Origin: Arthrobacter sp. MMS18-M83
Lineage (GTDB): Bacteria > Actinomycetota > Actinomycetes > Actinomycetales > Micrococcaceae
DNA: 64,000 nucleotides
Assembly (NCBI RefSeq): GCF_026683955.1
Contig: NZ_CP113343.1
Span: 620,001-684,000 of the forward strand
Reading direction: 5' to 3'
Positions 1-64,000 of this stretch are shown here, in pieces. A program made the translations under genes and the position numbers. Within the stretch, counting starts at the first letter, position 1. Every line of letters starts with the position of its first letter. Below the pieces are notes generated by a model that did no database searches, was not told where the DNA came from, and saw only the letters and a list, made by a program, of their open reading frames with translations.

Positions 1-872
1 ACGGAGAATCCGGTGCCGTCGTGGCATGCGGCTTCAGCTGCGGCCATCTTCATGGGCTGCTGTTCGAACATCAACTTGCCCTGCAGATCGCCCGTGAAGG
101 CGGTCCCGGCGAAGGAGATCATGGCAACGACGGCGCCGATCCGCAAGGAATTGATCCACACTTTGTAGTCTGCCTTGTCCCGTCCTGGGATGTTGGCTTC
201 CCCGGGAATGGCGCGGCCGTCCGCATCGACGGTGTCAATGCCGTCGTGGCGGCGCCGCCAGAGGTGGTACCACGCGATGCCCAGAAGGAACGCACCGGCG
301 ACGCCCAAAGCACCGAAGAGCGTGTGCGGCACAGCCACCAAGGCGGTGTTGTTGGTGAAGACGGCCCAGGCGTCGGTCATGACGGGGCGCCCGTTGACCA
401 TCTCGATGCCGACCGGGTGCTGCATCCAGGAATTGGCGACGATGATGAAGTAGGCCGAGAAGAGCGAGCCGATCACTGCGATCCAAAGGCACGCGAGGTG
501 GACGCCCCGCTTGAGCTGCTTCCAGCCGAAGATCCACAGCCCAAGGAAAGTCGATTCCACAAAGAACGCCAGAAGCGCTTCCAGGGCCAGGGGCGCGCCG
601 AAGATGTCTCCAACGAAGCGGCTGTACTCACTCCAGGCCATCCCAAACTGGAACTCCTGCACAATGCCCGTGGCCACGCCCATGATGAAGTTGATGAGGA
701 AGAGCTTGCCCCAGAACTTGGTCATCCGCAGGTATTCAACTTTTCCGGTGCGGTACCAAAGTGTCTGGATGACGCCCACAACGAGCCCCAGCCCGATGGT
801 CAGCGGCACCATCATGAAGTGGTAGACCGTGGTGATTCCAAATTGCCAGCGTGCGATTTCCAAGGCGTCCAT
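1..872 (-). CDS. cydA: Cytochrome bd ubiquinol oxidase subunit I, partial (C-terminus outside window)
   Basis: Subunit I of the cytochrome bd terminal oxidase, which oxidises quinol and reduces oxygen in the cytoplasmic membrane. The protein begins MDALEIARWQFG, including the conserved RWQFG and a nearby His (YHFMMVPLTIG) expected for haem b595 ligation. Further family blocks are visible: GKLFLINFIMGVATGIVQEFQFGMAWSEY split over residues 50-85, then FGAPLALEALLAFFVEST. About 290 residues of an expected 450-500 are present; the rest lies beyond position 1. It is transcribed away from a BlaI-type repressor gene, and two of the three shared dyads lie 43-84 bp upstream of its ATG. Confidence 0.96.
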   Translation of the reverse strand, partial: MDALEIARWQFGITTVYHFMMVPLTIGLGLVVGVIQTLWYRTGKVEYLRMTKFWGKLFLINFIMGVATGIVQEFQFGMAWSEYSRFVGDIFGAPLALEALLAFFVESTFLGLWIFGWKQLKRGVHLACLWIAVIGSLFSAYFIIVANSWMQHPVGIEMVNGRPVMTDAWAVFTNNTALVAVPHTLFGALGVAGAFLLGIAWYHLWRRRHDGIDTVDADGRAIPGEANIPGRDKADYKVWINSLRIGAVVAMISFAGTAFTGDLQGKLMFEQQPMKMAAAEAACHDGTGFS

Positions 873-914
873 GGCTGTCCTTATTATCCGGCTGCCCGCG
901 ATGCGGCGTCCATT

Positions 915-931
915 TTCTACGTTGTGTAGAA
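915..931. promoter_or_regulatory. Candidate BlaI-type operator, copy 1
   Basis: Perfect dyad TTCTAC-N5-GTAGAA. It is identical in both arms to the copies at 940-956 and 1028-1044. TAC/GTA-type dyads are typical of BlaI/MecI/CopY repressors, and a gene of that family starts at 1144. This copy is 43 bp from the cydA start, where a bound repressor would block cydA transcription. Binding is inferred. Confidence 0.7.
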
Positions 932-939
932 ACTTCTTC

Positions 940-956
940 TTCTACGCAGTGTAGAA
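940..956. promoter_or_regulatory. Candidate BlaI-type operator, copy 2
   Basis: Second perfect TTCTAC-N5-GTAGAA dyad. Its centre is 25 bp from that of copy 1, so the two sites form a closely spaced tandem pair upstream of cydA. Confidence 0.7.
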
Positions 957-1027
957 CAAATCCGTCCGATGTGGTCACCACTCTTCCAGCGGCGTAACAG
1001 TGCCGCAAGGACACGCCGCGCCGCATG

Positions 1028-1044
1028 TTCTACTTCACGTAGAA
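1028..1044. promoter_or_regulatory. Candidate BlaI-type operator, copy 3
   Basis: Third perfect TTCTAC-N5-GTAGAA dyad, 99 bp upstream of the blaI-like start and 88 bp (centre to centre) from copy 2. A further half-site (GTAGA) lies at 1062-1066. The position fits autoregulation of the repressor/peptidase operon. Confidence 0.7.
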
Positions 1045-1143
1045 TCGCGCTCCAAAAAGCGGTAGATTGATGGTGGAATGTTGGATCATCGCACTCCCCG
1101 GGCCTTATCGCGGCGGGGAACTGCGGAAAGTAGGGATGCATTG

Positions 1144-1530
1144 ATGGCAAGTCTTGGTGAACTGGAACGGGCGGTCATGGATCTGCTCTGGGCAGGCCAG
1201 GGGGCTGCGACAGCCAACAAACTTCGTGACCTGCTGGCGCAGGACTCCGCAGCCGCCGATGGCATCGCAGGGCACCAGGGCAAGGACCTCGCCGTCACCA
1301 CAGTGTTGACGGTCTTGTCCCGCCTTGAGAAAAAGGGTCTTGTGGAGCGCGAACGGGGTACCCGTCCGCACCGCTACCAGGCCGTGTCGAGCCGCGCTGA
1401 CCACACGGCAGACCTCATGCATGAGGCACTGGGGTCGGCCCCGGACCGCGAAGCCGTGCTGGCCCGGTTCATTGGTTCCGTAAGCGAAAGTGAAGCTGCC
1501 ACGCTGCGCAAACTGCTCGGCAAAAACTAA
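1144..1530 (+). CDS. blaI: BlaI/MecI/CopY family transcriptional repressor
   Basis: A 128-residue winged-helix repressor. It begins MASLGELERAVMDLLW, the usual N-terminal helix of the family, and carries the recognition region TVLTVLSRLEKKGLVERE near residues 50-70 followed by the wing RPHRYQAV. The C-terminal helices (ALGSAPDREAVLARFIGSV...LLGKN) are the dimerisation part. The ATG at 1144 is chosen because the family motif starts there and AGTAGGG lies about 8 bp upstream; the frame stays open back to 1078. The M56 peptidase gene follows after 6 bp, so the two form an operon as in blaI-blaR1. In that system the peptidase cleaves the repressor. The divergent neighbour is cydA and the shared intergenic region holds three matching dyads. 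Confidence 0.9.
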   Translation: MASLGELERAVMDLLWAGQGAATANKLRDLLAQDSAAADGIAGHQGKDLAVTTVLTVLSRLEKKGLVERERGTRPHRYQAVSSRADHTADLMHEALGSAPDREAVLARFIGSVSESEAATLRKLLGKN

Positions 1531-1536
1531 GCACCC

Positions 1537-2529
1537 ATGTTCTGGACCTCATATTTTCTGGCGGTCCTTGCTTTGGTGCTGGCGTGGCCGGTTCCGGTTC
1601 TCTTGTCGCGCGCCGAGTGGCCGGCGCGCGCGCCTTTCATGGCCATGGTCCTCTGGCAGGCAATCGCACTTGCCGGTGGCCTCTCCATGATCGGGGCCAT
1701 GCTCGTCTACGGACTTGAGCCCATCGGCGACAACCTCATTGCCGGGCTGCGTTCGTTGACCGGCATGGTGCTTCACAACGAGCCCACTACGGCGCTGGGC
1801 TTCTGGCATTTGTTCGCGCTGTCCGCAGCGGCGCTGCTGAGCGCCCATCTGGTGTTTACCTTGCTGCTGACCTACGTCAAGATTGAGCGGCAGCGGCGGC
1901 GGCACCGTGAACTCCTCGCGCTTCTGGCCTCACCCTCCGACGACGGTCCGGGCACCGTGGTCATCAACCATGACTCACCCGTTGCCTACTGCCTTCCCGG
2001 CGGAGCAAGGTCCGTGACCGTGCTGTCCGATGGCCTGATGGCCGCACTGGAACCTGCTGAGCTCAGGGCCGTCCTGATCCACGAGAACGCGCATCTCTCA
2101 CAGCGCCACGACCTCCTCTTGTGGGCCTTCGCCGCGTGGCGCCAGGCGCTGCCCTGGTTCCCCACCACTCGGCTCGCCCAGGTGGCGGTCAACTCCCTGA
2201 TCGAGATGCTCGCCGATGACGTAGCGCTGCGCACCGAGAGCAAGGGAACCCTCATCAAGGCGATCGCGATCGTGGCCAGCGGTTCCGCCCGTCCCGCTGA
2301 GCGGGTCTCGCTGCCCGGAACAAGCGCCCAGGACTCTTCCCCTGAAAGCAGCACGTTGAGCGGCACCGGCGGCGCCGATTCACCGCGTACGACGGCGTCG
2401 CGCGTCAGCCGGCTTCTTTCACCAAAGCCTCCGCTTCCGGCAGGGCTTCGCGCCTTGGTCCTCGCGGCGTCGGCCATGTTGCTTGCCGTGCCGACAGGCC
2501 TGCTGATCGTGCCGGGCCTGCTGGGCTGA
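1537..2529 (+). CDS. M56 family membrane metallopeptidase (BlaR1/MecR1-like, no sensor domain)
   Basis: A 330-residue membrane protein with the zinc peptidase motif HENAH (HExxH) in LIHENAHLSQRHD, near residue 185. Hydrophobic segments lie near residues 1-20, 35-60, 85-110 and 305-330. The last segment ends at the stop codon, so there is no penicillin-binding sensor domain of the BlaR1/MecR1 type. A disordered Ser/Thr/Pro-rich stretch (residues about 255-290) lies before the last membrane segment. It sits 6 bp after the BlaI-like repressor gene and presumably inactivates that repressor by proteolysis. The signal is unknown; linkage to cydA suggests respiratory or envelope stress, which is inference. 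Confidence 0.85.
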   Translation: MFWTSYFLAVLALVLAWPVPVLLSRAEWPARAPFMAMVLWQAIALAGGLSMIGAMLVYGLEPIGDNLIAGLRSLTGMVLHNEPTTALGFWHLFALSAAALLSAHLVFTLLLTYVKIERQRRRHRELLALLASPSDDGPGTVVINHDSPVAYCLPGGARSVTVLSDGLMAALEPAELRAVLIHENAHLSQRHDLLLWAFAAWRQALPWFPTTRLAQVAVNSLIEMLADDVALRTESKGTLIKAIAIVASGSARPAERVSLPGTSAQDSSPESSTLSGTGGADSPRTTASRVSRLLSPKPPLPAGLRALVLAASAMLLAVPTGLLIVPGLLG

Positions 2530-2538
2530 ACTGGACCT

Positions 2539-2555
2539 GCCGCACAGCGTGCGGC
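2539..2555. terminator. Short hairpin between convergent genes
   Basis: GCCGCAC-AGC-GTGCGGC inverted repeat between the M56 gene and the convergent topoisomerase gene. There is no T-run, so it is a weak terminator candidate. Confidence 0.45.
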
Positions 2556-2558
2556 TAA

Positions 2559-4667
2559 TCAGGCGTCGATGCGTTCCCGGTCCAGGTCTGCGGCGCCCGC
2601 AATGATGAAGTCCTTGCGCGGGGCGACGTCCGAACCCATCAACAGGTCAAAGGTGTCCTCCGCCATCTTGGCATTCTCAATCCCCACCTTGCGGAGAGTG
2701 CGGTGGCGCGGATCCATAGTGGTCTCGGCGAGCTGCTCGGCATCCATCTCGCCCAGGCCCTTGTAGCGCTGGATCGGTTCCTTGTAGCGCTTGCCTTCCT
2801 TGGCGAGCCTTGCCAGCAGGACGTGCAGTTCGGCCTCCGAGTACGTGTAGATCATCTCGTTGGCCTTCTGGCCCGCGTTGATGACCTCCACCCGGTGCAG
2901 CGGCGGTACTGCCGCGTACACCCGGCCCTCGTCGATCATCGGGCGCATGTACCGGAAGAACAAGGTGAGCAGCAGCGTGCGGATGTGGGCGCCGTCGACG
3001 TCTGCATCGGTCATCAGGATCACCTTGCCGTACCGGGCGGCGTCGATGTCGAAGCTCCTGCCCGACCCTGCACCGACTACCTGGATGAGGGCGGCGCACT
3101 CTGCGTTGGAGAGCATGTCCCCCACCGAGGCTTTCTGCACGTTCAGGATCTTTCCACGGATGGGCAAGAGCGCCTGGAAGTCCGAGGACCGTGCAAGCTT
3201 GGCGGTGCCAAGGGCGGAGTCACCTTCCACGATGAACAACTCGGAGCGTCCGACGTCGTCCGTGCGGCAATCAGCCAGCTTGGTTGGCATCGACGACGTT
3301 TCCAATGCATTCTTCCGGCGCTGCGTTTCCTTGTGGACCCGGGCCGAGATGCGGGACTTCATCTCGCTGACGATTTTCTCGAGCAGCAAGGTGGACTGGG
3401 CTTTGTCATTGCGGTTCGCCGAGTTCAGGCGTGCCGTGATCTCGTCTTCCACCACTTTGGAAACGATCGCCCTGACCGCCGATGTGCCCAGGATTTCCTT
3501 GGTCTGGCCCTCGAACTGCGGCTCTGCCAGGCGGACAGTCAGCACTGCCGTCAGGCCTGCCAGCACGTCGTCCTTCTCGATCTTGTCGTTGCCCGCTTTG
3601 AGTTTGCGTGAGTTCGTTTCCACGGCCTTGCGGAAGGTCTTCAGGAGTGCCTGCTCAAAGCCGGCCTGGTGTGTTCCGCCTTTGGGCGTGGCGATGATGT
3701 TGACGAAGCTCCGCATGGTGGTCTCGTAGCCGATCCCCCAACGCAGCGCGACGTCAACTTCACAATCGCGCTCCACTTCGGCGATCTTGCTGTGCCCATT
3801 CTCGTCAAGGACCGGAACGGTTTCCTTGAACTTGCCCGCACCATGGAGCCGCCAAATGTCAGTGACACCCGAATCTGCCGCGAGGAAGTCGACAAACTCG
3901 GAAATGCCGCCGTCGTGGTGGAAGACCTCTTCGTGCGGACCGTCCGCACCGGGCGTGCCGGGGAGTCGGCGCTCATCGCGCACGGTGAGCTTGAGGCCCG
4001 GAACCAGGAAGGAGGTTTGGCGGGCGCGGGCAGCGAGGTCCTCGTGCGAGAACTTCGCGTCCGGGGTGAAGATCTGACGGTCCGCCCAGTAACGGATGCG
4101 GGTGCCGGTGACACCTCGTTTGGCTTTGCCGACGACGTCGAGCACTGAATCTTCGACGAACGGTTCAAAGACCGACGTCGGGCTGGGCTTGGAACCGGTG
4201 TCCTTGAACCGCCCGGGTTCCCCCCGGCGGAAGGACATCTGGTAGGTCTTGCCGCCGCGGTCCACCTGTACGTCAAGACGGGCAGAGAGCGCATTCACAA
4301 CGGATGCCCCAACGCCGTGCAAACCACCCGAAGCCGTGTAGGAGCCGCCACCGAACTTTCCGCCGGCGTGCAGTTTGGTGAAGACGACCTCGACGCCGGT
4401 CAGCCCGGTTTTGGGTTCCAAGTCAACGGGGATGCCGCGGCCGTCGTCGTGGATTTCCACCGAATTGTCAGCGTGCAGGATGATTTGGATGTCGTGACCG
4501 AAGCCCGCCAGCGCTTCGTCGACTGAGTTGTCGATAATCTCCCACAGGCAATGCATGAGGCCACGGGAGTCGGTGGAGCCGATATACATGCCCGGACGCT
4601 TGCGGACCGCTTCGAGGCCTTCCAGGACTGAAAGGTGCCGGGCGTTGTATTCAGAACTCGGTGCCAC
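2559..4667 (-). CDS. parE: DNA topoisomerase IV subunit B (type IIA, GyrB/ParE family)
   Basis: A 702-residue ATPase subunit of a type IIA topoisomerase, which relaxes or decatenates DNA with a ParC/GyrA-type partner. The GHKL ATP-binding region shows RPGMYIGST, IIDNSVDEALAG, DDGRGIPVD and GGLHGVGASVVNALS. The TOPRIM domain shows EGDSALG and DADVDGAHIRTLLLTLF, and the C-terminus shows QRYKGLGEMD. The start is GTG at 4667, with AAGGAG about 10 bp upstream. Its location near sigA and a DUF7455 gene, rather than next to dnaN/recF, suggests the second (ParE-type) enzyme rather than GyrB. GyrB and ParE are hard to separate by sequence alone. Confidence 0.85.
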   Translation of the reverse strand: MAPSSEYNARHLSVLEGLEAVRKRPGMYIGSTDSRGLMHCLWEIIDNSVDEALAGFGHDIQIILHADNSVEIHDDGRGIPVDLEPKTGLTGVEVVFTKLHAGGKFGGGSYTASGGLHGVGASVVNALSARLDVQVDRGGKTYQMSFRRGEPGRFKDTGSKPSPTSVFEPFVEDSVLDVVGKAKRGVTGTRIRYWADRQIFTPDAKFSHEDLAARARQTSFLVPGLKLTVRDERRLPGTPGADGPHEEVFHHDGGISEFVDFLAADSGVTDIWRLHGAGKFKETVPVLDENGHSKIAEVERDCEVDVALRWGIGYETTMRSFVNIIATPKGGTHQAGFEQALLKTFRKAVETNSRKLKAGNDKIEKDDVLAGLTAVLTVRLAEPQFEGQTKEILGTSAVRAIVSKVVEDEITARLNSANRNDKAQSTLLLEKIVSEMKSRISARVHKETQRRKNALETSSMPTKLADCRTDDVGRSELFIVEGDSALGTAKLARSSDFQALLPIRGKILNVQKASVGDMLSNAECAALIQVVGAGSGRSFDIDAARYGKVILMTDADVDGAHIRTLLLTLFFRYMRPMIDEGRVYAAVPPLHRVEVINAGQKANEMIYTYSEAELHVLLARLAKEGKRYKEPIQRYKGLGEMDAEQLAETTMDPRHRTLRKVGIENAKMAEDTFDLLMGSDVAPRKDFIIAGAADLDRERIDA

Positions 4668-4889
4668 GGGCGGGGCGCTCCTTCGGGGTGTAACAGACGC
4701 AAATTAAGGCTTCTCCTAGGCTAGTCGCCTCGGAGCCAAGACGAGTGCTGCCACTCCCAATCGTGCCGGACGCCACTTCCCAGTGTTACGCACATGTGAT
4801 ACGCGGACAGCGAACGTGACCCATCCTTGCCATGGTTTCGCTTCGAATGCTGGTTATATGGATACACAGAACTACTAAGGAGGCCGAAC

Positions 4890-5111
4890 ATGACAACAGC
4901 AGTTGCAGACCGCACACTCAATGCACTCGACCGGTGCGACCGTTGCGGGGCCCAGGCATATGTCCGCGTTGTACTCGAGTCCTCCGGCGGTGAGCTGCTC
5001 TTCTGCGGCCACCACGCACGTGCAATAGAGGCCACGCTGCGGCCGATGACCTCGGACTGGCATGACGAAACGGGTCGCCTTCAGGAGAAGGAACCCGTCC
5101 TGGCCGACTAG
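4890..5111 (+). CDS. DUF7455 family small protein
   Basis: A 73-residue protein of a conserved actinobacterial family of unknown function. It contains CDRCGAQAY and FCGHHARA, giving a possible zinc site of two Cys from CxxC plus Cys and His residues from CGHH. The ATG at 4890 is well supported by AAGGAGG at 4877-4883. A -10-like TTATAT lies about 30 bp upstream. Related genes are commonly found near sigA and the second type II topoisomerase, as here. Metal binding is inferred from the residues. Confidence 0.85.
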   Translation: MTTAVADRTLNALDRCDRCGAQAYVRVVLESSGGELLFCGHHARAIEATLRPMTSDWHDETGRLQEKEPVLAD

Positions 5112-5163
5112 CCATCCATGGCCGGCCACTGGCCCGCCCGGTTGACAAAATTTCACAGAGATA

Positions 5164-5193
5164 GCGAGGCCCCTCCGGATGGAGGGGCCTCGC
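5164..5193 (+). terminator. Rho-independent terminator after the DUF7455 gene
   Basis: Perfect 13-bp stem GCGAGGCCCCTCC / GGAGGGGCCTCGC with a GGAT loop. It lacks a clean T-run and is followed directly by the 14-bp tandem repeats. Confidence 0.75.
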
Positions 5194-5230
5194 TGCGTTA
5201 ACCTCGCTGCGTTAACCTTGCTGCGTTAAC
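5189..5230. repeat. Three tandem copies of a 14-bp unit
   Basis: Units CTCGCTGCGTTAAC at 5189-5202 and 5203-5216, and CTTGCTGCGTTAAC at 5217-5230. The first unit begins inside the 3' arm of the terminator, which suggests local slippage duplication of the terminator tail. Confidence 0.9.
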
Positions 5231-5282
5231 TCAGTGGCGGCATAGAGGAAGCGCCGCTTAACAGGGAAGCTGTCTCCATGCC

Positions 5283-5933
5283 CTACGCGGAGCCGGCGTC
5301 CGGGCGCGATCTTTCCTGTCTGGCTCGCGCTACGTCGGCGGAGGCCTCTGCTTGCCCGCATGCCTCAAGGCCGGCAATCACGCCATCAATGTCCGTGTCA
5401 GGTCGGTTTTGGCTGAGTTTGGTTTTTGCTTCGATCCTCGTGATCAATAATTCGACGCCAACGATGGCCCGCAACTGACCTGCGACGTAACGCTCCGGCG
5501 CATCGTCCACGGACCACGGTCGCTCAAAGGGGGCTTCGTTGCGCTTGGTCAGCCGCCGCACCTGGTTGCCGAGCCAGGCCACGTCGTCATGGACGGCGAG
5601 CGTTCCGTAGACGTGGGCTGTTGAGTAGTTCCACGTCGGGACGACACGTCCGTGTTCGGCCTTCGAGGCGTACCACGAAGGCGAGACATAGGCATCCGCA
5701 CCCTGGATGATGACAAGTGATTCTCCGATCGCCGGCTCGGACCATTGCGTGTTGGTTCGGGCGAGGTGTCCGTGCAACGCGCCGTGTTCGCCGATCGAAG
5801 GATCGTAGACGAAGGGCACGAAACTGGCGAGCAGGCCTCGCTGGGTCATGGTGACCAAGTTTGCAGCGCCCGGCCGCATGAGGAGGTCATGTATGGCGTC
5901 GGCGCCGGCTTGAAAGTGCGCTGGAATGTACAT
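5283..5933 (-). CDS. PaiB-type FMN-binding protein / negative transcriptional regulator
   Basis: A 216-residue protein that starts MYIPAHF, the typical beginning of the PaiB family. These are split-barrel flavin-binding proteins named after the Bacillus PaiB regulator. Family blocks include LVTMTQRGLLASFVPFVYDP, HGHLARTN, SPSWYASK and VPTWNYSTAHVYG. The ATG at 5933 is chosen because it is the family start; the frame is open further upstream, but that part runs through the neighbouring exporter gene. GGAG lies upstream of the start. It lies downstream of an EamA exporter on the same strand with 47 bp between, so they may be co-transcribed. Direct DNA binding is not evident from the sequence. 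Confidence 0.88.
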   Translation of the reverse strand: MYIPAHFQAGADAIHDLLMRPGAANLVTMTQRGLLASFVPFVYDPSIGEHGALHGHLARTNTQWSEPAIGESLVIIQGADAYVSPSWYASKAEHGRVVPTWNYSTAHVYGTLAVHDDVAWLGNQVRRLTKRNEAPFERPWSVDDAPERYVAGQLRAIVGVELLITRIEAKTKLSQNRPDTDIDGVIAGLEACGQAEASADVARARQERSRPDAGSA

Positions 5934-5980
5934 GGGTTTCTTCTTCTCCGGGGTAGGGGGATCTTGGTGTCCGTTGGTCG

Positions 5981-6901
5981 TTAGCGATTCTGGTTCGCAG
6001 GTTGCGGATTGAGTCGGACGCGGACAGCGACGCCGGCGCAAAGGATGACGGCGATTCCACCGACGATTGTGGTCCAGCCCAGGGTTTCGCCGAGCAGCAG
6101 TCCGGCCCAGCAGATGCTCAGCACGGGCTGGACGAGTTGTATCTGGCTGACCTTGGCCATGGGTCCAATGGCGAGCCCCCGGTACCAGGCGAAGAAACCG
6201 AGAAACATGCTAGCGATTCCGAGGTATGCAAAAGCAGCCCACTGAACCGGTGAAGCTGACGGTGGCTGCTGGGCCATGGAGAGCGCCGACAGGCCGGCCA
6301 TCAACGGCAATGCCAGCACGAGCGCCCAGGATACGGTCTGCCATGCGCCGAGTTCGCGTGCGAGCAGGCCTCCTTCGGCGTAACCGATAGCTGCGGCAAT
6401 GACGGCACCGAGGAGCAGCAAGTCCGCCCAGTTCAGTAGCCCGAGGCCGCCGGACTGCGCTGGGTGACCTGCCTGCGATAGGGCGAATGCAATGGCCGCA
6501 ATGGCTCCCACGGCCGTGACCAGCCAGAAAGCGATTGGCGGTTGCTCACGTCCGCGCAGCACTGCCGCGGTTGCCGTCGCGGCCGGTAACAGAGCGATGA
6601 CGACGGCACCGTGACTGGCCGGCGTCGTCATGAGGGCGAATGAAGTGAGTAACGGGAAGCCGACAACAATCCCGGCAGCGACCACCGCGAGACGCACCCA
6701 TTGTTTGCCCCGAGGAAGTCGCTGCTCGGTGAGCGAAAGGGCACACGTCGCGAGAATCCCTGCGACGACGGCACGACCCGAGCCGATGAACAGGGGCGAC
6801 AGGCCACCAACCGCTACTCGGGTGAAGGGAACAGTGAACGAGAACGCCGCTACTCCCAGAAGGCCCCACCAAAGACCCTTGGCGGAACGTGGCGGTATCA
6901 C
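5981..6901 (-). CDS. EamA (DMT) family transporter
   Basis: A drug/metabolite transporter of about 306 residues with roughly ten hydrophobic segments in two EamA repeats. Visible blocks include GLLGVAAFSFTVPFTRVAVGGLSPLFIGSGRAVVAG in the first half and AFAYLGIASMFLGFFAWYRGLA in the second. Such proteins export metabolites or amino acids across the cytoplasmic membrane. Two starts are possible: an ATG at 6940, whose codon overlaps the start codon of the divergent mocR gene, or the GTG at 6901. I prefer 6901 because the operator-like palindrome at 6916-6929 and a -10-like TACACT would then lie upstream, and the length fits the family. Neither start has a ribosome binding site. The divergent MocR gene is the likely regulator. 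Confidence 0.85.
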   Translation of the reverse strand: MIPPRSAKGLWWGLLGVAAFSFTVPFTRVAVGGLSPLFIGSGRAVVAGILATCALSLTEQRLPRGKQWVRLAVVAAGIVVGFPLLTSFALMTTPASHGAVVIALLPAATATAAVLRGREQPPIAFWLVTAVGAIAAIAFALSQAGHPAQSGGLGLLNWADLLLLGAVIAAAIGYAEGGLLARELGAWQTVSWALVLALPLMAGLSALSMAQQPPSASPVQWAAFAYLGIASMFLGFFAWYRGLAIGPMAKVSQIQLVQPVLSICWAGLLLGETLGWTTIVGGIAVILCAGVAVRVRLNPQPANQNR

Positions 6902-6915
6902 TGGGCGAATAAGTG

Positions 6916-6929
6916 TAGTAGCGCTACTA
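6916..6929. promoter_or_regulatory. Perfect 14-bp palindrome, candidate MocR operator
   Basis: TAGTAGCGCTACTA is fully self-complementary and lies 9 bp before the mocR ATG. It overlaps a -10-like TACTAT for mocR and, on the other strand, precedes a TACACT for the exporter gene. It is well placed to control both directions. Confidence 0.65.
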
Positions 6930-6930
6930 T
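6925..6930 (+). promoter_or_regulatory. Candidate -10 element for a leaderless mocR transcript
   Basis: TACTAT ends 8 nt before the ATG at 6939 and there is no Shine-Dalgarno sequence, which suggests transcription starts at or next to the start codon. No good -35 is visible. Confidence 0.45.
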
Positions 6931-6938
6931 TGTCTCTC

Positions 6939-8351
6939 ATGAACAACGATAGCAGTTCCCGGATTGCGACACGACTGCGCGAATGGATCGCAGGGGCGGC
7001 GCCGGGATCCCGGCTTCCGTCCACGCGGTCGCTGGTTGCCGAGTACCAGGCCAGCCCCGTGACGGTGCAGAAGGCCCTGCAAGCGCTCACTTCCCAGGGC
7101 TTGATTGAGAGCAGGCCAGGCGTCGGGACCTTTGTGCGGGCCGTCCGGACTGCGCGGCCTTCGGATTACGGCTGGCAGACTGCGGCGCTGCGCGCACCGC
7201 AGGCACCTCCCCGCTCGGCCTCCTCAACGATGCGCAGCACTTCGAACGACGTCATTGCTTTCCACTCCGGCTACCCGGACCGTGAACTCCTGCCGGAGCG
7301 CCTTGTGCGGGCCGCGCTCGCCCGGGCTGCCCGGGGGGACGCGGCGTTGTCTCGACCGCCCGCGGCGGGGCTTCCCGAGTTGCAGTCCTGGTTCGCGCAC
7401 GAACTAGGCTCCGCGACTCCGGCAGGGCTCACCCCGCCAACGCCGAGCGACGTCATCGTGCTGCCAGGAAGCCAAGGCGGTCTCAGCTCGATATTTAGTG
7501 CGTTGGTGGGCCACGGGCAACCACTGCTCATGGAATCCCCGAGCTATTGGGGAGCCATTCTGGCCGCGACGCAAGCGGGAGTCCGCATAGTTCCGGTGCC
7601 CAGCGGGCCCGATGGGCCCGACCCGGAAGAATTGGCCAGGGCCTTTGAGGAGACCGGCGCACGTCTGTTCTACGCACAACCGAATTACGCGAACCCCACC
7701 GGAGCGCAATGGCCCGCCCGACGAGGCGAGCAGGTTCTGGACGTGGTGCGCGCGAACGGCGCGTTCCTGGTGGAGGACGACTGGGCGCACGATTTCGGCA
7801 TCACTTCGGCTCCCATGCCCATCGCCGCACATGACGATTCCGGGCATGTCGTCTATCTGCGCTCCCTCACGAAAAGCGTTTCCCCGGCCATCCGCGTTGC
7901 TGCCGTCATCGCCCGCGGCCCGGCCCGCGAACGCATCCTTGCAGACCGGGCCGCAGAGTCGATGTATGTCAGCGGGTTGCTCCAGGCTGCAGCACTCGAT
8001 GTCGTCACACAGCCGGCCTGGCAGACGCATTTACGCAGCCTTCGCCATCAGCTTCAATCCCGCCGCGACCTTCTGATCACGAGCCTGCGCGAACACGCCC
8101 CGCAGGCCCACATCAGCCAGATCCCCAAGGGCGGGCTGAACCTCTGGGCACGCCTGCCCGACGGGACCGACCTCGAAAAGCTGACCTTGGATTGCGAGAG
8201 TGCCGGCGTGATGATCGCCGTCGGCAACGAGTGGTTCCCGGCTGAACCGACAGGTCCGTTCATCCGGCTCAACTATGCCGGCCCCAACCCGTCCGCCTTC
8301 CCGGAAGGCGCAAGGATCCTCGGCCAAGCGCTCGAACGAAACAAACGTTAG
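6939..8351 (+). CDS. MocR-type regulator (GntR winged helix fused to aminotransferase-like domain)
   Basis: A 470-residue PLP-dependent MocR regulator. Residues 1-70 form a GntR winged helix (SRLPSTRSLVAEYQASPVTVQKALQ, SRPGVGTFVR). The rest is a class I aminotransferase fold with YAQPNYANPTG, VEDDWAHDFG and the PLP-lysine motif SLTKSVSP. Members sense PLP or amino compounds and regulate neighbouring genes. The ATG at 6939 is the start of the winged helix; the frame is open upstream but without domain content. The start codon overlaps the upstream-most possible start of the divergent EamA exporter, so regulation of that exporter, and of the PaiB-like gene behind it, is likely. Confidence 0.92.
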   Translation: MNNDSSSRIATRLREWIAGAAPGSRLPSTRSLVAEYQASPVTVQKALQALTSQGLIESRPGVGTFVRAVRTARPSDYGWQTAALRAPQAPPRSASSTMRSTSNDVIAFHSGYPDRELLPERLVRAALARAARGDAALSRPPAAGLPELQSWFAHELGSATPAGLTPPTPSDVIVLPGSQGGLSSIFSALVGHGQPLLMESPSYWGAILAATQAGVRIVPVPSGPDGPDPEELARAFEETGARLFYAQPNYANPTGAQWPARRGEQVLDVVRANGAFLVEDDWAHDFGITSAPMPIAAHDDSGHVVYLRSLTKSVSPAIRVAAVIARGPARERILADRAAESMYVSGLLQAAALDVVTQPAWQTHLRSLRHQLQSRRDLLITSLREHAPQAHISQIPKGGLNLWARLPDGTDLEKLTLDCESAGVMIAVGNEWFPAEPTGPFIRLNYAGPNPSAFPEGARILGQALERNKR

Positions 8352-8357
8352 GAACAA

Positions 8358-8397
8358 GAAAATGGACCCCCGGAAGATCTTCCGGGGGTCCATTTTC
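8358..8397. terminator. Bidirectional terminator between mocR and sigA
   Basis: A 40-bp perfect palindrome centred on AGATCT, with arms ending in GAAAATGG and CCATTTTC. The A and T runs at the two ends let it work for both converging genes. Confidence 0.9.
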
Positions 8398-8437
8398 GTG
8401 AAAGCCTTGCGCCGCTTAGGGCAGGGCGTCCGTTGCT

Positions 8438-9733
<1,296 letters not shown>

Positions 9734-9848
9734 AGAAAACCTTTCTAGCGGCGGTCTGTGGAATCACCATGGGGGCAACACCACTATGACCCTGTCAAGT
9801 CCGCGATGAATATCAAGTGCCATCGCCGACCGCAGAGTCTTTAGGTAG

Positions 9849-9874
9849 AACTCCCGACGACGCCTAAATGTTCC
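9849..9874 (-). promoter_or_regulatory. Candidate SigR/SigH-type promoter of sigA
   Basis: On the minus strand GGAAC-N18-GTT, close to the GGAAT-N18-GTT consensus of actinobacterial SigR/SigH thiol-stress sigma factors. It lies about 115 bp upstream of the sigA start. Streptomyces hrdB is known to have a SigR-dependent promoter. A chance match cannot be excluded. Confidence 0.4.
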
Positions 9875-10026
9875 CTAGGTTCAGGGACATTCGGGGCACT
9901 TGAAACACGGACCCAACCGGGTCTCGGCAACCATTGTCTCACGGTTTTGGATTCCGGGGGTCGACATGGGCTTCCTTGCGGACAATTACGCGTCGGCGGA
10001 TTTCCCGCGGTGACACGCCCCGGAGT

Positions 10027-10091
10027 CTTCAGGTCGGATGCCGGTCTTCACGTCGGGCCCCTTCTTCAGGTCGGGTCTGCCTTCACGCCGC
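10027..10091. repeat. Degenerate direct repeats, period 17-19 bp
   Basis: CTTCAGGTCGG at 10027 and 10064, alternating with CTTCACGTCGG at 10046 and CTTCACGCCGC at 10081. They lie just beyond the 3' end of the DUF4192 gene. No function is recognised. Confidence 0.6.
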
Positions 10092-10113
10092 GTCTTTGCA
10101 TCATGGCTTCTCG

Positions 10114-11379
10114 TCACGCCGCCGCCCCGCCGAACTTCCGCCACGCGGAGGTCCTGCTTTTCGCCCAGCCGCACACTGTGCCGCGCTGCACCACCTCCGA
10201 AAGTAGTTCCGCGAGTCGATAGCCCTGTTGTTCGGCGTCCGCTCTGGAAAAGAACTCGTCGGCGAATGAACCGCTCCCCTGACACCATTGAATCCACCCC
10301 CGGATCGTGAGCGCGGCAGCGCGTCCCTCGCCACCGCCGCGCCGCGAGAGCCTCGCCAAAACCAGGTCCAAGGCGGTCAGCCGTTCCCAGTCCGGGTTAT
10401 CCGGGTAGAGTCCCAGCAACACGTCTCCGTACCGCAAGGCGTTAATATCGGCAGCCGCGGTCCTCGGAGGCTTCCCTCCTGATGCCCCGTGACCCTTCCC
10501 TGCAGCCGGCGACGTCCCTGCTGCCTGCGAGAGGGGACGAAGTCCAGGCGGAATGAGCAAGGCCTCTTCGTCATCGCTCTCGGGAGAAAAGAAGCGGAAG
10601 GCCTCCGCACCGCCGCGGGCGACGCCTCTCCCGGCAGCTGCCAGGACCACTACGGCGTCGCGCCACGCCGGGACCCGCAGGCTCGCCCGGAGGAACGCCG
10701 CTGCCTCAAGGTCGATTTCTTCGGGAAGACCGGAGTCGAGGACACGTGTCCACACATCCAGCATTTCTTCGAAGGTCTTTTTGCTTTTCCACCTTCGAAG
10801 CATCTCCTCAAGGGTGGCGGCTTCCGCACTCAGGAACTCCGGATCAACGGCCGGTTGGTCCTCCGGCCGCAGCAACCGTGGTGACTCCTTGACGCTACTC
10901 CCCCTGAAAACCATTTCGGCGTTGAGCCGGCTGTCGAGGATCTGGTCCACGGGACGGCCAGGGATGGGGCAGCACGCGACGTCGGTGCAGAACGCGCTGC
11001 GCCAGTAGTCAGAACCAATAAACCAGGCGTCCCGGAGCGCTAGGCCGCGGCGGGCCAGCACGAGTTCCAGTGCCTCCAGCAGCGGAACGTTGCCCCTCAC
11101 AACGCCTCCATCTTCCCAGCCATCGTCACTGAAAACTGCCAAGAGTGCTCCGTCGGCGTCATGGTCCGCGTCCAAATATTCGGCGATCCTCCGTGAGTAC
11201 ACCGCGAGCACCCTTTCGGATCTGTCAGGCGGAAGGTCCACTCGCAGGGTGGCGCCTAGCGTCTGGCCGCGCAAAGTGATGGCCACGAGACTCTCCTTTG
11301 GCCGGTGGCCCAAGGCATGGGGAATGAAGCCCAGAATGTCCTCGGGCAGGGAGATGGTTACACGGTTGTCTGCTGTCAT
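10114..11379 (-). CDS. DUF4192 domain-containing protein
   Basis: A 421-residue member of an actinobacterial family of unknown function. It begins MTADNRVTISLPEDILGFIPHALGHRPKESLVAITLRG, the standard family opening. ADHDADGALLAVFSDD near residues 95-110 and WFIGSDYWRSAFCTDVACCPIPGRPVD near 140-170 are further family blocks; the clustered Cys (CTDVACC) are notable. The C-terminal part (residues 325-400) is Ala/Leu-rich and helical, with WIQWCQGSGSFADEFFSRA resembling tetratricopeptide-like helices. There is no signal peptide or membrane segment. It is separated from neighbours by about 160 bp on one side and 380 bp on the other, so it is probably transcribed alone. Confidence 0.88.
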   Translation of the reverse strand: MTADNRVTISLPEDILGFIPHALGHRPKESLVAITLRGQTLGATLRVDLPPDRSERVLAVYSRRIAEYLDADHDADGALLAVFSDDGWEDGGVVRGNVPLLEALELVLARRGLALRDAWFIGSDYWRSAFCTDVACCPIPGRPVDQILDSRLNAEMVFRGSSVKESPRLLRPEDQPAVDPEFLSAEAATLEEMLRRWKSKKTFEEMLDVWTRVLDSGLPEEIDLEAAAFLRASLRVPAWRDAVVVLAAAGRGVARGGAEAFRFFSPESDDEEALLIPPGLRPLSQAAGTSPAAGKGHGASGGKPPRTAAADINALRYGDVLLGLYPDNPDWERLTALDLVLARLSRRGGGEGRAAALTIRGWIQWCQGSGSFADEFFSRADAEQQGYRLAELLSEVVQRGTVCGWAKSRTSAWRKFGGAAA

Positions 11380-11543
11380 GAATCCAGCATCGGCAGCAAC
11401 AGGCGTCGACGGCAGGCCTCATTTGCCATATGTGGACAAAAGGTCCCAGTGACTGCCTGTGGAGGAACACTTCCGCAGTCCGCACTACGACGCCTCCCGA
11501 CGAAAGGCGGGCCACCGCGAAAGGAAGCCAGGGCGGAAGCAGG

Positions 11544-12902
11544 CTATCCCGCTGAGCTTCGCTGCTTCGCGAGCCGTTCGCGTCGCAATTCCACGCGGCG
11601 CCGGCGCTGATTTGCCAATGACACGAGGAGCGGTGGAACGTGCACGCCCTGCGCCGCCATCTGGCGGCGCACCTTGCGGCGGGTCATGACGATCAAGACT
11701 GTACCCACAAGAAGGAAGAGGAATTGCACACTCAATGCGATGCGGAAGGACGCCAGGCCGTACAGCTCCCCGCCTGAGAAACCGCTGGTGTGGAGAATGT
11801 CGAGGATGAGCCCCACCAAGTAGATCGTCAGGAGCGCCGCAACGAAGCCGCCCACGTTGACGATGCCCGTGGCAGTACCGATCCTGTGGGAAGGATTGAA
11901 TGTCCGGGCAAAATCAAAGCCGATCATGGACCCGGGGCCACCGATAGCGAGAGCGATCACCAACAAGGCAAGCAACCATAAGGGCGCCCGGTTTGGCAGC
12001 AGCAGAACCGCACCCCAGGCAAGTGCGGTGGCCGCAGTAATCAGGAGGACCATGGCCGAGCGCCGCATCGGGTGCCTGGCCACGAAGGTTCCAAACAGAG
12101 GCCCCACGAGAATGCTGGTGACCACAAAAAGTCCCATCAGGGCGGACACGGTGGCCGCGTTCAGGCCCTGCGCCGACACCAGAAACGGGTAGCCCCAGGA
12201 CATGGCGAAGACGTTGCCGCTGAACTGGACAGTGAAGTGGCACCAGAGCCCCAAGCGCGTTCCGGGCTGCCGCCACGCACGCGCCAAGGTCACGCCCGTG
12301 GCGCGCAGGCCTTGGGCGCTCTCCCGGGGCGGATGACCGGGCGGCACGTCCCTAAGCAAGGCGAGGACAAGGACAACGGCGAGTGCGGACAGGGAACTCA
12401 GAGCCAGGAAGGCCGTATTCCATCCCGCGGAATGAAGGACCAGCGCGAACGGCACCACGCTGATCAGCTGGCCGAGCTGGCCCGACATTCCTGTCAGCTG
12501 GGTGACGAGCGGAACCCGGGCCGGCGCGAACCAGATTGGCACGAGCCGGATCACGGAGACGAAGGTCATGGCGTCGCCTGCGCCGACGAGCACCCGGCCG
12601 AGCACGCCGCCCGGAACAGTCTCGGCATAAGCCAGTTGGAGTTGGCCGAGCCCCATGAGCACGGCCCCGCTTGCAATCATGGCGCGGGAACCGAAGCGGT
12701 CAACAAGCAGCCCGACCGGTATCTGGAGGCCGGCGTAGACCAGCAATTGCAGCACGGTGAAGAAGGAAATAGCAGCCGCGCTGGCATGGAATCGCTCAGT
12801 CGCTTCAAGTCCGGACACACCAAAGGATGTGCGCTGGGCCACTGCCACCAGATAGGCGAGCACCCCGATCGTCCATATGAGCCAGGCGCGGGGTGCGTTC
12901 AC
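11544..12902 (-). CDS. MFS transporter
   Basis: A 452-residue major facilitator protein with about twelve hydrophobic segments. The opening RAWLIWTIGVLAYLVAVAQRTSFGVSGLEA is TM1 and its loop. LVDRFGSRAMIASGAVLMGLGQ is the loop 2-3 signature region (variant of GxxxDRxGRR). A second half begins near residue 220. The C-terminal 45 residues are basic and cytoplasmic (MTRRKVRRQMAAQG...). The substrate cannot be assigned. It is 35 bp downstream of the PAC2 gene on the same strand and could share its transcript. Confidence 0.9.
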   Translation of the reverse strand: MNAPRAWLIWTIGVLAYLVAVAQRTSFGVSGLEATERFHASAAAISFFTVLQLLVYAGLQIPVGLLVDRFGSRAMIASGAVLMGLGQLQLAYAETVPGGVLGRVLVGAGDAMTFVSVIRLVPIWFAPARVPLVTQLTGMSGQLGQLISVVPFALVLHSAGWNTAFLALSSLSALAVVLVLALLRDVPPGHPPRESAQGLRATGVTLARAWRQPGTRLGLWCHFTVQFSGNVFAMSWGYPFLVSAQGLNAATVSALMGLFVVTSILVGPLFGTFVARHPMRRSAMVLLITAATALAWGAVLLLPNRAPLWLLALLVIALAIGGPGSMIGFDFARTFNPSHRIGTATGIVNVGGFVAALLTIYLVGLILDILHTSGFSGGELYGLASFRIALSVQFLFLLVGTVLIVMTRRKVRRQMAAQGVHVPPLLVSLANQRRRRVELRRERLAKQRSSAG

Positions 12903-12937
12903 CCTTCCATTATGCCCGGGGCTGCATTAAAGCTGCT

Positions 12938-13876
12938 TTATGGGCGCGCATCTTTACGCGCGAGGTACGCCTCAACCGCGGCGCCCAAGTCCTCGGCGTT
13001 GGGCAGCTCGTCGTTCTCGTCAGCGAGCAGGGATCGACGGACGGTCCCCTCGGCTTTGTCGTCATAGCGGGATTCCAGCTTCGACACCACCTGCTGGACG
13101 TCCTCGGATGCCTCCACCTGTTCTGCGATCTGCCGGCCCACTTCCCTGCCGGCCTCACGGAGGCGGTCCGTGGGCAGCATCAGGGACGTCGCCGCACCCA
13201 GGTATTCAAGACCTGCGACCGCTGCTGGCGGGTACTCCGCATCGGCGAGGTAGTGCGGAACGTGGATAACGTAACCGGCCACTTTGCGCCCGGCTTCGCT
13301 CAGCCGCAGTTCGAGAATGTGGCCAATGGCCGAAGGAACGTCGACAGTCGGCTTCCATGTTGAGATCCCTTCGATGAGTTCCGGGCGGTTGCCGTGCACC
13401 GTGACGCCCACCGGCCTGGTGTGCGGAACCGGCATGGGGATCGAGTGGATCCACGTCACCAGATTGACCTCGAGTTTTTCCACGATCCCGACGACGGCGC
13501 GCGAGAACCGCTCCCACTGGAGGTCGGGTTCAAAACCGGCAAGCAGCAGGAAGGGCTCGCCCAGACCGTCCTTCAGCATGTAAAGCGCCAACTGAGGAGC
13601 CTTGTAATCCTCCAAATGGTCCTCGACGAAGCTGATGTGGGGACGGCGCGTGCGGTAGTCAATGAGCTGGTCGGCATCGAAGACGGCCACGGTTTCGACC
13701 TCAAGGGTGTCCAGCAGTTCCCGGTTGATCTGGTGGACCACGTGGCCGGCATCGGCAAATCCCGTGAAGCCCATCAGCATGTTGAGCCCCCTGATTTCCG
13801 GGCCGTGGAAGAGCTCGGTGTTGCTCGCGTACAGCGACTCAGGGTCAAGGAGTGAGCCGGAAATCCGTTCAAACAC
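12938..13876 (-). CDS. PAC2 family protein
   Basis: A 312-residue member of the PAC2 (proteasome assembly chaperone) family found in actinobacteria. Visible family blocks are LNMLMGFTGFADAGHVVHQ near residue 30, VAVFDADQLIDYRTRRPHI near 65-85, and LLAGFEPDLQWERFSRAV. The C-terminal part is charged and helical (EDVQQVVSKLESRYDDKAEG). The GTG at 13876 is chosen because AAAGGA precedes it by about 8 bp; a TTG eight codons upstream keeps the frame open. Its role in bacteria is not settled; a link to protein quality control is only inferred from the family. Confidence 0.88.
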   Translation of the reverse strand: MFERISGSLLDPESLYASNTELFHGPEIRGLNMLMGFTGFADAGHVVHQINRELLDTLEVETVAVFDADQLIDYRTRRPHISFVEDHLEDYKAPQLALYMLKDGLGEPFLLLAGFEPDLQWERFSRAVVGIVEKLEVNLVTWIHSIPMPVPHTRPVGVTVHGNRPELIEGISTWKPTVDVPSAIGHILELRLSEAGRKVAGYVIHVPHYLADAEYPPAAVAGLEYLGAATSLMLPTDRLREAGREVGRQIAEQVEASEDVQQVVSKLESRYDDKAEGTVRRSLLADENDELPNAEDLGAAVEAYLARKDARP

Positions 13877-14195
13877 GGCGTGTTCCTTTCGCAGTTGCAA
13901 ATTCTAGGAGGAGCAGGCGGCTGCACACCGCGGCAAGTGCCTTCGGCGGCCGGCCACGCTCCATGTATTGGTACAACGCCCCGGACCGGCTAGGCATTCC
14001 TGTCTGCTTGTGTGCTGCAACTCTCACTTAATTGCTATCCGGCGCAACAGACAGACTACGATCGAGACGTGCCGCCATATGCGGACCGAAGCAACCACAA
14101 ACGTTGTCACAAGCGGACAACCGACGGGTACCAGGGCCGGGCGCCTAACATGCAGCCCGGCCAATCCATGCAGAGAGAAATGAGGACGGATCCTC
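13877..14195. other. 319-bp divergent intergenic region (PAC2 / pepA)
   Basis: No gene is supported. Both flanking genes are transcribed outwards, so promoters for each are expected here. TTGCAG-N18-TGCCTA on the minus strand and TAACAT near 14148 on the plus strand are weak candidates. Confidence 0.5.
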
Positions 14196-15716
14196 GTGGT
14201 GAAGACTACAGACATCACCCTTGGCACCATCGCCAAGGACCTGAAAAAGTCGCCCAGCGACGCACTCGTGATAGGCATCGGGCAGGGTCCTGACGGACCG
14301 GTTCTGCTCGGGAACCCGCTGAGCGCCAAGGCCGCGGAATCCCTCGCCGCCTCACTGGGACTCCTGGGCATCACGGGAGCACCCGATCAGGTTCACCGTC
14401 TGCCAGGTCTTCCGGAGACCGGCTCGGGCGTTCTTGTCCTGGCGGGTGTCGGCAAAGTGGCCGACGACGCTCCCCTCGCTGATGAAGCCCTGCGCCGCGC
14501 TGCGGGATCCGCCGTCCGCCAACTGGCTGGCCTGTCTTCCGTGACGCTCGCCCTCCCGACGGCGTCCCTCGCCGATGTCGCAGCTGTCGCCGAAGGCGCC
14601 GTGCTCGGTTCCTATTCCTACACCGAGCACCGCTCCAGCAAGGACGGCCTCAAGGATCCGGTCGGCAAGGTCCTGATCCACACTGCCCTTGACGGCAAGG
14701 AAGTCCAGACCTCGCTTGACCGGGCGTTGCTCGTGGGACGCGCGGTCAACGCCACCCGTACGCTGGTCAACCAGCCGCCAAGCCACCTTTACCCGGAGTC
14801 CTTTGCCGAAGCTGCCAAGGAACTGTCCAAGGGACTCCCCGTCAAGGTGACCGTGTGGGACGAGAAGCGCCTTGAGAAAGACGGCTTCGGCGGAATCCTG
14901 GGCGTCGGAAAGGGTTCAACCCGCCAACCGCGCCTCGTCAAGGTGGAGTACGCGCCGGCGAAGGCCACCAAGAAGATCGCGCTCGTGGGCAAGGGCATCA
15001 CATTCGACACTGGCGGCATTTCGATCAAGCCGGCCCTCGGCATGGGCGACATGAAGAGCGATATGGCGGGAGCCGCCGTCGTACTTAATACTGTCTTGGC
15101 CGTCGCGGGACTCGGGTTGCCGGTCAAGGTGACCGCTTGGCTCTGCATCGCCGAGAACATGCCGTCCGGCGCTGCACAGCGCCCGGCGGATGTCCTCACG
15201 GTCTACGGGGGCAAGACGGTTGAGGTCCTCAACACCGACGCCGAGGGACGCCTGGTCATGGCCGACGGCCTGGTCGCGGCTAGCCTCGAACAGCCGGATG
15301 CCATCATCGACGTCGCAACGCTCACCGGTGCACAATTGATCGCCCTCGGCGACCGTACTGCAGGCGTCATGGGCTCGGATGCTGTCACCGGTGCGCTCAA
15401 GTCCGCCGCCGACCGCGCAGGCGAGCTCGTCTGGCCGATGCCGCTGCCGGAAGAACTGCGGGCAAGCCTCGATTCGCAAGTGGCGGACATTGCCAACATC
15501 GGCGAACGCCACGGCGGAATGATGACCGCGGCCGTTTTCCTGCGCGAGTTCGTCGGCAAGGACGCAGAGGGCAAACAAATCCCCTGGGCACACGTCGACA
15601 TCGCCGGCCCGTCCTTCAACAACGGAAGCCCTTACGGCTACACGCCCAAGCAAGGCACCGGTTGCACCGTCCGGACGCTGCTCGCCTACGTCGAAGACGT
15701 GCTGGCAACCGCCTGA
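14196..15716 (+). CDS. pepA: Leucyl aminopeptidase (M17)
   Basis: A 506-residue cytosolic M17 aminopeptidase that removes N-terminal residues from peptides. The C-terminal catalytic domain has the metal-binding blocks GKGITFDTGGISIKP (Lys and Asp) and NTDAEGRLVMADGL (the family signature with Asp, Glu and Arg), plus SDMAGAA. Active enzymes form a hexamer with two metals per subunit. The start is GTG at 14196 with GAGGA about 10 bp upstream; a second GTG follows immediately. The nearest downstream gene is lpdA, after 235 bp. Related actinobacteria also keep this gene near the E2 acyltransferase gene. Confidence 0.95.
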   Translation: MVKTTDITLGTIAKDLKKSPSDALVIGIGQGPDGPVLLGNPLSAKAAESLAASLGLLGITGAPDQVHRLPGLPETGSGVLVLAGVGKVADDAPLADEALRRAAGSAVRQLAGLSSVTLALPTASLADVAAVAEGAVLGSYSYTEHRSSKDGLKDPVGKVLIHTALDGKEVQTSLDRALLVGRAVNATRTLVNQPPSHLYPESFAEAAKELSKGLPVKVTVWDEKRLEKDGFGGILGVGKGSTRQPRLVKVEYAPAKATKKIALVGKGITFDTGGISIKPALGMGDMKSDMAGAAVVLNTVLAVAGLGLPVKVTAWLCIAENMPSGAAQRPADVLTVYGGKTVEVLNTDAEGRLVMADGLVAASLEQPDAIIDVATLTGAQLIALGDRTAGVMGSDAVTGALKSAADRAGELVWPMPLPEELRASLDSQVADIANIGERHGGMMTAAVFLREFVGKDAEGKQIPWAHVDIAGPSFNNGSPYGYTPKQGTGCTVRTLLAYVEDVLATA

Positions 15717-15818
15717 ACCAGCCTCCACGTGGGGCCGGTTCATGACCGGCCCCACGGCCCGACGTGAGTCTGGCCACAAGCGCCCCACAAAAGCCTCGGC
15801 AGGGTGGAGCATGGATAA

Positions 15819-15840
15819 GTGGTTCGCTAAGGTGAACCAC
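15819..15840. promoter_or_regulatory. Inverted repeat upstream of lpdA
   Basis: GTGGTTC-N8-GAACCAC, perfect 7-bp arms. It lies 35 bp upstream of a -10-like CATAAT, so it could be an operator for lpdA. No regulator can be named. Confidence 0.45.
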
Positions 15841-15874
15841 GGTAGTCACAAATGCAAGAGAACTTCGGTGCTGG

Positions 15875-15880
15875 CATAAT
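15875..15880 (+). promoter_or_regulatory. Candidate -10 element of lpdA
   Basis: CATAAT, about 72 bp upstream of the GTG start, with TGCAAG 16 bp before it as a weak -35. Confidence 0.4.
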
Positions 15881-15951
15881 CGCGGCAGTACAAGTTCCAA
15901 GACCAGATGACGCGTAGTCGCGTGTCATCGCTCACGCGAGGGAGCGTCCTA

Positions 15952-17334
15952 GTGGCCGATCAGGCAACTGCGCAAGAATTCGACATCCTGGTACTCGGTG
16001 GCGGCAGCGGCGGCTACGCCACGGCTCTGCGTGCCGTTCAGCTTGGTTTCACCGTTGGTCTCGTCGAGAAGGCAAAGCTCGGCGGCACCTGCCTGCACAA
16101 CGGGTGTATCCCCACCAAGGCACTGCTGCACTCTGCCGAACTGGCCGATCACGCACGCGATTCCGCCAAGTACGGCGTCAACGTCACGTTGGACAGCATC
16201 GACATCACCGCCGTGAACGCTTACAAGGACGGAATCGTCGCCGGTAAGTACAAGGGCCTGCAGGGACTCATTAAGTCCAAGGGCATCACGGTCATCGAAG
16301 GCGAAGGCAAGCTCCAGGGCACCGACACCGTAGTAGTCAACGGCACTGCGTACAAGGGCAAGAACATCGTTCTCGCCACCGGCTCGTACTCCCGTTCGCT
16401 GCCCGGCCTCGAAATCGGCGGCCGCGTCATCACTTCCGACGAAGCGCTGACCATGGACTACATCCCGAAGAGTGTCATCGTCCTCGGCGGCGGCGTCATC
16501 GGTGTCGAATTCGCTTCTGTATGGAAGTCCTTCGGCGTCGACGTCACGATCGTTGAAGGCCTCCCTTCCCTGGTTCCCAACGAAGACACCGCCATCGTCA
16601 AGAACCTTGAGCGCGCCTTCAAGAAGCGCGGCATCAAGTTCAGCACCGGCGTCTTCTTCCAGGGCGTGGAGCAGGACGACAACGGCGTGAAGGTCACCTT
16701 GGTTGACGGCCAGACCTTCGAAGCCGATCTCCTCCTGGTTGCCGTAGGCCGCGGCCCGGTCACCGCCAACCTTGGCTACGAAGAAGCAGGTATCACCCTC
16801 GACCGAGGCTTCGTCATCACCAACGAACGCCTGCACACCGGCGTCGGCAACGTCTACGCCGTCGGCGACATCGTCCCCGGCGTCCAGTTGGCCCACCGCG
16901 GGTACCAGCAGGGCATCTTCGTCGCCGAAGAGATCGCGGGCCTGAACCCGGTGGTCGTTGAAGACGTGAACGTCCCGAAGGTCACTTTCTGCGAACCTGA
17001 AATCGCCACCGTTGGCTACACCGAAAAGGGGGCCAAGGAGAAGTTCGGCGAGGACCAGGTCCAGACCCAGGAATACAACCTGGCCGGCAACGGCAAGAGC
17101 TCCATCCTGGGCACCGGCGGTATCGTGAAGGTCGTCCGCCAGAAGGACGGCCCCGTCGTCGGTATCCACATGATCGGCTCCCGCATGGGTGAACAGATCG
17201 GCGAAGCACAGCTGATCGTCAACTGGGAAGCACACCCGGAGGACGTGGCTCAGTTCATCCACGCGCACCCGACGCAGAACGAGACCCTGGGCGAAGTCCA
17301 CCTCGCCCTGGCGGGCAAGCCGCTCCACGGCTAA
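15952..17334 (+). CDS. lpdA: Dihydrolipoyl dehydrogenase (E3)
   Basis: A 460-residue flavoprotein that reoxidises the dihydrolipoyl arm of 2-oxoacid dehydrogenase complexes using NAD. FAD-binding [13 protein letters not shown] is near residue 17. The redox disulfide is in [16 protein letters not shown] (CxxxxC). The NAD site is [13 protein letters not shown], and the C-terminal active-site dyad is in [12 protein letters not shown]. The GTG at 15952 gives the expected N-terminus and is preceded by GAGGGAG; the frame is open upstream to 15907. The E2 gene follows 107 bp downstream, and the lipoate genes lie about 9 kb further along. Confidence 0.96.
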
Positions 17335-17441
17335 GTCTTCACGCAAGACACCCGGTCCTCCGCCCGCACGGACTGCGGGCGCAGGACCCCAGCAGGCACC
17401 ACTCATCCGCACTAAAGATCAATAAGGAGAACGGGGACGAC

Positions 17442-19151
17442 ATGTCTGAATCCGTTAACTTGCCCGCCCTTGGTGAAAGCGTCACCGAAGGCACCGTCAC
17501 TCGCTGGCTCAAGCAGGTTGGTGACCGAGTGGAAGTCGACGAGCCCCTGCTCGAAGTTTCCACCGACAAAGTAGACACTGAAATCCCGTCTCCTATTGCC
17601 GGCATCATCGAAGAGATCCTCGTAGCTGAAGACGAGACCGCCGAAGTCGGCGCTCCCTTGGTCCGGATCGGCAGCGGCAGCAATGGCGCAGCAGCTCCCG
17701 CAGCAGCACCTGTGGCAGAAGCACCGGCCGCCCCCGCAGCCGAGCCGGCTGCGGCATCCGCAGCAGCTCCTGCCGCCGCATCGGGCCACGATGTGACCCT
17801 CCCGGCCCTCGGCGAAAGTGTCACCGAAGGCACGGTAACCCGCTGGCTCAAGGCCGTCGGCGACACCGTCGAGGTCGACGAGCCCCTCCTCGAGGTGTCC
17901 ACCGACAAGGTCGACACCGAAATCCCCTCCCCTGTTGCCGGTACCCTGCTGGAAATCCGCGTCAACGAAGACGACACCGCTGAAGTCGGATCAGTCCTGG
18001 CCGTCATCGGCTCCGGCGCCCCCGCCGCCGCTGCACCGGCACCCGAAGCTGCTCCCGCACCAGCCGCAGCCGCTCCGGCCGCCGCCCCCGCTTCTGCTGC
18101 CCCCGCGCCCGTTGTTGAGGCAGTACCGGCAGCAGCACCCGCCGCCCCGCCAGCTCCGGCCCCGGTTGCCGAGTCCGCAGCAGCCGCAGCTCCGGCCCCG
18201 GTCACAACAGAATCCGGATACGTCACCCCCCTCGTCCGCAAGCTTGCCAACCAGAACGGTGTCGACATCACCACCGTGACGGGCACCGGCGTCGGCGGCC
18301 GGATCCGGAAGCAGGACGTGCTCGCCGCGGCCGAGGCAAAGAAGGCAGCAGCTGCCGCTCCCGCGCCGGCCTCCGCAGCTCCTGCGGCCCCCAGCAAGCC
18401 TGCCGCCGCTCCCGTGGTTGCCTCTTCGCTGCGCGGGACCGTGGAAAAGGCTCCGCGCATCCGCCAGGTCATCGCCCGCCGCATGCGCGAGTCACTCGAA
18501 ACCTCCACGCAGCTGACCCAGGTGCACGAGGTCGACATGACCAAGATCGCCAAGCTCCGGCTCAAGGCCAAGGGTTCCTTCGAAGCCCAGAACGGCGTCA
18601 AGCTCACGTTCCTACCGTTCATCGCCAAGGCCGTCGCTGAAGCACTGAAGCAGCACCCCAAGCTGAACGCTGCCTACGACGAAGCCAAGCAGGAAATCAC
18701 CTACCACAACGCGGAACACCTCGCGATTGCTGTAGACACGGACAAGGGCCTCCTGGTCCCGGTTATTTCCGACGCCGGCAACCTGAACCTTGCAGGCCTG
18801 GCCAGCAAGATCGCCGACGTCGCCGGCCGCACCCGCCAGGGAAAGATCGGTCCTGACGAGCTGTCCGGCGGCACCTTCAGCATCACCAACATCGGTTCTG
18901 TGGGCGCCCTGTTCGACACGCCGATCATCAACCAGCCGCAGGTGGGAATCCTCGGCACCGGTGCCATTGTCAAGCGCCCGGTGGTGGTTGCCGACGAGAA
19001 CGGCGATGACTCGATCGCCATCCGCTCCATGATGTACCTGTCCCTGACGTACGACCACCGCTTGGTTGACGGCGCCGACGCCGGCCGTTTCCTGCAGACC
19101 CTCAAGGCCCGCCTTGAGGAAGGTTCCTTCGAAGCTGACCTGGGTCTCTGA
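17442..19151 (+). CDS. sucB: 2-oxoacid dehydrogenase E2, dihydrolipoamide acyltransferase, two lipoyl domains
   Basis: A 569-residue E2 core enzyme. Two near-identical lipoyl domains carry the target lysines Lys43 and Lys156 in STDKVDTE. They are joined by Ala/Pro-rich flexible linkers (residues 80-113 and 191-255). The peripheral subunit-binding domain is near 258-300 ([14 protein letters not shown]). The catalytic domain, from about 335, ends with DHRLVDG; His539 and Asp543 are the expected catalytic residues. AAGGAG lies upstream of the ATG. Actinobacteria often use one E2 of this type (called SucB or DlaT) for pyruvate dehydrogenase, so the acyl substrate is not certain. It sits with lpdA upstream and lipB-lipA downstream. 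Confidence 0.93.
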
Positions 19152-19201
19152 TTCCAGTCATGACGTAGCGTCGAACCGCCTAACGGCGCGGATCACGACG
19201 A

Positions 19202-19241
19202 CGGGGCAGGCTCCGGTGGGAAACCGCCGGAGCCTGCCCCG
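19202..19241 (+). terminator. Terminator after the E2 gene
   Basis: Stem of about 15 bp: CGGGGCAGGCTCCGG paired with CCGGAGCCTGCCCCG, followed by CTTTG. Confidence 0.85.
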
Positions 19242-19308
19242 CTTTGTGCTCGCACTTTGCTCCGTGGCTTTGCTACGGCACGTAGAAGATTCTGGCTAAG
19301 CTGGAGCC

Positions 19309-19662
19309 ATGAGTATTCTCTTCAACGTCCTGCTGTTCTTGCACATCGTCGGCGCAGCCATGATTGTGGGCTTCTGGATCGCCACCATGAAGCAGCCGAC
19401 CGTCCACCCACGTCAGCGGGATGGCGCATTCGTGCAGCTGATCACCGGCATTGCCATGATGGGAATCCTGCCCATGCTGCCCAATGCCCACCCTGATTAC
19501 TTCAAACTCGGTATCAAGTTCGCCATCGGCCTCGCCGTGGCCGTGCTCGCCGTCATTGGCTCGCGCAAGGTCAAGAAAGGCGAACCGGTCTCCACCGGCC
19601 TGGCACATGGCGTCGGCGGACTGGCCTTGATCAACATCGCCATCGCCACGATCTGGCAGTAG
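19309..19662 (+). CDS. Small membrane protein of unknown function
   Basis: A 117-residue protein with four hydrophobic segments, near residues 3-25, 40-58, 66-83 and 98-116. It starts MSILFNVLLFLHIVGAAMIVGFW, where His12 in the first segment is conserved-looking, and has a basic loop SRKVKKGE. No SD sequence is strong, and no family function is known to me. It lies alone between two terminators. Codon use matches its neighbours, so it is likely a native gene. Confidence 0.8.
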   Translation: MSILFNVLLFLHIVGAAMIVGFWIATMKQPTVHPRQRDGAFVQLITGIAMMGILPMLPNAHPDYFKLGIKFAIGLAVAVLAVIGSRKVKKGEPVSTGLAHGVGGLALINIAIATIWQ

Positions 19663-19677
19663 TTCCCGATCGATAAG

Positions 19678-19708
19678 CGGCCGTCTGGACCCACCGTCCA
19701 GGCGGCCG
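19678..19708 (+). terminator. Terminator after the small membrane protein gene
   Basis: CGGCCGTCTGGAC-CCACC-GTCCAGGCGGCCG; the 13-bp stem has one G-U pair. It is followed by a short TTGCCGTTT. Confidence 0.75.
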
Positions 19709-19842
19709 TTGCCGTTTGGCCGTGGCGGTCACAATCCTCTGAGAGCGGACAAGCGCTGCGCCGCCGTCGTCGAATCCTTAGGATTGAACCCGGTGGCATC
19801 CGGCATCCGGATGCCAATTCGCAACGACGCTGAGGAGTGGAC

Positions 19843-20271
19843 ATGGCTACAACACGCACCGCACACACCGTATGGAACGGCAACCTGATCGAAGGCGCCG
19901 GCAACACCACGCTGGACAGCTCCGGACTCGGAAACTTCGACGTCACTTGGAAGGCCCGCGCGGAGTCCGCAGAGGGTAAGACCAGCCCGGAAGAGTTGAT
20001 TGCTGCAGCACACTCGGCATGCTTCTCGATGGCCTTCAGCAACGGCGTGGCAGGCGCAGGCTTCACCCCCGAAGAGGTCAACACCAAGGCCGACGTCACA
20101 TTCCAGCCAGGTGTTGGCATCACCGGCGTCCACCTCACTGTGAGCGCACGCATCCCGGGTGTCTCCGAGGAAGAATTCCAGCGCCTGGCCGAAGACGCCA
20201 AGGTGAACTGCCCGGTCTCACAGGCACTCCGAGCAACCCCGATCACGCTGGAAGCCTCTTTGGCTTCCTAG
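19843..20271 (+). CDS. OsmC family peroxiredoxin
   Basis: A 142-residue OsmC-type thiol peroxidase that reduces organic hydroperoxides in the cytoplasm. The two expected redox cysteines are visible in HSACFSMAFSNG and in VNCPVSQALRATPI. The ATG at 19843 follows GAGGAG with a suitable spacing; an in-frame ATG at 19837 overlaps that motif and is less likely. It is a single gene, followed by a strong terminator. In actinobacteria with lipoate enzymes, OsmC/Ohr proteins can be reduced by dihydrolipoyl systems; the nearby E3/E2 genes make this attractive, but it is inference. Confidence 0.92.
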   Translation: MATTRTAHTVWNGNLIEGAGNTTLDSSGLGNFDVTWKARAESAEGKTSPEELIAAAHSACFSMAFSNGVAGAGFTPEEVNTKADVTFQPGVGITGVHLTVSARIPGVSEEEFQRLAEDAKVNCPVSQALRATPITLEASLAS

Positions 20272-20278
20272 CACTAAG

Positions 20279-20330
20279 CGCGAAAGGCCCCGCCAACTCC
20301 CCGTCTCAGGGGTTGGCGGGGCCTTTCGCG
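20279..20330. terminator. Bidirectional terminator between osmC-like gene and tricorn-like gene
   Basis: Long stem with arms CGCGAAAGGCCCCGCCAA and TTGGCGGGGCCTTTCGCG. The A-rich and T-rich parts on each side suit both converging genes. Confidence 0.88.
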
Positions 20331-20365
20331 TTTGCCGATCCAGGGCCTTTGCCAGGCGGGTTGGT

Positions 20366-23300
20366 TCAGCCCTGTTGCGGCCTGGCGGGCAGTGCGCCCG
20401 GACGGACCTTACGGTAGCCTTCGCGCAGCGGAGGCCGGTCAGTGGGCAATTCCTGGACCATTTCCTTGAGCGCGCCGATCCCGTACTCCAACTGGGGATC
20501 CATGCCCGCTGCGTAAGCGTGCGGCGGGAACACTACTTCGATGTCGGGCTCAACCCCGAAGTTCTCCACGCTCCAGCCGATGCCGCCGGAGAACCACGTG
20601 GCATAACGCGGCTGGGTCACACCCGTGCCGTCAGCCAAGGAGAAGCGGTTGTCGATGCCCACAACGCCACCCCAAGTCCGCGTGCCGATGACGGGGCCGA
20701 TGCCGCGGAGCTTGGACACCTGCGTGATGATGTCGCCGTCGGAGCCCGCGAATTCGTCGGCGAGGATAATGACCGGTCCCCGCGGAGCGTGTTGGGGGTA
20801 CGTTCGTGCCTTTTCGCCCCGGGGCATGCTCCAACCCGTGACCTTGCGGCCGATCAGCTCAGCCACCAGTTGAGACGTGTGGCCGCCGCGGTTGCGCCTG
20901 ACATCAACAATCAACCCGTCCAGGGCGGTCTCGGTATCGAGATCCCTGTGAAGCTGTGCCCAGCCATTGGCCATCATGTCCGGCACGTGCAGGTAGCCGA
21001 ACTTTCCATCCGAGGCCTCGCGTACGGTACGCCGGTTGGCATGTATCCATTCCTGGTACCGCAGGCGTTCCTCGTCCTTCACCGGAACCACGGCAATACG
21101 CCGCTGCCGACCGGCCGCGTCCCCGTGTCCATCTCCATTGAGGAGCGTGAGTTCCACGGTGCGGCCAGCAGCGCCCACCAGTTGTTTTGCAGGAGTGCGG
21201 TCCGCTGAAAGCCCGACGCCGTCAATCGCCAAGACGACGTCGCCCACCTTCGCGTCGGCTCCGGGTCGCGTCAACGGCGAGTTGGACAGGGGGTCTGAGG
21301 AGTCTCCCGCGAGGATGCGCGTGATCTTCCAGCCAGCCTCCGTGAACTTAAGATCGGCACCGAGTCGGCCCTGTCCGTTGCTTCCGGGTTCACCCGCAGC
21401 CGCCGGACGTACATAGGCGTGGGAGGTGCCGAGTTCGCCATGGAGTTCCCACAGGAGGTCCACCAGGTCGTCGTGCGATCCCAGGCGTTCGACGACGGGA
21501 CGGTACAGGCGGTGCACCCCTTCCCAGTCCTGGCCGGCCATGTCCTCGGTCCAGAAGAAGTCCCGCTGCAGCCGCCATGCTTCGTCGAACGCTTGCCCCC
21601 ACACAGCCAGCGGATCCATGATGACCCGGATTCGGTTGAGTTCAACGTTGACGCGCTCACTTGAGTCATCATCAACCTTGGTGTCCGAGGGCACGGCAAT
21701 AACATGCTTGTCGTTGACGAAGACCAGTTTCTTGCCGTCGCCCGACACCCGGTAGCGCTCAACCGCCGAAGCCAAGGTGACCTGCTTTTGCTTCGAAAGC
21801 TCGTAGCGGACCAAAGCGGGAGCCGGTGCCTTGTCCTGCACCTTCCCCCGGCCCTCCCCTGTAACACCTGAAAGCGGGGTGTCGAACCACAACAGCGCCT
21901 CGCCGGCTGCAGAAAGATCCGAGTAGTTGCCTTGCGGGACCGGGACGCCGATGACGCGCAGTGCCAGGCCATCAAGGTCCACCCGGACACGGACAGTCGA
22001 ACCCGCACCGTCCTTCGCGCCGCCCGTCGCACCGTCCTTCGCATCGGCCGTCGTCTCTGCGGCAGCCTCGGCCTCCTCAAACAGGTCTACGACCGGCCCG
22101 AAGGGAGAGGGAGTGCCCGCCGCGAGAGCCACGAGGTACGGCTTGATCGGGCTGGGGAAGGACAAATCGAAGGCGTGGCCGTCGTAGACGGGATCAAAAC
22201 TGCGATTCGACAGGAACGCCAGGAACTTGCCGTCGGGGGTGAATGCCGGTGATTCGTCACAGAAACGGCCGTCGGTGACATCCACAATGTCTTCCGGGCT
22301 GGCTGTATTGACCATCCGCAGCTTGCTCCGCGACCCAAACGACGTCACAGGTTCGGACCACGCAAGCCATTGTGAGTCCGGCGACCACGCGAGTCGGTCA
22401 ATGCTGCCATCCCCCACGCTCACAACCAGCGACAAAGTGCCGCTGTCCGTGTCGGCAAGGTAGACGTCACCGAATGCTGTACCGACAGCAAGCCGTCGGC
22501 CGTCAGGGCTGGCCTCAAGGGCGCTTGGGCGGGCTGCCCTGGGGAAGTCGATCCGCTGGAAATCAACCCGCAGCTCGTCCGCCTGGCCCCCCGGAACGAC
22601 GTCGAACGCTGCTGTGCTGCCCTCTGAAGCCGGAGCGGCTTCCGTGTGCGGCTTCGCATGCCGAACCGCGGGCACCACCGGCTGTCCCGCGATGGCTGAC
22701 GCCGAGACGGGGCGGGGCAATTGATCGGCGCCGGCCTCGTCGGATGCGGGCGGCACGTCGGTTCCGGGCGCCACTGTGGCGGCGTCCTGGACCGGGGCTG
22801 CGAGGGCCGGTCGCGGGACACGCGGGGCGATTCTTTTGATGTAAATGGAGTCGACGCCGTCGTGGTCCGCCACATAGGCGATACGACCGTCGATGAGGGG
22901 CCGCGGAAGCCTTGCCCGCACGCCGGGAGTCGCTTCGACCACCCGCGACGGCCCGTCCTTGTGGCGCAGCCAATGGATGGTTCCGTGGGATTCCACCGCG
23001 CTGGCCGAACCAGAGGCATTCGGGAACACTTCGCCCAAGTGGGCGGCTACCTTCAGTGGTGCCGGCTGGCGCGACTGCGATGCCGAGCCGAGCGTAATGT
23101 CGACCCGTACCGCCTCTGCATCGGCCTCGAGCGTCGGCAGGATCCACAACTCGCCGGCCGATTCGAAGATGACCCGCTTGCCGTCGCTCGCAGCGTGCCG
23201 GACATAGAAATCTTCATGATCGGTGTGCCGGCGCAGATTGGTTCCGTCGGGCTGCACGGAGTAGAGATTTCCGTAACCCTCGTGGTCCGAAAGGAAGGCA

Positions 23301-23914
23301 ATCCGGCCACCTACCCACAGCGGGTCCGCGAGATTCCCGTCGAGTTCGGGGACCATGCGGGCAAACTCTCCGTTCCCGTCGGCGTCGATCCACAGCTTTC
23401 CAGCTGTACCGCCGCGATACCGTTTCCACCAAGCGGGCTCGCGGGAGAGCACGCTGGCGAGGACAACGGGACGCTCATCTCCCACTTCCGGACCGAACAC
23501 CAGCGATTCCACCGGACCGAAGGGAAGTTCGACGGCGGGGCCGCCGTCAAGCGGCAAGGCGTAGGCGTGGGTGTGCCGCCCCTCGGCCTGTTCGAAAGCG
23601 GAGGTGACCACAACGTCGCCCTGGGAGGTGAATCCTTTGACCCGGGTAGTGCTGTGGCCAAAGTAGCTCAACTGCCGGTACCCGCCGCCGTCGACCTCTG
23701 CTGTCACCACCTCGGGAGCCGCGCCGACGATCGTCGTCCAGACAAGCCGCTTGCCGTCCGGGCTGAAGCGCGGATTGCGTGCGGGCAACTGCTGGGCTGA
23801 AATCCGCCACGCGCGGCCTCCGGCCACGGGCGCGATCCAAACGTCGTCTTCGGCCACGAAGGTGAGTAGATCACCATGCAAATGCGGGAAACGGAAGTAG
23901 CTGGAGGAGGTCAT
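20366..23914 (-). CDS. Tricorn-type S41 serine protease
   Basis: A 1182-residue tricorn protease homologue. The N-terminal half has beta-propeller repeats (FSPDGKRLVW, SPDGRRLAVGTAFGDVY, WSPDSQWLAWSEP, FTPDGKFLAFLSNR). A PDZ-like region follows after residue 800 (GDVVLAIDGVGLSADRTPA). The catalytic S41 part contains GELGTSHAYVRP, with the expected His, and ADEFAGSDGDII, with the nucleophile Ser. Tricorn degrades oligopeptides released by the proteasome. The ATG at 23914 precedes MTSSSYFRFPHLHGD, the usual family start. An extra Ala/Pro-rich, low-complexity insert lies near residues 370-460 between the two propellers. It is transcribed divergently from the oxidoreductase gene. Confidence 0.92.
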   Translation of the reverse strand: MTSSSYFRFPHLHGDLLTFVAEDDVWIAPVAGGRAWRISAQQLPARNPRFSPDGKRLVWTTIVGAAPEVVTAEVDGGGYRQLSYFGHSTTRVKGFTSQGDVVVTSAFEQAEGRHTHAYALPLDGGPAVELPFGPVESLVFGPEVGDERPVVLASVLSREPAWWKRYRGGTAGKLWIDADGNGEFARMVPELDGNLADPLWVGGRIAFLSDHEGYGNLYSVQPDGTNLRRHTDHEDFYVRHAASDGKRVIFESAGELWILPTLEADAEAVRVDITLGSASQSRQPAPLKVAAHLGEVFPNASGSASAVESHGTIHWLRHKDGPSRVVEATPGVRARLPRPLIDGRIAYVADHDGVDSIYIKRIAPRVPRPALAAPVQDAATVAPGTDVPPASDEAGADQLPRPVSASAIAGQPVVPAVRHAKPHTEAAPASEGSTAAFDVVPGGQADELRVDFQRIDFPRAARPSALEASPDGRRLAVGTAFGDVYLADTDSGTLSLVVSVGDGSIDRLAWSPDSQWLAWSEPVTSFGSRSKLRMVNTASPEDIVDVTDGRFCDESPAFTPDGKFLAFLSNRSFDPVYDGHAFDLSFPSPIKPYLVALAAGTPSPFGPVVDLFEEAEAAAETTADAKDGATGGAKDGAGSTVRVRVDLDGLALRVIGVPVPQGNYSDLSAAGEALLWFDTPLSGVTGEGRGKVQDKAPAPALVRYELSKQKQVTLASAVERYRVSGDGKKLVFVNDKHVIAVPSDTKVDDDSSERVNVELNRIRVIMDPLAVWGQAFDEAWRLQRDFFWTEDMAGQDWEGVHRLYRPVVERLGSHDDLVDLLWELHGELGTSHAYVRPAAAGEPGSNGQGRLGADLKFTEAGWKITRILAGDSSDPLSNSPLTRPGADAKVGDVVLAIDGVGLSADRTPAKQLVGAAGRTVELTLLNGDGHGDAAGRQRRIAVVPVKDEERLRYQEWIHANRRTVREASDGKFGYLHVPDMMANGWAQLHRDLDTETALDGLIVDVRRNRGGHTSQLVAELIGRKVTGWSMPRGEKARTYPQHAPRGPVIILADEFAGSDGDIITQVSKLRGIGPVIGTRTWGGVVGIDNRFSLADGTGVTQPRYATWFSGGIGWSVENFGVEPDIEVVFPPHAYAAGMDPQLEYGIGALKEMVQELPTDRPPLREGYRKVRPGALPARPQQG

Positions 23915-23997
23915 TGTTCGATCATAGTCAAACGAGAAGCAAGCTCCCTGAGGCCTGCCGGAGTGCCGAAGTGACGCTCGCCATGATGTGATGAGGC

Positions 23998-24897
23998 ATG
24001 CGAATCGTGATTTCGGGTGCATCGGGATTTATCGGAACCGCGCTGACCGAGCGTCTTCTTAGCAAGGGGCACGATATCGTCCGGCTAGTTCGCCGCCCAC
24101 CAACAGGAACCGGCGAGGCACAGTGGGGTCCTGGAGCGGGGCAATTGGACGAGGCGGTCCTGGACGGTGCAGACGCGGTGGTGAATCTCTCCGGGGCAGG
24201 CATCGGGGACCGTCGCTGGACCAAAGCACGTGTGCAGGAAATCATCGACTCACGCCTGCGGTCAACTAAAACACTCACGGCTGCGATGGGACGGCTTGGA
24301 ACTCCGCCCGGAACGTTTCTGAGCCAGTCGGCGTCGGGTTATTACGGCTCGTCCCGTGCCGGTATGCTCCGCGAGGAAGCGGGACCGGGCAAGGGCATGC
24401 TAGCCACCCTGTGCGTTGATTGGGAGGCTGCCGCCCGCACGGCCCCTGCGGGGGTGCGGGTCGTGACCCCGCGCACCGGCGTAGTCCTCAGCCCTGACGG
24501 CGGGGCGCTCGGGCCACTTCTGCCGTTGTTGAAGTTGGGCGTGGGTGGTCCGCTAGGAAATGGCAGGCAATACTGGCCATGGATTTCCTTGGTGGATGAA
24601 GTCTCCGCTTTCGAATACCTGCTCGACTCTCCCCTCGAGGGTCCCGTCAATGTCTGCGCCCCCGAAAGTGCCGACGTCAACGCGATCGTTGCCCAGCTGG
24701 CGGCAGCGCTCCACCGGCCCGCGTTCCTCCGCGTACCTGCTCCGGCGTTGCGCCTCGTGTTAGGCGGCCATCTGGCAGAGGAACTGGTTCTTGCCAACCA
24801 GCGCATGGAACCGGCCAAGCTCATGGCCGCCGGCTTTGACTGGCAGCACCCCGCACTGGCTGACGCGGCCCGATGGGTGGCAAGCGGCGGCAACTGA
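23998..24897 (+). CDS. TIGR01777 family NAD(P)-dependent oxidoreductase (SDR39U1-like)
   Basis: A 299-residue extended short-chain dehydrogenase. The Rossmann motif GASGFIGTALTERLLSKGH is at residues 6-25; GADAVVNLSGAGIGDRRWT and SQSASGYYGSS are family-specific blocks. The C-terminal DUF1731-like domain is visible as FDWQHPALADAARW. The substrate is unknown. In other actinobacteria the same gene sits between the E2 gene and lipB, as here. Length and start fit the family. It converges on the kinase gene with 14 bp between the two stops. Confidence 0.92.
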   Translation: MRIVISGASGFIGTALTERLLSKGHDIVRLVRRPPTGTGEAQWGPGAGQLDEAVLDGADAVVNLSGAGIGDRRWTKARVQEIIDSRLRSTKTLTAAMGRLGTPPGTFLSQSASGYYGSSRAGMLREEAGPGKGMLATLCVDWEAAARTAPAGVRVVTPRTGVVLSPDGGALGPLLPLLKLGVGGPLGNGRQYWPWISLVDEVSAFEYLLDSPLEGPVNVCAPESADVNAIVAQLAAALHRPAFLRVPAPALRLVLGGHLAEELVLANQRMEPAKLMAAGFDWQHPALADAARWVASGGN

Positions 24898-24911
24898 TGA
24901 CCCTTTTCCAC

Positions 24912-26537
24912 TCACGTCTGCCTGGCCAGGATCTCGGCGATCTTCCACCCCTCGCCGTCCCGCAAAAGGACCACCCTGAGTTCCTGGGGTTTGCCGGCGG
25001 GACGCACATGGACCACTTGCCCACTGGCGTCCCGTTCTTCATATGCCGAGGTCTCCAGCGTGACGGCAACCGTCGCGCGGTCCCGGCCGGCAGCACCTTC
25101 CACGCCCGTGCTGATCAAGGTGGTGGAGAAACCCGAAAGAACGACGCCGGCCCTCTCCAGTCCGTCCCTGATTTTGCCGTCGGCAACAGCTGCCGCAGAG
25201 CCCTCCACGTTGATGTATTCCAGTAGTTCAAACTTGCCGATACTGAACGCCCTGTCCCGGAGGGCCGATAGTCCCCTGATGGCTTCCTCGGGGTTTTGGG
25301 AGCGGATCTGCACTTGTAGGGCGGCGGGAACGCCGTCGAGGGCGGTACCCATGTGTCTGGGTTCATCCCGCCCCGACGCCTGTGCCGGCCTCTGCGCTTG
25401 CTGCGCAGCTCCCGGTCCTCGATCACCCGTCCACCACACCGCGGTTGCTGATCCGGCCGCCACCAGTGTCCCGAGAGCGAGCACGATGGGCGCCGCCCGC
25501 CGTCGTGCGGAAACGAGCGCAGCTGCCGGCCGGCCTGTTCGCCCTCCCCATGGCGAGCGAAAGCGGCCGAAAAATGCCTTGATGGGGGTCCGTTTCGCGC
25601 GAGGACGAGAAGCCCGACGCCGGGTCAGCAGTTCCGGAACAACCGTCGCGTGCACCGCATCCGAAAGGTCCACAGCCGCCGGGGCCGCGCTCCGGTAGAT
25701 GGCGATACCAAGTTCCGCCGCGGAAGGCCTTTGCTGCCCCTCTGGATGAAGTCCGGCCTCGATGGCAGCGGCGAGGGCAGCGGGGACTGCCGGCACCAGG
25801 AGCGTCAGCGGTGGCCTGCGGGCCGCACTGTCCGGGGCGGAGCCGGTGAGGCAATACCAGCCAAGGGCGGCAAGGGCGTAGGTATCTCGCTCAGGGTGGA
25901 GTTCCGCAGCCCCACTGACCATCGGTCCCGGATCCGCGAAGCCGGGCGTTCCGGAATCCGGGACGCCGGCACCATCCCCCACCATGCGCGAAACCCCCAG
26001 ATCCGACAAAAGCGGTTTCCCCTGGGCAGTGAAAAGCACGTTCCCGGATGAAACGTCGGAATGCGTCATGCCCTGGTGGTGCAGATAGGCCAAAGCCTGC
26101 GCGAGGGGAGTCAGGATAGTCACTGTCTCCCCCACGCTGAGGCGCCCCCTGCTGGAGAGCAACTGCCCCAGCGAACCCCCGGGAGCGTAATCCATGACCA
26201 AGCCCAGGCCGCCGTCGAACGCCCCTCCCAATTGGACGACGCCACGCACCTTGACAAGATGCTTGTGGTCCAGCCGCGACAGAAGGTGCAGCTCGCGAAG
26301 CATGGAAGACTCGGCGTCGCCCGGGTCCCGCATCTCTGGTATCCGGGGAAAGCATTTCACGGCGAAGCTGCTCCCCGAACGCATCTCCGTGGCGAGCCAT
26401 ACCGTGGCGCTTCCGCCGCGGCCAAGCTCACGGACGGGCACAAAGCCGGGAATCACAGGTTCGGCAGGGTTGGTCTCCTTGGAGCGCATGGCGCCCGAGT
26501 CGTCCTGACCACCCGTGCCGGGCGCAAAATTCTCCAT
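24912..26537 (-). CDS. Membrane serine/threonine protein kinase, atypical
   Basis: A 541-residue Hanks-type kinase with an extracytoplasmic domain. The glycine-rich loop RELGRGGSATVW (37-47) and the ATP lysine in FAVKCF (Lys61) are present. The catalytic loop reads HSDVSSGN (159-166) instead of HRDxKxxN: the catalytic Asp161 and Asn166 remain, but Arg is Ser. The metal motif is DLG (179-181), not DFG, and the activation segment has GTPGFADP in place of APE. A basic juxtamembrane region (306-347) precedes one membrane segment (350-369). The outer domain (372-541) has no PASTA repeats and resembles a small NTF2-like or lipoprotein-type sensor; that assignment is uncertain. Activity may be reduced or altered. 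Confidence 0.88.
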   Translation of the reverse strand: MENFAPGTGGQDDSGAMRSKETNPAEPVIPGFVPVRELGRGGSATVWLATEMRSGSSFAVKCFPRIPEMRDPGDAESSMLRELHLLSRLDHKHLVKVRGVVQLGGAFDGGLGLVMDYAPGGSLGQLLSSRGRLSVGETVTILTPLAQALAYLHHQGMTHSDVSSGNVLFTAQGKPLLSDLGVSRMVGDGAGVPDSGTPGFADPGPMVSGAAELHPERDTYALAALGWYCLTGSAPDSAARRPPLTLLVPAVPAALAAAIEAGLHPEGQQRPSAAELGIAIYRSAAPAAVDLSDAVHATVVPELLTRRRASRPRAKRTPIKAFFGRFRSPWGGRTGRPAAALVSARRRAAPIVLALGTLVAAGSATAVWWTGDRGPGAAQQAQRPAQASGRDEPRHMGTALDGVPAALQVQIRSQNPEEAIRGLSALRDRAFSIGKFELLEYINVEGSAAAVADGKIRDGLERAGVVLSGFSTTLISTGVEGAAGRDRATVAVTLETSAYEERDASGQVVHVRPAGKPQELRVVLLRDGEGWKIAEILARQT

Positions 26538-26668
26538 GCCTCAACAGATACCGGATTTCCCGGATTGACGCAGAAGTTATCCACAGGCAGGGTGGCCGAC
26601 GTCGCACGACCTAGCCGAGTACAACTGAGAGCTTGGCCACAAAATCATGGCCTTCGTCCAGCGGGGTC

Positions 26669-26674
26669 TAAGCT
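26669..26674 (+). promoter_or_regulatory. Candidate -10 of a leaderless lipB transcript
   Basis: TAAGCT ends 7 nt before the lipB ATG at 26682, and no Shine-Dalgarno sequence is present. Confidence 0.4.
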
Positions 26675-26681
26675 TGTCCCC

Positions 26682-27350
26682 ATGACTCTTGAGTTTTCAC
26701 AGCTGGGTCTTGCCCCGGATTTCGTTGACTATATGCAGGGCTGGGAAATCCAGCGCGAACTCCACAACAAAGTTGTTGTCGGCGAGAAACCCAGCACCGT
26801 CCTGCTCCTCGAGCATGCGGCGGTCTACACGGCAGGCAAGCTCACGGAGGACCACGAGCGTCCTTTTGACGGCACTCCCGTTGTCCCTGTTGATCGGGGT
26901 GGCAAACTGACTTGGCACGGGCCGGGTCAGCTGATTGCCTACCCCATCCTCAAACTGAAAAACCGCGCCGGCATCCGTGACTACGTCGAGCGTCTCGAAG
27001 AGGTCATGATCGCGATCATGGAGGAGTACGGGATCAAAGCCAGCCGGGTCAAGGGCCGGGCGGGCGTCTGGGTCCTGGCAGATGACAAGGGTCCGGACCG
27101 CAAGATCGCCGCGATCGGCATCCGCGTCCTGGACGGCGTCACCATGCACGGCGTGGCCATCAACTGCAGCAACGATCTCGCGCCTTACGCGCAGATCATC
27201 GCATGCGGCATCACGGATGCCAGTGTCACCACCATGTCCATCGAGACCGGGCGGACCATCAACCCCGCCGACATTGCTGAGCGCTTCAAGGAAGAGTTCC
27301 GCAAGCACGAAGAAGCACTCGTATCCAGCCCCGAAGGAGCAATCCAGTGA
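26682..27350 (+). CDS. lipB: Lipoyl(octanoyl) transferase
   Basis: A 222-residue enzyme that moves octanoate from acyl carrier protein to lipoyl domains, the first step of de novo lipoylation. The family signature [18 protein letters not shown] is near residue 70. The catalytic Lys is in [11 protein letters not shown] and the catalytic Cys is in [16 protein letters not shown]. The ATG at 26682 is chosen from the family length; the frame is open far upstream, but that part is antisense to the kinase gene. Its GTGA overlap with lipA shows tight co-translation. Confidence 0.96.
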
Positions 27351-28366
27351 CCCTGGCACCTGAAGGCCGTAGGCTGCTGCGCGTTGAACAGCGCAACAAA
27401 GCCGTCCCGGTCGAACGCAAGCCCGAGTGGATCAAGGCCAAGGTCCAGATGGGCCCGGAATTCGTGGGCCTGAAGAACCTCGTGAAAAAAGAAGGCCTGC
27501 ACACCGTCTGCGAGGAAGCCGGCTGCCCGAACATCTTCGAATGCTGGGAAGACAAGGAAGCAACCTTCCTGATCGGCGGCTCCGAATGCACCCGCCGCTG
27601 CGACTTCTGCCAGATCGACACCGGCAAACCCTCCCCCGTGGACATGTTCGAACCCACCAAGGTCGCCCGCTCCGTCCAGGCCATGGCCCTCCGCTACGCC
27701 ACCGTCACCGGCGTCGCCCGGGACGACCTCGCCGACGAGGGCGTCTGGCTCTACGCCGAAACCGTGCGCAAGATCCACGAACTGAACCCCGGCACCGGGG
27801 TGGAACTGCTCATCCCGGACTTCTCCGGCAAACCCGAACACATCAGCGCGATCTGCGACTCCGCCCCCGAGGTCTTCGCGCACAACGTCGAGACCGTGCC
27901 CCGGATCTTCAAGCGCATCCGCCCCGCGTTCCGCTACGACCGCTCCCTGGACGTCATCACCCAGGGCCGGGACGCCGGCATGGTCACCAAATCCAACCTG
28001 ATCCTGGGCATGGGCGAAACCCGGGCCGAAATCTCCGAAGCCCTTACCGACCTGCACGCCGCGGGCTGCGACCTGATCACCATCACCCAGTACCTGCGCC
28101 CCTCCGAACGGCACCTGCCCGTGGACCGCTGGGTCAAACCCCAGGAATTCGTCGAGCTCGCCGCCGAAGCCGAGGACATCGGCTTCCTCGGCGTCATGTC
28201 CGGACCCCTGGTCCGCTCCTCCTACCGCGCCGGACGCCTCTGGGCCACCGCGATGCGCAAAAAAGGCCGCGACATCCCCACCCACCTGGCCCACATCGCC
28301 GACGGCATCCAGGACTCCGGCACCACCCGCCAGGAAGCCAGCACCCTCCTCGCACACCACGCTTAG
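27347..28366 (+). CDS. lipA: Lipoyl synthase (radical SAM)
   Basis: A 339-residue radical SAM enzyme that inserts two sulfurs into octanoyl-lysine. The auxiliary cluster motif is [12 protein letters not shown] (CX4CX5C), and the SAM cluster motif is CTRRCDFC (CX3CX2C). The C-terminal RSSYRA contains the conserved Ser that ligates the auxiliary cluster. The start is GTG at 27347, overlapping the lipB stop by 4 bp. The products act on the E2 encoded upstream. Part of the gene (about 27.5-28.3 kb) is strongly biased to C-ending codons even compared with its neighbours. Confidence 0.97.
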
Positions 28367-28387
28367 CACCCGAGCAAAGCACGGTCG

Positions 28388-28423
28388 AGGACCGGACCCC
28401 GGACAAATCCGGCGTCCGGTCCT
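28388..28423 (+). terminator. Terminator of the lipB-lipA operon
   Basis: Arms AGGACCGGAC and GTCCGGTCCT around an inner CCGGA/TCCGG stem, followed by TT. Confidence 0.75.
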
Positions 28424-28438
28424 TTGGCATAAATCACG

Positions 28439-28444
28439 TAGAAT
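28439..28444 (+). promoter_or_regulatory. Candidate -10 of the DUF4191 gene
   Basis: TAGAAT ends 9 nt before the ATG at 28454. The short gap suggests a leaderless or nearly leaderless transcript. Confidence 0.4.
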
Positions 28445-28453
28445 TAAGGCACT

Positions 28454-29218
28454 ATGGCGAAATCCCCTGATTCCAGCAACTCGACAACATCGGCTGCCGA
28501 CGCTCCCAAGCGCGGCTTGTTTTCCCGCAAGCCCAAGGAAGCCAAGGCCAAGAAGCCGAGCCAGCTGAAGCAGATCGGCGAGGTCTTCAAGATGACCCGC
28601 CGCAATGACCCCACCGTTGTGTGGCTCATGCTGCTGGCTTTCCTGGGTGTCGTTGCCGTCAGCCTCGTCGTCGGTCTCCTCCTGAACAACTGGGTCACGG
28701 GCCTGATCATCGGCATTCCCCTGGGCCTGCTGGCAGCGGTCTTCATCCTCTCGCGCCGCGCGGAGCGGGCAGCCTTTGCGCAGATCGAAAACCAGCCTGG
28801 AGCCTCAGGTGCGGCTCTGGGAACCCTGCGCCGCGGCTGGATCACGGAAGACCAGCCGGTCGCCGTCAACCCGCGCACCCAGGACGCGGTCTTCCGCGCC
28901 ATCGGCCGCCCCGGCGTCGTACTGGTCAGCGAAGGACCTTCGCACCGCGTCAAGCCGCTGGTTGACGCCGAGCGCAAGAAGCTCGCACGTATCCTGCCGA
29001 ATGTGACGGTCCACGTGATCGAAAGCGGTCGCGGCGAGGGCCAGGTGCCAATCAGCCAGATTGCAAAGACCATGAACAAATACAAGAACGAGCTCACGAA
29101 GGTTGAGGTCAGTGCCGTGAGCAAGCGGATCTCCTCGCTCGGCAACCGTCTGTCGATCCCGAAGGGCATCGACCCGTACAAGGCACGCCCGGACCGCAAG
29201 GCAGCCCGCGGACGCTAA
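28454..29218 (+). CDS. DUF4191 family membrane protein
   Basis: A 254-residue protein of an actinobacterial family of unknown function. The N-terminal 45 residues are basic (RGLFSRKPKEAKAKKPSQLKQIGEVFKMTRR). Two membrane segments follow, near 56-78 and 82-99. The C-terminal cytoplasmic domain has GTLRRGWITEDQPVAVNPRTQDAVFRAIGRPGVVLVSEG split across residues 118-160, which is the family core, and ends in a basic tail. It lies directly after lipA, with its own -10-like element, as in related genomes where it follows lipA and precedes an RDD gene and glnA1. Confidence 0.88.
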   Translation: MAKSPDSSNSTTSAADAPKRGLFSRKPKEAKAKKPSQLKQIGEVFKMTRRNDPTVVWLMLLAFLGVVAVSLVVGLLLNNWVTGLIIGIPLGLLAAVFILSRRAERAAFAQIENQPGASGAALGTLRRGWITEDQPVAVNPRTQDAVFRAIGRPGVVLVSEGPSHRVKPLVDAERKKLARILPNVTVHVIESGRGEGQVPISQIAKTMNKYKNELTKVEVSAVSKRISSLGNRLSIPKGIDPYKARPDRKAARGR

Positions 29219-29224
29219 ACACGA

Positions 29225-29282
29225 CAGACAAAGAACCGCCCGGTTCCCGGACTTATCCAGGAACCGGGCGGTTCTTTGTCTG
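29225..29282. terminator. Bidirectional terminator between DUF4191 and RDD genes
   Basis: Near-perfect stem with outer arms CAGACAAAGAACCGCCCGG and CCGGGCGGTTCTTTGTCTG. It serves both converging genes. Confidence 0.92.
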
Positions 29283-29289
29283 CAGAAAG

Positions 29290-29727
29290 TTACATCCGGA
29301 TGAGAATCGTGTTCATGGCTTTGTCATGGAGGCCGCGCTGATCGGGATCAAAGACAACCGCGGGAATCACGAGGCACAGGAGAAGCGTCCTTACCACGGC
29401 GGCCAAAGGCCCTGCCGGCCCTCCACCGAGCCGCACCACGTGTATGCCCGCAACCCGGTGTCCGATGCTGTAGCCGAGCGTACCGATGAGAAGTATCTGT
29501 TCCACCGCAAAGACTGCGAGGGTTGCCCACTGGTTGCCGCCGAAGGCAAAGTTGCTGATCGCCAAGGCAATGACCCAGTCGATGCAGATCGCCAGGATAC
29601 GGCGGCCGGCCCGGGCGATAGAGCCGGGGCCGGACTCGGGCAACCCGAGCCGCTCTCCCGGGTACTTGGAGATTCCGGACGTATCCGGCCCTGTGAGCCA
29701 TGAACCAATGTCTTTTCGATCTACCAC
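29290..29727 (-). CDS. RDD family membrane protein
   Basis: A 145-residue membrane protein with about three hydrophobic segments. The RDD pattern is visible as RAGRRILAICIDWVIALAI (Arg and Asp) and in DPDQRGLHDKAMNT near the C-terminus. The function of the family is not established; some members are linked to ion transport. The N-terminal 35 residues are polar. It converges on the DUF4191 gene and is divergent from glnA1, an order shared with other actinobacteria. Confidence 0.88.
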   Translation of the reverse strand: MVDRKDIGSWLTGPDTSGISKYPGERLGLPESGPGSIARAGRRILAICIDWVIALAISNFAFGGNQWATLAVFAVEQILLIGTLGYSIGHRVAGIHVVRLGGGPAGPLAAVVRTLLLCLVIPAVVFDPDQRGLHDKAMNTILIRM

Positions 29728-29880
29728 TGTTCAAGCTTACGGCTTCGCCATTGCATGCCCGACGGCGGGTGGTGGCGCCCGGCGGGACGTTCGCCGCGTT
29801 CACAAGGAAACAGACACACGGAAGAAAGACATAGACTGGCACTGCAGTGGACCAGTAGCGTTTACACGGCAGGCAGTTCT

Positions 29881-29918
29881 GTAACCTGCACGAAACAATA
29901 CTGACACTCCGGGGAAAT
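29881..29918 (+). promoter_or_regulatory. GlnR-like binding site upstream of glnA1
   Basis: Four half-sites with exact 6-bp spacing: GTAAC-N6-GAAAC-N6-GACAC-N6-GAAAT. This is the a1-b1-a2-b2 layout known for GlnR of actinobacteria (gTnAC-n6-GaAAc). It lies 128 bp upstream of the glnA1 start. No GlnR gene is in the window, so binding is inferred. Confidence 0.65.
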
Positions 29919-29957
29919 CCCATTTCCCTATGGTTGGAGAAGTTGCTAGCCGCCGAC

Positions 29958-29983
29958 GCAGGGACACTTTTTTGTTTCCCTGC
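29958..29983 (+). other. Hairpin in the glnA1 leader
   Basis: GCAGGGA-N12-TCCCTGC with a T-rich loop (six T). It lies 64 bp before the glnA1 start. It may be part of the mRNA leader; no known riboswitch is recognised. Confidence 0.4.
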
Positions 29984-30046
29984 CTTCGGTTTGCGCTGGA
30001 TCAGACGGCCTGAAGGCCTGTTACCTGTTATGCGATAGGAGCATAG

Positions 30047-31471
30047 ATGTTCAAGACTGCGGACGAAGTCCTCAAGTTCATCAAAGACGAAGACGTAAAG
30101 TTCGTCGATATCCGCTTCACCGATCTTCCGGGCGTCCAGCAGCACTTCAATGTGCCGGCCAAGAGCGTCGACGCTGACTTCTTTGTCAACGGTCAGCTCT
30201 TTGACGGATCTTCCATCCGCGGTTTCCAGGGCATCGCCGAGTCCGACATGCAGCTCATCCCGGACGTCACCACGGCCTTCATCGACGCTTTCCGCGTCGA
30301 GAAGACCCTCGCTCTGAACTTCTCCATCGTGAACCCGCGCACTGGCGACCCGTACCACCGCGACCCGCGCGGCGTGGCCGAAAAGGCCGAAGCCTACCTG
30401 GCCTCCACCGGCATTGCGGACACGGCATTCTTTGCTCCCGAAGCTGAGTTCTACGTCTTCGACAATGTCCAGTTCGAGTCCTCCCCCCAGGGTTCCTTCT
30501 ACAAGGTCGACTCGATTGAAGCCCCTTGGAACACGAGCCGCGAAGAAGAAGGCGGAAACCTCGGTTACAAGACCCCCTTCAAGGGCGGTTACTTCCCGGT
30601 ATCCCCGGTTGACCACCAGGCTGACCTCCGCGACGCCATGTGCCTCGCCCTGGATGAAGCAGGCCTCGAAGTCGAGCGCTCCCACCACGAAGTCGGCGCC
30701 GCAGGCCAGGCCGAGATCAACTACAGGTTCACGACGCTGGTGCACGCTGCCGACGACCTGCAGAAGTTCAAGTACGTCGTCAAGAACACCGCGTGGGAGT
30801 TCGGCAAGTCGGTAACCTTCATGCCGAAGCCGATTTTCGGTGACAACGGCTCGGGTATGCACTGCCACCAGTCCCTGTGGAGCAACGGCGATCCGCTGTT
30901 CTACGACGAGAAGGGCTACGCCGGCCTGTCCGACACCGCACGCTGGTACATCGGCGGTCTGCTGAAGCACTCCTCGGCTGTGCTCGCCTTCACCAACCCG
31001 ACGGTCAACTCCTACCGCCGTCTGGTCAAGGGCTTCGAAGCTCCGGTCAACATGGTCTACTCGCAGGGCAACCGCTCCGCCGGTATCCGCATCCCGATCA
31101 CGGGCTCCAACCCGAAGGCCAAGCGCATCGAGTTCCGCGCCCCGGACGCCGCTTCCAACCCATACCTGGCGTTCGCTGCCCAGCTGATGGCTGGAATCGA
31201 CGGCATCCGCAACCGCATCGAGCCCCCGGCGCCGATCGACAAGGACCTGTACGAGCTGCCCGCCGAGGAAGCCAAGGACATTCCCAAGGCTCCGGGTTCC
31301 CTTGAGGAAGCACTGGCCGCGCTGGCTGAGGACAACGAGTTCCTGCAGGCCGGCGGCGTCTTCACCCAGGACCTGATCGACACCTGGATTGAGTACAAGT
31401 ACGAGAACGAGATCCGTCCGCTTTCCCTGCGCCCGAACCCGTACGAGTTCGAGCTCTACTACGGCGTCTAA
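30047..31471 (+). CDS. glnA: Glutamine synthetase, type I, adenylylation-regulated
   Basis: A 474-residue GSI-beta enzyme that makes glutamine from glutamate and ammonia. The beta-grasp segment [11 protein letters not shown] is near residue 25 and FDGSSIRGF near 50. The active-site blocks are [19 protein letters not shown], and [19 protein letters not shown] (ammonia/metal site). Arg-rich [10 protein letters not shown] follows. The adenylylation loop KDLYELP has Tyr402, so GlnE (encoded at 32525-35542) can inactivate it. A GlnR-like box lies upstream, and GGAG precedes the ATG. The gene is followed by its own terminator. Confidence 0.97.
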
Positions 31472-31493
31472 GTAACACCGCAAAAAGCATAAG

Positions 31494-31525
31494 AAGGGGT
31501 CATGGGCAAGCGCCCATGACCCCTT
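31494..31525 (+). terminator. Terminator of glnA1
   Basis: Perfect 14-bp stem AAGGGGTCATGGGC / GCCCATGACCCCTT with an AAGC loop. Confidence 0.9.
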
Positions 31526-31684
31526 CGGCGTTAACGTTCGCAGGGTAATTCCCACAAGAAAACAGGACCCGAAGAAGCCTGTCGCCGCAGTAAAGGTAGT
31601 GGTACGTTCAGCGTGATCAGGATGTCTCAGGCGAGTCCTCGCTCATCCAGCTCCTGACGCAACTTCTGAAAGCAGAGGCAAACG

Positions 31685-31945
31685 ATGACAACACTAATGA
31701 TCTTCCATGAGGTCGACGACGTTGAGCACTGGCTCCGCTCACCGAAGCGGGAAGAAATCTTCGGACCCCTGGGCTTCACAGTTCGAACGTTCATCGACCC
31801 AGGAAAAACCAACCGCGTTGGTTTGATCGTCGAAGTCCCGGACATGGAAACGTTCCAGCGAATGATGGAGTCCGAGGCTGCGGCCGACGCGATGAAATTC
31901 GACGGCGTGCGCCCGGAAACAATCGTGACGCTCGTCGAGTCCTAG
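31685..31945 (+). CDS. Small conserved protein of unknown function
   Basis: An 86-residue protein beginning MTTLMIFHEVDDVEHWLRSPKR. The pattern of beta strands and helices (VGLIVEVPDMETFQRMMES, VRPETIVTLVES) suggests a dimeric alpha/beta-barrel fold like monooxygenase-type stress proteins, but no catalytic residues are evident. AGAGG lies upstream of the ATG. It is a single gene between the glnA1 terminator and a convergent acetyltransferase. Function is unknown. Confidence 0.8.
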   Translation: MTTLMIFHEVDDVEHWLRSPKREEIFGPLGFTVRTFIDPGKTNRVGLIVEVPDMETFQRMMESEAAADAMKFDGVRPETIVTLVES

Positions 31946-31952
31946 GTACCGC

Positions 31953-32474
31953 TCAGTCGCCGAAACCCCTGTACATCGTCCATTGCGGCCCGACTGAGCC
32001 ACCCAGGTACCTGCCAGTCTCGGCGAAGCCCGCCTTTGCGTATGCGGCTTTGCCGGCAGGATTGCGCTCGTTGACAGAGAGCACGACGCCGGCCTGGCCG
32101 CCACCGAGCCTCGCCGTCAGCTTGACCGCTTCCCGGGCAGCTGCGGCTGCAGCCTGGGTGCCCAAGCCTCTCCCTTGGTGCCGCCGGTCGATCAGGAACC
32201 CTCGCAAAAGCCAGGCGGAATCGTCGTCAGGCCAACCTGCCAGGGTTGCTGCACCGGCCTGCAAAGTGAAGACTCCGACGGCGGCACCGTCCGCTTCGAT
32301 CACATATGGCAGGCGGCTTTCGTCCTCCAGGCCCATGAGCATCATCTTGAAAGGGTCGCCGACGAAGTCTTCCTGCCCCGCGGCCAATTCCATACCCGCG
32401 ATGTCGCCGAGTTTGATGGCTCGGGCGTCGTCGTCGAGATTCTTCAAGGGAATGAGCCACACCGTTTCAAGCAT
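31953..32474 (-). CDS. GNAT family N-acetyltransferase
   Basis: A 173-residue GNAT acetyltransferase. The acetyl-CoA loop is RRHQGRGLGTQAAAAA (Q/RxxGxG/A) near residues 97-112. LRGFLIDRRHQ before it is the expected strand 4, and NPAGKAAYAKAGFAETGRY is the typical C-terminal Asn/Tyr region. The substrate cannot be assigned. It is 50 bp downstream of glnE on the same strand and may be read as the end of the glnA2-glnE transcript. Confidence 0.88.
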   Translation of the reverse strand: MLETVWLIPLKNLDDDARAIKLGDIAGMELAAGQEDFVGDPFKMMLMGLEDESRLPYVIEADGAAVGVFTLQAGAATLAGWPDDDSAWLLRGFLIDRRHQGRGLGTQAAAAAAREAVKLTARLGGGQAGVVLSVNERNPAGKAAYAKAGFAETGRYLGGSVGPQWTMYRGFGD

Positions 32475-32524
32475 CTTTCGAGCTTAGCTGTCCCGGCGCT
32501 GCGCCCGGCGACGCGAACCTGAGA

Positions 32525-35500
32525 TCACTGGCCGTAGAAGTCCTTTACAAACACGGCCCGGGTCCGTCGGCTTAGGCGCAGGTAATCCTCTTCGAACACT
32601 GCAGCTTGGCCAGGAGCGTAACCACACCACCGGGCAACAGCCTCCAGGTCCCGCCGGGAAGCAGGGAGGAGATCAGAGGCACGCCCGGTGCAGACCACAT
32701 TCGCGGATCGGATACGGCTCGCGAGCCGCCACGCTTCACGGAGCAACACGATGTCGCTCTTGTCGATCAGGCCCAACGACTCAATCGCGTCGAGGGCCTG
32801 CAGGGTGGAAGTGGTCCGGAGCTGCGGATGCTCGCCTGCGTGCTGGAGCTGCAGCAGCTGCACAAGCCATTCGACGTCGCTGAGTCCGCCCCTGCCCAGC
32901 TTCACATGCCTCGCGGGATCGGCCCCCCTGGGGAGCCGTTCGGACTCGACCCGCGCCTTGACCCGCCGGATCTCCCGCACATCCGTCTCGTCGAGATTCT
33001 TCGGGTAACGGATGGGGTTGATGAGCCAGAGGAATTCCGCTGCCAATTCGTCGTCGCCGGCCATGGGTTGGGCCCGCAGCAGCGCCTGGGCTTCCCAGAT
33101 AAGGGACCACCGGCGGTAATACTCGGCATAGGACTCCAGGGAACGGACCATGGCGCCGCTCTTCCCTTCGGGGCGAAGATCGGCGTCAACCGTCAGGACC
33201 CGCTCCGCCAGGATGGCCGGCTTGAGGGGCTGGGTCAGCAGGGTGGAAATGTGACCAACAATGGCAAGCGCCTGATGCTGGGCTTCGGATTCACTCGCTC
33301 CGGGAAGGGCGCGATGAACGTACATGACGTCTGCGTCCGAGCCGTAGCCGATCTCGCGTCCGCCTTGCCTGCCCATGGCAACCACCAGGACCTGCGTCTT
33401 GAGAGGCCCCTCTGAGCCTACGATGGCTTCCGCGACGTGCAGGGCGCCTAGAACCGCCGCACGGTCGGCGTCGGCCAATGCCGTACCCACTGCATCCTGT
33501 TCCAGGAGGCCGGAACTGTCCGCGATGGCAATACGGAGGATCTCCCGGCGCCGGATAAGCCTGATGAGCCGCATTGCATTCTCGGGATCCGCATGCCGTG
33601 ACATCTTGGATTGGATTTCCTGCCACTGAGCTTCGAAGCTGAGGGGCATGAGTTCCTTGTCCGCACCAAGCCAGGCAACGGATTCCGGGGAAACCTCCAG
33701 GAGGTCCGCGATCAGCCGTGAATTGGAAAGCACGTGGCATAGACGCTCGGCTGCCGCTTGGGAATCCCGGAGCATTCCGAGATACCAATGGGTGGTTCCG
33801 AGGGCTTCGCTGACACGACGGAAGGCGAGCAGGCCGGCGTCGGGGTCTACTCCTTCGGCGAGCCAGCCGAGCAGGATGGGAAGCAGTTGCCGCTGCAAGG
33901 CGGCGCGGCGACTGACTCCCGCCGTGAGAGCCTCTATGTGGCGCATGGCGCCCTGCGGGTCGCGGTAGCCAAGCGCCGCCAGACGGCCTTGTGCGGCTTC
34001 AGGGGTGAGCCGCGCATCCTCGCTGCTCAACTTCGCGGCAGTGTTGAGTAGGGGCCGGTAGAAGATTCGGTCGTGCAGTTCCCGAACGGACCGCTTGGTC
34101 TTCTGCCAGGTTTCGATCAGGGCATCAGGGTGGGGCCTGCCCGTGGAAAACGGGCCAAGGACGGCCTTGGCGAGGAAACGCAGCGATTCCTGGCTAGTAG
34201 GCATGAGGTGCGTGCGACGCATCTGGAACAACTGGATCCGGTGCTCAAGAACCCGCAGATAGCGGTAGGCCGCGTCGAATGCTGCGGCATCGACCCGGCC
34301 AATGTAGCCGCCTGCGGACAGGGCGGAGATTGCCGACGTCGTATCCCGGCAACGGAGCGTTTCGTCGGACTTTCCGTGGACGAGTTGCAGGAGCTGCACG
34401 GTGAACTCGACATCCCGCAGCCCGCCGGGACCGAGCTTGATCTGGCGCTGTTCCTCCGCCGGGGCAATGTTGTTGGTGACCCTGCGGCGCATCGCCTGCA
34501 CGGATTCCACGAAGCCTTCTCTGCCCGCCGAAGCCCACACGAGGGGCTGGACGGCTTGCTCGTACCGTGCCCCGAGGTCCTTGTCACCCGCGATGGTCCT
34601 GGCTTTGAGAAGTGCCTGGAATTCCCAGCTTTCTGCCCATTTCGCGTAATAGCTCAAGTGCGAGGGAAGCGTCCTGACCAGCGGACCCGACTTTCCTTCA
34701 GGCCGCAGGTTCGCGTCGACCTCCCACAGCCCGGGTTCGGGCGCAGTAGAGGAAATCGCGCGGGAGATGCCGGCGGCGAGGACCGTACCGATGGTCGCGG
34801 CCTCGGAGTCCTCCAGGTCCGGCGCCTCGATCACGTAGATGACGTCGACGTCGGAAATGTAGTTGAGCTCGCGGGCACCGCATTTGCCCATGCCAATGAC
34901 GGCCAGCCCGACGCCGGCGATATCGGCGGCGTCGAAAGCCGCCGCGGCTTCCGTCCGGGCCACCGCCAGGGCGGCCTCTATCGCCGCACCGGCGAGGTCT
35001 GCCAGTTCGGCGCCGACGGCGGGCATGAAGTCCTGGGGGCTGGCGGCGCAGAGGTCCTTGATGGCCAGTTCGGTCAATCCCCGCCGGTAGGCCGTCCTAA
35101 GAGCGGTGTATGCGGCCGGTCCCGATATTCCCGCGACGGGCCGGGGAGAGTTGGGGTCCGCTTTGACCGAACGGAGAAGTTTCGTCCGCAGTTCACCGGC
35201 GTCGGCAGACAACGGCTCGGGGCTGACGCGGACATCGAAGACGTCCAGGTGTTCCGGATGCCTGATGAGGAACTCCCCCAGGGCCTCGGATGCCCCCAGC
35301 AGGCGGTATAGCGGTTCGCTGCGATCCTGGTGCTCCCCCGCGAGTTGTTTGAGTGAGGGGTGCTTCTCAATGAGGCGGACAAGCGACTGGAGAGCGGTGT
35401 CCGGGTTGGCGCTGAGGTGCAACCCGGCAAAAATTGTCTCTTGGTCGATGCCGTCGAGTTCACGGGCGGCAAGAAACCGTTCACCCTTCTCAAGGTCGCT

Positions 35501-35542
35501 GAAACCGGCCGAGATGAGCCGGCGGGCCAGGCTCACACCCAC
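32525..35542 (-). CDS. glnE: Bifunctional glutamine synthetase adenylyltransferase/deadenylylase
   Basis: A 1005-residue protein with two nucleotidyltransferase domains. The N-terminal one (MGKCGARELNYISDVDVIYV) is the deadenylylase, and the C-terminal one (MGRQGGREIGYGSDADVMYVH) is the adenylyltransferase. Helical linker and C-terminal helical domains follow each (GPGGLRDVEFTVQLLQL and GRGGLSDVEWLVQLLQL). It adds or removes AMP on the glutamine synthetase tyrosine. The start is GTG at 35542, 3 bp after the glnA2 stop, so the two are translationally linked. Its substrate is expected to be GlnA1 Tyr402, as GlnA2 lacks the tyrosine. Confidence 0.96.
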   Translation of the reverse strand: MGVSLARRLISAGFSDLEKGERFLAARELDGIDQETIFAGLHLSANPDTALQSLVRLIEKHPSLKQLAGEHQDRSEPLYRLLGASEALGEFLIRHPEHLDVFDVRVSPEPLSADAGELRTKLLRSVKADPNSPRPVAGISGPAAYTALRTAYRRGLTELAIKDLCAASPQDFMPAVGAELADLAGAAIEAALAVARTEAAAAFDAADIAGVGLAVIGMGKCGARELNYISDVDVIYVIEAPDLEDSEAATIGTVLAAGISRAISSTAPEPGLWEVDANLRPEGKSGPLVRTLPSHLSYYAKWAESWEFQALLKARTIAGDKDLGARYEQAVQPLVWASAGREGFVESVQAMRRRVTNNIAPAEEQRQIKLGPGGLRDVEFTVQLLQLVHGKSDETLRCRDTTSAISALSAGGYIGRVDAAAFDAAYRYLRVLEHRIQLFQMRRTHLMPTSQESLRFLAKAVLGPFSTGRPHPDALIETWQKTKRSVRELHDRIFYRPLLNTAAKLSSEDARLTPEAAQGRLAALGYRDPQGAMRHIEALTAGVSRRAALQRQLLPILLGWLAEGVDPDAGLLAFRRVSEALGTTHWYLGMLRDSQAAAERLCHVLSNSRLIADLLEVSPESVAWLGADKELMPLSFEAQWQEIQSKMSRHADPENAMRLIRLIRRREILRIAIADSSGLLEQDAVGTALADADRAAVLGALHVAEAIVGSEGPLKTQVLVVAMGRQGGREIGYGSDADVMYVHRALPGASESEAQHQALAIVGHISTLLTQPLKPAILAERVLTVDADLRPEGKSGAMVRSLESYAEYYRRWSLIWEAQALLRAQPMAGDDELAAEFLWLINPIRYPKNLDETDVREIRRVKARVESERLPRGADPARHVKLGRGGLSDVEWLVQLLQLQHAGEHPQLRTTSTLQALDAIESLGLIDKSDIVLLREAWRLASRIRSANVVCTGRASDLLPASRRDLEAVARWCGYAPGQAAVFEEDYLRLSRRTRAVFVKDFYGQ

Positions 35543-35545
35543 AGC

Positions 35546-36886
35546 CTAGAGAATGCCGAGGTTGCGCTTGAGCTCGTAGGGTGTGACCTGGAGCCGGTAG
35601 TCCTGCCATTCCGCACGCTTGTTGCGCAGGAAGTGGTCAAAGACTTGCTCGCCAAGGATGTCCGCCACCAGCTCTGAATCTTCCATGGCGCGGATGGCAT
35701 CATGGAGGCTCGCCGGCAGCGGGGTGTGGCCCATCGCTCTGCGTTCGGCCGAAGTCAGCGACCAAACGTCGTCCTCCGCGGCAGCCGGAAGTTCGTAGCC
35801 TTCCTCGATGCCCTTGAGCCCGGCGCCCAGCAACACGGCGTACGCCAGGTAAGGGTTGGTGGCAGAGTCGATCCCGCGGTATTCGATCCGCGCGGACTGG
35901 CCTTTGCCCGGCTTGTAGAGCGGCACACGAACCAGTGCGGAGCGGTTGTTGTGTCCCCAGCTCAGGTAGCTCGGGGCTTCGCCGCCACCCCAGAGACGCT
36001 TGTAGGAATTCACGAATTGGTTGGTGACGGCCGTGAATTCCGGGGCGTGCCGGAGGATGCCGGCAATGAACTGGCGTGCGGTCTTGGACAGCTGGAATTC
36101 GGCGCCGGCTTCGTAGAAGGCGTTGGTGTCACCCTCGAACAGTGAGAAGTGCGTGTGCATGCCGGAGCCCGGGTGATCCGTGAAGGGCTTGGGCATGAAC
36201 GTTGCATACGTGCCCTGCTGCAGGGCCACCTCCTTGATGACCGTGCGGAAGGTCATGATGTTGTCCGCAGTCTGGAGGGCGTCCGCGTAGCGGAGATCGA
36301 TCTCATTCTGGCCGGGACCGCCCTCGTGGTGGCTGAACTCCACCGAAATGCCCACGGATTCAAGCATGGTCACGGCAGTGCGGCGGAAATCCTGTGCCAC
36401 GCCACCGGGTACGTGGTCGAAGTAGCCGCCCTCGTCAACGGGAACAGGGACGCCGTTGGGGTCAAGATCCTGGGACTTCAGGAGGTAGAACTCGATCTCG
36501 GGATGCGTGTAGCAGGTGAACCCCATGTCCGCAGCTTTGGCAAGGGTGCGCTTGAGTACGTTCCGGGGATCGGCAGCGGACGGCTCGCCGTCGGGGGTCA
36601 GGATGTCACAGAACATTCTGGAGGTCTGCTCAGTCTCACCGCGCCAGGGCAAGATCTGGAACGTCGAGGGATCTGGCTGGGCCAGCATGTCCGATTCGAA
36701 CACCCGGGCGAGGCCTTCGATGGCCGAGCCATCAAAACCCAGGCCTTCTTCGAAGGCGCCTTCCACTTCTGCAGGGGCCAGTGCCACTGATTTCAGGGAA
36801 CCGACGACGTCGGTAAACCACAAGCGTACGAAGCGCACGTCACGCTCTTCGATAGTTCGCAGAACGAACTCTTGCTGGCGGTCCAT
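35546..36886 (-). CDS. glnA2: Glutamine synthetase type I, second copy without adenylylation tyrosine
   Basis: A 446-residue type I glutamine synthetase of the GlnA2 group. It begins MDRQQEFVLRTIEERDVRFVRLWFTDVVG; the active-site blocks are HPEIEFYLL, GPGQNEIDLRY, and MPKPFTDHPGSGMHTHFSL. The loop that carries the regulatory tyrosine in GlnA1 reads EDDVWSLTSAERRAMG here, with Trp and no Tyr, so GlnE control is unlikely. It is about 28 residues shorter than GlnA1. It is the first gene of a glnA2-glnE operon convergent to the glnA1 region and divergent from panB. Confidence 0.95.
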   Translation of the reverse strand: MDRQQEFVLRTIEERDVRFVRLWFTDVVGSLKSVALAPAEVEGAFEEGLGFDGSAIEGLARVFESDMLAQPDPSTFQILPWRGETEQTSRMFCDILTPDGEPSAADPRNVLKRTLAKAADMGFTCYTHPEIEFYLLKSQDLDPNGVPVPVDEGGYFDHVPGGVAQDFRRTAVTMLESVGISVEFSHHEGGPGQNEIDLRYADALQTADNIMTFRTVIKEVALQQGTYATFMPKPFTDHPGSGMHTHFSLFEGDTNAFYEAGAEFQLSKTARQFIAGILRHAPEFTAVTNQFVNSYKRLWGGGEAPSYLSWGHNNRSALVRVPLYKPGKGQSARIEYRGIDSATNPYLAYAVLLGAGLKGIEEGYELPAAAEDDVWSLTSAERRAMGHTPLPASLHDAIRAMEDSELVADILGEQVFDHFLRNKRAEWQDYRLQVTPYELKRNLGIL

Positions 36887-37065
36887 GGGGCCTCATTTCC
36901 GGGTCAACGTCCATGCCGCGGGTTCGAGGGTTCGAAGCCGACGGCAACTCAGCATTCACTCTACTAAGCATTGGCCCGGAATGGCTGCACCCCCGGTTCG
37001 CGTAACACAGCGTTTACAAATGTGGCGCTCCTCATGCGCCGGTGGCTAGGACGGTCCGTACCGCA

Positions 37066-37071
37066 TACGCT
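37066..37071 (+). promoter_or_regulatory. Candidate -10 of a leaderless panB transcript
   Basis: TACGCT ends 6 nt before the ATG at 37078. No Shine-Dalgarno sequence is present. Confidence 0.45.
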
Positions 37072-37077
37072 CTATTC

Positions 37078-37980
37078 ATGGCCCCAAGCAACAGTTCCGA
37101 TTCCAGCATGCCCGCCGATGTTCCTGCTCCTTACGGAACCGGGCCTGCTGCTGCAGGTCCAGCGGCTGCTTCCGCGCCGAAGGCTCCTGCCAGGATCCGG
37201 ACGCACCACCTTCAACAAGCCAAGGCCAAGGGTGAGCGCTTTGCGATGTTGACCGCCTACGAGCAGTACACGGCTGAAATCTTCGATCAGGCCGGCATCG
37301 AGGTCCTGCTGATTGGCGATTCGGCTTCCAACAATGTCTTCGGAAACGAAACCAGCCTCCCCGTAACGGTCGATGAACTCCTCCCGCTTTGCCGAGCGGT
37401 GGCCCGGTCCGCCAAGCGTGCTCTGGTAGTGGCCGACCTTCCCTTCGGCAGCTACGAAGTCTCGCCGGAGCAGGCAGTGGCAACAGGTGTTCGTTTCCTG
37501 AAGGAAGGGCTGGCTCACGCCGTCAAGATCGAGGGGGGCGCTTTCTACGCGGGAACAGTCCGGGCCATGGTCCAGGCAGGCATTCCCGTCATGGCGCACA
37601 TCGGCTTCACACCCCAGAGCGAACATTCGTTGGGCGGCTACCGCGTCCAAGGCCGGGGCGACGACGCCGCCCGCTTGGTCGAAGACGCAGTTGCCCTGGC
37701 CAACGCCGGAGCGTTCTGTGTGCTCATGGAGATGGTCCCCGCGGAAACTGCAGCCGCCGTCGACGCCGCCATTGAAGTGCCAACCATCGGGATCGGCGCC
37801 GGCAATGCAACTACTGGCCAGGTGCTGGTATGGCAGGACATGGCCGGTCTGCGTGGCGGAAAGATGGCCAAGTTCGTCAAGCAATACGCTGATCTGCGCA
37901 CCACACTCAGCGACGCGGCCAAGGCGTACGCCGACGACGTCAGGTCCGGCCAGTTCCCCGGCCCGGAACACTCTTTCTGA
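37078..37980 (+). CDS. panB: 3-methyl-2-oxobutanoate hydroxymethyltransferase
   Basis: A 300-residue enzyme of pantothenate synthesis that makes ketopantoate from 2-oxoisovalerate and methylene-tetrahydrofolate. The family core starts at about residue 40 ([31 protein letters not shown]), then [14 protein letters not shown] with the metal-binding Asp, AVKIEGG with the catalytic-region Glu, and AHIGFTPQS. The N-terminal 37 residues are Ala/Pro-rich and not part of the core. The ATG at 37078 is preferred to an upstream GTG-type start because a -10 element lies just before it. panC and panD are not adjacent. Confidence 0.94.
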
Positions 37981-37984
37981 CGGG

Positions 37985-38149
37985 TCAGTCCTCGTCGTCC
38001 TTGTCCCAGGCTTCGTTGCGGGCTTTGACCTTTTCCAAGGCGTGCTCCGCTTCCTCACGGGTCTTGTAAGGACCGATCAACTGGGTCCAGTCAGACAACG
38101 CGTCCTCTTCGATCTGGTGTGTCTGAACGTTGTACCAGTACTCCGCCAC
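37985..38149 (-). CDS. SPOR-like small protein
   Basis: A 54-residue protein, MAEYWYNVQTHQIEED...WDKDDED. It has the core seen in short SPOR-domain proteins: YWYNVQTHQIEE, then WTQLIGPYKTREEAEHALEKVKARNEAW. The start is GTG at 38149, with GGAGAAAC directly upstream; the stop is 4 bp past the panB stop on the opposite strand. Such short actinobacterial proteins have no signal peptide or membrane anchor, so binding of septal glycan is doubtful. Function is unknown. Confidence 0.82.
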   Translation of the reverse strand: MAEYWYNVQTHQIEEDALSDWTQLIGPYKTREEAEHALEKVKARNEAWDKDDED

Positions 38150-38252
38150 GGTTTCTCCTCTGCGAATCCCGCCGAGGCATTGGCGGGGGTTGTAGCCCTT
38201 CGACCGGGCCGTTATTTAGCAACTTAGTTACTTGCGTCTCGTGCGTCCCTTA

Positions 38253-38258
38253 TATGAT
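38253..38258 (+). promoter_or_regulatory. Candidate -10 of a leaderless map transcript
   Basis: TATGAT, a near-consensus -10, ends 6 nt before the map ATG at 38265. TTGCGT at 38232-38237 is a weak -35 with 15-bp spacing. Confidence 0.55.
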
Positions 38259-38264
38259 CAATCT

Positions 38265-39143
38265 ATGCCTTCTCCCGCCCTGACCGCACCCATCGGCACG
38301 CTCACCCGAGGAACTGTCAGCCCACAGCTACCCGTACCGGCGTCCATCCCGCGTCCGGAGTATGTCGGCAAGCCTGCACCGGCAAAGTTCACCGGCTCAG
38401 AGGTCAAATCGGCGGAAACCATTGAGAAGATCCGCGTCGCAAGCAAGATCGCAGCCCTGGCGATCGTCGAGGTCGGAAAGCACGTCGAGCCCGGCGTCAC
38501 CACGGACCAGTTGGACCGGATCGGCCACGAGTTCCTTCTGGACCACCACGCCTACCCGTCAACTCTTGGCTACCGCGGCTTCCCCAAGTCCCTGTGCTCA
38601 TCCCTCAACGAGGTCATCTGCCACGGCATTCCGGACAGCACCGTAGTGCAAGACGGCGACATCCTGAACATCGACATCACGGCCTACATCAACGGCGTCC
38701 ACGGTGACACCAACTACACCTTCTTGGTGGGAGACGTGGACGAAGAGTCACGCCTGCTGGTTGAACGCACCCAAGAGTCTCTCAACCGTGCCATCAAGGC
38801 CGTGGCTCCCGGCCGCGAAATCAATGTGATCGGCCGTGCTATCCAGTCCTACGCGAAGCGCTTCGGCTATGGCGTGGTCCGCGACTTCACCGGCCACGGT
38901 GTTGGTGAGGCCTTCCACACCGGACTGATCATCCCCCACTATGACGCCGCACCCGCCTACAACACAGTGATCGAGGCGGGCATGGTCTTCACGATTGAGC
39001 CCATGCTCACCCTCGGAACGATCGAATGGGACATGTGGCCCGATGATTGGACCGTAGTCACCCGCGACCACAAGCGGACCGCGCAATTTGAACACACCCT
39101 GTTGGTCACCGAGACCGGCGCCGAAATCCTGACTCTTCCTTAA
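38265..39143 (+). CDS. map: Methionine aminopeptidase, type I (with N-terminal extension)
   Basis: A 292-residue M24 enzyme that removes the initiator methionine. The metal ligands lie in [22 protein letters not shown] (two Asp), [11 protein letters not shown] (His), FTIEPML (Glu) and [10 protein letters not shown] (Glu). [23 protein letters not shown] is the substrate-pocket block. The first 40 residues are a Pro-rich extension ([19 protein letters not shown]), as in actinobacterial MetAP1c, where it is thought to contact the ribosome. The ATG at 38265 is chosen because a TATGAT lies just upstream. Confidence 0.95.
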
Positions 39144-39200
39144 GCTCTCCGGAAGGTCACCTGCAGCCGTTCGTGCTGCGACCTGCCCACCCCTCCTGCC

Positions 39201-40018
39201 ATGAACGGAAACGCATTGACCAAGAAGGATGAGAAGATCCACAAGAATGGCCCGCTGATCGGCATCGACGTCGGTGGTACCGGCATCAAGGGCGGCATCG
39301 TCGATCTCAAAAAGGGCAAACTGCTCGGAGACCGCCTGCGCATTCCCACGCCGCAGCCCGCGACGCCCGAAGCTGTCGCCGAGGTGATCGCGCAAATCGT
39401 CGACGAGCTGTCTGCCCGTGAGGACGCCCCTGCCGAGGGTTCGCCCGTTGGAGTAACCTTCCCGGGAATCATCCAGCATGGCGTGGTCCGCTCGGCCGCC
39501 AACGTGGACAAGTCCTGGCTCGACACCGACATTGATTCGCTTCTCACCAAGCGTCTGGATCGCCCCGTCGAGGTCATCAACGACGCCGACGCAGCCGGTC
39601 TTGCGGAAGCCCGCTACGGTGCGGGCGAAGGCGTCGATGGCACCGTCCTCGTCATTACGCTCGGCACCGGTATAGGTTCGGCATTCATCTTCAACGGGCA
39701 CCTGGTGCCCAACGCCGAACTCGGCCACCTCGAGGTGGACGGCCACGACGCTGAAACGAAGGCCTCCGCCGTCGCGCGTGAACGCGACGGCTTGAGCTGG
39801 GAAGAGTACAGCGTGCTGCTGCAGCGCTACCTTTCCCACGTCGAATTCCTGTTCTCCCCGAGCTCTTCATCATCGGTGGCGGTATTTCGAAGCGCTCGGA
39901 TGAGTACTTCCCGCACTTGCACCTGCGCACCCGCATCGTCACGGCGGAACTGAAGAACGACGCCGGAATCGTGGGAGCGGCCCTGGACGTCGCCCTCCAC
40001 CACAAGCTTGCCAAGTAG
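39201..40018 (+). pseudogene. ppgK: Polyphosphate glucokinase, frameshifted
   Basis: A ROK-family glucokinase that phosphorylates glucose with polyphosphate or [22 protein letters not shown] is the phosphate-binding start, [10 protein letters not shown] and [16 protein letters not shown] contain the catalytic Asp region, and VLVITLGTGIGSAFIFNGHLVPNAELGHLE is the second phosphate and sugar-binding part. After HVEFLFSP (about 39859) the reading frame is lost: one base is missing in a run where CCCC-GAG should read CCCCGGAG. The expected end (ELFIIGGGISKRSDEYFPHLHL, then TAELKNDAGIVGAALDVALHHKLAK) continues in the next frame to the TAG at 40016-40018. As written, the product keeps 220 residues and gains a 30-residue wrong tail. 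It may be a real loss or a sequencing error. Confidence 0.85.
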
Positions 40019-40088
40019 CGCGGCAGCATTCCGGATGGACGACGGCTACATCACCGGAGCTGTGCTCCCGGTATCCGGCGGACGATAG
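40019..40088 (+). pseudogene. C-terminal relic of a short-chain dehydrogenase gene
   Basis: Translates as ...AAFRMDDGYITGAVLPVSGGR followed by TAG. This is the classic end of SDR/FabG-type proteins (D-D-x-x-Y-I-T-G-x-x-x-x-V-x-G-G). No catalytic or Rossmann part is found upstream, where the sequence is ppgK. It looks like the remnant of a deleted gene, joined directly after the ppgK stop. Confidence 0.6.
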
Positions 40089-40094
40089 TTGGTG

Positions 40095-40134
40095 CCGGTG
40101 GTGGCTGCGGCTTCCCCTCCGCTGCCACCACCGG
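40095..40134. terminator. Hairpin between ppgK and nrdR
   Basis: Perfect 11-bp stem CCGGTGGTGGC / GCCACCACCGG with an 18-nt loop; no long T-run. It lies between converging genes. Confidence 0.6.
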
Positions 40135-40136
40135 AG

Positions 40137-40649
40137 CTAGAGGGAGCTCTTCTCGGAGCTCTTGCCTTTGGCCCCCTTCGCCGCGTTTTCCGCGGCGGCA
40201 GTTTCAGCCTCGTGGCGTAGGAGCGAAATGGCGGATTCGAAGTCCTCTAGGGATTCGAAGGCTTGATAGACACTGGCAAAACGAAGGTAGGCCACTTCAT
40301 CCAGTTTCTGGAGCGGTCCGAGGATGGCCAAACCGACCTCATGGGCGTCAATTTCGGCTGCACCGGATGAGCGGATGTTCTCCTCGACTTCCTGGGCCAG
40401 CATGGCGAGGTCGTCCTCGGTCACGGGCCGGCCTTGGCAGGCCTTGCGCACGCCGTTGATGATCTTTATCCGGCTGAAGGGTTCTCCCACCCCGGATCGC
40501 TTGATGACAGACAGGCTGGTGGTCTCCACCGTGGTAAAACGGCGTCCGCATTCAGGGCATTGCCGCCGACGGCGGATGGCGGAACCGTCGTCGGCCATTC
40601 GACTGTCCACGACGCGCGAGTCGGGGTTACGGCAGAACGGACAATACAC
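40137..40649 (-). CDS. nrdR: Transcriptional repressor NrdR
   Basis: A 170-residue zinc-ribbon/ATP-cone repressor of ribonucleotide reductase genes. The zinc ribbon is CPFC...[10 protein letters not shown] in residues 3-37. The ATP-cone follows ([29 protein letters not shown]). The C-terminal 20 residues are Ala/Lys/Ser-rich. The start is GTG at 40649, with GGGGGAGG about 6 bp upstream. It is alone, not beside nrd genes, and candidate NrdR boxes lie upstream. Confidence 0.95.
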
Positions 40650-40715
40650 GCTGGGCCTCCCCCGCTCGGTTCCGGCCCCGGCGTCCTCACGGCAGCATCG
40701 GCCGGGAACGCAAAA

Positions 40716-40742
40716 GGTGCCGGAAGTTTGACTTCCGGCACC
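40716..40742 (-). terminator. Terminator hairpin after hisD / in the nrdR leader
   Basis: Perfect 12-bp stem GGTGCCGGAAGT / ACTTCCGGCACC with a 3-nt loop, followed by TTTTG on the minus strand. It lies between the hisD stop and the nrdR start. Confidence 0.8.
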
Positions 40743-40752
40743 AGTTTACGGC

Positions 40753-40780
40753 TACATAAGGGCTAATGACAAGACTGTAA
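40753..40780 (-). promoter_or_regulatory. Candidate nrdR promoter
   Basis: On the minus strand TTACAG-N16-TATGTA. Transcription would begin at about 40746, right at the edge of the hairpin at 40716-40742. Confidence 0.4.
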
Positions 40781-40796
40781 TTACTATATGTAGTGG
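40781..40796 (-). promoter_or_regulatory. Candidate NrdR box, proximal
   Basis: Minus strand CCACTACATATAGTAA, close to the NrdR box consensus ACACTATATATAGTGT. Confidence 0.55.
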
Positions 40797-40802
40797 TTGT
40801 TA

Positions 40803-40818
40803 CCCATACATGTAGTGG
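40803..40818 (-). promoter_or_regulatory. Candidate NrdR box, distal
   Basis: Minus strand CCACTACATGTATGGG, a weaker match, with the same CCACTACAT start as the proximal box and exactly 22 bp from it. It ends at the hisD stop codon. Confidence 0.45.
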
Positions 40819-42192
40819 TTAGGCACCCGCAAAGCGGATCTTGACCGCGTCGCCGTGGCCGGGAAGGTCCTCGGCATCAGCAAGACTCACAATGTGCTTG
40901 CTGACCTCCTCCAAGGCAGCCTTGTTGTAGTTGATGACCTGGACAGCGCGGAGGAATGTTGTCACGTTCAGGCCCGAAGAGAAGGCAGCGGTACCACTCG
41001 TGGGCAACACATGGTTGGAGCCTGCACAGTAGTCGCCGAGGCTGACTGGGCTGTAGTCCCCCACGAAAATCGCCCCCGCGTTGCGGATTCTTGCCGCGAC
41101 GGCGGCTGCATCCGCCGTCATGATTTCCAAGTGTTCGGCTGCGTACGCATCGCAGACCGCAATGCCCTGCTCGAGATCGTCAACCAACACCACGCCTGAT
41201 TGCGGTCCGGACAATGCTGTGCGTACCCGTTCGCCGTGTTTGGTGGTGCCTGACTGGAATGCGAGTTCCCGCCGCACGGCCGAGGCGAGTTCCTCGGAAT
41301 CGGTGATCAGCACGGAGGCCGCTTTGGGGTCGTGCTCAGCCTGGCTGATGAGGTCCGCAGCCACGAGCGCCGGGCGGGCGGACGCGTCAGCCAAGATGGC
41401 GATCTCCGTGGTGCCCGCCTCCGAGTCGATCCCCACGACGCCTTTGACCAGACGCTTGGCGGTGGCCACGAAGATGTTGCCGGGGCCCGTCACAACATCC
41501 ACGGGTTCGATGGACTGTTCATGGCCGGCTCCCGGGATCCCGAAGGCAAACGAAGCGATCGCCTGGGCACCTCCGATGCCATAAACTTCGTCAATTCCCA
41601 GCAGTGCGGCAGCGGCCAGGATGGTTGGGTGGGGCAAGCCGCCAAAGTCCTTCTGGGGCGGGGAGGCCAATGCGATGGATGTGACTCCGGCAGCCAGCGC
41701 CGGAACGACGTTCATGATCACGGAGGACGGGTACACGGCCAACCCGCCCGGAACGTACAGTCCCACCCGGCCCACGGGTACCCAATTCTGGCTGACGACG
41801 GCGCCGTCCCCCAGTTCCACGTGGACGCTCGCCGGCCGCTGGCCGTCGGCGAAACGACGGGCACGGCTGATGGATTCCTCCAGGGCGGCACGGACAGCCG
41901 GATCCAGGTTTTCGAGGGCAGCGGCGAGGGCGGCAGCGGGCACGCGGGGGTGGGACTGTTCCACGCCGTCGAACGCCAGGGCCAACTCACCAAGCGCTTC
42001 AAAACCCCGGGAGCGGACGGCGCTGATGATATCCAGGACCTTTTGCTCTGCGTCCGCCATGGTCTGATGCTCCGCCCGGGGCACCGCGGCGCGCAGTTCC
42101 GCCAAGCTCAGCGACCGTCCGCGCAAGTCGATACGACGGAAGTCCAGGGGCTGGGCAGGGGTGTCGGCAGAATTCTCCGGAGAAATGGTCAC
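40819..42192 (-). CDS. hisD: Histidinol dehydrogenase
   Basis: A 457-residue zinc enzyme that performs the last two steps of histidine synthesis, histidinol to histidine. Visible blocks are [40 protein letters not shown] (catalytic region) and [18 protein letters not shown]. The start is GTG at 42192, 9 bp after the stop of a membrane protein gene on the same strand. The other his genes are not in the window. A strong hairpin follows downstream. Confidence 0.96.
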
Positions 42193-42201
42193 CAGATCAT
42201 T

Positions 42202-42747
42202 TTACGGGGCGTGGGGCGATGCCTCCGGCTGCTTTCCCATCAGCCCGAAAAGAGTCAGGAGAAAAGTCACCAGGGCCGTCGCTCCCGGCCACAGCAAAAG
42301 CACCGCCATTGCCCGCAAGGTGAAGCCTTCACTTCCACTCGTTGCGGCGCTGGAAGGGGGGCCCCACCACTGCGCCGCGAGCAGGCCAACTTGCCAAGCC
42401 ACCAGCGCGCCAGCCAAGCCACCGAGAACAGCGAGGAAAGTCCTCATGCCCTGGCCCGGCATCAGTACCTTGCTGTCCAGCAGGACCGCCGTGAAGCAGC
42501 CGGCAAGAAGCAGAAGCCCGGCCAAGACCAAGTCCCTCGGAAATCGACCCGCAGCAGCGGAGGGATCGGCGAGGGCGGAATTTCCGGAAATCAGGTTGAG
42601 TCCGCCCGGAGCCAACAGCCACCATGCCAGGCCCAGTCCGATGCCCGAGGCGGCCGGCACGGCGAGCCATAACCACCATCTGCGGTCTCGCGGGTCCGTG
42701 TCCGCCGCGGGGACGGATTCGAGGAGGTTCGATGTTGGCTTGGTCAT
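42202..42747 (-). CDS. Membrane protein of unknown function upstream of hisD
   Basis: A 181-residue protein with four hydrophobic segments, near 24-46, 71-91, 100-124 and 143-168. The N-terminal 22 residues are polar (TKPTSNLLESVPAADTDPRD). Two Trp-rich spots (RRWWLWLAVPAASG and AAQWWGPPSS) lie at the membrane edges. It resembles DUF2567-type actinobacterial membrane proteins, but I cannot confirm this. It is probably in one operon with hisD, which starts 9 bp downstream. Confidence 0.78.
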   Translation of the reverse strand: MTKPTSNLLESVPAADTDPRDRRWWLWLAVPAASGIGLGLAWWLLAPGGLNLISGNSALADPSAAAGRFPRDLVLAGLLLLAGCFTAVLLDSKVLMPGQGMRTFLAVLGGLAGALVAWQVGLLAAQWWGPPSSAATSGSEGFTLRAMAVLLLWPGATALVTFLLTLFGLMGKQPEASPHAP

Positions 42748-42864
42748 GACACAAACATTAACAAACGTTTCTGGACGCTCAACAAGCGAGCACCCCGGCA
42801 GGTGGCGGAATACGCTGAACCCACCAGCGTTAATACCAATACGTCATGCAGGAGATCGAGCAAA

Positions 42865-43365
42865 GTGGCTTCGGAAGAATCGGCTTTTGAAGGAACCTTC
42901 AAGCAAATGTTCCGCCGGCATGCCGCCGGGGTTGCCATCATCACTGCCGACTTCAATGGCAAGCCTTTCGGATTCACCGCGACGTCGGTGGCGTCACTGT
43001 CGGCAGAGCCCCCGCGTTTTACGTTCAACATGTCGCGCAGTTCCAGTTCCTGGCCCGCGGTGGCGAATTCCACGTACATCGGCCTGCACATGCTGGGCCT
43101 TGAGAACCAAGCGCTTGCCGACCGTTTCGCGCGCACCCAGGAACGGTTTGAAGGCGATCACTGGGAACCTGGACCCTTCGATGTCCCCATCCTGAAGAAC
43201 GTGGCCGGTTGGTTGATCGGCAAGATCCAGATGCGCCTGTCCTTCGAAAACAACGCGATCGTGGTGGTGGAGGTTGTCGACGGGCTTGTTGGCGACGACG
43301 ACGCTCCCCTGCTCTACCACTCCGGCTCTTACAGCCAACCGGTCCCGCTCGACTACGAAATCTGA
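42865..43365 (+). CDS. Flavin reductase family protein
   Basis: A 166-residue split-barrel flavin reductase. Family blocks are RRHAAGVAIITADFNGKPFGFTATSVASLS in the first 45 residues, then PPRFTFNMSRSSSSW and the C-terminal HSGSYSQP. Such proteins reduce FMN or FAD with NAD(P)H, often for a monooxygenase partner; no partner is next to it. The GTG at 42865 is chosen for the GGAGA about 9 bp upstream and the family length. It is divergent from the hisD operon and converges on dnaE. Confidence 0.88.
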   Translation: MASEESAFEGTFKQMFRRHAAGVAIITADFNGKPFGFTATSVASLSAEPPRFTFNMSRSSSSWPAVANSTYIGLHMLGLENQALADRFARTQERFEGDHWEPGPFDVPILKNVAGWLIGKIQMRLSFENNAIVVVEVVDGLVGDDDAPLLYHSGSYSQPVPLDYEI

Positions 43366-43410
43366 GTAGCCAAGCGTCGCCGGCTGGCCGGTTCAGGTGG
43401 TCGCGCGCAA

Positions 43411-46400
43411 TCAGGTGTCCAAGCAGGTTGGACCGAGAAGGACCTTGAGATCGCCGAAAAGGGATGGGGTGGGATTGACCCGCAAGTGCACGGGCAGGCC
43501 CATCACTTCGACTTTTGAATCACCCTGCAAGTGGAGCCTGACCTCGGAATTCCCCCGGTGGGTTGTGAGGACATCGCGAAGATCCGTGACCACAGCTTCG
43601 GTTGCCTTGTAAGTGGGCATCGTAATGACCAGTGGCCCGTTGGTGCTTTCGCTCAGGTCCGGGACCGAGAGCTCCATGCAGTTCAGGGTGACCGCTCCGT
43701 CGTCGCGCCGCTGCAGGCGGCCCTTGACGACGACAATCAGGTCCTCCGCGAGGACCGAAGCGATAGGACCATAGACCTGTCCGAAGAACATGACCTCGAT
43801 GGAAGCGCCCAGGTCTTCTATCTCCGCCCGCGCGTAGGCATTGCCGCTCGCCTTGGCAATCCTGCGGCTGAGCGAAGTGATCATGCCCGCAATGGTGACG
43901 ATAGCGCCGTCGTGCGGGCCGTCTTCTCCCAGGATCGAAGTGATCGACTGCTCCGCATGCTGGCTCAGGACGCCCTCAAGCCCTTGCAACGGATGGTCAG
44001 ACACGTAGAGCCCCAGCATGTCCCGTTCGAAGGACAGCTTGTCCTTCTTCTCCCATTCCGGCAGATCCGGGATCTCGATGCTCAGGGACGCCTCGGATTC
44101 GGCTTCGTCAAAGCCGGCGAAGAGGTCGAATTGCCCGATCGCCTCGTTCCGCTTGAGCGTGATGACGGAGTCGATGGCTTCTTCATGGATCATGGCCAGG
44201 GCCCGCCTGTGGTGGTTCAGCGAATCGAACGCGCCGGCTTTGATCAGTGATTCGATGGTGCGCTTGTTGCAGACCACCGCGGGGACTTTCATGAGGTAGT
44301 CCTTGAAGGAAGTGTAGGCGCCTTCCTTTTCACGGGCCGCGACCATGGCTTCGACGGCGTTCACGCCAACGTTGCGGATGGCGCCCATGCCGAAGCGGAT
44401 GTCGTTGCCGACAGGGGTGAAGTTCAGGGCCGACTCGTTGACGTCGGGCGGCAGCACCGTGATGCCCATCCGCCGGCACTCGTTGAGGTAGATCGCGGAC
44501 TTGTCCTTGTCGTCGCCCACCGAGGTCAGCAGCGCGGCCATATACTCCGGCGCATAGTGCGCCTTGAGGTAGGCGGTCCAGTACGAGATCACGCCGTAGG
44601 CGGCCGAGTGCGCCTTGTTGAAGGCGTAGTCGGAGAACGGCAAAAGGATGTCCCAGAGCGTCTTGACGGCGGCCATGGAGTATCCGTTGTCCTGCATGCC
44701 CTGGGAGAAGCCGGCGAACTGCTTGTCCAATTCCGATTTCTTCTTCTTGCCCATGGCGCGGCGCAGGATATCGGCCTGGCCCAGCGTGTAGCCGGCGAGC
44801 TTCTGCGCCACGGCCATGACCTGCTCCTGGTACACGATCAGCCCGTACGTTCCGCCGAGGATTTCGGCGAGCGGTTCCTCGAGCTCCGGGTGGATCGGGA
44901 TGACTTCCTGGATTTTGTTCTTGCGCAGGGCGTAGTCGGTGTGGGCGTTGGCGCCCATGGGACCGGGCCGGTAGAGGGCCAGGACAGCGGAGATGTCTTC
45001 GAAGTTGTCAGGCTTCATGAGCTTGAGCAGCGACCGCATGGGCCCGCCGTCGAGCTGGAACACGCCCAAAGTGTCACCGCGCGCAAGGAGGTCATACGAC
45101 GCGGCGTCGTCCAACGCCAGGTTCTCCAAATCAAGGTCAACGCCACGGTTCATCTTGATGTTTTCCAAGGCGTCGGAAATGATCGTCAGGTTCCTCAGGC
45201 CGAGGAAGTCCATCTTAATCAGGCCAAGGCCCTCGGACGTGGGGTAATCGAACTGCGTGATGACCTGGCCGTCCTGGATACGGCGCATGACAGGAATGAC
45301 GTCGATAATCGGGTCCGAAGACATGATGACGCCGGCGGCGTGCACGCCCCACTGGCGCTTCAGTCCTTCGATGCCCAGTGCGGTCTCGAAGACCTTGGCG
45401 GCCTCGGGGTCCGTGTTGATGAGCTGTCGGAAGTCCCCGGCCTCGCCATAGCGCTTGGCCTCCGGGTTCTGGATGTCCGCAAGCGGGATGTCCTTGGCCA
45501 TCACGGCGGGCGGAAGGGCCTTGGTGAGCTGCTCACCCATGCTGAACGGGTACCCCAGCACGCGGGAGGAGTCCTTGAGCGCCTGCTTGGTTTTGATGGT
45601 GCCGTAGGTGACAATCATGGCCACGCGCTCGTCGCCGTACTTCCGGGTGACATAGTCGATGACCTCGGAGCGGCGGCGATCATCGAAGTCGACGTCGAAG
45701 TCAGGCATGGACACACGGTCCGGGTTGAGGAAGCGCTCGAAAATCAAGCCGTGTTCAAGGGGATCGAGGTCGGTGATACGCATGGCGTACGCCACCATGG
45801 AGCCCGCTCCGGAACCACGGCCCGGGCCCACCCGGATGCCATTGTTCTTCGCCCAGTTGATGAAGTCCGCCACCACCAGGAAGTAGCCCGGGAAACCCAT
45901 GGAAGTGATGACATCAAGCTCATAGTCGGCTTGCTTGCGCACCTTGTCCGGGACGCCCTTGGGATAGCGGTAGTCGAGGCCTGTGGCTACTTCCTTGACC
46001 AGCCAGGACGTCTCGTCCTCGCCGGGAGGGCAAGGGAACCGCGGCATGTAGTTCGCACCGGTGTTGAAGGACACTTCGCAGCGCTCCGCGATCAACAAAG
46101 TGTTGTCGCAGGCCTCAGGATGATCGCGGAACAGCTCACGCATCTCTTGGGGCGACTTCAAGTAGTAGCCGCTACCGGAGAAAGCGAATCGGGAGCCGCC
46201 GTTGTCATAGGTGGGCTCCAGCAGGGTAGAGCCGGACTGGATGGCCAACAAGGCCTCATGGGCCTTGGCGTCATGCTCATGGGTGTAGTGGAGGTCGTTG
46301 GTGGCCACGAGCGGAAGCTTCAGCTCCTTGGCCAGGCGCAGCAGGTCGCCGGTGACCCGCCGCTCGATGTCCAGGCCGTGGTCCATGAGTTCGCAGAAGT

Positions 46401-46971
46401 AGTTTTCCGCACCAAAGATGTCGCGGAACTCCGAAGCCGCCGCGAGGGCCTCACGGTACTGCCCCAAGCGAAGGCGGGTTTGCACTTCACCGGAAGGACA
46501 GCCCGTGGTCGCAATGAGGCCTTCGGAGTAGGTGTTCAGCAGTTCGCGGTCCAACCGGGGCCATTTGCCGAACACTGAGTCGAGGGAAGCAATCGAGGAC
46601 GCCCGGAACAGATTGCGCATGCCGACGTTGTTGTAGCTCAGCAGCGTCATGTGGGTGTACGAACCACCACCGGACACGTCATCTTTGCGTTGGCTCTCGT
46701 CGCCCCAACGGACGCGCTCTTTGTCGCCGCGGGCCGTTCCCGGCGTGACATAGGCCTCGACGCCGATGATCGGCTTGATGCCTTTGTCAGTGGCCTTCTT
46801 CCAGAAATCGAAGGCACCGAAGAGATATCCATGGTCCGTGGTGGCAAGCGCAGGCATCCCCAGCCGCTCGGTCTCATCGAACAATTCAGTAAGACGGGCC
46901 GCACCATCCAGCATGGAGTATTCAGTGTGGGTGTGCAGATGGACGAACGAGTCATTGCTGGAAGTCACCAC
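43411..46971 (-). CDS. dnaE: DNA polymerase III alpha subunit (replicative)
   Basis: A 1186-residue C-family polymerase. The PHP domain is at the N-terminus (HLHTHTEYSMLDGA, ATTDHGYLFGAF). The catalytic palm has GPGRGSGAGSMVAYAMRITDLDP and the metal-binding DFDVDFDDRRR. The finger and tandem HhH regions follow (GANAHTDYALRK, YQEQVMAVAQKLAGY, AHSAAYG). The OB domain starts near residue 1000 (VTIAGMITSLSRRIAKASGNAYA). It is about the length of actinobacterial DnaE1. The start is GTG at 46971. It is the last gene of the minus-strand series. Confidence 0.97.
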   Translation of the reverse strand: MVTSSNDSFVHLHTHTEYSMLDGAARLTELFDETERLGMPALATTDHGYLFGAFDFWKKATDKGIKPIIGVEAYVTPGTARGDKERVRWGDESQRKDDVSGGGSYTHMTLLSYNNVGMRNLFRASSIASLDSVFGKWPRLDRELLNTYSEGLIATTGCPSGEVQTRLRLGQYREALAAASEFRDIFGAENYFCELMDHGLDIERRVTGDLLRLAKELKLPLVATNDLHYTHEHDAKAHEALLAIQSGSTLLEPTYDNGGSRFAFSGSGYYLKSPQEMRELFRDHPEACDNTLLIAERCEVSFNTGANYMPRFPCPPGEDETSWLVKEVATGLDYRYPKGVPDKVRKQADYELDVITSMGFPGYFLVVADFINWAKNNGIRVGPGRGSGAGSMVAYAMRITDLDPLEHGLIFERFLNPDRVSMPDFDVDFDDRRRSEVIDYVTRKYGDERVAMIVTYGTIKTKQALKDSSRVLGYPFSMGEQLTKALPPAVMAKDIPLADIQNPEAKRYGEAGDFRQLINTDPEAAKVFETALGIEGLKRQWGVHAAGVIMSSDPIIDVIPVMRRIQDGQVITQFDYPTSEGLGLIKMDFLGLRNLTIISDALENIKMNRGVDLDLENLALDDAASYDLLARGDTLGVFQLDGGPMRSLLKLMKPDNFEDISAVLALYRPGPMGANAHTDYALRKNKIQEVIPIHPELEEPLAEILGGTYGLIVYQEQVMAVAQKLAGYTLGQADILRRAMGKKKKSELDKQFAGFSQGMQDNGYSMAAVKTLWDILLPFSDYAFNKAHSAAYGVISYWTAYLKAHYAPEYMAALLTSVGDDKDKSAIYLNECRRMGITVLPPDVNESALNFTPVGNDIRFGMGAIRNVGVNAVEAMVAAREKEGAYTSFKDYLMKVPAVVCNKRTIESLIKAGAFDSLNHHRRALAMIHEEAIDSVITLKRNEAIGQFDLFAGFDEAESEASLSIEIPDLPEWEKKDKLSFERDMLGLYVSDHPLQGLEGVLSQHAEQSITSILGEDGPHDGAIVTIAGMITSLSRRIAKASGNAYARAEIEDLGASIEVMFFGQVYGPIASVLAEDLIVVVKGRLQRRDDGAVTLNCMELSVPDLSESTNGPLVITMPTYKATEAVVTDLRDVLTTHRGNSEVRLHLQGDSKVEVMGLPVHLRVNPTPSLFGDLKVLLGPTCLDT

Positions 46972-47015
46972 GACAGTCTACCGGCAGGGGTCGCGCAGAT
47001 GGACTGGAATCCTCG

Positions 47016-47960
47016 CTACGCGTTGCCGCTTTCGAGAAGCTTCAGCGCGTACTGCAGGTCATCCGGGTACTGGCTGGTGACTTCCACCCATTCGCCAGTG
47101 CGGGGGTGGTTGAAACCGAGGCGGCGCGCGTGCAGCCACTGCCGGGTGAGTCCCAGGTTTGCTGCCAGGCGAGGGTCTGCCCCATAGGTCAGATCGCCAG
47201 CACAGGGATGCCGCAGGGCCGAGAAATGAACCCGGATCTGGTGTGTCCTGCCGGTCTCAAGGTGAATTTCCACGAGGGTCGCCTTGCCAAACGCTTCGAG
47301 TACCTCGTAGTGCGTCACCGAGGGACGGCCATCCTCGATGACCGCAAACCGCCAATCATGCCCGGGGTGGCGTCCGATGGGGGCGTCGATGGTGCCTTCC
47401 AAGGGATCCGGCAGGCCTTGGACGACGGCGTGGTACACCTTGTCCACTGTGCGTTCCTTGAAGGCCCTCTTGAGCACCGTGTAAGCATGTTCTGTCTTCG
47501 CCACCACCATGACGCCTGAGGTTCCGACGTCGAGACGGTGGACGATGCCGGCCCGTTCAGGGGCACCTGAGGTGGAGATCCGGTATCCGACACCAGCGAG
47601 GCCACCGACCACGGTGGGCCCGACCCACCCCGGCGATGGATGCGCCGCCACGCCAACAGGCTTGTCGATGACAACAAAATCCTCATCGTCCAACAGGATC
47701 TTCAGGCCTTCCACGACTTCCTCCACGACTTCCAAGGGATCCCGGCGTTCGGGAACGGTCACTTCCAGCACGGACCCGGCAAGCAGCTTCGCCGACTTGC
47801 CGATTGCAGCCGATTTGCCCACTGTGCTTGCAGAGACGGTCACGTTGCCCTCGGCAATCAGCAAAGCAGCCGCGGAACGGGAGATATCCATGAGTTTCGC
47901 CAGTCCAGCATCCGCCCTGGCCCCGCCTAGTTCTTCGGGAACAACGAATTGCTCAGACAT
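47016..47960 (-). CDS. RluA/RluD family 23S rRNA pseudouridine synthase
   Basis: A 314-residue pseudouridine synthase. An S4 RNA-binding domain is at residues 12-70 ([29 protein letters not shown]). The catalytic motif is [16 protein letters not shown] with the catalytic Asp. [16 protein letters not shown] is the second signature. The ATG at 47960 is chosen because it overlaps the lspA stop by 8 bp, a usual arrangement for lspA-rluD; the frame is open further upstream. The exact target uridine cannot be told from sequence. Confidence 0.94.
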
Positions 47961-48546
47961 CGCCCGGCTCCCCGCCTTCGGGCGTCGTAGCGCGGGATCC
48001 GGCGGAGTGCTGGCGCGAGCCATCCAAGCCGATCCCCCGCAGGGTCAGCAGGCAGATGATCACCACGCCGGAAACCACCGCTGAGTCGGCGATGTTGAAA
48101 ATAGCGAAGTTGGGCAGTTGGATGAAGTCCACCACGTGGCCCATGGCGAAAGAGGGTTCGCGGAAGAGCCGGTCCGTGAGGTTTCCGAGCGCCCCACCCA
48201 GAAGCAGTCCGAGGGCAAGCGCCCACCAGGCGGATCCCAATCGACGCAGTTGGAAGAGGATCGCCACGGAGACAGCAGCCATGACGATCGTAAAGACCCA
48301 CGTAACATTCTCACCGATTGAGAAGGCAGCCCCGGAGTTGCGGATGTAGTACCAATGCAGCAGCGGAGGCAAGGCGGGGATACGTTCGCCTTCCACCATG
48401 GTGCTTGTGACCCAGAGTTTGGTCAGCTGGTCGAAGGCGTACGCGAAGACGGCGAAGCCTGCGAAAACCCAGAGCAATGCGGGACGCCACGTGTGGATTT
48501 TGGTGCGGAGCGGCTCCGTGGTGCCGTCTGTTTGTTCGTCGCTCAT
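47953..48546 (-). CDS. lspA: Lipoprotein signal peptidase II
   Basis: A 197-residue aspartyl membrane protease that cleaves lipoprotein signal peptides. Four membrane segments are visible. The catalytic Asp pair is in [12 protein letters not shown] and in [24 protein letters not shown] is the third family block. The C-terminal 30 residues are a polar tail beyond the core ([15 protein letters not shown]). Overlap with the following pseudouridine synthase gene indicates coupled translation. Confidence 0.95.
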
Positions 48547-48591
48547 AGTACTTTCATTCGGTAACCGTAGGCTTCGGGCGCCTTAACAGGC

Positions 48592-48629
48592 GAAAGCCGG
48601 TGGCCGGGAATCCCCAGCCACCGGCTTTC
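48592..48629 (-). terminator. Terminator after divIVA
   Basis: 13-bp stem GAAAGCCGGTGGC / GCCACCGGCTTTC between the divIVA stop and the lspA start, separating the cell division genes from lspA. Confidence 0.8.
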
Positions 48630-48639
48630 AGAATACTTG

Positions 48640-49323
48640 CTAGACCTCTGCGGCGGCTTCGCCGACCTCGGGGGCCGCAACGGAGCCGCGGGCATCCAGG
48701 TCGCGCAGCTGGCCCTCGATGTAGGCCTTCAGGCGGGAGCGGTAGTCGCGCTCGAAGCCGCGGAGCTGCTCCACCTTGCGTTCGAGAACGGAGCGCTGCT
48801 GCTCGAGTGCACCGAGGATCTTACGGGACTTGTCCTGAGCGTCATTGACAAGGCTGGAGGCTTCGATCTGTGCCTCGGCAATGATCTTTTCCTTCTGCTG
48901 CTCGCCGTCAGCCACGTGCTTGTCATGCATCTGCTGCGCCATGGCCAGCAGGCCAGCTGCAGACTCGGCGGAGGGAGAGCCGGCGGAAAGTGCGGCCGGG
49001 GCCGGAGCGGCGGCAACGGCCGGTTCCTTCTTCTTGTCGGCATCGGCTGCCTTCGCTTCGGCTTCTGCCTTGGCCTGCGCGTCCTTGTCGGCCTTAACCG
49101 GTGCGGGCACCTTCTCGACCACGGGTGCCGCGGCTGCGCTGGCAGGAACCGGGTTTCCGCCTTCGGCGAGCTTCTTGCGGAGCTCGTCGTTCTCTTGGTT
49201 CAAACGCCGCAGCTCGACGACGATTTCGTCGAGAAAGTCGTCGACCTCGTCCTGGTCGTAGCCTTCGCGGAACTTGGTCGGCTGAAAGCGCTTGTTGACA
49301 ACGTCTTCTGGCGTCAAAGCCAT
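48640..49323 (-). CDS. divIVA: DivIVA / Wag31 polar growth protein
   Basis: A 227-residue coiled-coil protein that marks cell poles and curved membrane. The N-terminal membrane-binding domain is MALTPEDVVNKRFQPTKFREGYDQDEVDDFLDEIV, followed by a first coiled coil (to about residue 50). An Ala/Pro/Lys-rich linker spans about 55-115. A second coiled coil (AQMHDKHV...LKAYIEGQLRDL) is at 120-210. The linker is long compared with Bacillus DivIVA and typical of actinobacteria. Its place after sepF and yggT in the division cluster supports the assignment. Confidence 0.94.
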   Translation of the reverse strand: MALTPEDVVNKRFQPTKFREGYDQDEVDDFLDEIVVELRRLNQENDELRKKLAEGGNPVPASAAAAPVVEKVPAPVKADKDAQAKAEAEAKAADADKKKEPAVAAAPAPAALSAGSPSAESAAGLLAMAQQMHDKHVADGEQQKEKIIAEAQIEASSLVNDAQDKSRKILGALEQQRSVLERKVEQLRGFERDYRSRLKAYIEGQLRDLDARGSVAAPEVGEAAAEV

Positions 49324-49491
49324 CTGGTCACCTCGTTGGTCTAGTTAGTCAGTAGGCCTTCCGGCCGTTCAAAACTACGGTACCTAAATATCATCTGATT
49401 CCCCCAATTCAACACCATCGTGTTGGACCGAAGGATTGCAGTCCCCGTGCCGAAGAAAAAATGATCGTCGGACACTCGGACTGCGGAAAAG

Positions 49492-49779
49492 CTACGCCAG
49501 CGTGTAGACGAAACCCATCGCGATGCTGACGACAATAAACATGATCAAAAACGCCAGGTCAAGGGATACCCCACCAAGCTGCAAAGGTGGAATCAGCCGA
49601 CGAATCCGTTTCAAGGGCGGATCAGTCACAGAATAGACCACATGCGCGGCCACCAGGGCAGCGCCACGGGGGCGCCACTGCCGCGCGAACATCTGCACCA
49701 GATCAAAAACGAGCCTGATGATGAGGGTGACCAGGAACAGCAGCAATGCAATGTACAAAAGGCCGAAAACTATGCCCAC
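49492..49779 (-). CDS. YggT family membrane protein
   Basis: A 95-residue integral membrane protein with two hydrophobic segments (3-29 and 71-94). The conserved block YSVTDPPLKRIRRLIPPLQLGGVSLDLAF lies between them, and the family signature Pro-rich DPPLKRIRR is clear. Its place between sepF and divIVA is shared with most actinobacteria and links it loosely to division. The exact role is unknown. Confidence 0.92.
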   Translation of the reverse strand: MGIVFGLLYIALLLFLVTLIIRLVFDLVQMFARQWRPRGAALVAAHVVYSVTDPPLKRIRRLIPPLQLGGVSLDLAFLIMFIVVSIAMGFVYTLA

Positions 49780-49838
49780 GGGTTAGCTCAGATCTCCTAG
49801 TTCGCCACTTTTCTCGGTCAGTCCCTCTATTGCAACAC

Positions 49839-49870
49839 AGATGCCAGGCAGATCGCTCTGCCTGGCATCT
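49839..49870 (-). terminator. Terminator after sepF
   Basis: Perfect 14-bp stem AGATGCCAGGCAGA / TCTGCCTGGCATCT with a TCGC loop. It may let sepF mRNA end before yggT. Confidence 0.8.
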
Positions 49871-49882
49871 TTGTTGACTGGG

Positions 49883-50413
49883 CTAGCTCTGGTTGAAGAA
49901 CGTTGCCTGTGCTTCGCTGACCTTTTTGTCATCGCCAAGAACTTCGACGTACGACGGCGACAACAGGAAAACCTTGCTGGTAACACGCTCAATGCTGCCA
50001 TGGAGTCCGAAGACCAGGCCGGCCGAAAAATCGACGAGGCGCTTGGCATCTCCTTCCCCCATGTCCGTGACGTTCATGATCACGGGGATGCCGTCCCGGA
50101 AACTTTCGCCGATGATCTTGGCGTCATTGTAGGAGCGGGGATGGACGGTGGTGATCTGCCTCAGTCCGGAGGCGTCTTCGCGGCTAGAAGCCGCACGCTT
50201 GATAGGTGTCACGGGTGCGCGGTATTCCTCTTCGGCGACAGGGGGGACTTCACGAACTACTTCACGTACAGGTGCAGGGGCGCCGCGCTCATCACGATTG
50301 TGGTCGACAGACCGGTCCTCGTCCGTGTGCTGCACGTGCTGCTCAGACTCGTAGTGTTCATCGCCATCGGCGAGCCCAAGATAAACCATTGTCTTGCGCA
50401 GTGCGCCAGCCAT
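49883..50413 (-). CDS. sepF: Cell division protein SepF
   Basis: A 176-residue membrane-linked FtsZ partner. The N-terminal amphipathic helix is [19 protein letters not shown] polar linker (20-80) follows. The globular domain is at 85-170: [32 protein letters not shown], then [29 protein letters not shown]. In actinobacteria it replaces FtsA/ZipA to anchor FtsZ. It is 88 bp downstream of the yggS gene. Confidence 0.95.
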
Positions 50414-50501
50414 GCTGGACTCCTATCGTGTCTGCAGTAGGCGGGCCGCCCATGACTTGACATAGCTGAAATCCCGGCCCGTCGCTTCCAATACTTCGAC
50501 G

Positions 50502-51251
50502 CTACCCCACCCGCGGACGCGAACCGAGAATATCCGAGCCAATTCGCAGGTGTGTCGCACCGAATTGCACGGCAGCTTCGAGGTCCTGGCTCATCCCGGC
50601 TGAGATCCCCACAGCTTCCGGATGCAGTCCCCGCAGATCCGCGGAAATGGCGGCGAGCTTCTCAAATGCTTCCGCGGGAGGCGCGCCCAAGGGGGCAACG
50701 GCCATCACCCCGGCCAAGCGCAGCCCGAAAGCGATGGCGATCGATTCGGCGAGGCGCTCGACGTCGGCTGGCGCGGCACCGCCGCGGTGGGCTCCGGCGT
50801 CGTCCTCAAGACTGACCTGGATGTAGCAGTCAAGGTCCGGCCTGTCGGACTCTTCCTGCTCCCGCGCAATAGCCTTGGCCAGGGCCTCGGCGAGCTGCGG
50901 ACGGTCAATCGACTGGACCGAAAACGCGTACTTCGCCACAGACTTGGCTTTGTTGCTTTGCAATTGACCGATGAAGTGCCAACGCATAGCGAGTCCGGTA
51001 AGCTCCGCGGACTTCGCAGCCGCTTCTTGATCGCGATTCTCACCGACGTCGGTCACGCCGAGGGCCGCAAGGCGGGCGACGTCCGCTGCCGGATGGAACT
51101 TGCTCACGACTATCAGTTGCGGCTCTTCGCTTCGCCCAGCCGCCACGGTTGCAGCCGAAATCCGCCGGCGGACGGCTGCGAGCCGTTTCCGCAGTTCGGC
51201 TGTCCGCGGATCGACGTCGGCGGTTCCGGCTGCCGGGAGGGTCTCACTCAT
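50502..51251 (-). CDS. YggS family PLP homeostasis protein
   Basis: A 249-residue alanine-racemase-fold PLP-binding protein. The PLP lysine is in LIVVSKFHPAADV. The other blocks are VTDVGENRDQEA and HFIGQLQSNKAK, both family signatures, and the C-terminal GISAGMSQDLEAAVQFGATHLRIGSDILG. It regulates PLP levels and lacks racemase activity in studied members. The ATG at 51251 is chosen because ATGAGTGA overlaps the pgeF stop by 8 bp; the frame extends 7 codons further upstream. Confidence 0.94.
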   Translation of the reverse strand: MSETLPAAGTADVDPRTAELRKRLAAVRRRISAATVAAGRSEEPQLIVVSKFHPAADVARLAALGVTDVGENRDQEAAAKSAELTGLAMRWHFIGQLQSNKAKSVAKYAFSVQSIDRPQLAEALAKAIAREQEESDRPDLDCYIQVSLEDDAGAHRGGAAPADVERLAESIAIAFGLRLAGVMAVAPLGAPPAEAFEKLAAISADLRGLHPEAVGISAGMSQDLEAAVQFGATHLRIGSDILGSRPRVG

Positions 51252-51939
51252 GCGTCCACACCAAACCTGCAAAGCGCCCGGTTTGCTGACTGCGCCGGTA
51301 AGAGTAAAGCCGTGCGGTCTCCCGCGTGCACTCCCCCGAGTATTCGACCACGACGCCGAGCGCCTCCAACTGGGCGCGCACGCCAGCCGGCAGGTCCAAC
51401 GCGGGCGTACCCCACGAGGTAGTGGACCAGGCTTCAGGCACGACCGCCGTTACGTCGTCGCGCAACTGTTCAGGAACTTCGTAACAATCGCCGCAGATGG
51501 AAGGGCCAACCCAGGCGCTGATGGTCGCCGCACCACGGCTTCGCATTTCAGCGACCGTGGCCGAAACGAGGTCCGCTGCAACGCCGGGTCGGCCAGCGTG
51601 GGCTACGGCCAAGACAGGTTCCATGTTGCTCTGCCCCTCGCCCAACAACACAATGGGGACACAATCTGCCACCATGACCGCAAGCGGCTGTCCCATCGAC
51701 ACCATAGCGTCAGCCGTTGGGCCGTCGCCGTGCGCATCGATGAATTCGACGGTTTTTCCGTGCACCTGGTTCATGTACTGAAAATGCCGTTCGCCGAGCC
51801 CCGCTGCTGCTTCCAGCCGGGCCCGGCGCGCCATCACATCTTGAGGATTGTCCGCCACGTGCAGTGCAAGGTTGCCCGCGTCGACATCGGTGAAGGCGAC
51901 CGAAATTCCCGGTCGCACTTCTTTTCGCCACCAAAACAC
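51244..51939 (-). CDS. pgeF: Peptidoglycan editing factor PgeF (YfiH / laccase-domain)
   Basis: A 231-residue single-domain multicopper-oxidase-fold protein of the YfiH family. The metal-site residues are in QVHGKTV, AVAHAGRPGVAADLV and SICGDCYEV. In E. coli the family removes wrong amino acids from peptidoglycan precursors; others were described as polyphenol oxidases or purine nucleoside enzymes. The start is GTG at 51939, 38 bp after the ftsZ stop. GGAGAG lies about 11 bp upstream. Location in the cell wall cluster supports the peptidoglycan role. Confidence 0.9.
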   Translation of the reverse strand: MFWWRKEVRPGISVAFTDVDAGNLALHVADNPQDVMARRARLEAAAGLGERHFQYMNQVHGKTVEFIDAHGDGPTADAMVSMGQPLAVMVADCVPIVLLGEGQSNMEPVLAVAHAGRPGVAADLVSATVAEMRSRGAATISAWVGPSICGDCYEVPEQLRDDVTAVVPEAWSTTSWGTPALDLPAGVRAQLEALGVVVEYSGECTRETARLYSYRRSQQTGRFAGLVWTHE

Positions 51940-51977
51940 TATTGACTAACTCTCCTGAACGGCTTGATATGGACTGC

Positions 51978-53207
51978 CTACTTCAGGAAGTCCGGAACGT
52001 CGAGGTCGTCGGTACGACTGCCTGAAAGGTCCGGTTCGACGACGGCCGGGAGGTCGACGTCGAAGCCGGAGTCCGCCGGCAAGGCAGAGTGGCGTTGCTG
52101 GCCCCAGTTGCTCAAGCCTGAAGTACCGACGCGGGCGGCAACGTGCTGCGGCGCGGCATAGGCCGGGGCAGCTGAAGGTGCGGCAGGACGCTCCGGAGCC
52201 GCAGGGGCCTGGTGCTGGCCCGCTTGCGGGGCCGACTGGTTCATCGACGGCGATGTGGCCTTGACGTCGTCAAACCCGGCGGCGATGACCGTGACGCGCG
52301 CTTCGTCGCCAAGGGCGTCGTCAATGACGGCACCGAAGATGATGTTGGCCTCGGGGTGGGCCACTTCCTGGACAAGCCGCGCAGCTTCGTTGATTTCGAA
52401 CAAGCCGAGGTCAGAGCCGCCCTGGATGGAGAGCAGCACACCGTGGGCGCCGTCGATCGACGCTTCGAGCAGAGGCGAGGCAATGGCGAGCTCAGCAGCC
52501 TTGACAGCACGGTCTTCACCGCGTGCTGAGCCGATACCCATGAGGGCCGAACCTGCACCCTGCATGACGGACTTGACGTCGGCGAAGTCGAGGTTGATGA
52601 GGCCAGGGGTGGTGATGAGGTCCGTGATGCCCTGGACACCCGACAGGAGTACTTGGTCAGCGGAACGGAAAGCGTCCAGGACGGAGACGTTACGGTCGCT
52701 GATGGAGAGGAGACGGTCGTTGGGGATGACGATGAGGGTATCGACCTCGTCGCGCAGGGCGTCAATTCCGGCCTCGGCCGAACCGGCGCGTCGGCGGCCT
52801 TCAAAGGTGAAGGGCCGGGTGACGACACCGATGGTCAGGGCGCCGAGCGAGCGTGCGATCCGGGCCACGACGGGGGCGCCGCCGGTTCCGGTGCCGCCGC
52901 CTTCGCCAGCGGTGACGAAGACCATGTCGGCTCCGCGGATAACTTCTTCGATCTCGTCGGCGTGGTCTTCGGCTGCCTGGCGTCCGACGTCGGGGTTGGC
53001 GCCGGCTCCCAGACCGCGGGTGAGTTCGCGTCCGACGTCGAGCTTGACGTCCGCGTCACTCATGAGCAGAGCCTGGGCATCGGTGTTGATGGCGATGAAC
53101 TCGACGCCGCGAAGGCCGACTTCGATCATTCGGTTAACTGCATTCACGCCACCGCCGCCGATGCCGACGACCTTGATGACGGCCAAGTAATTCTGCGGTG
53201 CTGCCAC
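51978..53207 (-). CDS. ftsZ: Cell division GTPase FtsZ
   Basis: A 409-residue tubulin homologue that forms the division ring. The G-box is [13 protein letters not shown] near residue 105. [12 protein letters not shown] is the N-terminal nucleotide loop, NTDAQAL follows, and [11 protein letters not shown] is the T7 catalytic loop. An Ala/Pro-rich linker (about 317-385) leads to the C-terminal tail DLDVPDFLK, which binds SepF and FtsW. The GTG at 53207 is chosen for AAGGGG upstream and the usual [15 protein letters not shown] start; an earlier frame start at 53255 is not needed. A strong promoter lies upstream. Confidence 0.97.
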
Positions 53208-53276
53208 GTTTCGTGCCCCTTGCTTGTGTCCTATAGCGAAACAGATCGAGTCCAACTTGAATTCTTGGACCTTAAC

Positions 53277-53305
53277 CCTCTAGTTGAAGGTTATAGTTAT
53301 GTCAA
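53277..53305 (-). promoter_or_regulatory. Promoter of ftsZ
   Basis: On the minus strand TTGACA (consensus -35) - N17 - TAGAGG. It lies in the 215-bp gap between ftsQ and ftsZ, about 70 bp upstream of the GTG, so ftsZ can be transcribed apart from the mur genes. Confidence 0.75.
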
Positions 53306-53422
53306 GTAACTCTTAAGTGACCGTATGGGCTATGAATCCGACATTCAATAACCGCCTCCGCGTGTCGCATGAAAGTCCCAAAAATAGCCCCGAACGCCAG
53401 CGAAGTTCCTTCTTGAAACGGC

Positions 53423-54262
53423 CTACTTGGTAAATGGATGCCTCGGTGCGCTCACATCATAGACATTCACCGGAACTTTCGGATTGGCCGGCGCCTTCAG
53501 CAACGCTTCCAGGACGCGTGCCTTCAGCTCTTTCTCGTCCGCGTTTCCCCAGACAACGATCTTGCCGTCCGTTAGCTTGAGCTCGACTGCATCGGGCGAC
53601 TTCGCGGAGGCGCTGGCCATCTTTGCCAGGACGTCGGCTGGCAGCGTCGCCAGGACAGCAGTGATCGCCTTGAAGAGGTCCTGGTTGGCCCCCTGCCCGT
53701 CGATGACGGGCAAGGGTACCGATGCGTTATCAGGAGTCGAACCAAGCTTGACGCCGTCGACGTCAACCAACAGGTAGCTGTCACCGTTCTTGACCAGTGC
53801 CACAGGCACCCGTTCGGTAATGTGCACCAACAGTTCGGACGGAGGACGGGCCTCCGTGCTGACAGAGCGTACCTGGACCAGAGGCTTGAGCAGCGCCGCG
53901 ATCTCGGCGTCGTTGATTTGCGGAAGCGGTTTTCCCTTCACCGGCTCAAGTGCTTTCTGGACCGCAGCCGGCTGGAGCAACTTGGCTCCGTCCACCGTCA
54001 CAGTGCGGACTGCGAACACCGGTGAATAGATGGCCGCAGCCATGATGCCGGCAACCAGGGCAACAATGATGGCGAGCGCGGCAAGAACCGTCCGCCGGCG
54101 CTTGCGCCCTTTCGGTTCCGGAAAGGCGAGCACATTGCTGTCCTTTCCGGTTGCGGCCCCTGAAGGGACCTCAACAGGATCGTCGAGGCTGCGTTCAGCA
54201 CTGACGGTCCCAGGCCGGGTTCCCGCCTGCGGCTTGAAAGTGGGCTTCCGGGTATCAGCCAT
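53423..54262 (-). CDS. ftsQ: Cell division protein FtsQ
   Basis: A 279-residue divisome protein. A cytoplasmic N-terminus of about 55 residues is basic and ends in PKGRKRRRTVLAALAI. One membrane segment follows (about 56-80). The POTRA domain begins with FAVRTVTVDGAKLLQPAAVQKAL, and the FtsQ beta domain contains RPPSELLVHITERVPVALVKNG. It connects FtsB/FtsL to FtsW/FtsI. It overlaps murC by 8 bp and ends 215 bp before ftsZ. Confidence 0.93.
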   Translation of the reverse strand: MADTRKPTFKPQAGTRPGTVSAERSLDDPVEVPSGAATGKDSNVLAFPEPKGRKRRRTVLAALAIIVALVAGIMAAAIYSPVFAVRTVTVDGAKLLQPAAVQKALEPVKGKPLPQINDAEIAALLKPLVQVRSVSTEARPPSELLVHITERVPVALVKNGDSYLLVDVDGVKLGSTPDNASVPLPVIDGQGANQDLFKAITAVLATLPADVLAKMASASAKSPDAVELKLTDGKIVVWGNADEKELKARVLEALLKAPANPKVPVNVYDVSAPRHPFTK

Positions 54263-55628
54263 CCAACAACTCCACGATTCGGGGCCCGTAAGCCGTCACG
54301 TCACCGGCTCCGACGGTCAAGATAATGTCGCCGTCGCTGGCCGCGGAGAGAACCGCATCCAAGGCCTCCTGCCCGTCCGCCACCAGCCTGCCGCTCTTCA
54401 TGCGCTCCGTGATCAAGGTGCTCGTGACCCCGGGAATGGGGTCCTCGCGCGCAGGGTAGATGTCCAGGACAAGGGCGGTATCCGCTTCCCCCAGCGCCTC
54501 TGCAAACTGCTCGGCGAATTCGCGGGTGCGCGAAAACAGATGCGGCTGGAAGAGCACGTGCACCTTGTTACCGCCTGCCACCGAGCGGGCAGCCGACAAA
54601 GCAGCCCGGACCTCCGTGGGGTGGTGGGCGTAGTCGTCATACACCCGGACGCCCCTCCCCTGCCCCTTGAACTCAAATCGCCGCGACGCTCCCGTGAAGT
54701 GGCCTAGGGCGGCCGCGGCAGCCTCAGGTGCCACGCCGAGTTCGACGGCGACGCCGAACGCTGCAGCCGCGTTCAGGGCGTTGTGCCGGCCGGGGACTTG
54801 AAGGTCGAGGCGGTGCCGCTGTCCATCGGCGGAGACCCAGACATCACCCGGACCGCCATCGTGCAGGCGGATGTCGGCGTCCGCTGCCGTCCCATAGCTC
54901 AGCACACGGGTATTGTCCGCTGCGCGGGTCCGCTCCGCGAGGGCACAGGCGCCGTCGTCGTCCGCGCAGGCGAACAGGACTCCAGAGGTTGGCAGCAGGG
55001 CTACGAAGCTGTCGAAGGAGGCATAGACGGCCTCAGGCGTGCCGTAGTAGTCGAGGTGGTCGGCCTCGACGTTGGTGACAACGGCAATGAGGGGCCGGTA
55101 ATTGAGGAAGGAACCGTCCGATTCGTCGGCCTCGGCAACGAAGATATCCGAGGTGCCGTGCGCCGCGTTGACGCCGAGGGCAGGCACATTGGCACCGATG
55201 GCGAAGGATGGATCCAGGCCCGCTTCCCTGAGCACCACAGCCACCATGGAGGTGGTGGTGGACTTGCCATGGGTACCTGCCACGGTCACGACACGATCGG
55301 AGCCCATCGTCGCCGCGAGGGCCTCGGAGCGGTGCAGCACCGGGATCCCGGCCGCGCGGGCGGCCTCGAGCTCCGGGTTGTCAGCCTTGATGGCCGAACC
55401 TGCAACAACAGTTTGCGCCTCACCGAGATTTCCTGCGGCGTATCCGACGGCGATCCGGGCGCCCGCGGCCTGGAGGTCAGCCATGACGGGCAGGTCCTTG
55501 GCGTCCGAACCACTCACCACAACGCCCCGGGCCACCATGATGCGGGCGACGGCGGACATGCCTACGCCGCCGATACCGATGAAATGGACCCGGCCAAGGG
55601 AATCGAGGTCTGCGAGGGGCTGGGTCAT
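54255..55628 (-). CDS. murC: UDP-N-acetylmuramate--L-alanine ligase
   Basis: A 457-residue Mur ligase adding L-Ala to UDP-MurNAc. The N-terminal [17 protein letters not shown] binds UDP-MurNAc. The ATP loop is [27 protein letters not shown] and [14 protein letters not shown] are the other MurC signatures. It overlaps murG by 4 bp and ftsQ by 8 bp. Confidence 0.97.
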
Positions 55629-56731
55629 TCGGATACCGCTTCCAGTACAAGATCAGCCATCCGCTGATCAGCATTTCTAATGCCGAGTTCCTTTGCCTTG
55701 CTGGCCATGTCATCGAGGCGGGATTGATCAGTGAGCAAAGGAATCAACTCGGCTTTGAGCCAATCCGCGGTCAGGGCCGCGTCATCGACCAAGAGGGCAG
55801 CACCGGCCTTGACCAACGCGGAGGCGTTCATGGCCTGCTCGCCGTTTCCAATGGGCAGCGGAACGAATACCGCGGGGAGCCCGACGGCGGCTACCTCACT
55901 GACCGTTGCCGCTCCGGAGCGCGCGAGGAGGACGTCCGCTGCTGCGTAGACGTTTTCCATGCCGTCCACGTATTCCACCTGATGGTACCCATCGGCCGCG
56001 AGTGGGGCGCCGTCGTCGTTCTTGACTGCCTTGCCACGGCCGGTGATGTGCAGTGTTTGGACTCCAGCTTCCGCCAAAGCGGCAACTGCACCGGCAATGG
56101 TTCGGTTGATGCTCTGGGCACCGGAAGAGCCGCCCGTCACGATGAGCGCAGGTTGTTCGGCGTCCAAGCCGAGCGATTGCCTGGCATCCGCGCGACCAGC
56201 CGCCCGGTCCAAGCCGGCGATGGCCTTGCGCATCGGCATGCCAACGTGACGGGCATGCCGCAACCGGGTCTCCGGGAAAGCCACGCCAACATGTTTGGTG
56301 AACATGGCCCCGACCCGGTTGGCGAGTCCGGGGCGCGTATTGGCCTCATGGATGACGATGGGGATCTTCCGGCGCCACGCCGCAAGATACATCGGCGTGC
56401 AAACGTAGCCGCCCACGCCCAGCAGGACGTCGGCGTGCGCGTCGTCGAGTATGCGGCCGGCTTGTTTGACGGCGGCGGCGAGCTTGCCGGGCAATTTGAG
56501 CAGATCCGCGGAAGGCTTTCGGGGAAACGGAACCCGATCAATGGTGGCCAGCTCATAGCCAGCGGCGGGAACGAGCCGGGTTTCCATACCATTGGGCGTG
56601 CCGACGGCAAGGATGCTGGCATCCGGACGCATCGACTTGAGGGCGTCGGCGATGGCGAGCAGCGGGCTGATGTGTCCTGCGGTCCCGCCACCGGCGAGGA
56701 CCACGGACAGTGGCTTGGGCTGGGAATTCAT
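55625..56731 (-). CDS. murG: UDP-N-acetylglucosamine transferase MurG
   Basis: A 368-residue GT28 enzyme that adds GlcNAc to lipid I to make lipid II at the inner face of the membrane. [21 protein letters not shown] is the N-terminal glycine-rich loop. [15 protein letters not shown] and [24 protein letters not shown] are the UDP-GlcNAc sites. It overlaps murC by 4 bp and follows ftsW by 6 bp. Confidence 0.97.
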
Positions 56732-56737
56732 GGAGTG

Positions 56738-58042
56738 CTATGTACGCTTTCGTGCAGTTTTCGCAGGCCGCCCGCGCCGTTTGGAAGGGCTGGCAGAAGT
56801 CATTTGGGCGCGGGCCAAAGACAACACTACGCCCACGCCGCATAGGGACATCACCAGTGCTGAACCGCCGTAGGAGATGAAAGGCAGCGGAACGCCGATC
56901 ACGGGCAGTAGACCGGCCACCATGGCCATGTTGATGGCCGCTTGCCCGAGCATCCACGCCATGATCGAGCCGCCCAACACCCGGGCGAAAAGGTCTTCCT
57001 GATGGCTGACCACGCGATAGATGGCCACAGCGAGCAGTGCGAAAAGCACCAGTACCACCAAGGTACCCACGAGGCCGAGTTCCTCCCCGATGACGGCGAA
57101 GATGAAGTCATTGTGGGCCTCGGGAATCCACTGGTACTTCTGCCGGCTTTGACCAAGCCCCACGCCAAGCCAGCCCCCGGAAGCAAGGGCGTTCAGCCCC
57201 TGTTCGCTCTGGAAACCGATGTCGCTTGCTCCCGCACAGCTCTGCCCCATCCACGAAGTGATCCGGCACATCCGGTTGCCGCTGGTAAACGCGAGTATCA
57301 GCGCGGCGGCGGCGGCAACGCCACCTGCCCCGGCGAAGAGCTTCAGGTTGACGCCGCCGAAAAACAACCCGGCAGCCATGATGAGCATGACCACCAGCGA
57401 CGTTCCGAGGTCATGGCCCGCCACGATCAGTCCAATGATGCAGAACGAGACAGGGACGATCGGGATCAGTGCGTGCGTCCACCTATCAAGAAGCTTTGCC
57501 TTGACGGAAAGGACGGTGGCCATCCAGAGCACCAGTGCGAACTTGGCGTATTCCGAAGGTTGGAAGGTGAAGCCGCCGATCTCGATCCAGTTTTGGTTTC
57601 CCAAGACCCGCTTGCCAATGACCAGGACGAGCACCAACAAGGCAACCGCGAGAACGATGGCTGGCCACGCGAATCGCTTGAGCCAAAGGACATTGACCCG
57701 CGAAAGCACCAACATCAAGACGATGCCGATACCCGCGAAAATGCCTTGCTTGGTGGCGATCGAGTAGGGAGATTCGCCGGCCGCAATCGCTTCAACACTG
57801 GATGCCGAAAGGACCATGATGATCCCGATAGCCGTAAGTGCAAGCGATGCGCCAAGAATCAGGTAGTAAGTGGACCCGTTTCTCGATTTACCGCTTCCCT
57901 CAAGCGTTGACCAGAAACCGCCTATGCCAGAACGAATGCGCGACGGCAGCGACGGCCGAGCATCGCCGGCCGCGCGTCCGGCGGGAGCTGCCTTGCCGGC
58001 CCGGGTCCGCCCGGGCCCGGTGCGCGTGGGCGTGCTGACCAT
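56738..58042 (-). CDS. ftsW: Peptidoglycan glycosyltransferase FtsW (SEDS)
   Basis: A 434-residue SEDS membrane enzyme that polymerises lipid II at the septum. A polar N-terminal region (1-50) comes before ten or so membrane segments. Family blocks are QPSEYAKFALVLWMA, AGHDLGTSLVVMLIMAAG (including the catalytic-type Asp) and the end block GVPLPFISYGGSALVMSLCGVGVVLSLA. The C-terminal tail is basic (SKRRGRPAKTARKRT). It starts with ATG 2 bp after the murD stop. Confidence 0.96.
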   Translation of the reverse strand: MVSTPTRTGPGRTRAGKAAPAGRAAGDARPSLPSRIRSGIGGFWSTLEGSGKSRNGSTYYLILGASLALTAIGIIMVLSASSVEAIAAGESPYSIATKQGIFAGIGIVLMLVLSRVNVLWLKRFAWPAIVLAVALLVLVLVIGKRVLGNQNWIEIGGFTFQPSEYAKFALVLWMATVLSVKAKLLDRWTHALIPIVPVSFCIIGLIVAGHDLGTSLVVMLIMAAGLFFGGVNLKLFAGAGGVAAAAALILAFTSGNRMCRITSWMGQSCAGASDIGFQSEQGLNALASGGWLGVGLGQSRQKYQWIPEAHNDFIFAVIGEELGLVGTLVVLVLFALLAVAIYRVVSHQEDLFARVLGGSIMAWMLGQAAINMAMVAGLLPVIGVPLPFISYGGSALVMSLCGVGVVLSLARAQMTSASPSKRRGRPAKTARKRT

Positions 58043-58044
58043 TG

Positions 58045-59631
58045 TTACTCCTCGGTGGTCTGTGCCTGGCCTTCCACTAGCTCGCGAACTGCCCGGATGA
58101 AAGCGTCGCCACGGTGAGCGTAGGAAGAGAACTGGTCCATGGAAGCAGCCGCCGGGGCCATCAACACAGTGTCGCCGGGCACGGCGACACTTGCTGCCGA
58201 CGCGACAGCATGGGCCATGACGGTGTCGCCGAAGATCGGAGACGGTTCCGGGGCGGCACCAGCTGAATCGGCGGACTGCACCATTTCAGTGTCGCCCTTG
58301 GGCTGCCCGATTACAGGCACATCCGCTGCGTGTCGCTTGAGGGAGGCTTCCAGATCCGCTGTGTCGGTTCCGATCAGGACCACGGCCTTGAGCCTGCGCG
58401 CGTTGCTTTTGACCAGCTCGTCATAGTTGACGCCCTTGGACAAGCCGCCGGCGATCCAGACGACGCTATCGAACGCGGAAAGGGCCGCCGAGGCCGCGTG
58501 CGGATTGGTGGCCTTGGAGTCGTTGATCCAAAGCACGCCGTTCAGCTTGGCCACGGGCTGGATGCGGTGATCTCCCGGGAGGTAGTTCCTCAGTCCTTCG
58601 CGCACTGCCGCGGAATCGACGCCGTAGGCGCGCACCAGGGCGGCAGCAGCCAGGGCGTTGGCGACCATATGCCGCGGGGCAGCCGGCCCCAGGTCCGCCA
58701 AGGACGCAAGTTCCTCGGCTGAGCTCCTGCGTTCTTCAATGAACGCACGGTCCACGAGCAACCCCTCGACGACGCCAAGCATGCTGACCGCCGGCGTCAA
58801 AGTGGTGAATCCGATCGCCCGGCAACCCTCGACGACGTCGGCGCTCTCCACCATGCGTTCGGTCTCGATCTGCTCAGCGTTGTAGATACACGCCTTCTGC
58901 GTATGCTCGAAGATCTTTGCCTTGTCCGCGAGGTAAGACTCGTAGGAGCCGTGCCAGTCAACGTGGTCTTCTGCCACATTGAGGCACACACTGGCCACAG
59001 GAGAGAGCGATTCACTCCAATGCAGCTGGAAGCTGGAGAGTTCAACCGCAAAAGCATCGTATTCCACCGGGTCCCGGAGGGCGTCGAGGATTGGAGTCCC
59101 GACGTTCCCGACAGCAATCGCCTTGAGGCCCGCCGCCTGCAGCATGGCCTCGGTCATGCCCACCGTGGTGGTCTTGCCGTTTGTACCCGTGATCGTGAGC
59201 CAGTCCGCCGTCTTGCGGCCCTCGCGTTCGCGCACCCGCCAAGCGAGTTCGACGTCGCCCCACACCGGTACATGGGCGCGTTTGGCAGCTGCCAGGAGGG
59301 ACTGGTCCGGCCGCCAGCCCGGTGACGTCACCACGAGTTCAGCCTTCTCGCCGTCCACCAAAGGCAGTGTTTTCACGGCGTCCTCGCCCAGGAGGACGTC
59401 GGCCGCGCCGACGATCTTCAGGGTGTCCGCCTGGGCGAGTGCCTTGGCGCTCGTGGCGGCGTCAACCACCACCACCCGCGCGCCCAGCTCGATCAAGGTG
59501 TCGGCGGCAGCGAAACCCGAGACGCCAATGCCCGTCACCACAACGCGAAGGCCCTTCCAGTCCGAGTCCCAACTGACGAGATCCCGGAGCCGGTCATTGG
59601 CCGAAGGCTTGGTTTGAGGACTTGCGCTCAC
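58045..59631 (-). CDS. murD: UDP-N-acetylmuramoyl-L-alanine--D-glutamate ligase
   Basis: A 528-residue Mur ligase adding D-Glu. [20 protein letters not shown] is the uridine-binding start, [18 protein letters not shown] the ATP loop, [18 protein letters not shown] the C-domain signature. It is longer than usual (about 440-480), partly because of an insert [21 protein letters not shown] and neighbours near residues 438-465, between the last strands. The GTG at 59631 overlaps the mraY stop by 4 bp and is preferred to an ATG five codons earlier. Confidence 0.95.
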
Positions 59632-60737
59632 AGCAGCACCACCCATTCAGCATAGAAAATACCAAGGCCTGCGGCCACGAACAGGCCACAGAGAATCCAG
59701 AATCGGACAACCACCGTGATCTCGGCCCAGCCCTTGAGTTCGAAATGATGTTGCAGGGGGGCCATCTTGAAGACCCTCTTGCCCTTGGTGACCTTGAAGT
59801 AGCCCACCTGGATGATGACCGACAGCGTGATGAGGACGAACAGGCCGCCGATGATGCCCAACAAAAGCTCAGTGCGGGAGAGGATCGCAAAGCCGGCGAC
59901 CGCGCCGCCGATTGCCAGCGAACCGGTGTCCCCCATGAAGATCTTCGCCGGGGATGTGTTCCACCAGAGGAAGCCCACCAGCGCAGCACTGCAAATGGCC
60001 GCCAAGAGGGCAAGATCGAGCGGGTCGCGGACCGAATAGCAGCCGCTGCCGGCCTCACGTGGCGAACCGCAGGCCTGGTTGTTCTGCCAGATTCCCATGA
60101 GGGTGTACGCCCCGAAGACCATGATGGAGGCGCCCGCGGCCAAGCCGTCCAGGCCATCCGTCAGGTTGACGCCGTTGGTCGCCGCAGTGACGATCAGGTT
60201 CGACCAGATGACGAACAGGATGGCGCCGAGGACCGTGCCCCCGAAGGCCAGGTTCAGCCAGGGAATGTCGCGGACGAGGGATATATGCGTGGATGCCGGA
60301 GTGATGCCGTCCGCGTCGGGGAAGTTCAGGACCAGCACGGCGAAGACAATGCCAACGAAAGCTTGAAGGATCAGCTTGGCTTTGGCGTTGAGCCCGAGGC
60401 TGCGTTGCTTGGAAATCTTGATGAAATCGTCGAGGAAACCAACGAATCCCATGCCAACCATCAGGAACAACAAAAGCAGGCCCGAAGCGGACGGGCCCGG
60501 TGAACGCGGATTCATCATCCACATGATCATATGGGTTAACCCGTAGCTGATGAGCACGGCCGCAACCACCACGGCCCCGCCCATGGTGGGAGTACCACGC
60601 TTGGTGTGGTGGGAAGTGGGTCCGTCGTCCCGGATGAACTGGCCATAGCCCTTGGTCACAAGGAACCGGATGAAGAGCGGTGTCCCGATCAAAGCCACGA
60701 GGAGGGCGACGCCGGCGCCGATCAACAGTGCAATCAC
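59628..60737 (-). CDS. mraY: Phospho-N-acetylmuramoyl-pentapeptide transferase
   Basis: A 369-residue membrane enzyme that makes lipid I from UDP-MurNAc-pentapeptide and undecaprenyl phosphate. [12 protein letters not shown], then [12 protein letters not shown] (catalytic Asp cluster, here [13 protein letters not shown]) and [17 protein letters not shown] (HHH-type motif) are all present. About ten membrane segments are visible. The start is GTG at 60737, overlapping the murF stop by 4 bp. Confidence 0.97.
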
Positions 60738-62224
60738 AGGAGCTCGTTCCCTTCATTGGCGGCGGTTACAGCCGCGGTGTTCGCACTCGTCCCGGCCTGT
60801 GGGGGTAATGCTATCCGATCCCCCAAATGCCGGAGGCCCACCCCGTTCGAGGACTTGAACAGCACCAGATCACCTGGCTCAAGCTCAGCCTGCAGGAGTT
60901 CATAGGCCTCGTCAGCCGTCTCAGCGAAACTGCACTCGTTGCCCCAGGACCCTTCCTGGATCGCGGAAATGTACAGCGACCGGGCTTCCCGGCCAACCAC
61001 CACCAGACGGGAAATGTTCAAGCGAACCACTTGGGTCCCCACCGCCGCGTGTTCGCGGATGGAGTCTTCGCCAAGTTCCAGCATCGCGCCAAGGACCGCC
61101 CAGGTGCGACGACCTTGGCCTAGATCGGCAAGAGTGCGGAGGGCGGCACGCATGGATTCAGGATTCGCGTTGTATGCGTCGTTGATGATGGTGATACCGT
61201 CTGCCCGCTCGGTGCGTTCCATCCGCCATCGGCTGGCCGGCGACTGCTCGCTCAGCGAGGCGGCGATGTCGGCCGCGGGGACGCCTGCCGCAAACGCCGC
61301 GGCCGAGGCGGCAAGCAGGTTGGTGATGTGGTGCGCACCGATCAGCTTACTGTGGACCGTATGGGAGGCCCCGCCGTCGGGCAGGATCAGATCGAATTCC
61401 GGGTGGCCGCCCTCGTCGATATCGGCGCCCCTGGCTTCAACAGCCGACCCGGAAGCGCCGGTAGCCGTGGTTCCGAGCACCTTGGCCTGGGTGCGTGAAA
61501 CCATCGCCGCGACCCGGTCGTCGTCGAGGTTGATGATCGCCGTTCCGTCCTGCCCCAGCGCTTCGACGAGTTCGCCCTTGGCCTTGGCGATGTTCTCCAC
61601 GCCACCGAACTCGCCAGAGTGGGCGGTGCCGACGCCAAGAACGACCCCAATGTCCGGTTGGACCATCTCGGCGAGGTACTTGATGTGGCCAACGCCGGTG
61701 GCGCCCATTTCGATCACGAGAAAGCGGGTGCCGGCATCGGCCCGGAATACGGTGAGGGGTACACCGACTTCACCGTTGTACGAACCTTGCGGGGCAACTG
61801 TGGTCCCGGCCCGGGACAGAATCCCCGCCAGCAGGTCCTTGGTAGTGGTCTTGCCTGCCGAGCCCGTGATGCCAATGACGGTAAAAGGCTCCCCTTGTGC
61901 CGCGCGGGCCGCACGGATGCGGCGAACGGACTCGGCGGCCAGCGCACCCATGGCGAGCACGGCGTCATCGACGACGACGGCGGGGTATGTCCGGCCGTCG
62001 TCGTCGGAAACGTCGCGCTCAGTCAGCGCCAGAACGGCACCGCACTCAAACGCCGCTCCCACAAAAGCATGACCGTCCGCGTTCTCCCCCGGCTTGGCCA
62101 CGTACATCGATCCGGCAGCCACCTCGCGGGAGTCGGTGACGATGGACACCGGAACAATGCCGGGGTCCGCTGCCAATCGGCCGTTGGTGATATCGGCGAT
62201 TTCCGCCGCAGTAAGTGCAATCAT
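60734..62224 (-). CDS. murF: UDP-MurNAc-tripeptide--D-alanyl-D-alanine ligase
   Basis: A 496-residue Mur ligase that adds D-Ala-D-Ala. The N-terminal domain begins [17 protein letters not shown]. The ATP loop is [32 protein letters not shown] is the MurF C-domain signature, and [14 protein letters not shown] closes the protein. An internal loop (about 245-265) is polar. It follows murE by 6 bp and overlaps mraY by 4 bp. Confidence 0.97.
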
Positions 62225-62230
62225 CTCGGT

Positions 62231-63934
62231 CTAGGACTCTATCCGCTCGTCCGTGGAAACTCTGAATCCCCTGGCTGTCAAGGCAGCCCGCAGTTCTACC
62301 CGGTCATCGAGTGCAAGGTTGACACCCTTCACTTCTTGCCAGACTTCATGGCCGCGGCCGGCGATCAGGATGGTGTCCCTTTCTGTGGCCATTTCCACGG
62401 CCTGGCGAATGGCAACATCCCGTGGATACGCTTCCAGGATCTCGCAGTCAAGATGCTCCGACTCGCGGGCAGCGCGGGCCCCGGCGATGACTTCCGAACG
62501 GATGGTCGCCGCGTCTTCGTCGTGGGGGTCGTCGTCGCTGACAATGACGACGTCGGCGAGCCGGGCCGCTATGGCTCCCATGGTCGGCCGCTTGCCCTGG
62601 TCCCGTTGGCCTGTGGCACCGAAAACGACGATTACCCGGGATCCGGGCTCCGGGGAGCGTACCGCCTTCAAGGCCCTCGCCAGCGCGTCCGGGTTGTGGG
62701 CGAAATCAACCACGGAAGCCGGGGCGTCCGAGATCAACTGCATCCGGCCCGGTACGGAAACGGTGAAGGGATCGTCACTGTCCAGCGCCGCCTGCAATGC
62801 CCGCGGATCGATGCCGGAAGCCAGCACCATGACGGTCGCCAGGGCCGCGTTGGCGACATTGAAGTCCCCGGGCAGTCCTGTGTGGACGCGCAGCACTGTT
62901 CCGTCACGGTGGCGGAGCTCGAAGTCGGTTCCAAGCCCGCGTTGCGTGGTGGAGACCACAGACCAGTCAGCATCCGTGCCGGGTACGGCGGACAACGTGG
63001 TCACGGGAATTCCGGCCTCTTCGGCCAGCAACATCCCCCACTGATCGTCCACGGTCACCACGCCCCGGCGTGCGCGGGCGGTGGTGAAGAGTTCCGCTTT
63101 CGTCCGGAAGTACTCATCCATGTTGCCGTGAAGGTCCAGGTGGTCCTGGGTCAGGTTAGTGAAGCCGGCGACGTCGAACGTCACCGAGTCGACCCGGTGG
63201 AAGGACAGGGCGTGGGAGGAGACCTCCATGGAAGCCGCATCCAGCCCGCGCTCACGCATGAGGGCGAGCAAGGCATGGACGTCGGTCGACTCCGGCGTTG
63301 TCAGAAGGCTCGGGATGGCTTCGCCTCCCGCAAGGATTTCGATCGTCCCAATCAGGCCAGGATTCAAGCCCAGCGCGCGGAGAAGCGAATTGATGAAGTA
63401 GGTGGTGGTGGTCTTGCCGTTTGTACCCGTGACGCCGAAAAGTGTCGGCGAAGCCGCGTCGTGGGGTTGGCTGCCATAAATCAAGGCAGCGAGAGGCCCG
63501 ACGGCGGCGCGGGGACTCCTGACGATCAGCACTGGAACAGCGAGGTCGTCGCTGAGCGCCAGTTGGCGTGCGCCGTCCTCATCACTCAAGACGGCTACGG
63601 CGCCGGCGGCCACAGCTTGGGGGACAAAGTCGGCTCCGTGGCGTGTGGCTCCGGGCAGGGCCAAGTACAGGTCTCCAGGTTCCACGGTGCGCGAGTTGAG
63701 GGACACACCAGTCACCGACGTACCGCCGGAGTCCGGAGGAAGCGCGATTCCCAGGGACGCGGCGATGGCCTCAAGAGGGACCGCGGTCACGACGGCGGGA
63801 CGGAAGCCGGGTTTGTCCGTAGCCGACGGGTTCCCTGTAGGGATCGAAACGGCGTCATTCTGCTCTGACAAGTGGGTCTCCGTTGGTACTCGTAAAACTG
63901 GCCGCGCGGGAACGGGGGCTCCCGGAATCGGCAT
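62231..63934 (-). CDS. murE: UDP-MurNAc-dipeptide ligase MurE, probably L-lysine-adding
   Basis: A 567-residue Mur ligase adding the third amino acid of the stem peptide. The ATP loop is [13 protein letters not shown] (168-180), and the UDP-site blocks are TTPESTDVH and MEVSSHAL. The residue-selective motif is DDPHDED (468-474) instead of the DNPR found in diaminopimelate-adding enzymes, so L-lysine is the likely substrate. The first 45 residues are an extension before the core. No SD sequence precedes the ATG; a -10 element ends 6 nt upstream, so the mRNA is probably leaderless. Confidence 0.95.
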   Translation of the reverse strand: MPIPGAPVPARPVLRVPTETHLSEQNDAVSIPTGNPSATDKPGFRPAVVTAVPLEAIAASLGIALPPDSGGTSVTGVSLNSRTVEPGDLYLALPGATRHGADFVPQAVAAGAVAVLSDEDGARQLALSDDLAVPVLIVRSPRAAVGPLAALIYGSQPHDAASPTLFGVTGTNGKTTTTYFINSLLRALGLNPGLIGTIEILAGGEAIPSLLTTPESTDVHALLALMRERGLDAASMEVSSHALSFHRVDSVTFDVAGFTNLTQDHLDLHGNMDEYFRTKAELFTTARARRGVVTVDDQWGMLLAEEAGIPVTTLSAVPGTDADWSVVSTTQRGLGTDFELRHRDGTVLRVHTGLPGDFNVANAALATVMVLASGIDPRALQAALDSDDPFTVSVPGRMQLISDAPASVVDFAHNPDALARALKAVRSPEPGSRVIVVFGATGQRDQGKRPTMGAIAARLADVVIVSDDDPHDEDAATIRSEVIAGARAARESEHLDCEILEAYPRDVAIRQAVEMATERDTILIAGRGHEVWQEVKGVNLALDDRVELRAALTARGFRVSTDERIES

Positions 63935-63940
63935 GGGTGG

Positions 63941-63968
63941 ATCGTAATTTGGCCGGACAGATGCCCAA
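63941..63968 (-). promoter_or_regulatory. Candidate leaderless promoter of murE
   Basis: On the minus strand TTGGGC-N16-TACGAT, with the -10 ending 6 nt before the murE ATG. Confidence 0.55.
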
Positions 63969-63973
63969 CAAGC

Positions 63974-64000
63974 TTACTTGGCGAAACTGACTTACTTGGC
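63974..64000. repeat. Two copies of a 9-bp unit at the window end
   Basis: TTACTTGGC at 63974-63982 and 63992-64000, 18 bp apart. On the minus strand each reads GCC-AAG-TAA, in the same frame. This may be the tail of an ftsI-type gene expected upstream of murE, but the coding part is outside the window. Confidence 0.4.

Follow-up and report, generated by a model that had tools for sequence, protein, structure and literature searches.

A BlaI-type repressor and a membrane protease encoded beside cydA as apparent regulators of cytochrome bd, ATP synthase, heme and further respiratory genes in soil Arthrobacter and related bacteria

The window analyzed, a stretch of 64,000 bp from Arthrobacter sp. 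MMS18-M83 (NZ_CP113343.1, positions 620,001 to 684,000), opens with the 5' part of cydA, which is divergent from genes encoding a BlaI-type repressor and a membrane metalloprotease (Table 1). The full-length CydA measures 536 aa in the genome (locus L420); downstream of its gene lie a cydB-like gene and an ABC gene, both assigned by reading. The Penicillinase_R domain (PF03965, 72.8 bits) covers residues 4-125, i.e. most of the BlaI protein. Only one BlaI match is found in the genome; the protein is 97-98% identical to those of Arthrobacter terricola, A. bambusae and their neighbours, and its only solved relative by sequence is 2g9w (E 3.3e-15), which we take to be Rv1846c of M. tuberculosis.

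Pairs of a BlaI-type repressor and a membrane protease are best known from penicillin resistance. The protease at this locus has three N-terminal and one C-terminal hydrophobic segments, and carries in this membrane scaffold the HExxH and ExxxD zinc motifs of the M56 family, residues H182, E183, H186, E223 and D227 being invariant in 35 sequences. The score obtained with Pfam PF05569 (29.8 bits) falls just under the curated cut-off of 31, while PF01435 (M48) matches above its own cut-off. Sequence searches against solved structures gave no match to the protease; a Foldseek search with the model of the protein returned BlaR1 as best match (E only 5.3e-3), the model aligning to residues 1-289 of BlaR1. 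The view, formed earlier by reading the sequence alone, that a penicillin-binding sensor is missing proved right, as the polypeptide stops after its last membrane helix, at residue 330, and no such Pfam domain was found.

Table 1. Features of the cydA-blaI locus and of a second site in the window
Feature	Position	Strand	Remarks
cydA, cytochrome bd subunit I, 5' part	3..872	-	Runs off the window; Pfam PF01654, E 7.4e-105
cydA promoter-like element TGGACG-18-GATAAT	883..912	-	Consensus scan alone, 9/12 matches
Operator dyad 1 (putative), TTCTACGTTGTGTAGAA	915..931	.	cydA-proximal pair; perfect match, conserved
Operator dyad 2 (putative), TTCTACGCAGTGTAGAA	940..956	.	cydA-proximal pair; perfect match, conserved
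Operator dyad 3 (putative), TTCTACTTCACGTAGAA	1028..1044	.	blaI-proximal; perfect match, conserved
blaI-type winged-helix repressor, 128 aa	1144..1530	+	Pfam PF03965, E 3.9e-20
M56/M48-like membrane metalloprotease, 330 aa	1537..2529	+	HENAH at residue 182, E223xxxD227; no C-terminal sensor domain
One-mismatch dyad, TGCTACGGCACGTAGAA	19271..19287	.	21 bp upstream of the 117-aa ORF
117-aa membrane protein, candidate regulon member	19309..19662	+	No NCBIfam match

Three perfect copies of the dyad TTCTAC-N5-GTAGAA reside in the gap between cydA and blaI. The sequence-only reading had described them correctly: the gap measures 271 bp, the conserved blaI start being backed by the BlaI alignment, and the spacing of 25 bp given for the cydA-side pair is the distance from start to start, 8 bp separating the two sites. 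Dyads with up to two mismatches number four in the window against 0.45 expected, and a count of four was attained in 0 of 100 shuffles. In an alignment of 47 gaps, conservation amounts to 100% at the 36 arm positions, 61% in the spacers and 52% in the remainder; the alignment includes the window and 46 of 80 loci found through BlaI, the 34 excluded being L313 (longer gap), L327 and L329 (blaI with no adjoining cydA) and the more distant L343-L373. The arms were thus found invariant in all the gaps aligned, and a lack of conservation, which would have spoken against the sequence-only reading, was not seen. A chance origin of the dyads was rejected on the basis of the shuffles, this conservation and a reversed-pattern control.

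Seven perfect dyads are scattered in the 5.11-Mb genome, versus one match of the reversed control pattern. Besides the three in the cydA-blaI gap, four are located at a distance. One lies upstream of the flavohemoglobin gene hmp, which adjoins an Rrf2 regulator gene (both by Pfam), one upstream of hemQ-hemH (chlorite-dismutase-like protein and ferrochelatase, by Pfam). The third heads a cytochrome c biogenesis run encoding a phosphoglycerate-mutase-like (NCBIfam, below cut-off), a TlpA-type (by reading) and a CcdA-type protein (Pfam), with a divergent yceI gene (Pfam), and the fourth precedes a gene for a 118-aa membrane protein with no Pfam family. Sites with one mismatch are not enriched overall (15 dyads vs. 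13 for the control) and were therefore counted only where conserved in relatives. Sites of this type are found upstream of the ATP synthase operon (atpI-like gene; perfect dyad in the relative G179, L193), of an ABC-ABC-ctaA-like run (ctaA by reading; perfect dyad at the ABC gene in G095 and G174), of sucC (perfect in G178), and of the 117-aa gene in the window (perfect in two relatives, G187, L259, and G123). One-mismatch sites at 723233, 1655063, 1857513 and 3045433 were dropped as likely due to chance or coding, a judgment made from reading frames only.

The nature of these neighbours bears on the idea, put forward for M. tuberculosis, that the system continues to respond to beta-lactams or wall damage and that the respiratory genes form a side branch. 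The available portions of PMC5473688 and PMC12565901 tie mycobacterial BlaI to blaC and to beta-lactam sensitivity. In Arthrobacter, however, the protease is devoid of a penicillin-binding domain, and inspection of the genes beside the seven perfect sites led to recognition of no beta-lactamase, sigC or wall-enzyme gene, so that this explanation seems unlikely.

Dyads recur at the same genes in different genera of the family. Among the matches listed, 119 perfect sites were placed in 24 family genomes (that of MMS18-M83, 5 of the 25 other genus members, 18 of other genera), the five genus members contributing only sites away from cydA and G022 two of its four. The genes cydA and blaI account for 37 sites, other respiratory, heme, NO or copper genes for 55, five of which are labelled solely by a divergent YceI gene; 21 are next to other labelled genes (118-aa protein 10, pyridoxamine-oxidase-like 5, 117-aa protein 2, 126-aa protein 2, Crp 1, PPK2 1), and 6 are unassigned. 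As the labels were partly drawn from the neighbours of the same sites, it is recurrence across genera, and not the total, that carries the argument, and target genes seen once weigh little. Perfect dyads are most recurrent at hemQ (16/24 genomes), hmp (13/24) and the 118-aa gene (10/24). Rarer targets in relatives, all Pfam-backed, are SURF1, sdhC, ctaC (COX2), a ctaB-like UbiA protein, hemA, sucC, CopC, CopD/CtaG and a qcrC-like cytochrome c.

In 19 of 30 family genomes (19/27 with BlaI, 0/3 without) the promoter of the ATP synthase operon contains a dyad that is perfect or deviates by one mismatch; in 16 of the 19 it reads TTCTAT-N5-GTAGAA. The element is absent in 8 of the 27 BlaI-bearing genomes; the reversed control was found at this promoter in none of the 30, never within two mismatches. 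Sites at blaI aside, most dyads lie 10-100 bp upstream of aligned starts, a position which fits repression.

The 118-aa membrane protein (L013:2040-2396 and relatives) matches neither Pfam nor NCBIfam families and, being among the commonest dyad targets, may be a candidate respiratory factor so far unrecognised. In family f15 (L112, L111) a BlaI paralog with its own dyads adjoins a gene of PepSY type (by reading); in G145, dyads are located downstream of a copper-ATPase-like gene; the two cases suggest a copper-linked sister circuit using the same operator. A dyad found in G184 (L268) at a Crp-type regulator gene would place a second regulator under BlaI. Universal-stress-protein-like genes, one of them Pfam-checked, adjoin the dyad in four genomes of family f6 (L094, L101, L103, L293).

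BlaI could alternatively regulate cydA and itself only, the distant dyads being due to chance or belonging to another factor. Two f14 genomes hold all four of their dyads, which are of the TAC(T/G)AC type described below, within the cydA-blaI gap, and a wide regulon is therefore not universal; the lack of overall enrichment of one-mismatch sites points the same way. The recurrence of perfect dyads at hemQ and hmp and the conservation of the ATP synthase dyads argue against such a restricted role, as do genomes in which cydA was not detected. A search for cydA in eight genomes found none in five, including G095, G137 and G193, all three of which retain blaI, the M56 gene and dyads, 15 dyads in one of them. 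A purely local circuit is accordingly held to be improbable, and a regulon extending beyond cydA is the preferred reading.

The presence of dyads tracks that of BlaI. All 26 genomes of the genus sample carry 6-9 perfect dyads (196 in total vs. 36 for the control). In the family sample (31 genomes) at least two dyads are found in 27/27 genomes with a BlaI ortholog and in 0/4 without; the 27 BlaI-bearing genomes total 139 dyads against 14 for the control, the four others have 0, 0, 0 and 1. One of the genomes counted as lacking the ortholog, G181 (L423), encodes a BlaI 42% identical and an M56 protein, and its sole perfect dyad lies upstream of cydA. At the order level (149 genomes) at least one dyad is present in 22 of 23 genomes with an ortholog, versus 4 of 126 without (p 3e-21), the identity cut-offs for orthologs (58% for the order, 51% for the family) having been chosen after viewing the gap in scores. 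No perfect dyad was found in the order genome G030, which has BlaI. The four dyad-bearing order genomes outside the ortholog set encode BlaI paralogs, which share a contig with a dyad and lie no more than about 3 kb from it.

Loci found through BlaI alone give a similar picture. In the best 80 of 570 confirmed loci, all from close relatives, dyads reside within 700 bp upstream of blaI in 80/80, and 215 dyads were counted upstream of blaI versus 2 in the other 930 kb. Within this set of 80, the 74 loci in which cydA adjoins blaI have three dyads (61 loci) or two (13 loci), the 6 with no cydA beside blaI exactly one, in blaI-proximal position. In G175 the cydABDC genes are located away from blaI and have a dyad pair of their own, blaI retaining one site. 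In G081 cydA is present, and neither a BlaI match nor a dyad upstream of cydA was found.

Analyses were extended to further actinobacteria. The gene order cydA-blaI-M56 is found at 9/9 further loci of the order and 11/11 class loci outside family f22, and at 0/19 f22 loci, class loci being the best 30 of 150 genomes with a match, each reaching 1.5 kb to either side. Family f22, presumed to correspond to Mycobacteriaceae, has BlaI proteins 68-94% like 2g9w. In the same best 30 of 150, a putative operator of a different type, TAC(T/G)AC-N5-GT(A/C)GTA, lies upstream of blaI at 15/19 f22 loci and 11/11 other class loci; one further f22 locus has an operator one base off. Two f22 genomes contain 11 TAC(T/G)AC-type sites versus 3 for the control. 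They include sites at blaI, at cydA (at a distance of 40 and 48 bp) and at the ATP synthase operon, Pfam having identified the cydA of one genome and the atpB of the other; no relation is apparent for the remaining five. In a BlaI tree rooted at midpoint, TAC(T/G)AC users (f14, f7, f38, f47, f57 and f22) group together (support 97/87), with TTCTAC users outside. Paralogs fall between the two clades without firm support, and strict orthology of the clades is not settled by the tree. A segment that we take to be the recognition helix of BlaI changes in step with the operator type, e.g. from AVTTVLTVLSRLEKK to AYTTVMTVLDRLAKK. Judging from the sequences, the predicted operator type follows the BlaI clade.

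These data also bear on the hypothesis that the dyads are read by a different regulator, a sensor of NO, heme or redox state, BlaI being merely one of the targets. The target set would suit an NO or heme sensor, and an Rrf2 gene adjoins hmp. Against this, dyads track BlaI, a site persists at blaI with no adjoining cydA, the order genomes outside the ortholog set have paralogs close to a dyad, and the operator type shifts with the BlaI clade, all of which makes a different reader very improbable. That the dyads work as RNA hairpins (attenuators) is hardly credible: each could fold into a 6-bp stem and one terminator-like element is found at 891-907, yet the arms are invariant in the aligned gaps, where paired changes would suit a hairpin, and dyads co-occur with BlaI.

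The reading which best accounts for the data, and which we consider quite probable on the sequence evidence, is that BlaI is the repressor of a respiratory regulon released by the M56 protease. The sequence-only reading had the pair control the bd oxidase. The link is strongly supported by the conserved arms, the co-occurrence of dyads and BlaI, and the operator type typical of each clade; the proposal was too narrow, as the bd oxidase is one of many respiratory and heme targets and BlaI is kept in the three genomes with no detected cydA. Because the same dyad precedes many respiratory genes in BlaI-bearing genomes, these genes appear to be under BlaI and M56 control. A BlaI dimer would bind the 17-bp dyad TTCTAC-R-NNN-Y-GTAGAA, where R and Y are favoured without being strictly required, within or beside promoters and in most cases 10-100 bp upstream of start codons. 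Predicted targets are cydA, the blaI-M56 genes themselves, the ATP synthase operon (imperfect dyad), hmp, hemQ-hemH and cytochrome c biogenesis genes, in relatives also other oxidase, bc1, succinate, heme and copper genes. The active site of M56, with no penicillin sensor, would face the cytosol as in BlaR1; disturbed respiration would activate the protease from within the membrane, and cleavage of BlaI would release the target set. Dimer binding, repression and BlaI cleavage are most likely, by analogy with the BlaI/BlaR1 family, from which we also infer the direction of control. The target list (bd oxidase, NO-removing globins, heme and oxidase assembly, ATP synthase) would fit a signal arising from impaired respiration or from NO better than one from wall damage; that M56 responds to respiratory disturbance is a guess.

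More tentatively, and with confidence slightly short of even, actinobacterial BlaI-M56 may be at root a system of respiratory homeostasis. The sensorless protease would gauge in the membrane the condition of the electron transport chain or of its heme-copper supply, and via BlaI set the levels of cytochrome bd and ATP synthase, in Micrococcaceae also those of much of oxidase and heme assembly, beta-lactamase control in mycobacteria being a later side branch.

That BlaI is linked to the bd oxidase and ATP synthase has been stated before, for both promoters of M. tuberculosis (PMC5473688, as far as its accessible text goes). According to the accessible part of PMC12565901, BlaI binds upstream of Rv1303, a gene of the ATP synthase operon, and lowers expression; the BlaI-atp link is repeated in PMC5874750, PMC7924339 and PMC8265638, and PMC11561320 lists blaI among induced regulators. 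Literature searches, most subscription papers being outside their reach, found no paper describing a TTCTAC dyad regulon. As far as the literature searched goes, the putative operator code, the wide heme/respiratory regulon predicted and the cydA linkage in several families are new. A regulator family filed under antibiotic resistance thereby gains a readable operator code and a target list, which suggest that running respiration is its older job in actinobacteria. Two questions become directly testable in harmless soil bacteria: which signal a sensorless BlaR-like protease perceives, and for what reason mycobacteria couple respiration to beta-lactam responses.

Among known systems, CopY-type copper repressors are related winged-helix proteins, and copper genes are among the dyad targets of relatives; the NCBIfam CopY model matches BlaI weakly, scoring 24.6 against a cut-off of 121.95. 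BlaR1-BlaI of S. aureus similarly combines a repressor with a cytosol-facing gluzincin membrane protease, and the step from HExxH to ExxxD is 41 residues in both proteins (H182-E223 here, H201-E242 in the accessible part of PMC9834060, which deals with BlaR1 topology and zinc motifs). Unlike BlaR1, the Arthrobacter protease has no C-terminal beta-lactam sensor, and predicted targets are respiratory genes, not blaZ/mecA. BlaI-BlaR of M. tuberculosis (Rv1846c-Rv1845c) differs in that Arthrobacter blaI adjoins cydA, the half-site is TTCTAC and not TAC(T/G)AC, and the predicted Arthrobacter regulon extends to hmp, to cytochrome c biogenesis and heme synthesis and to further genes, with no beta-lactamase target recognised beside the seven perfect sites. 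The two systems share a BlaI paired to an M56 protease free of an extracellular sensor, and the ATP synthase operon and, per the accessible text of PMC5473688, cytochrome bd among the targets; the same 6-N5-6 dyad geometry is found at blaI, cydA and the ATP synthase operon in the two presumed mycobacterial genomes.
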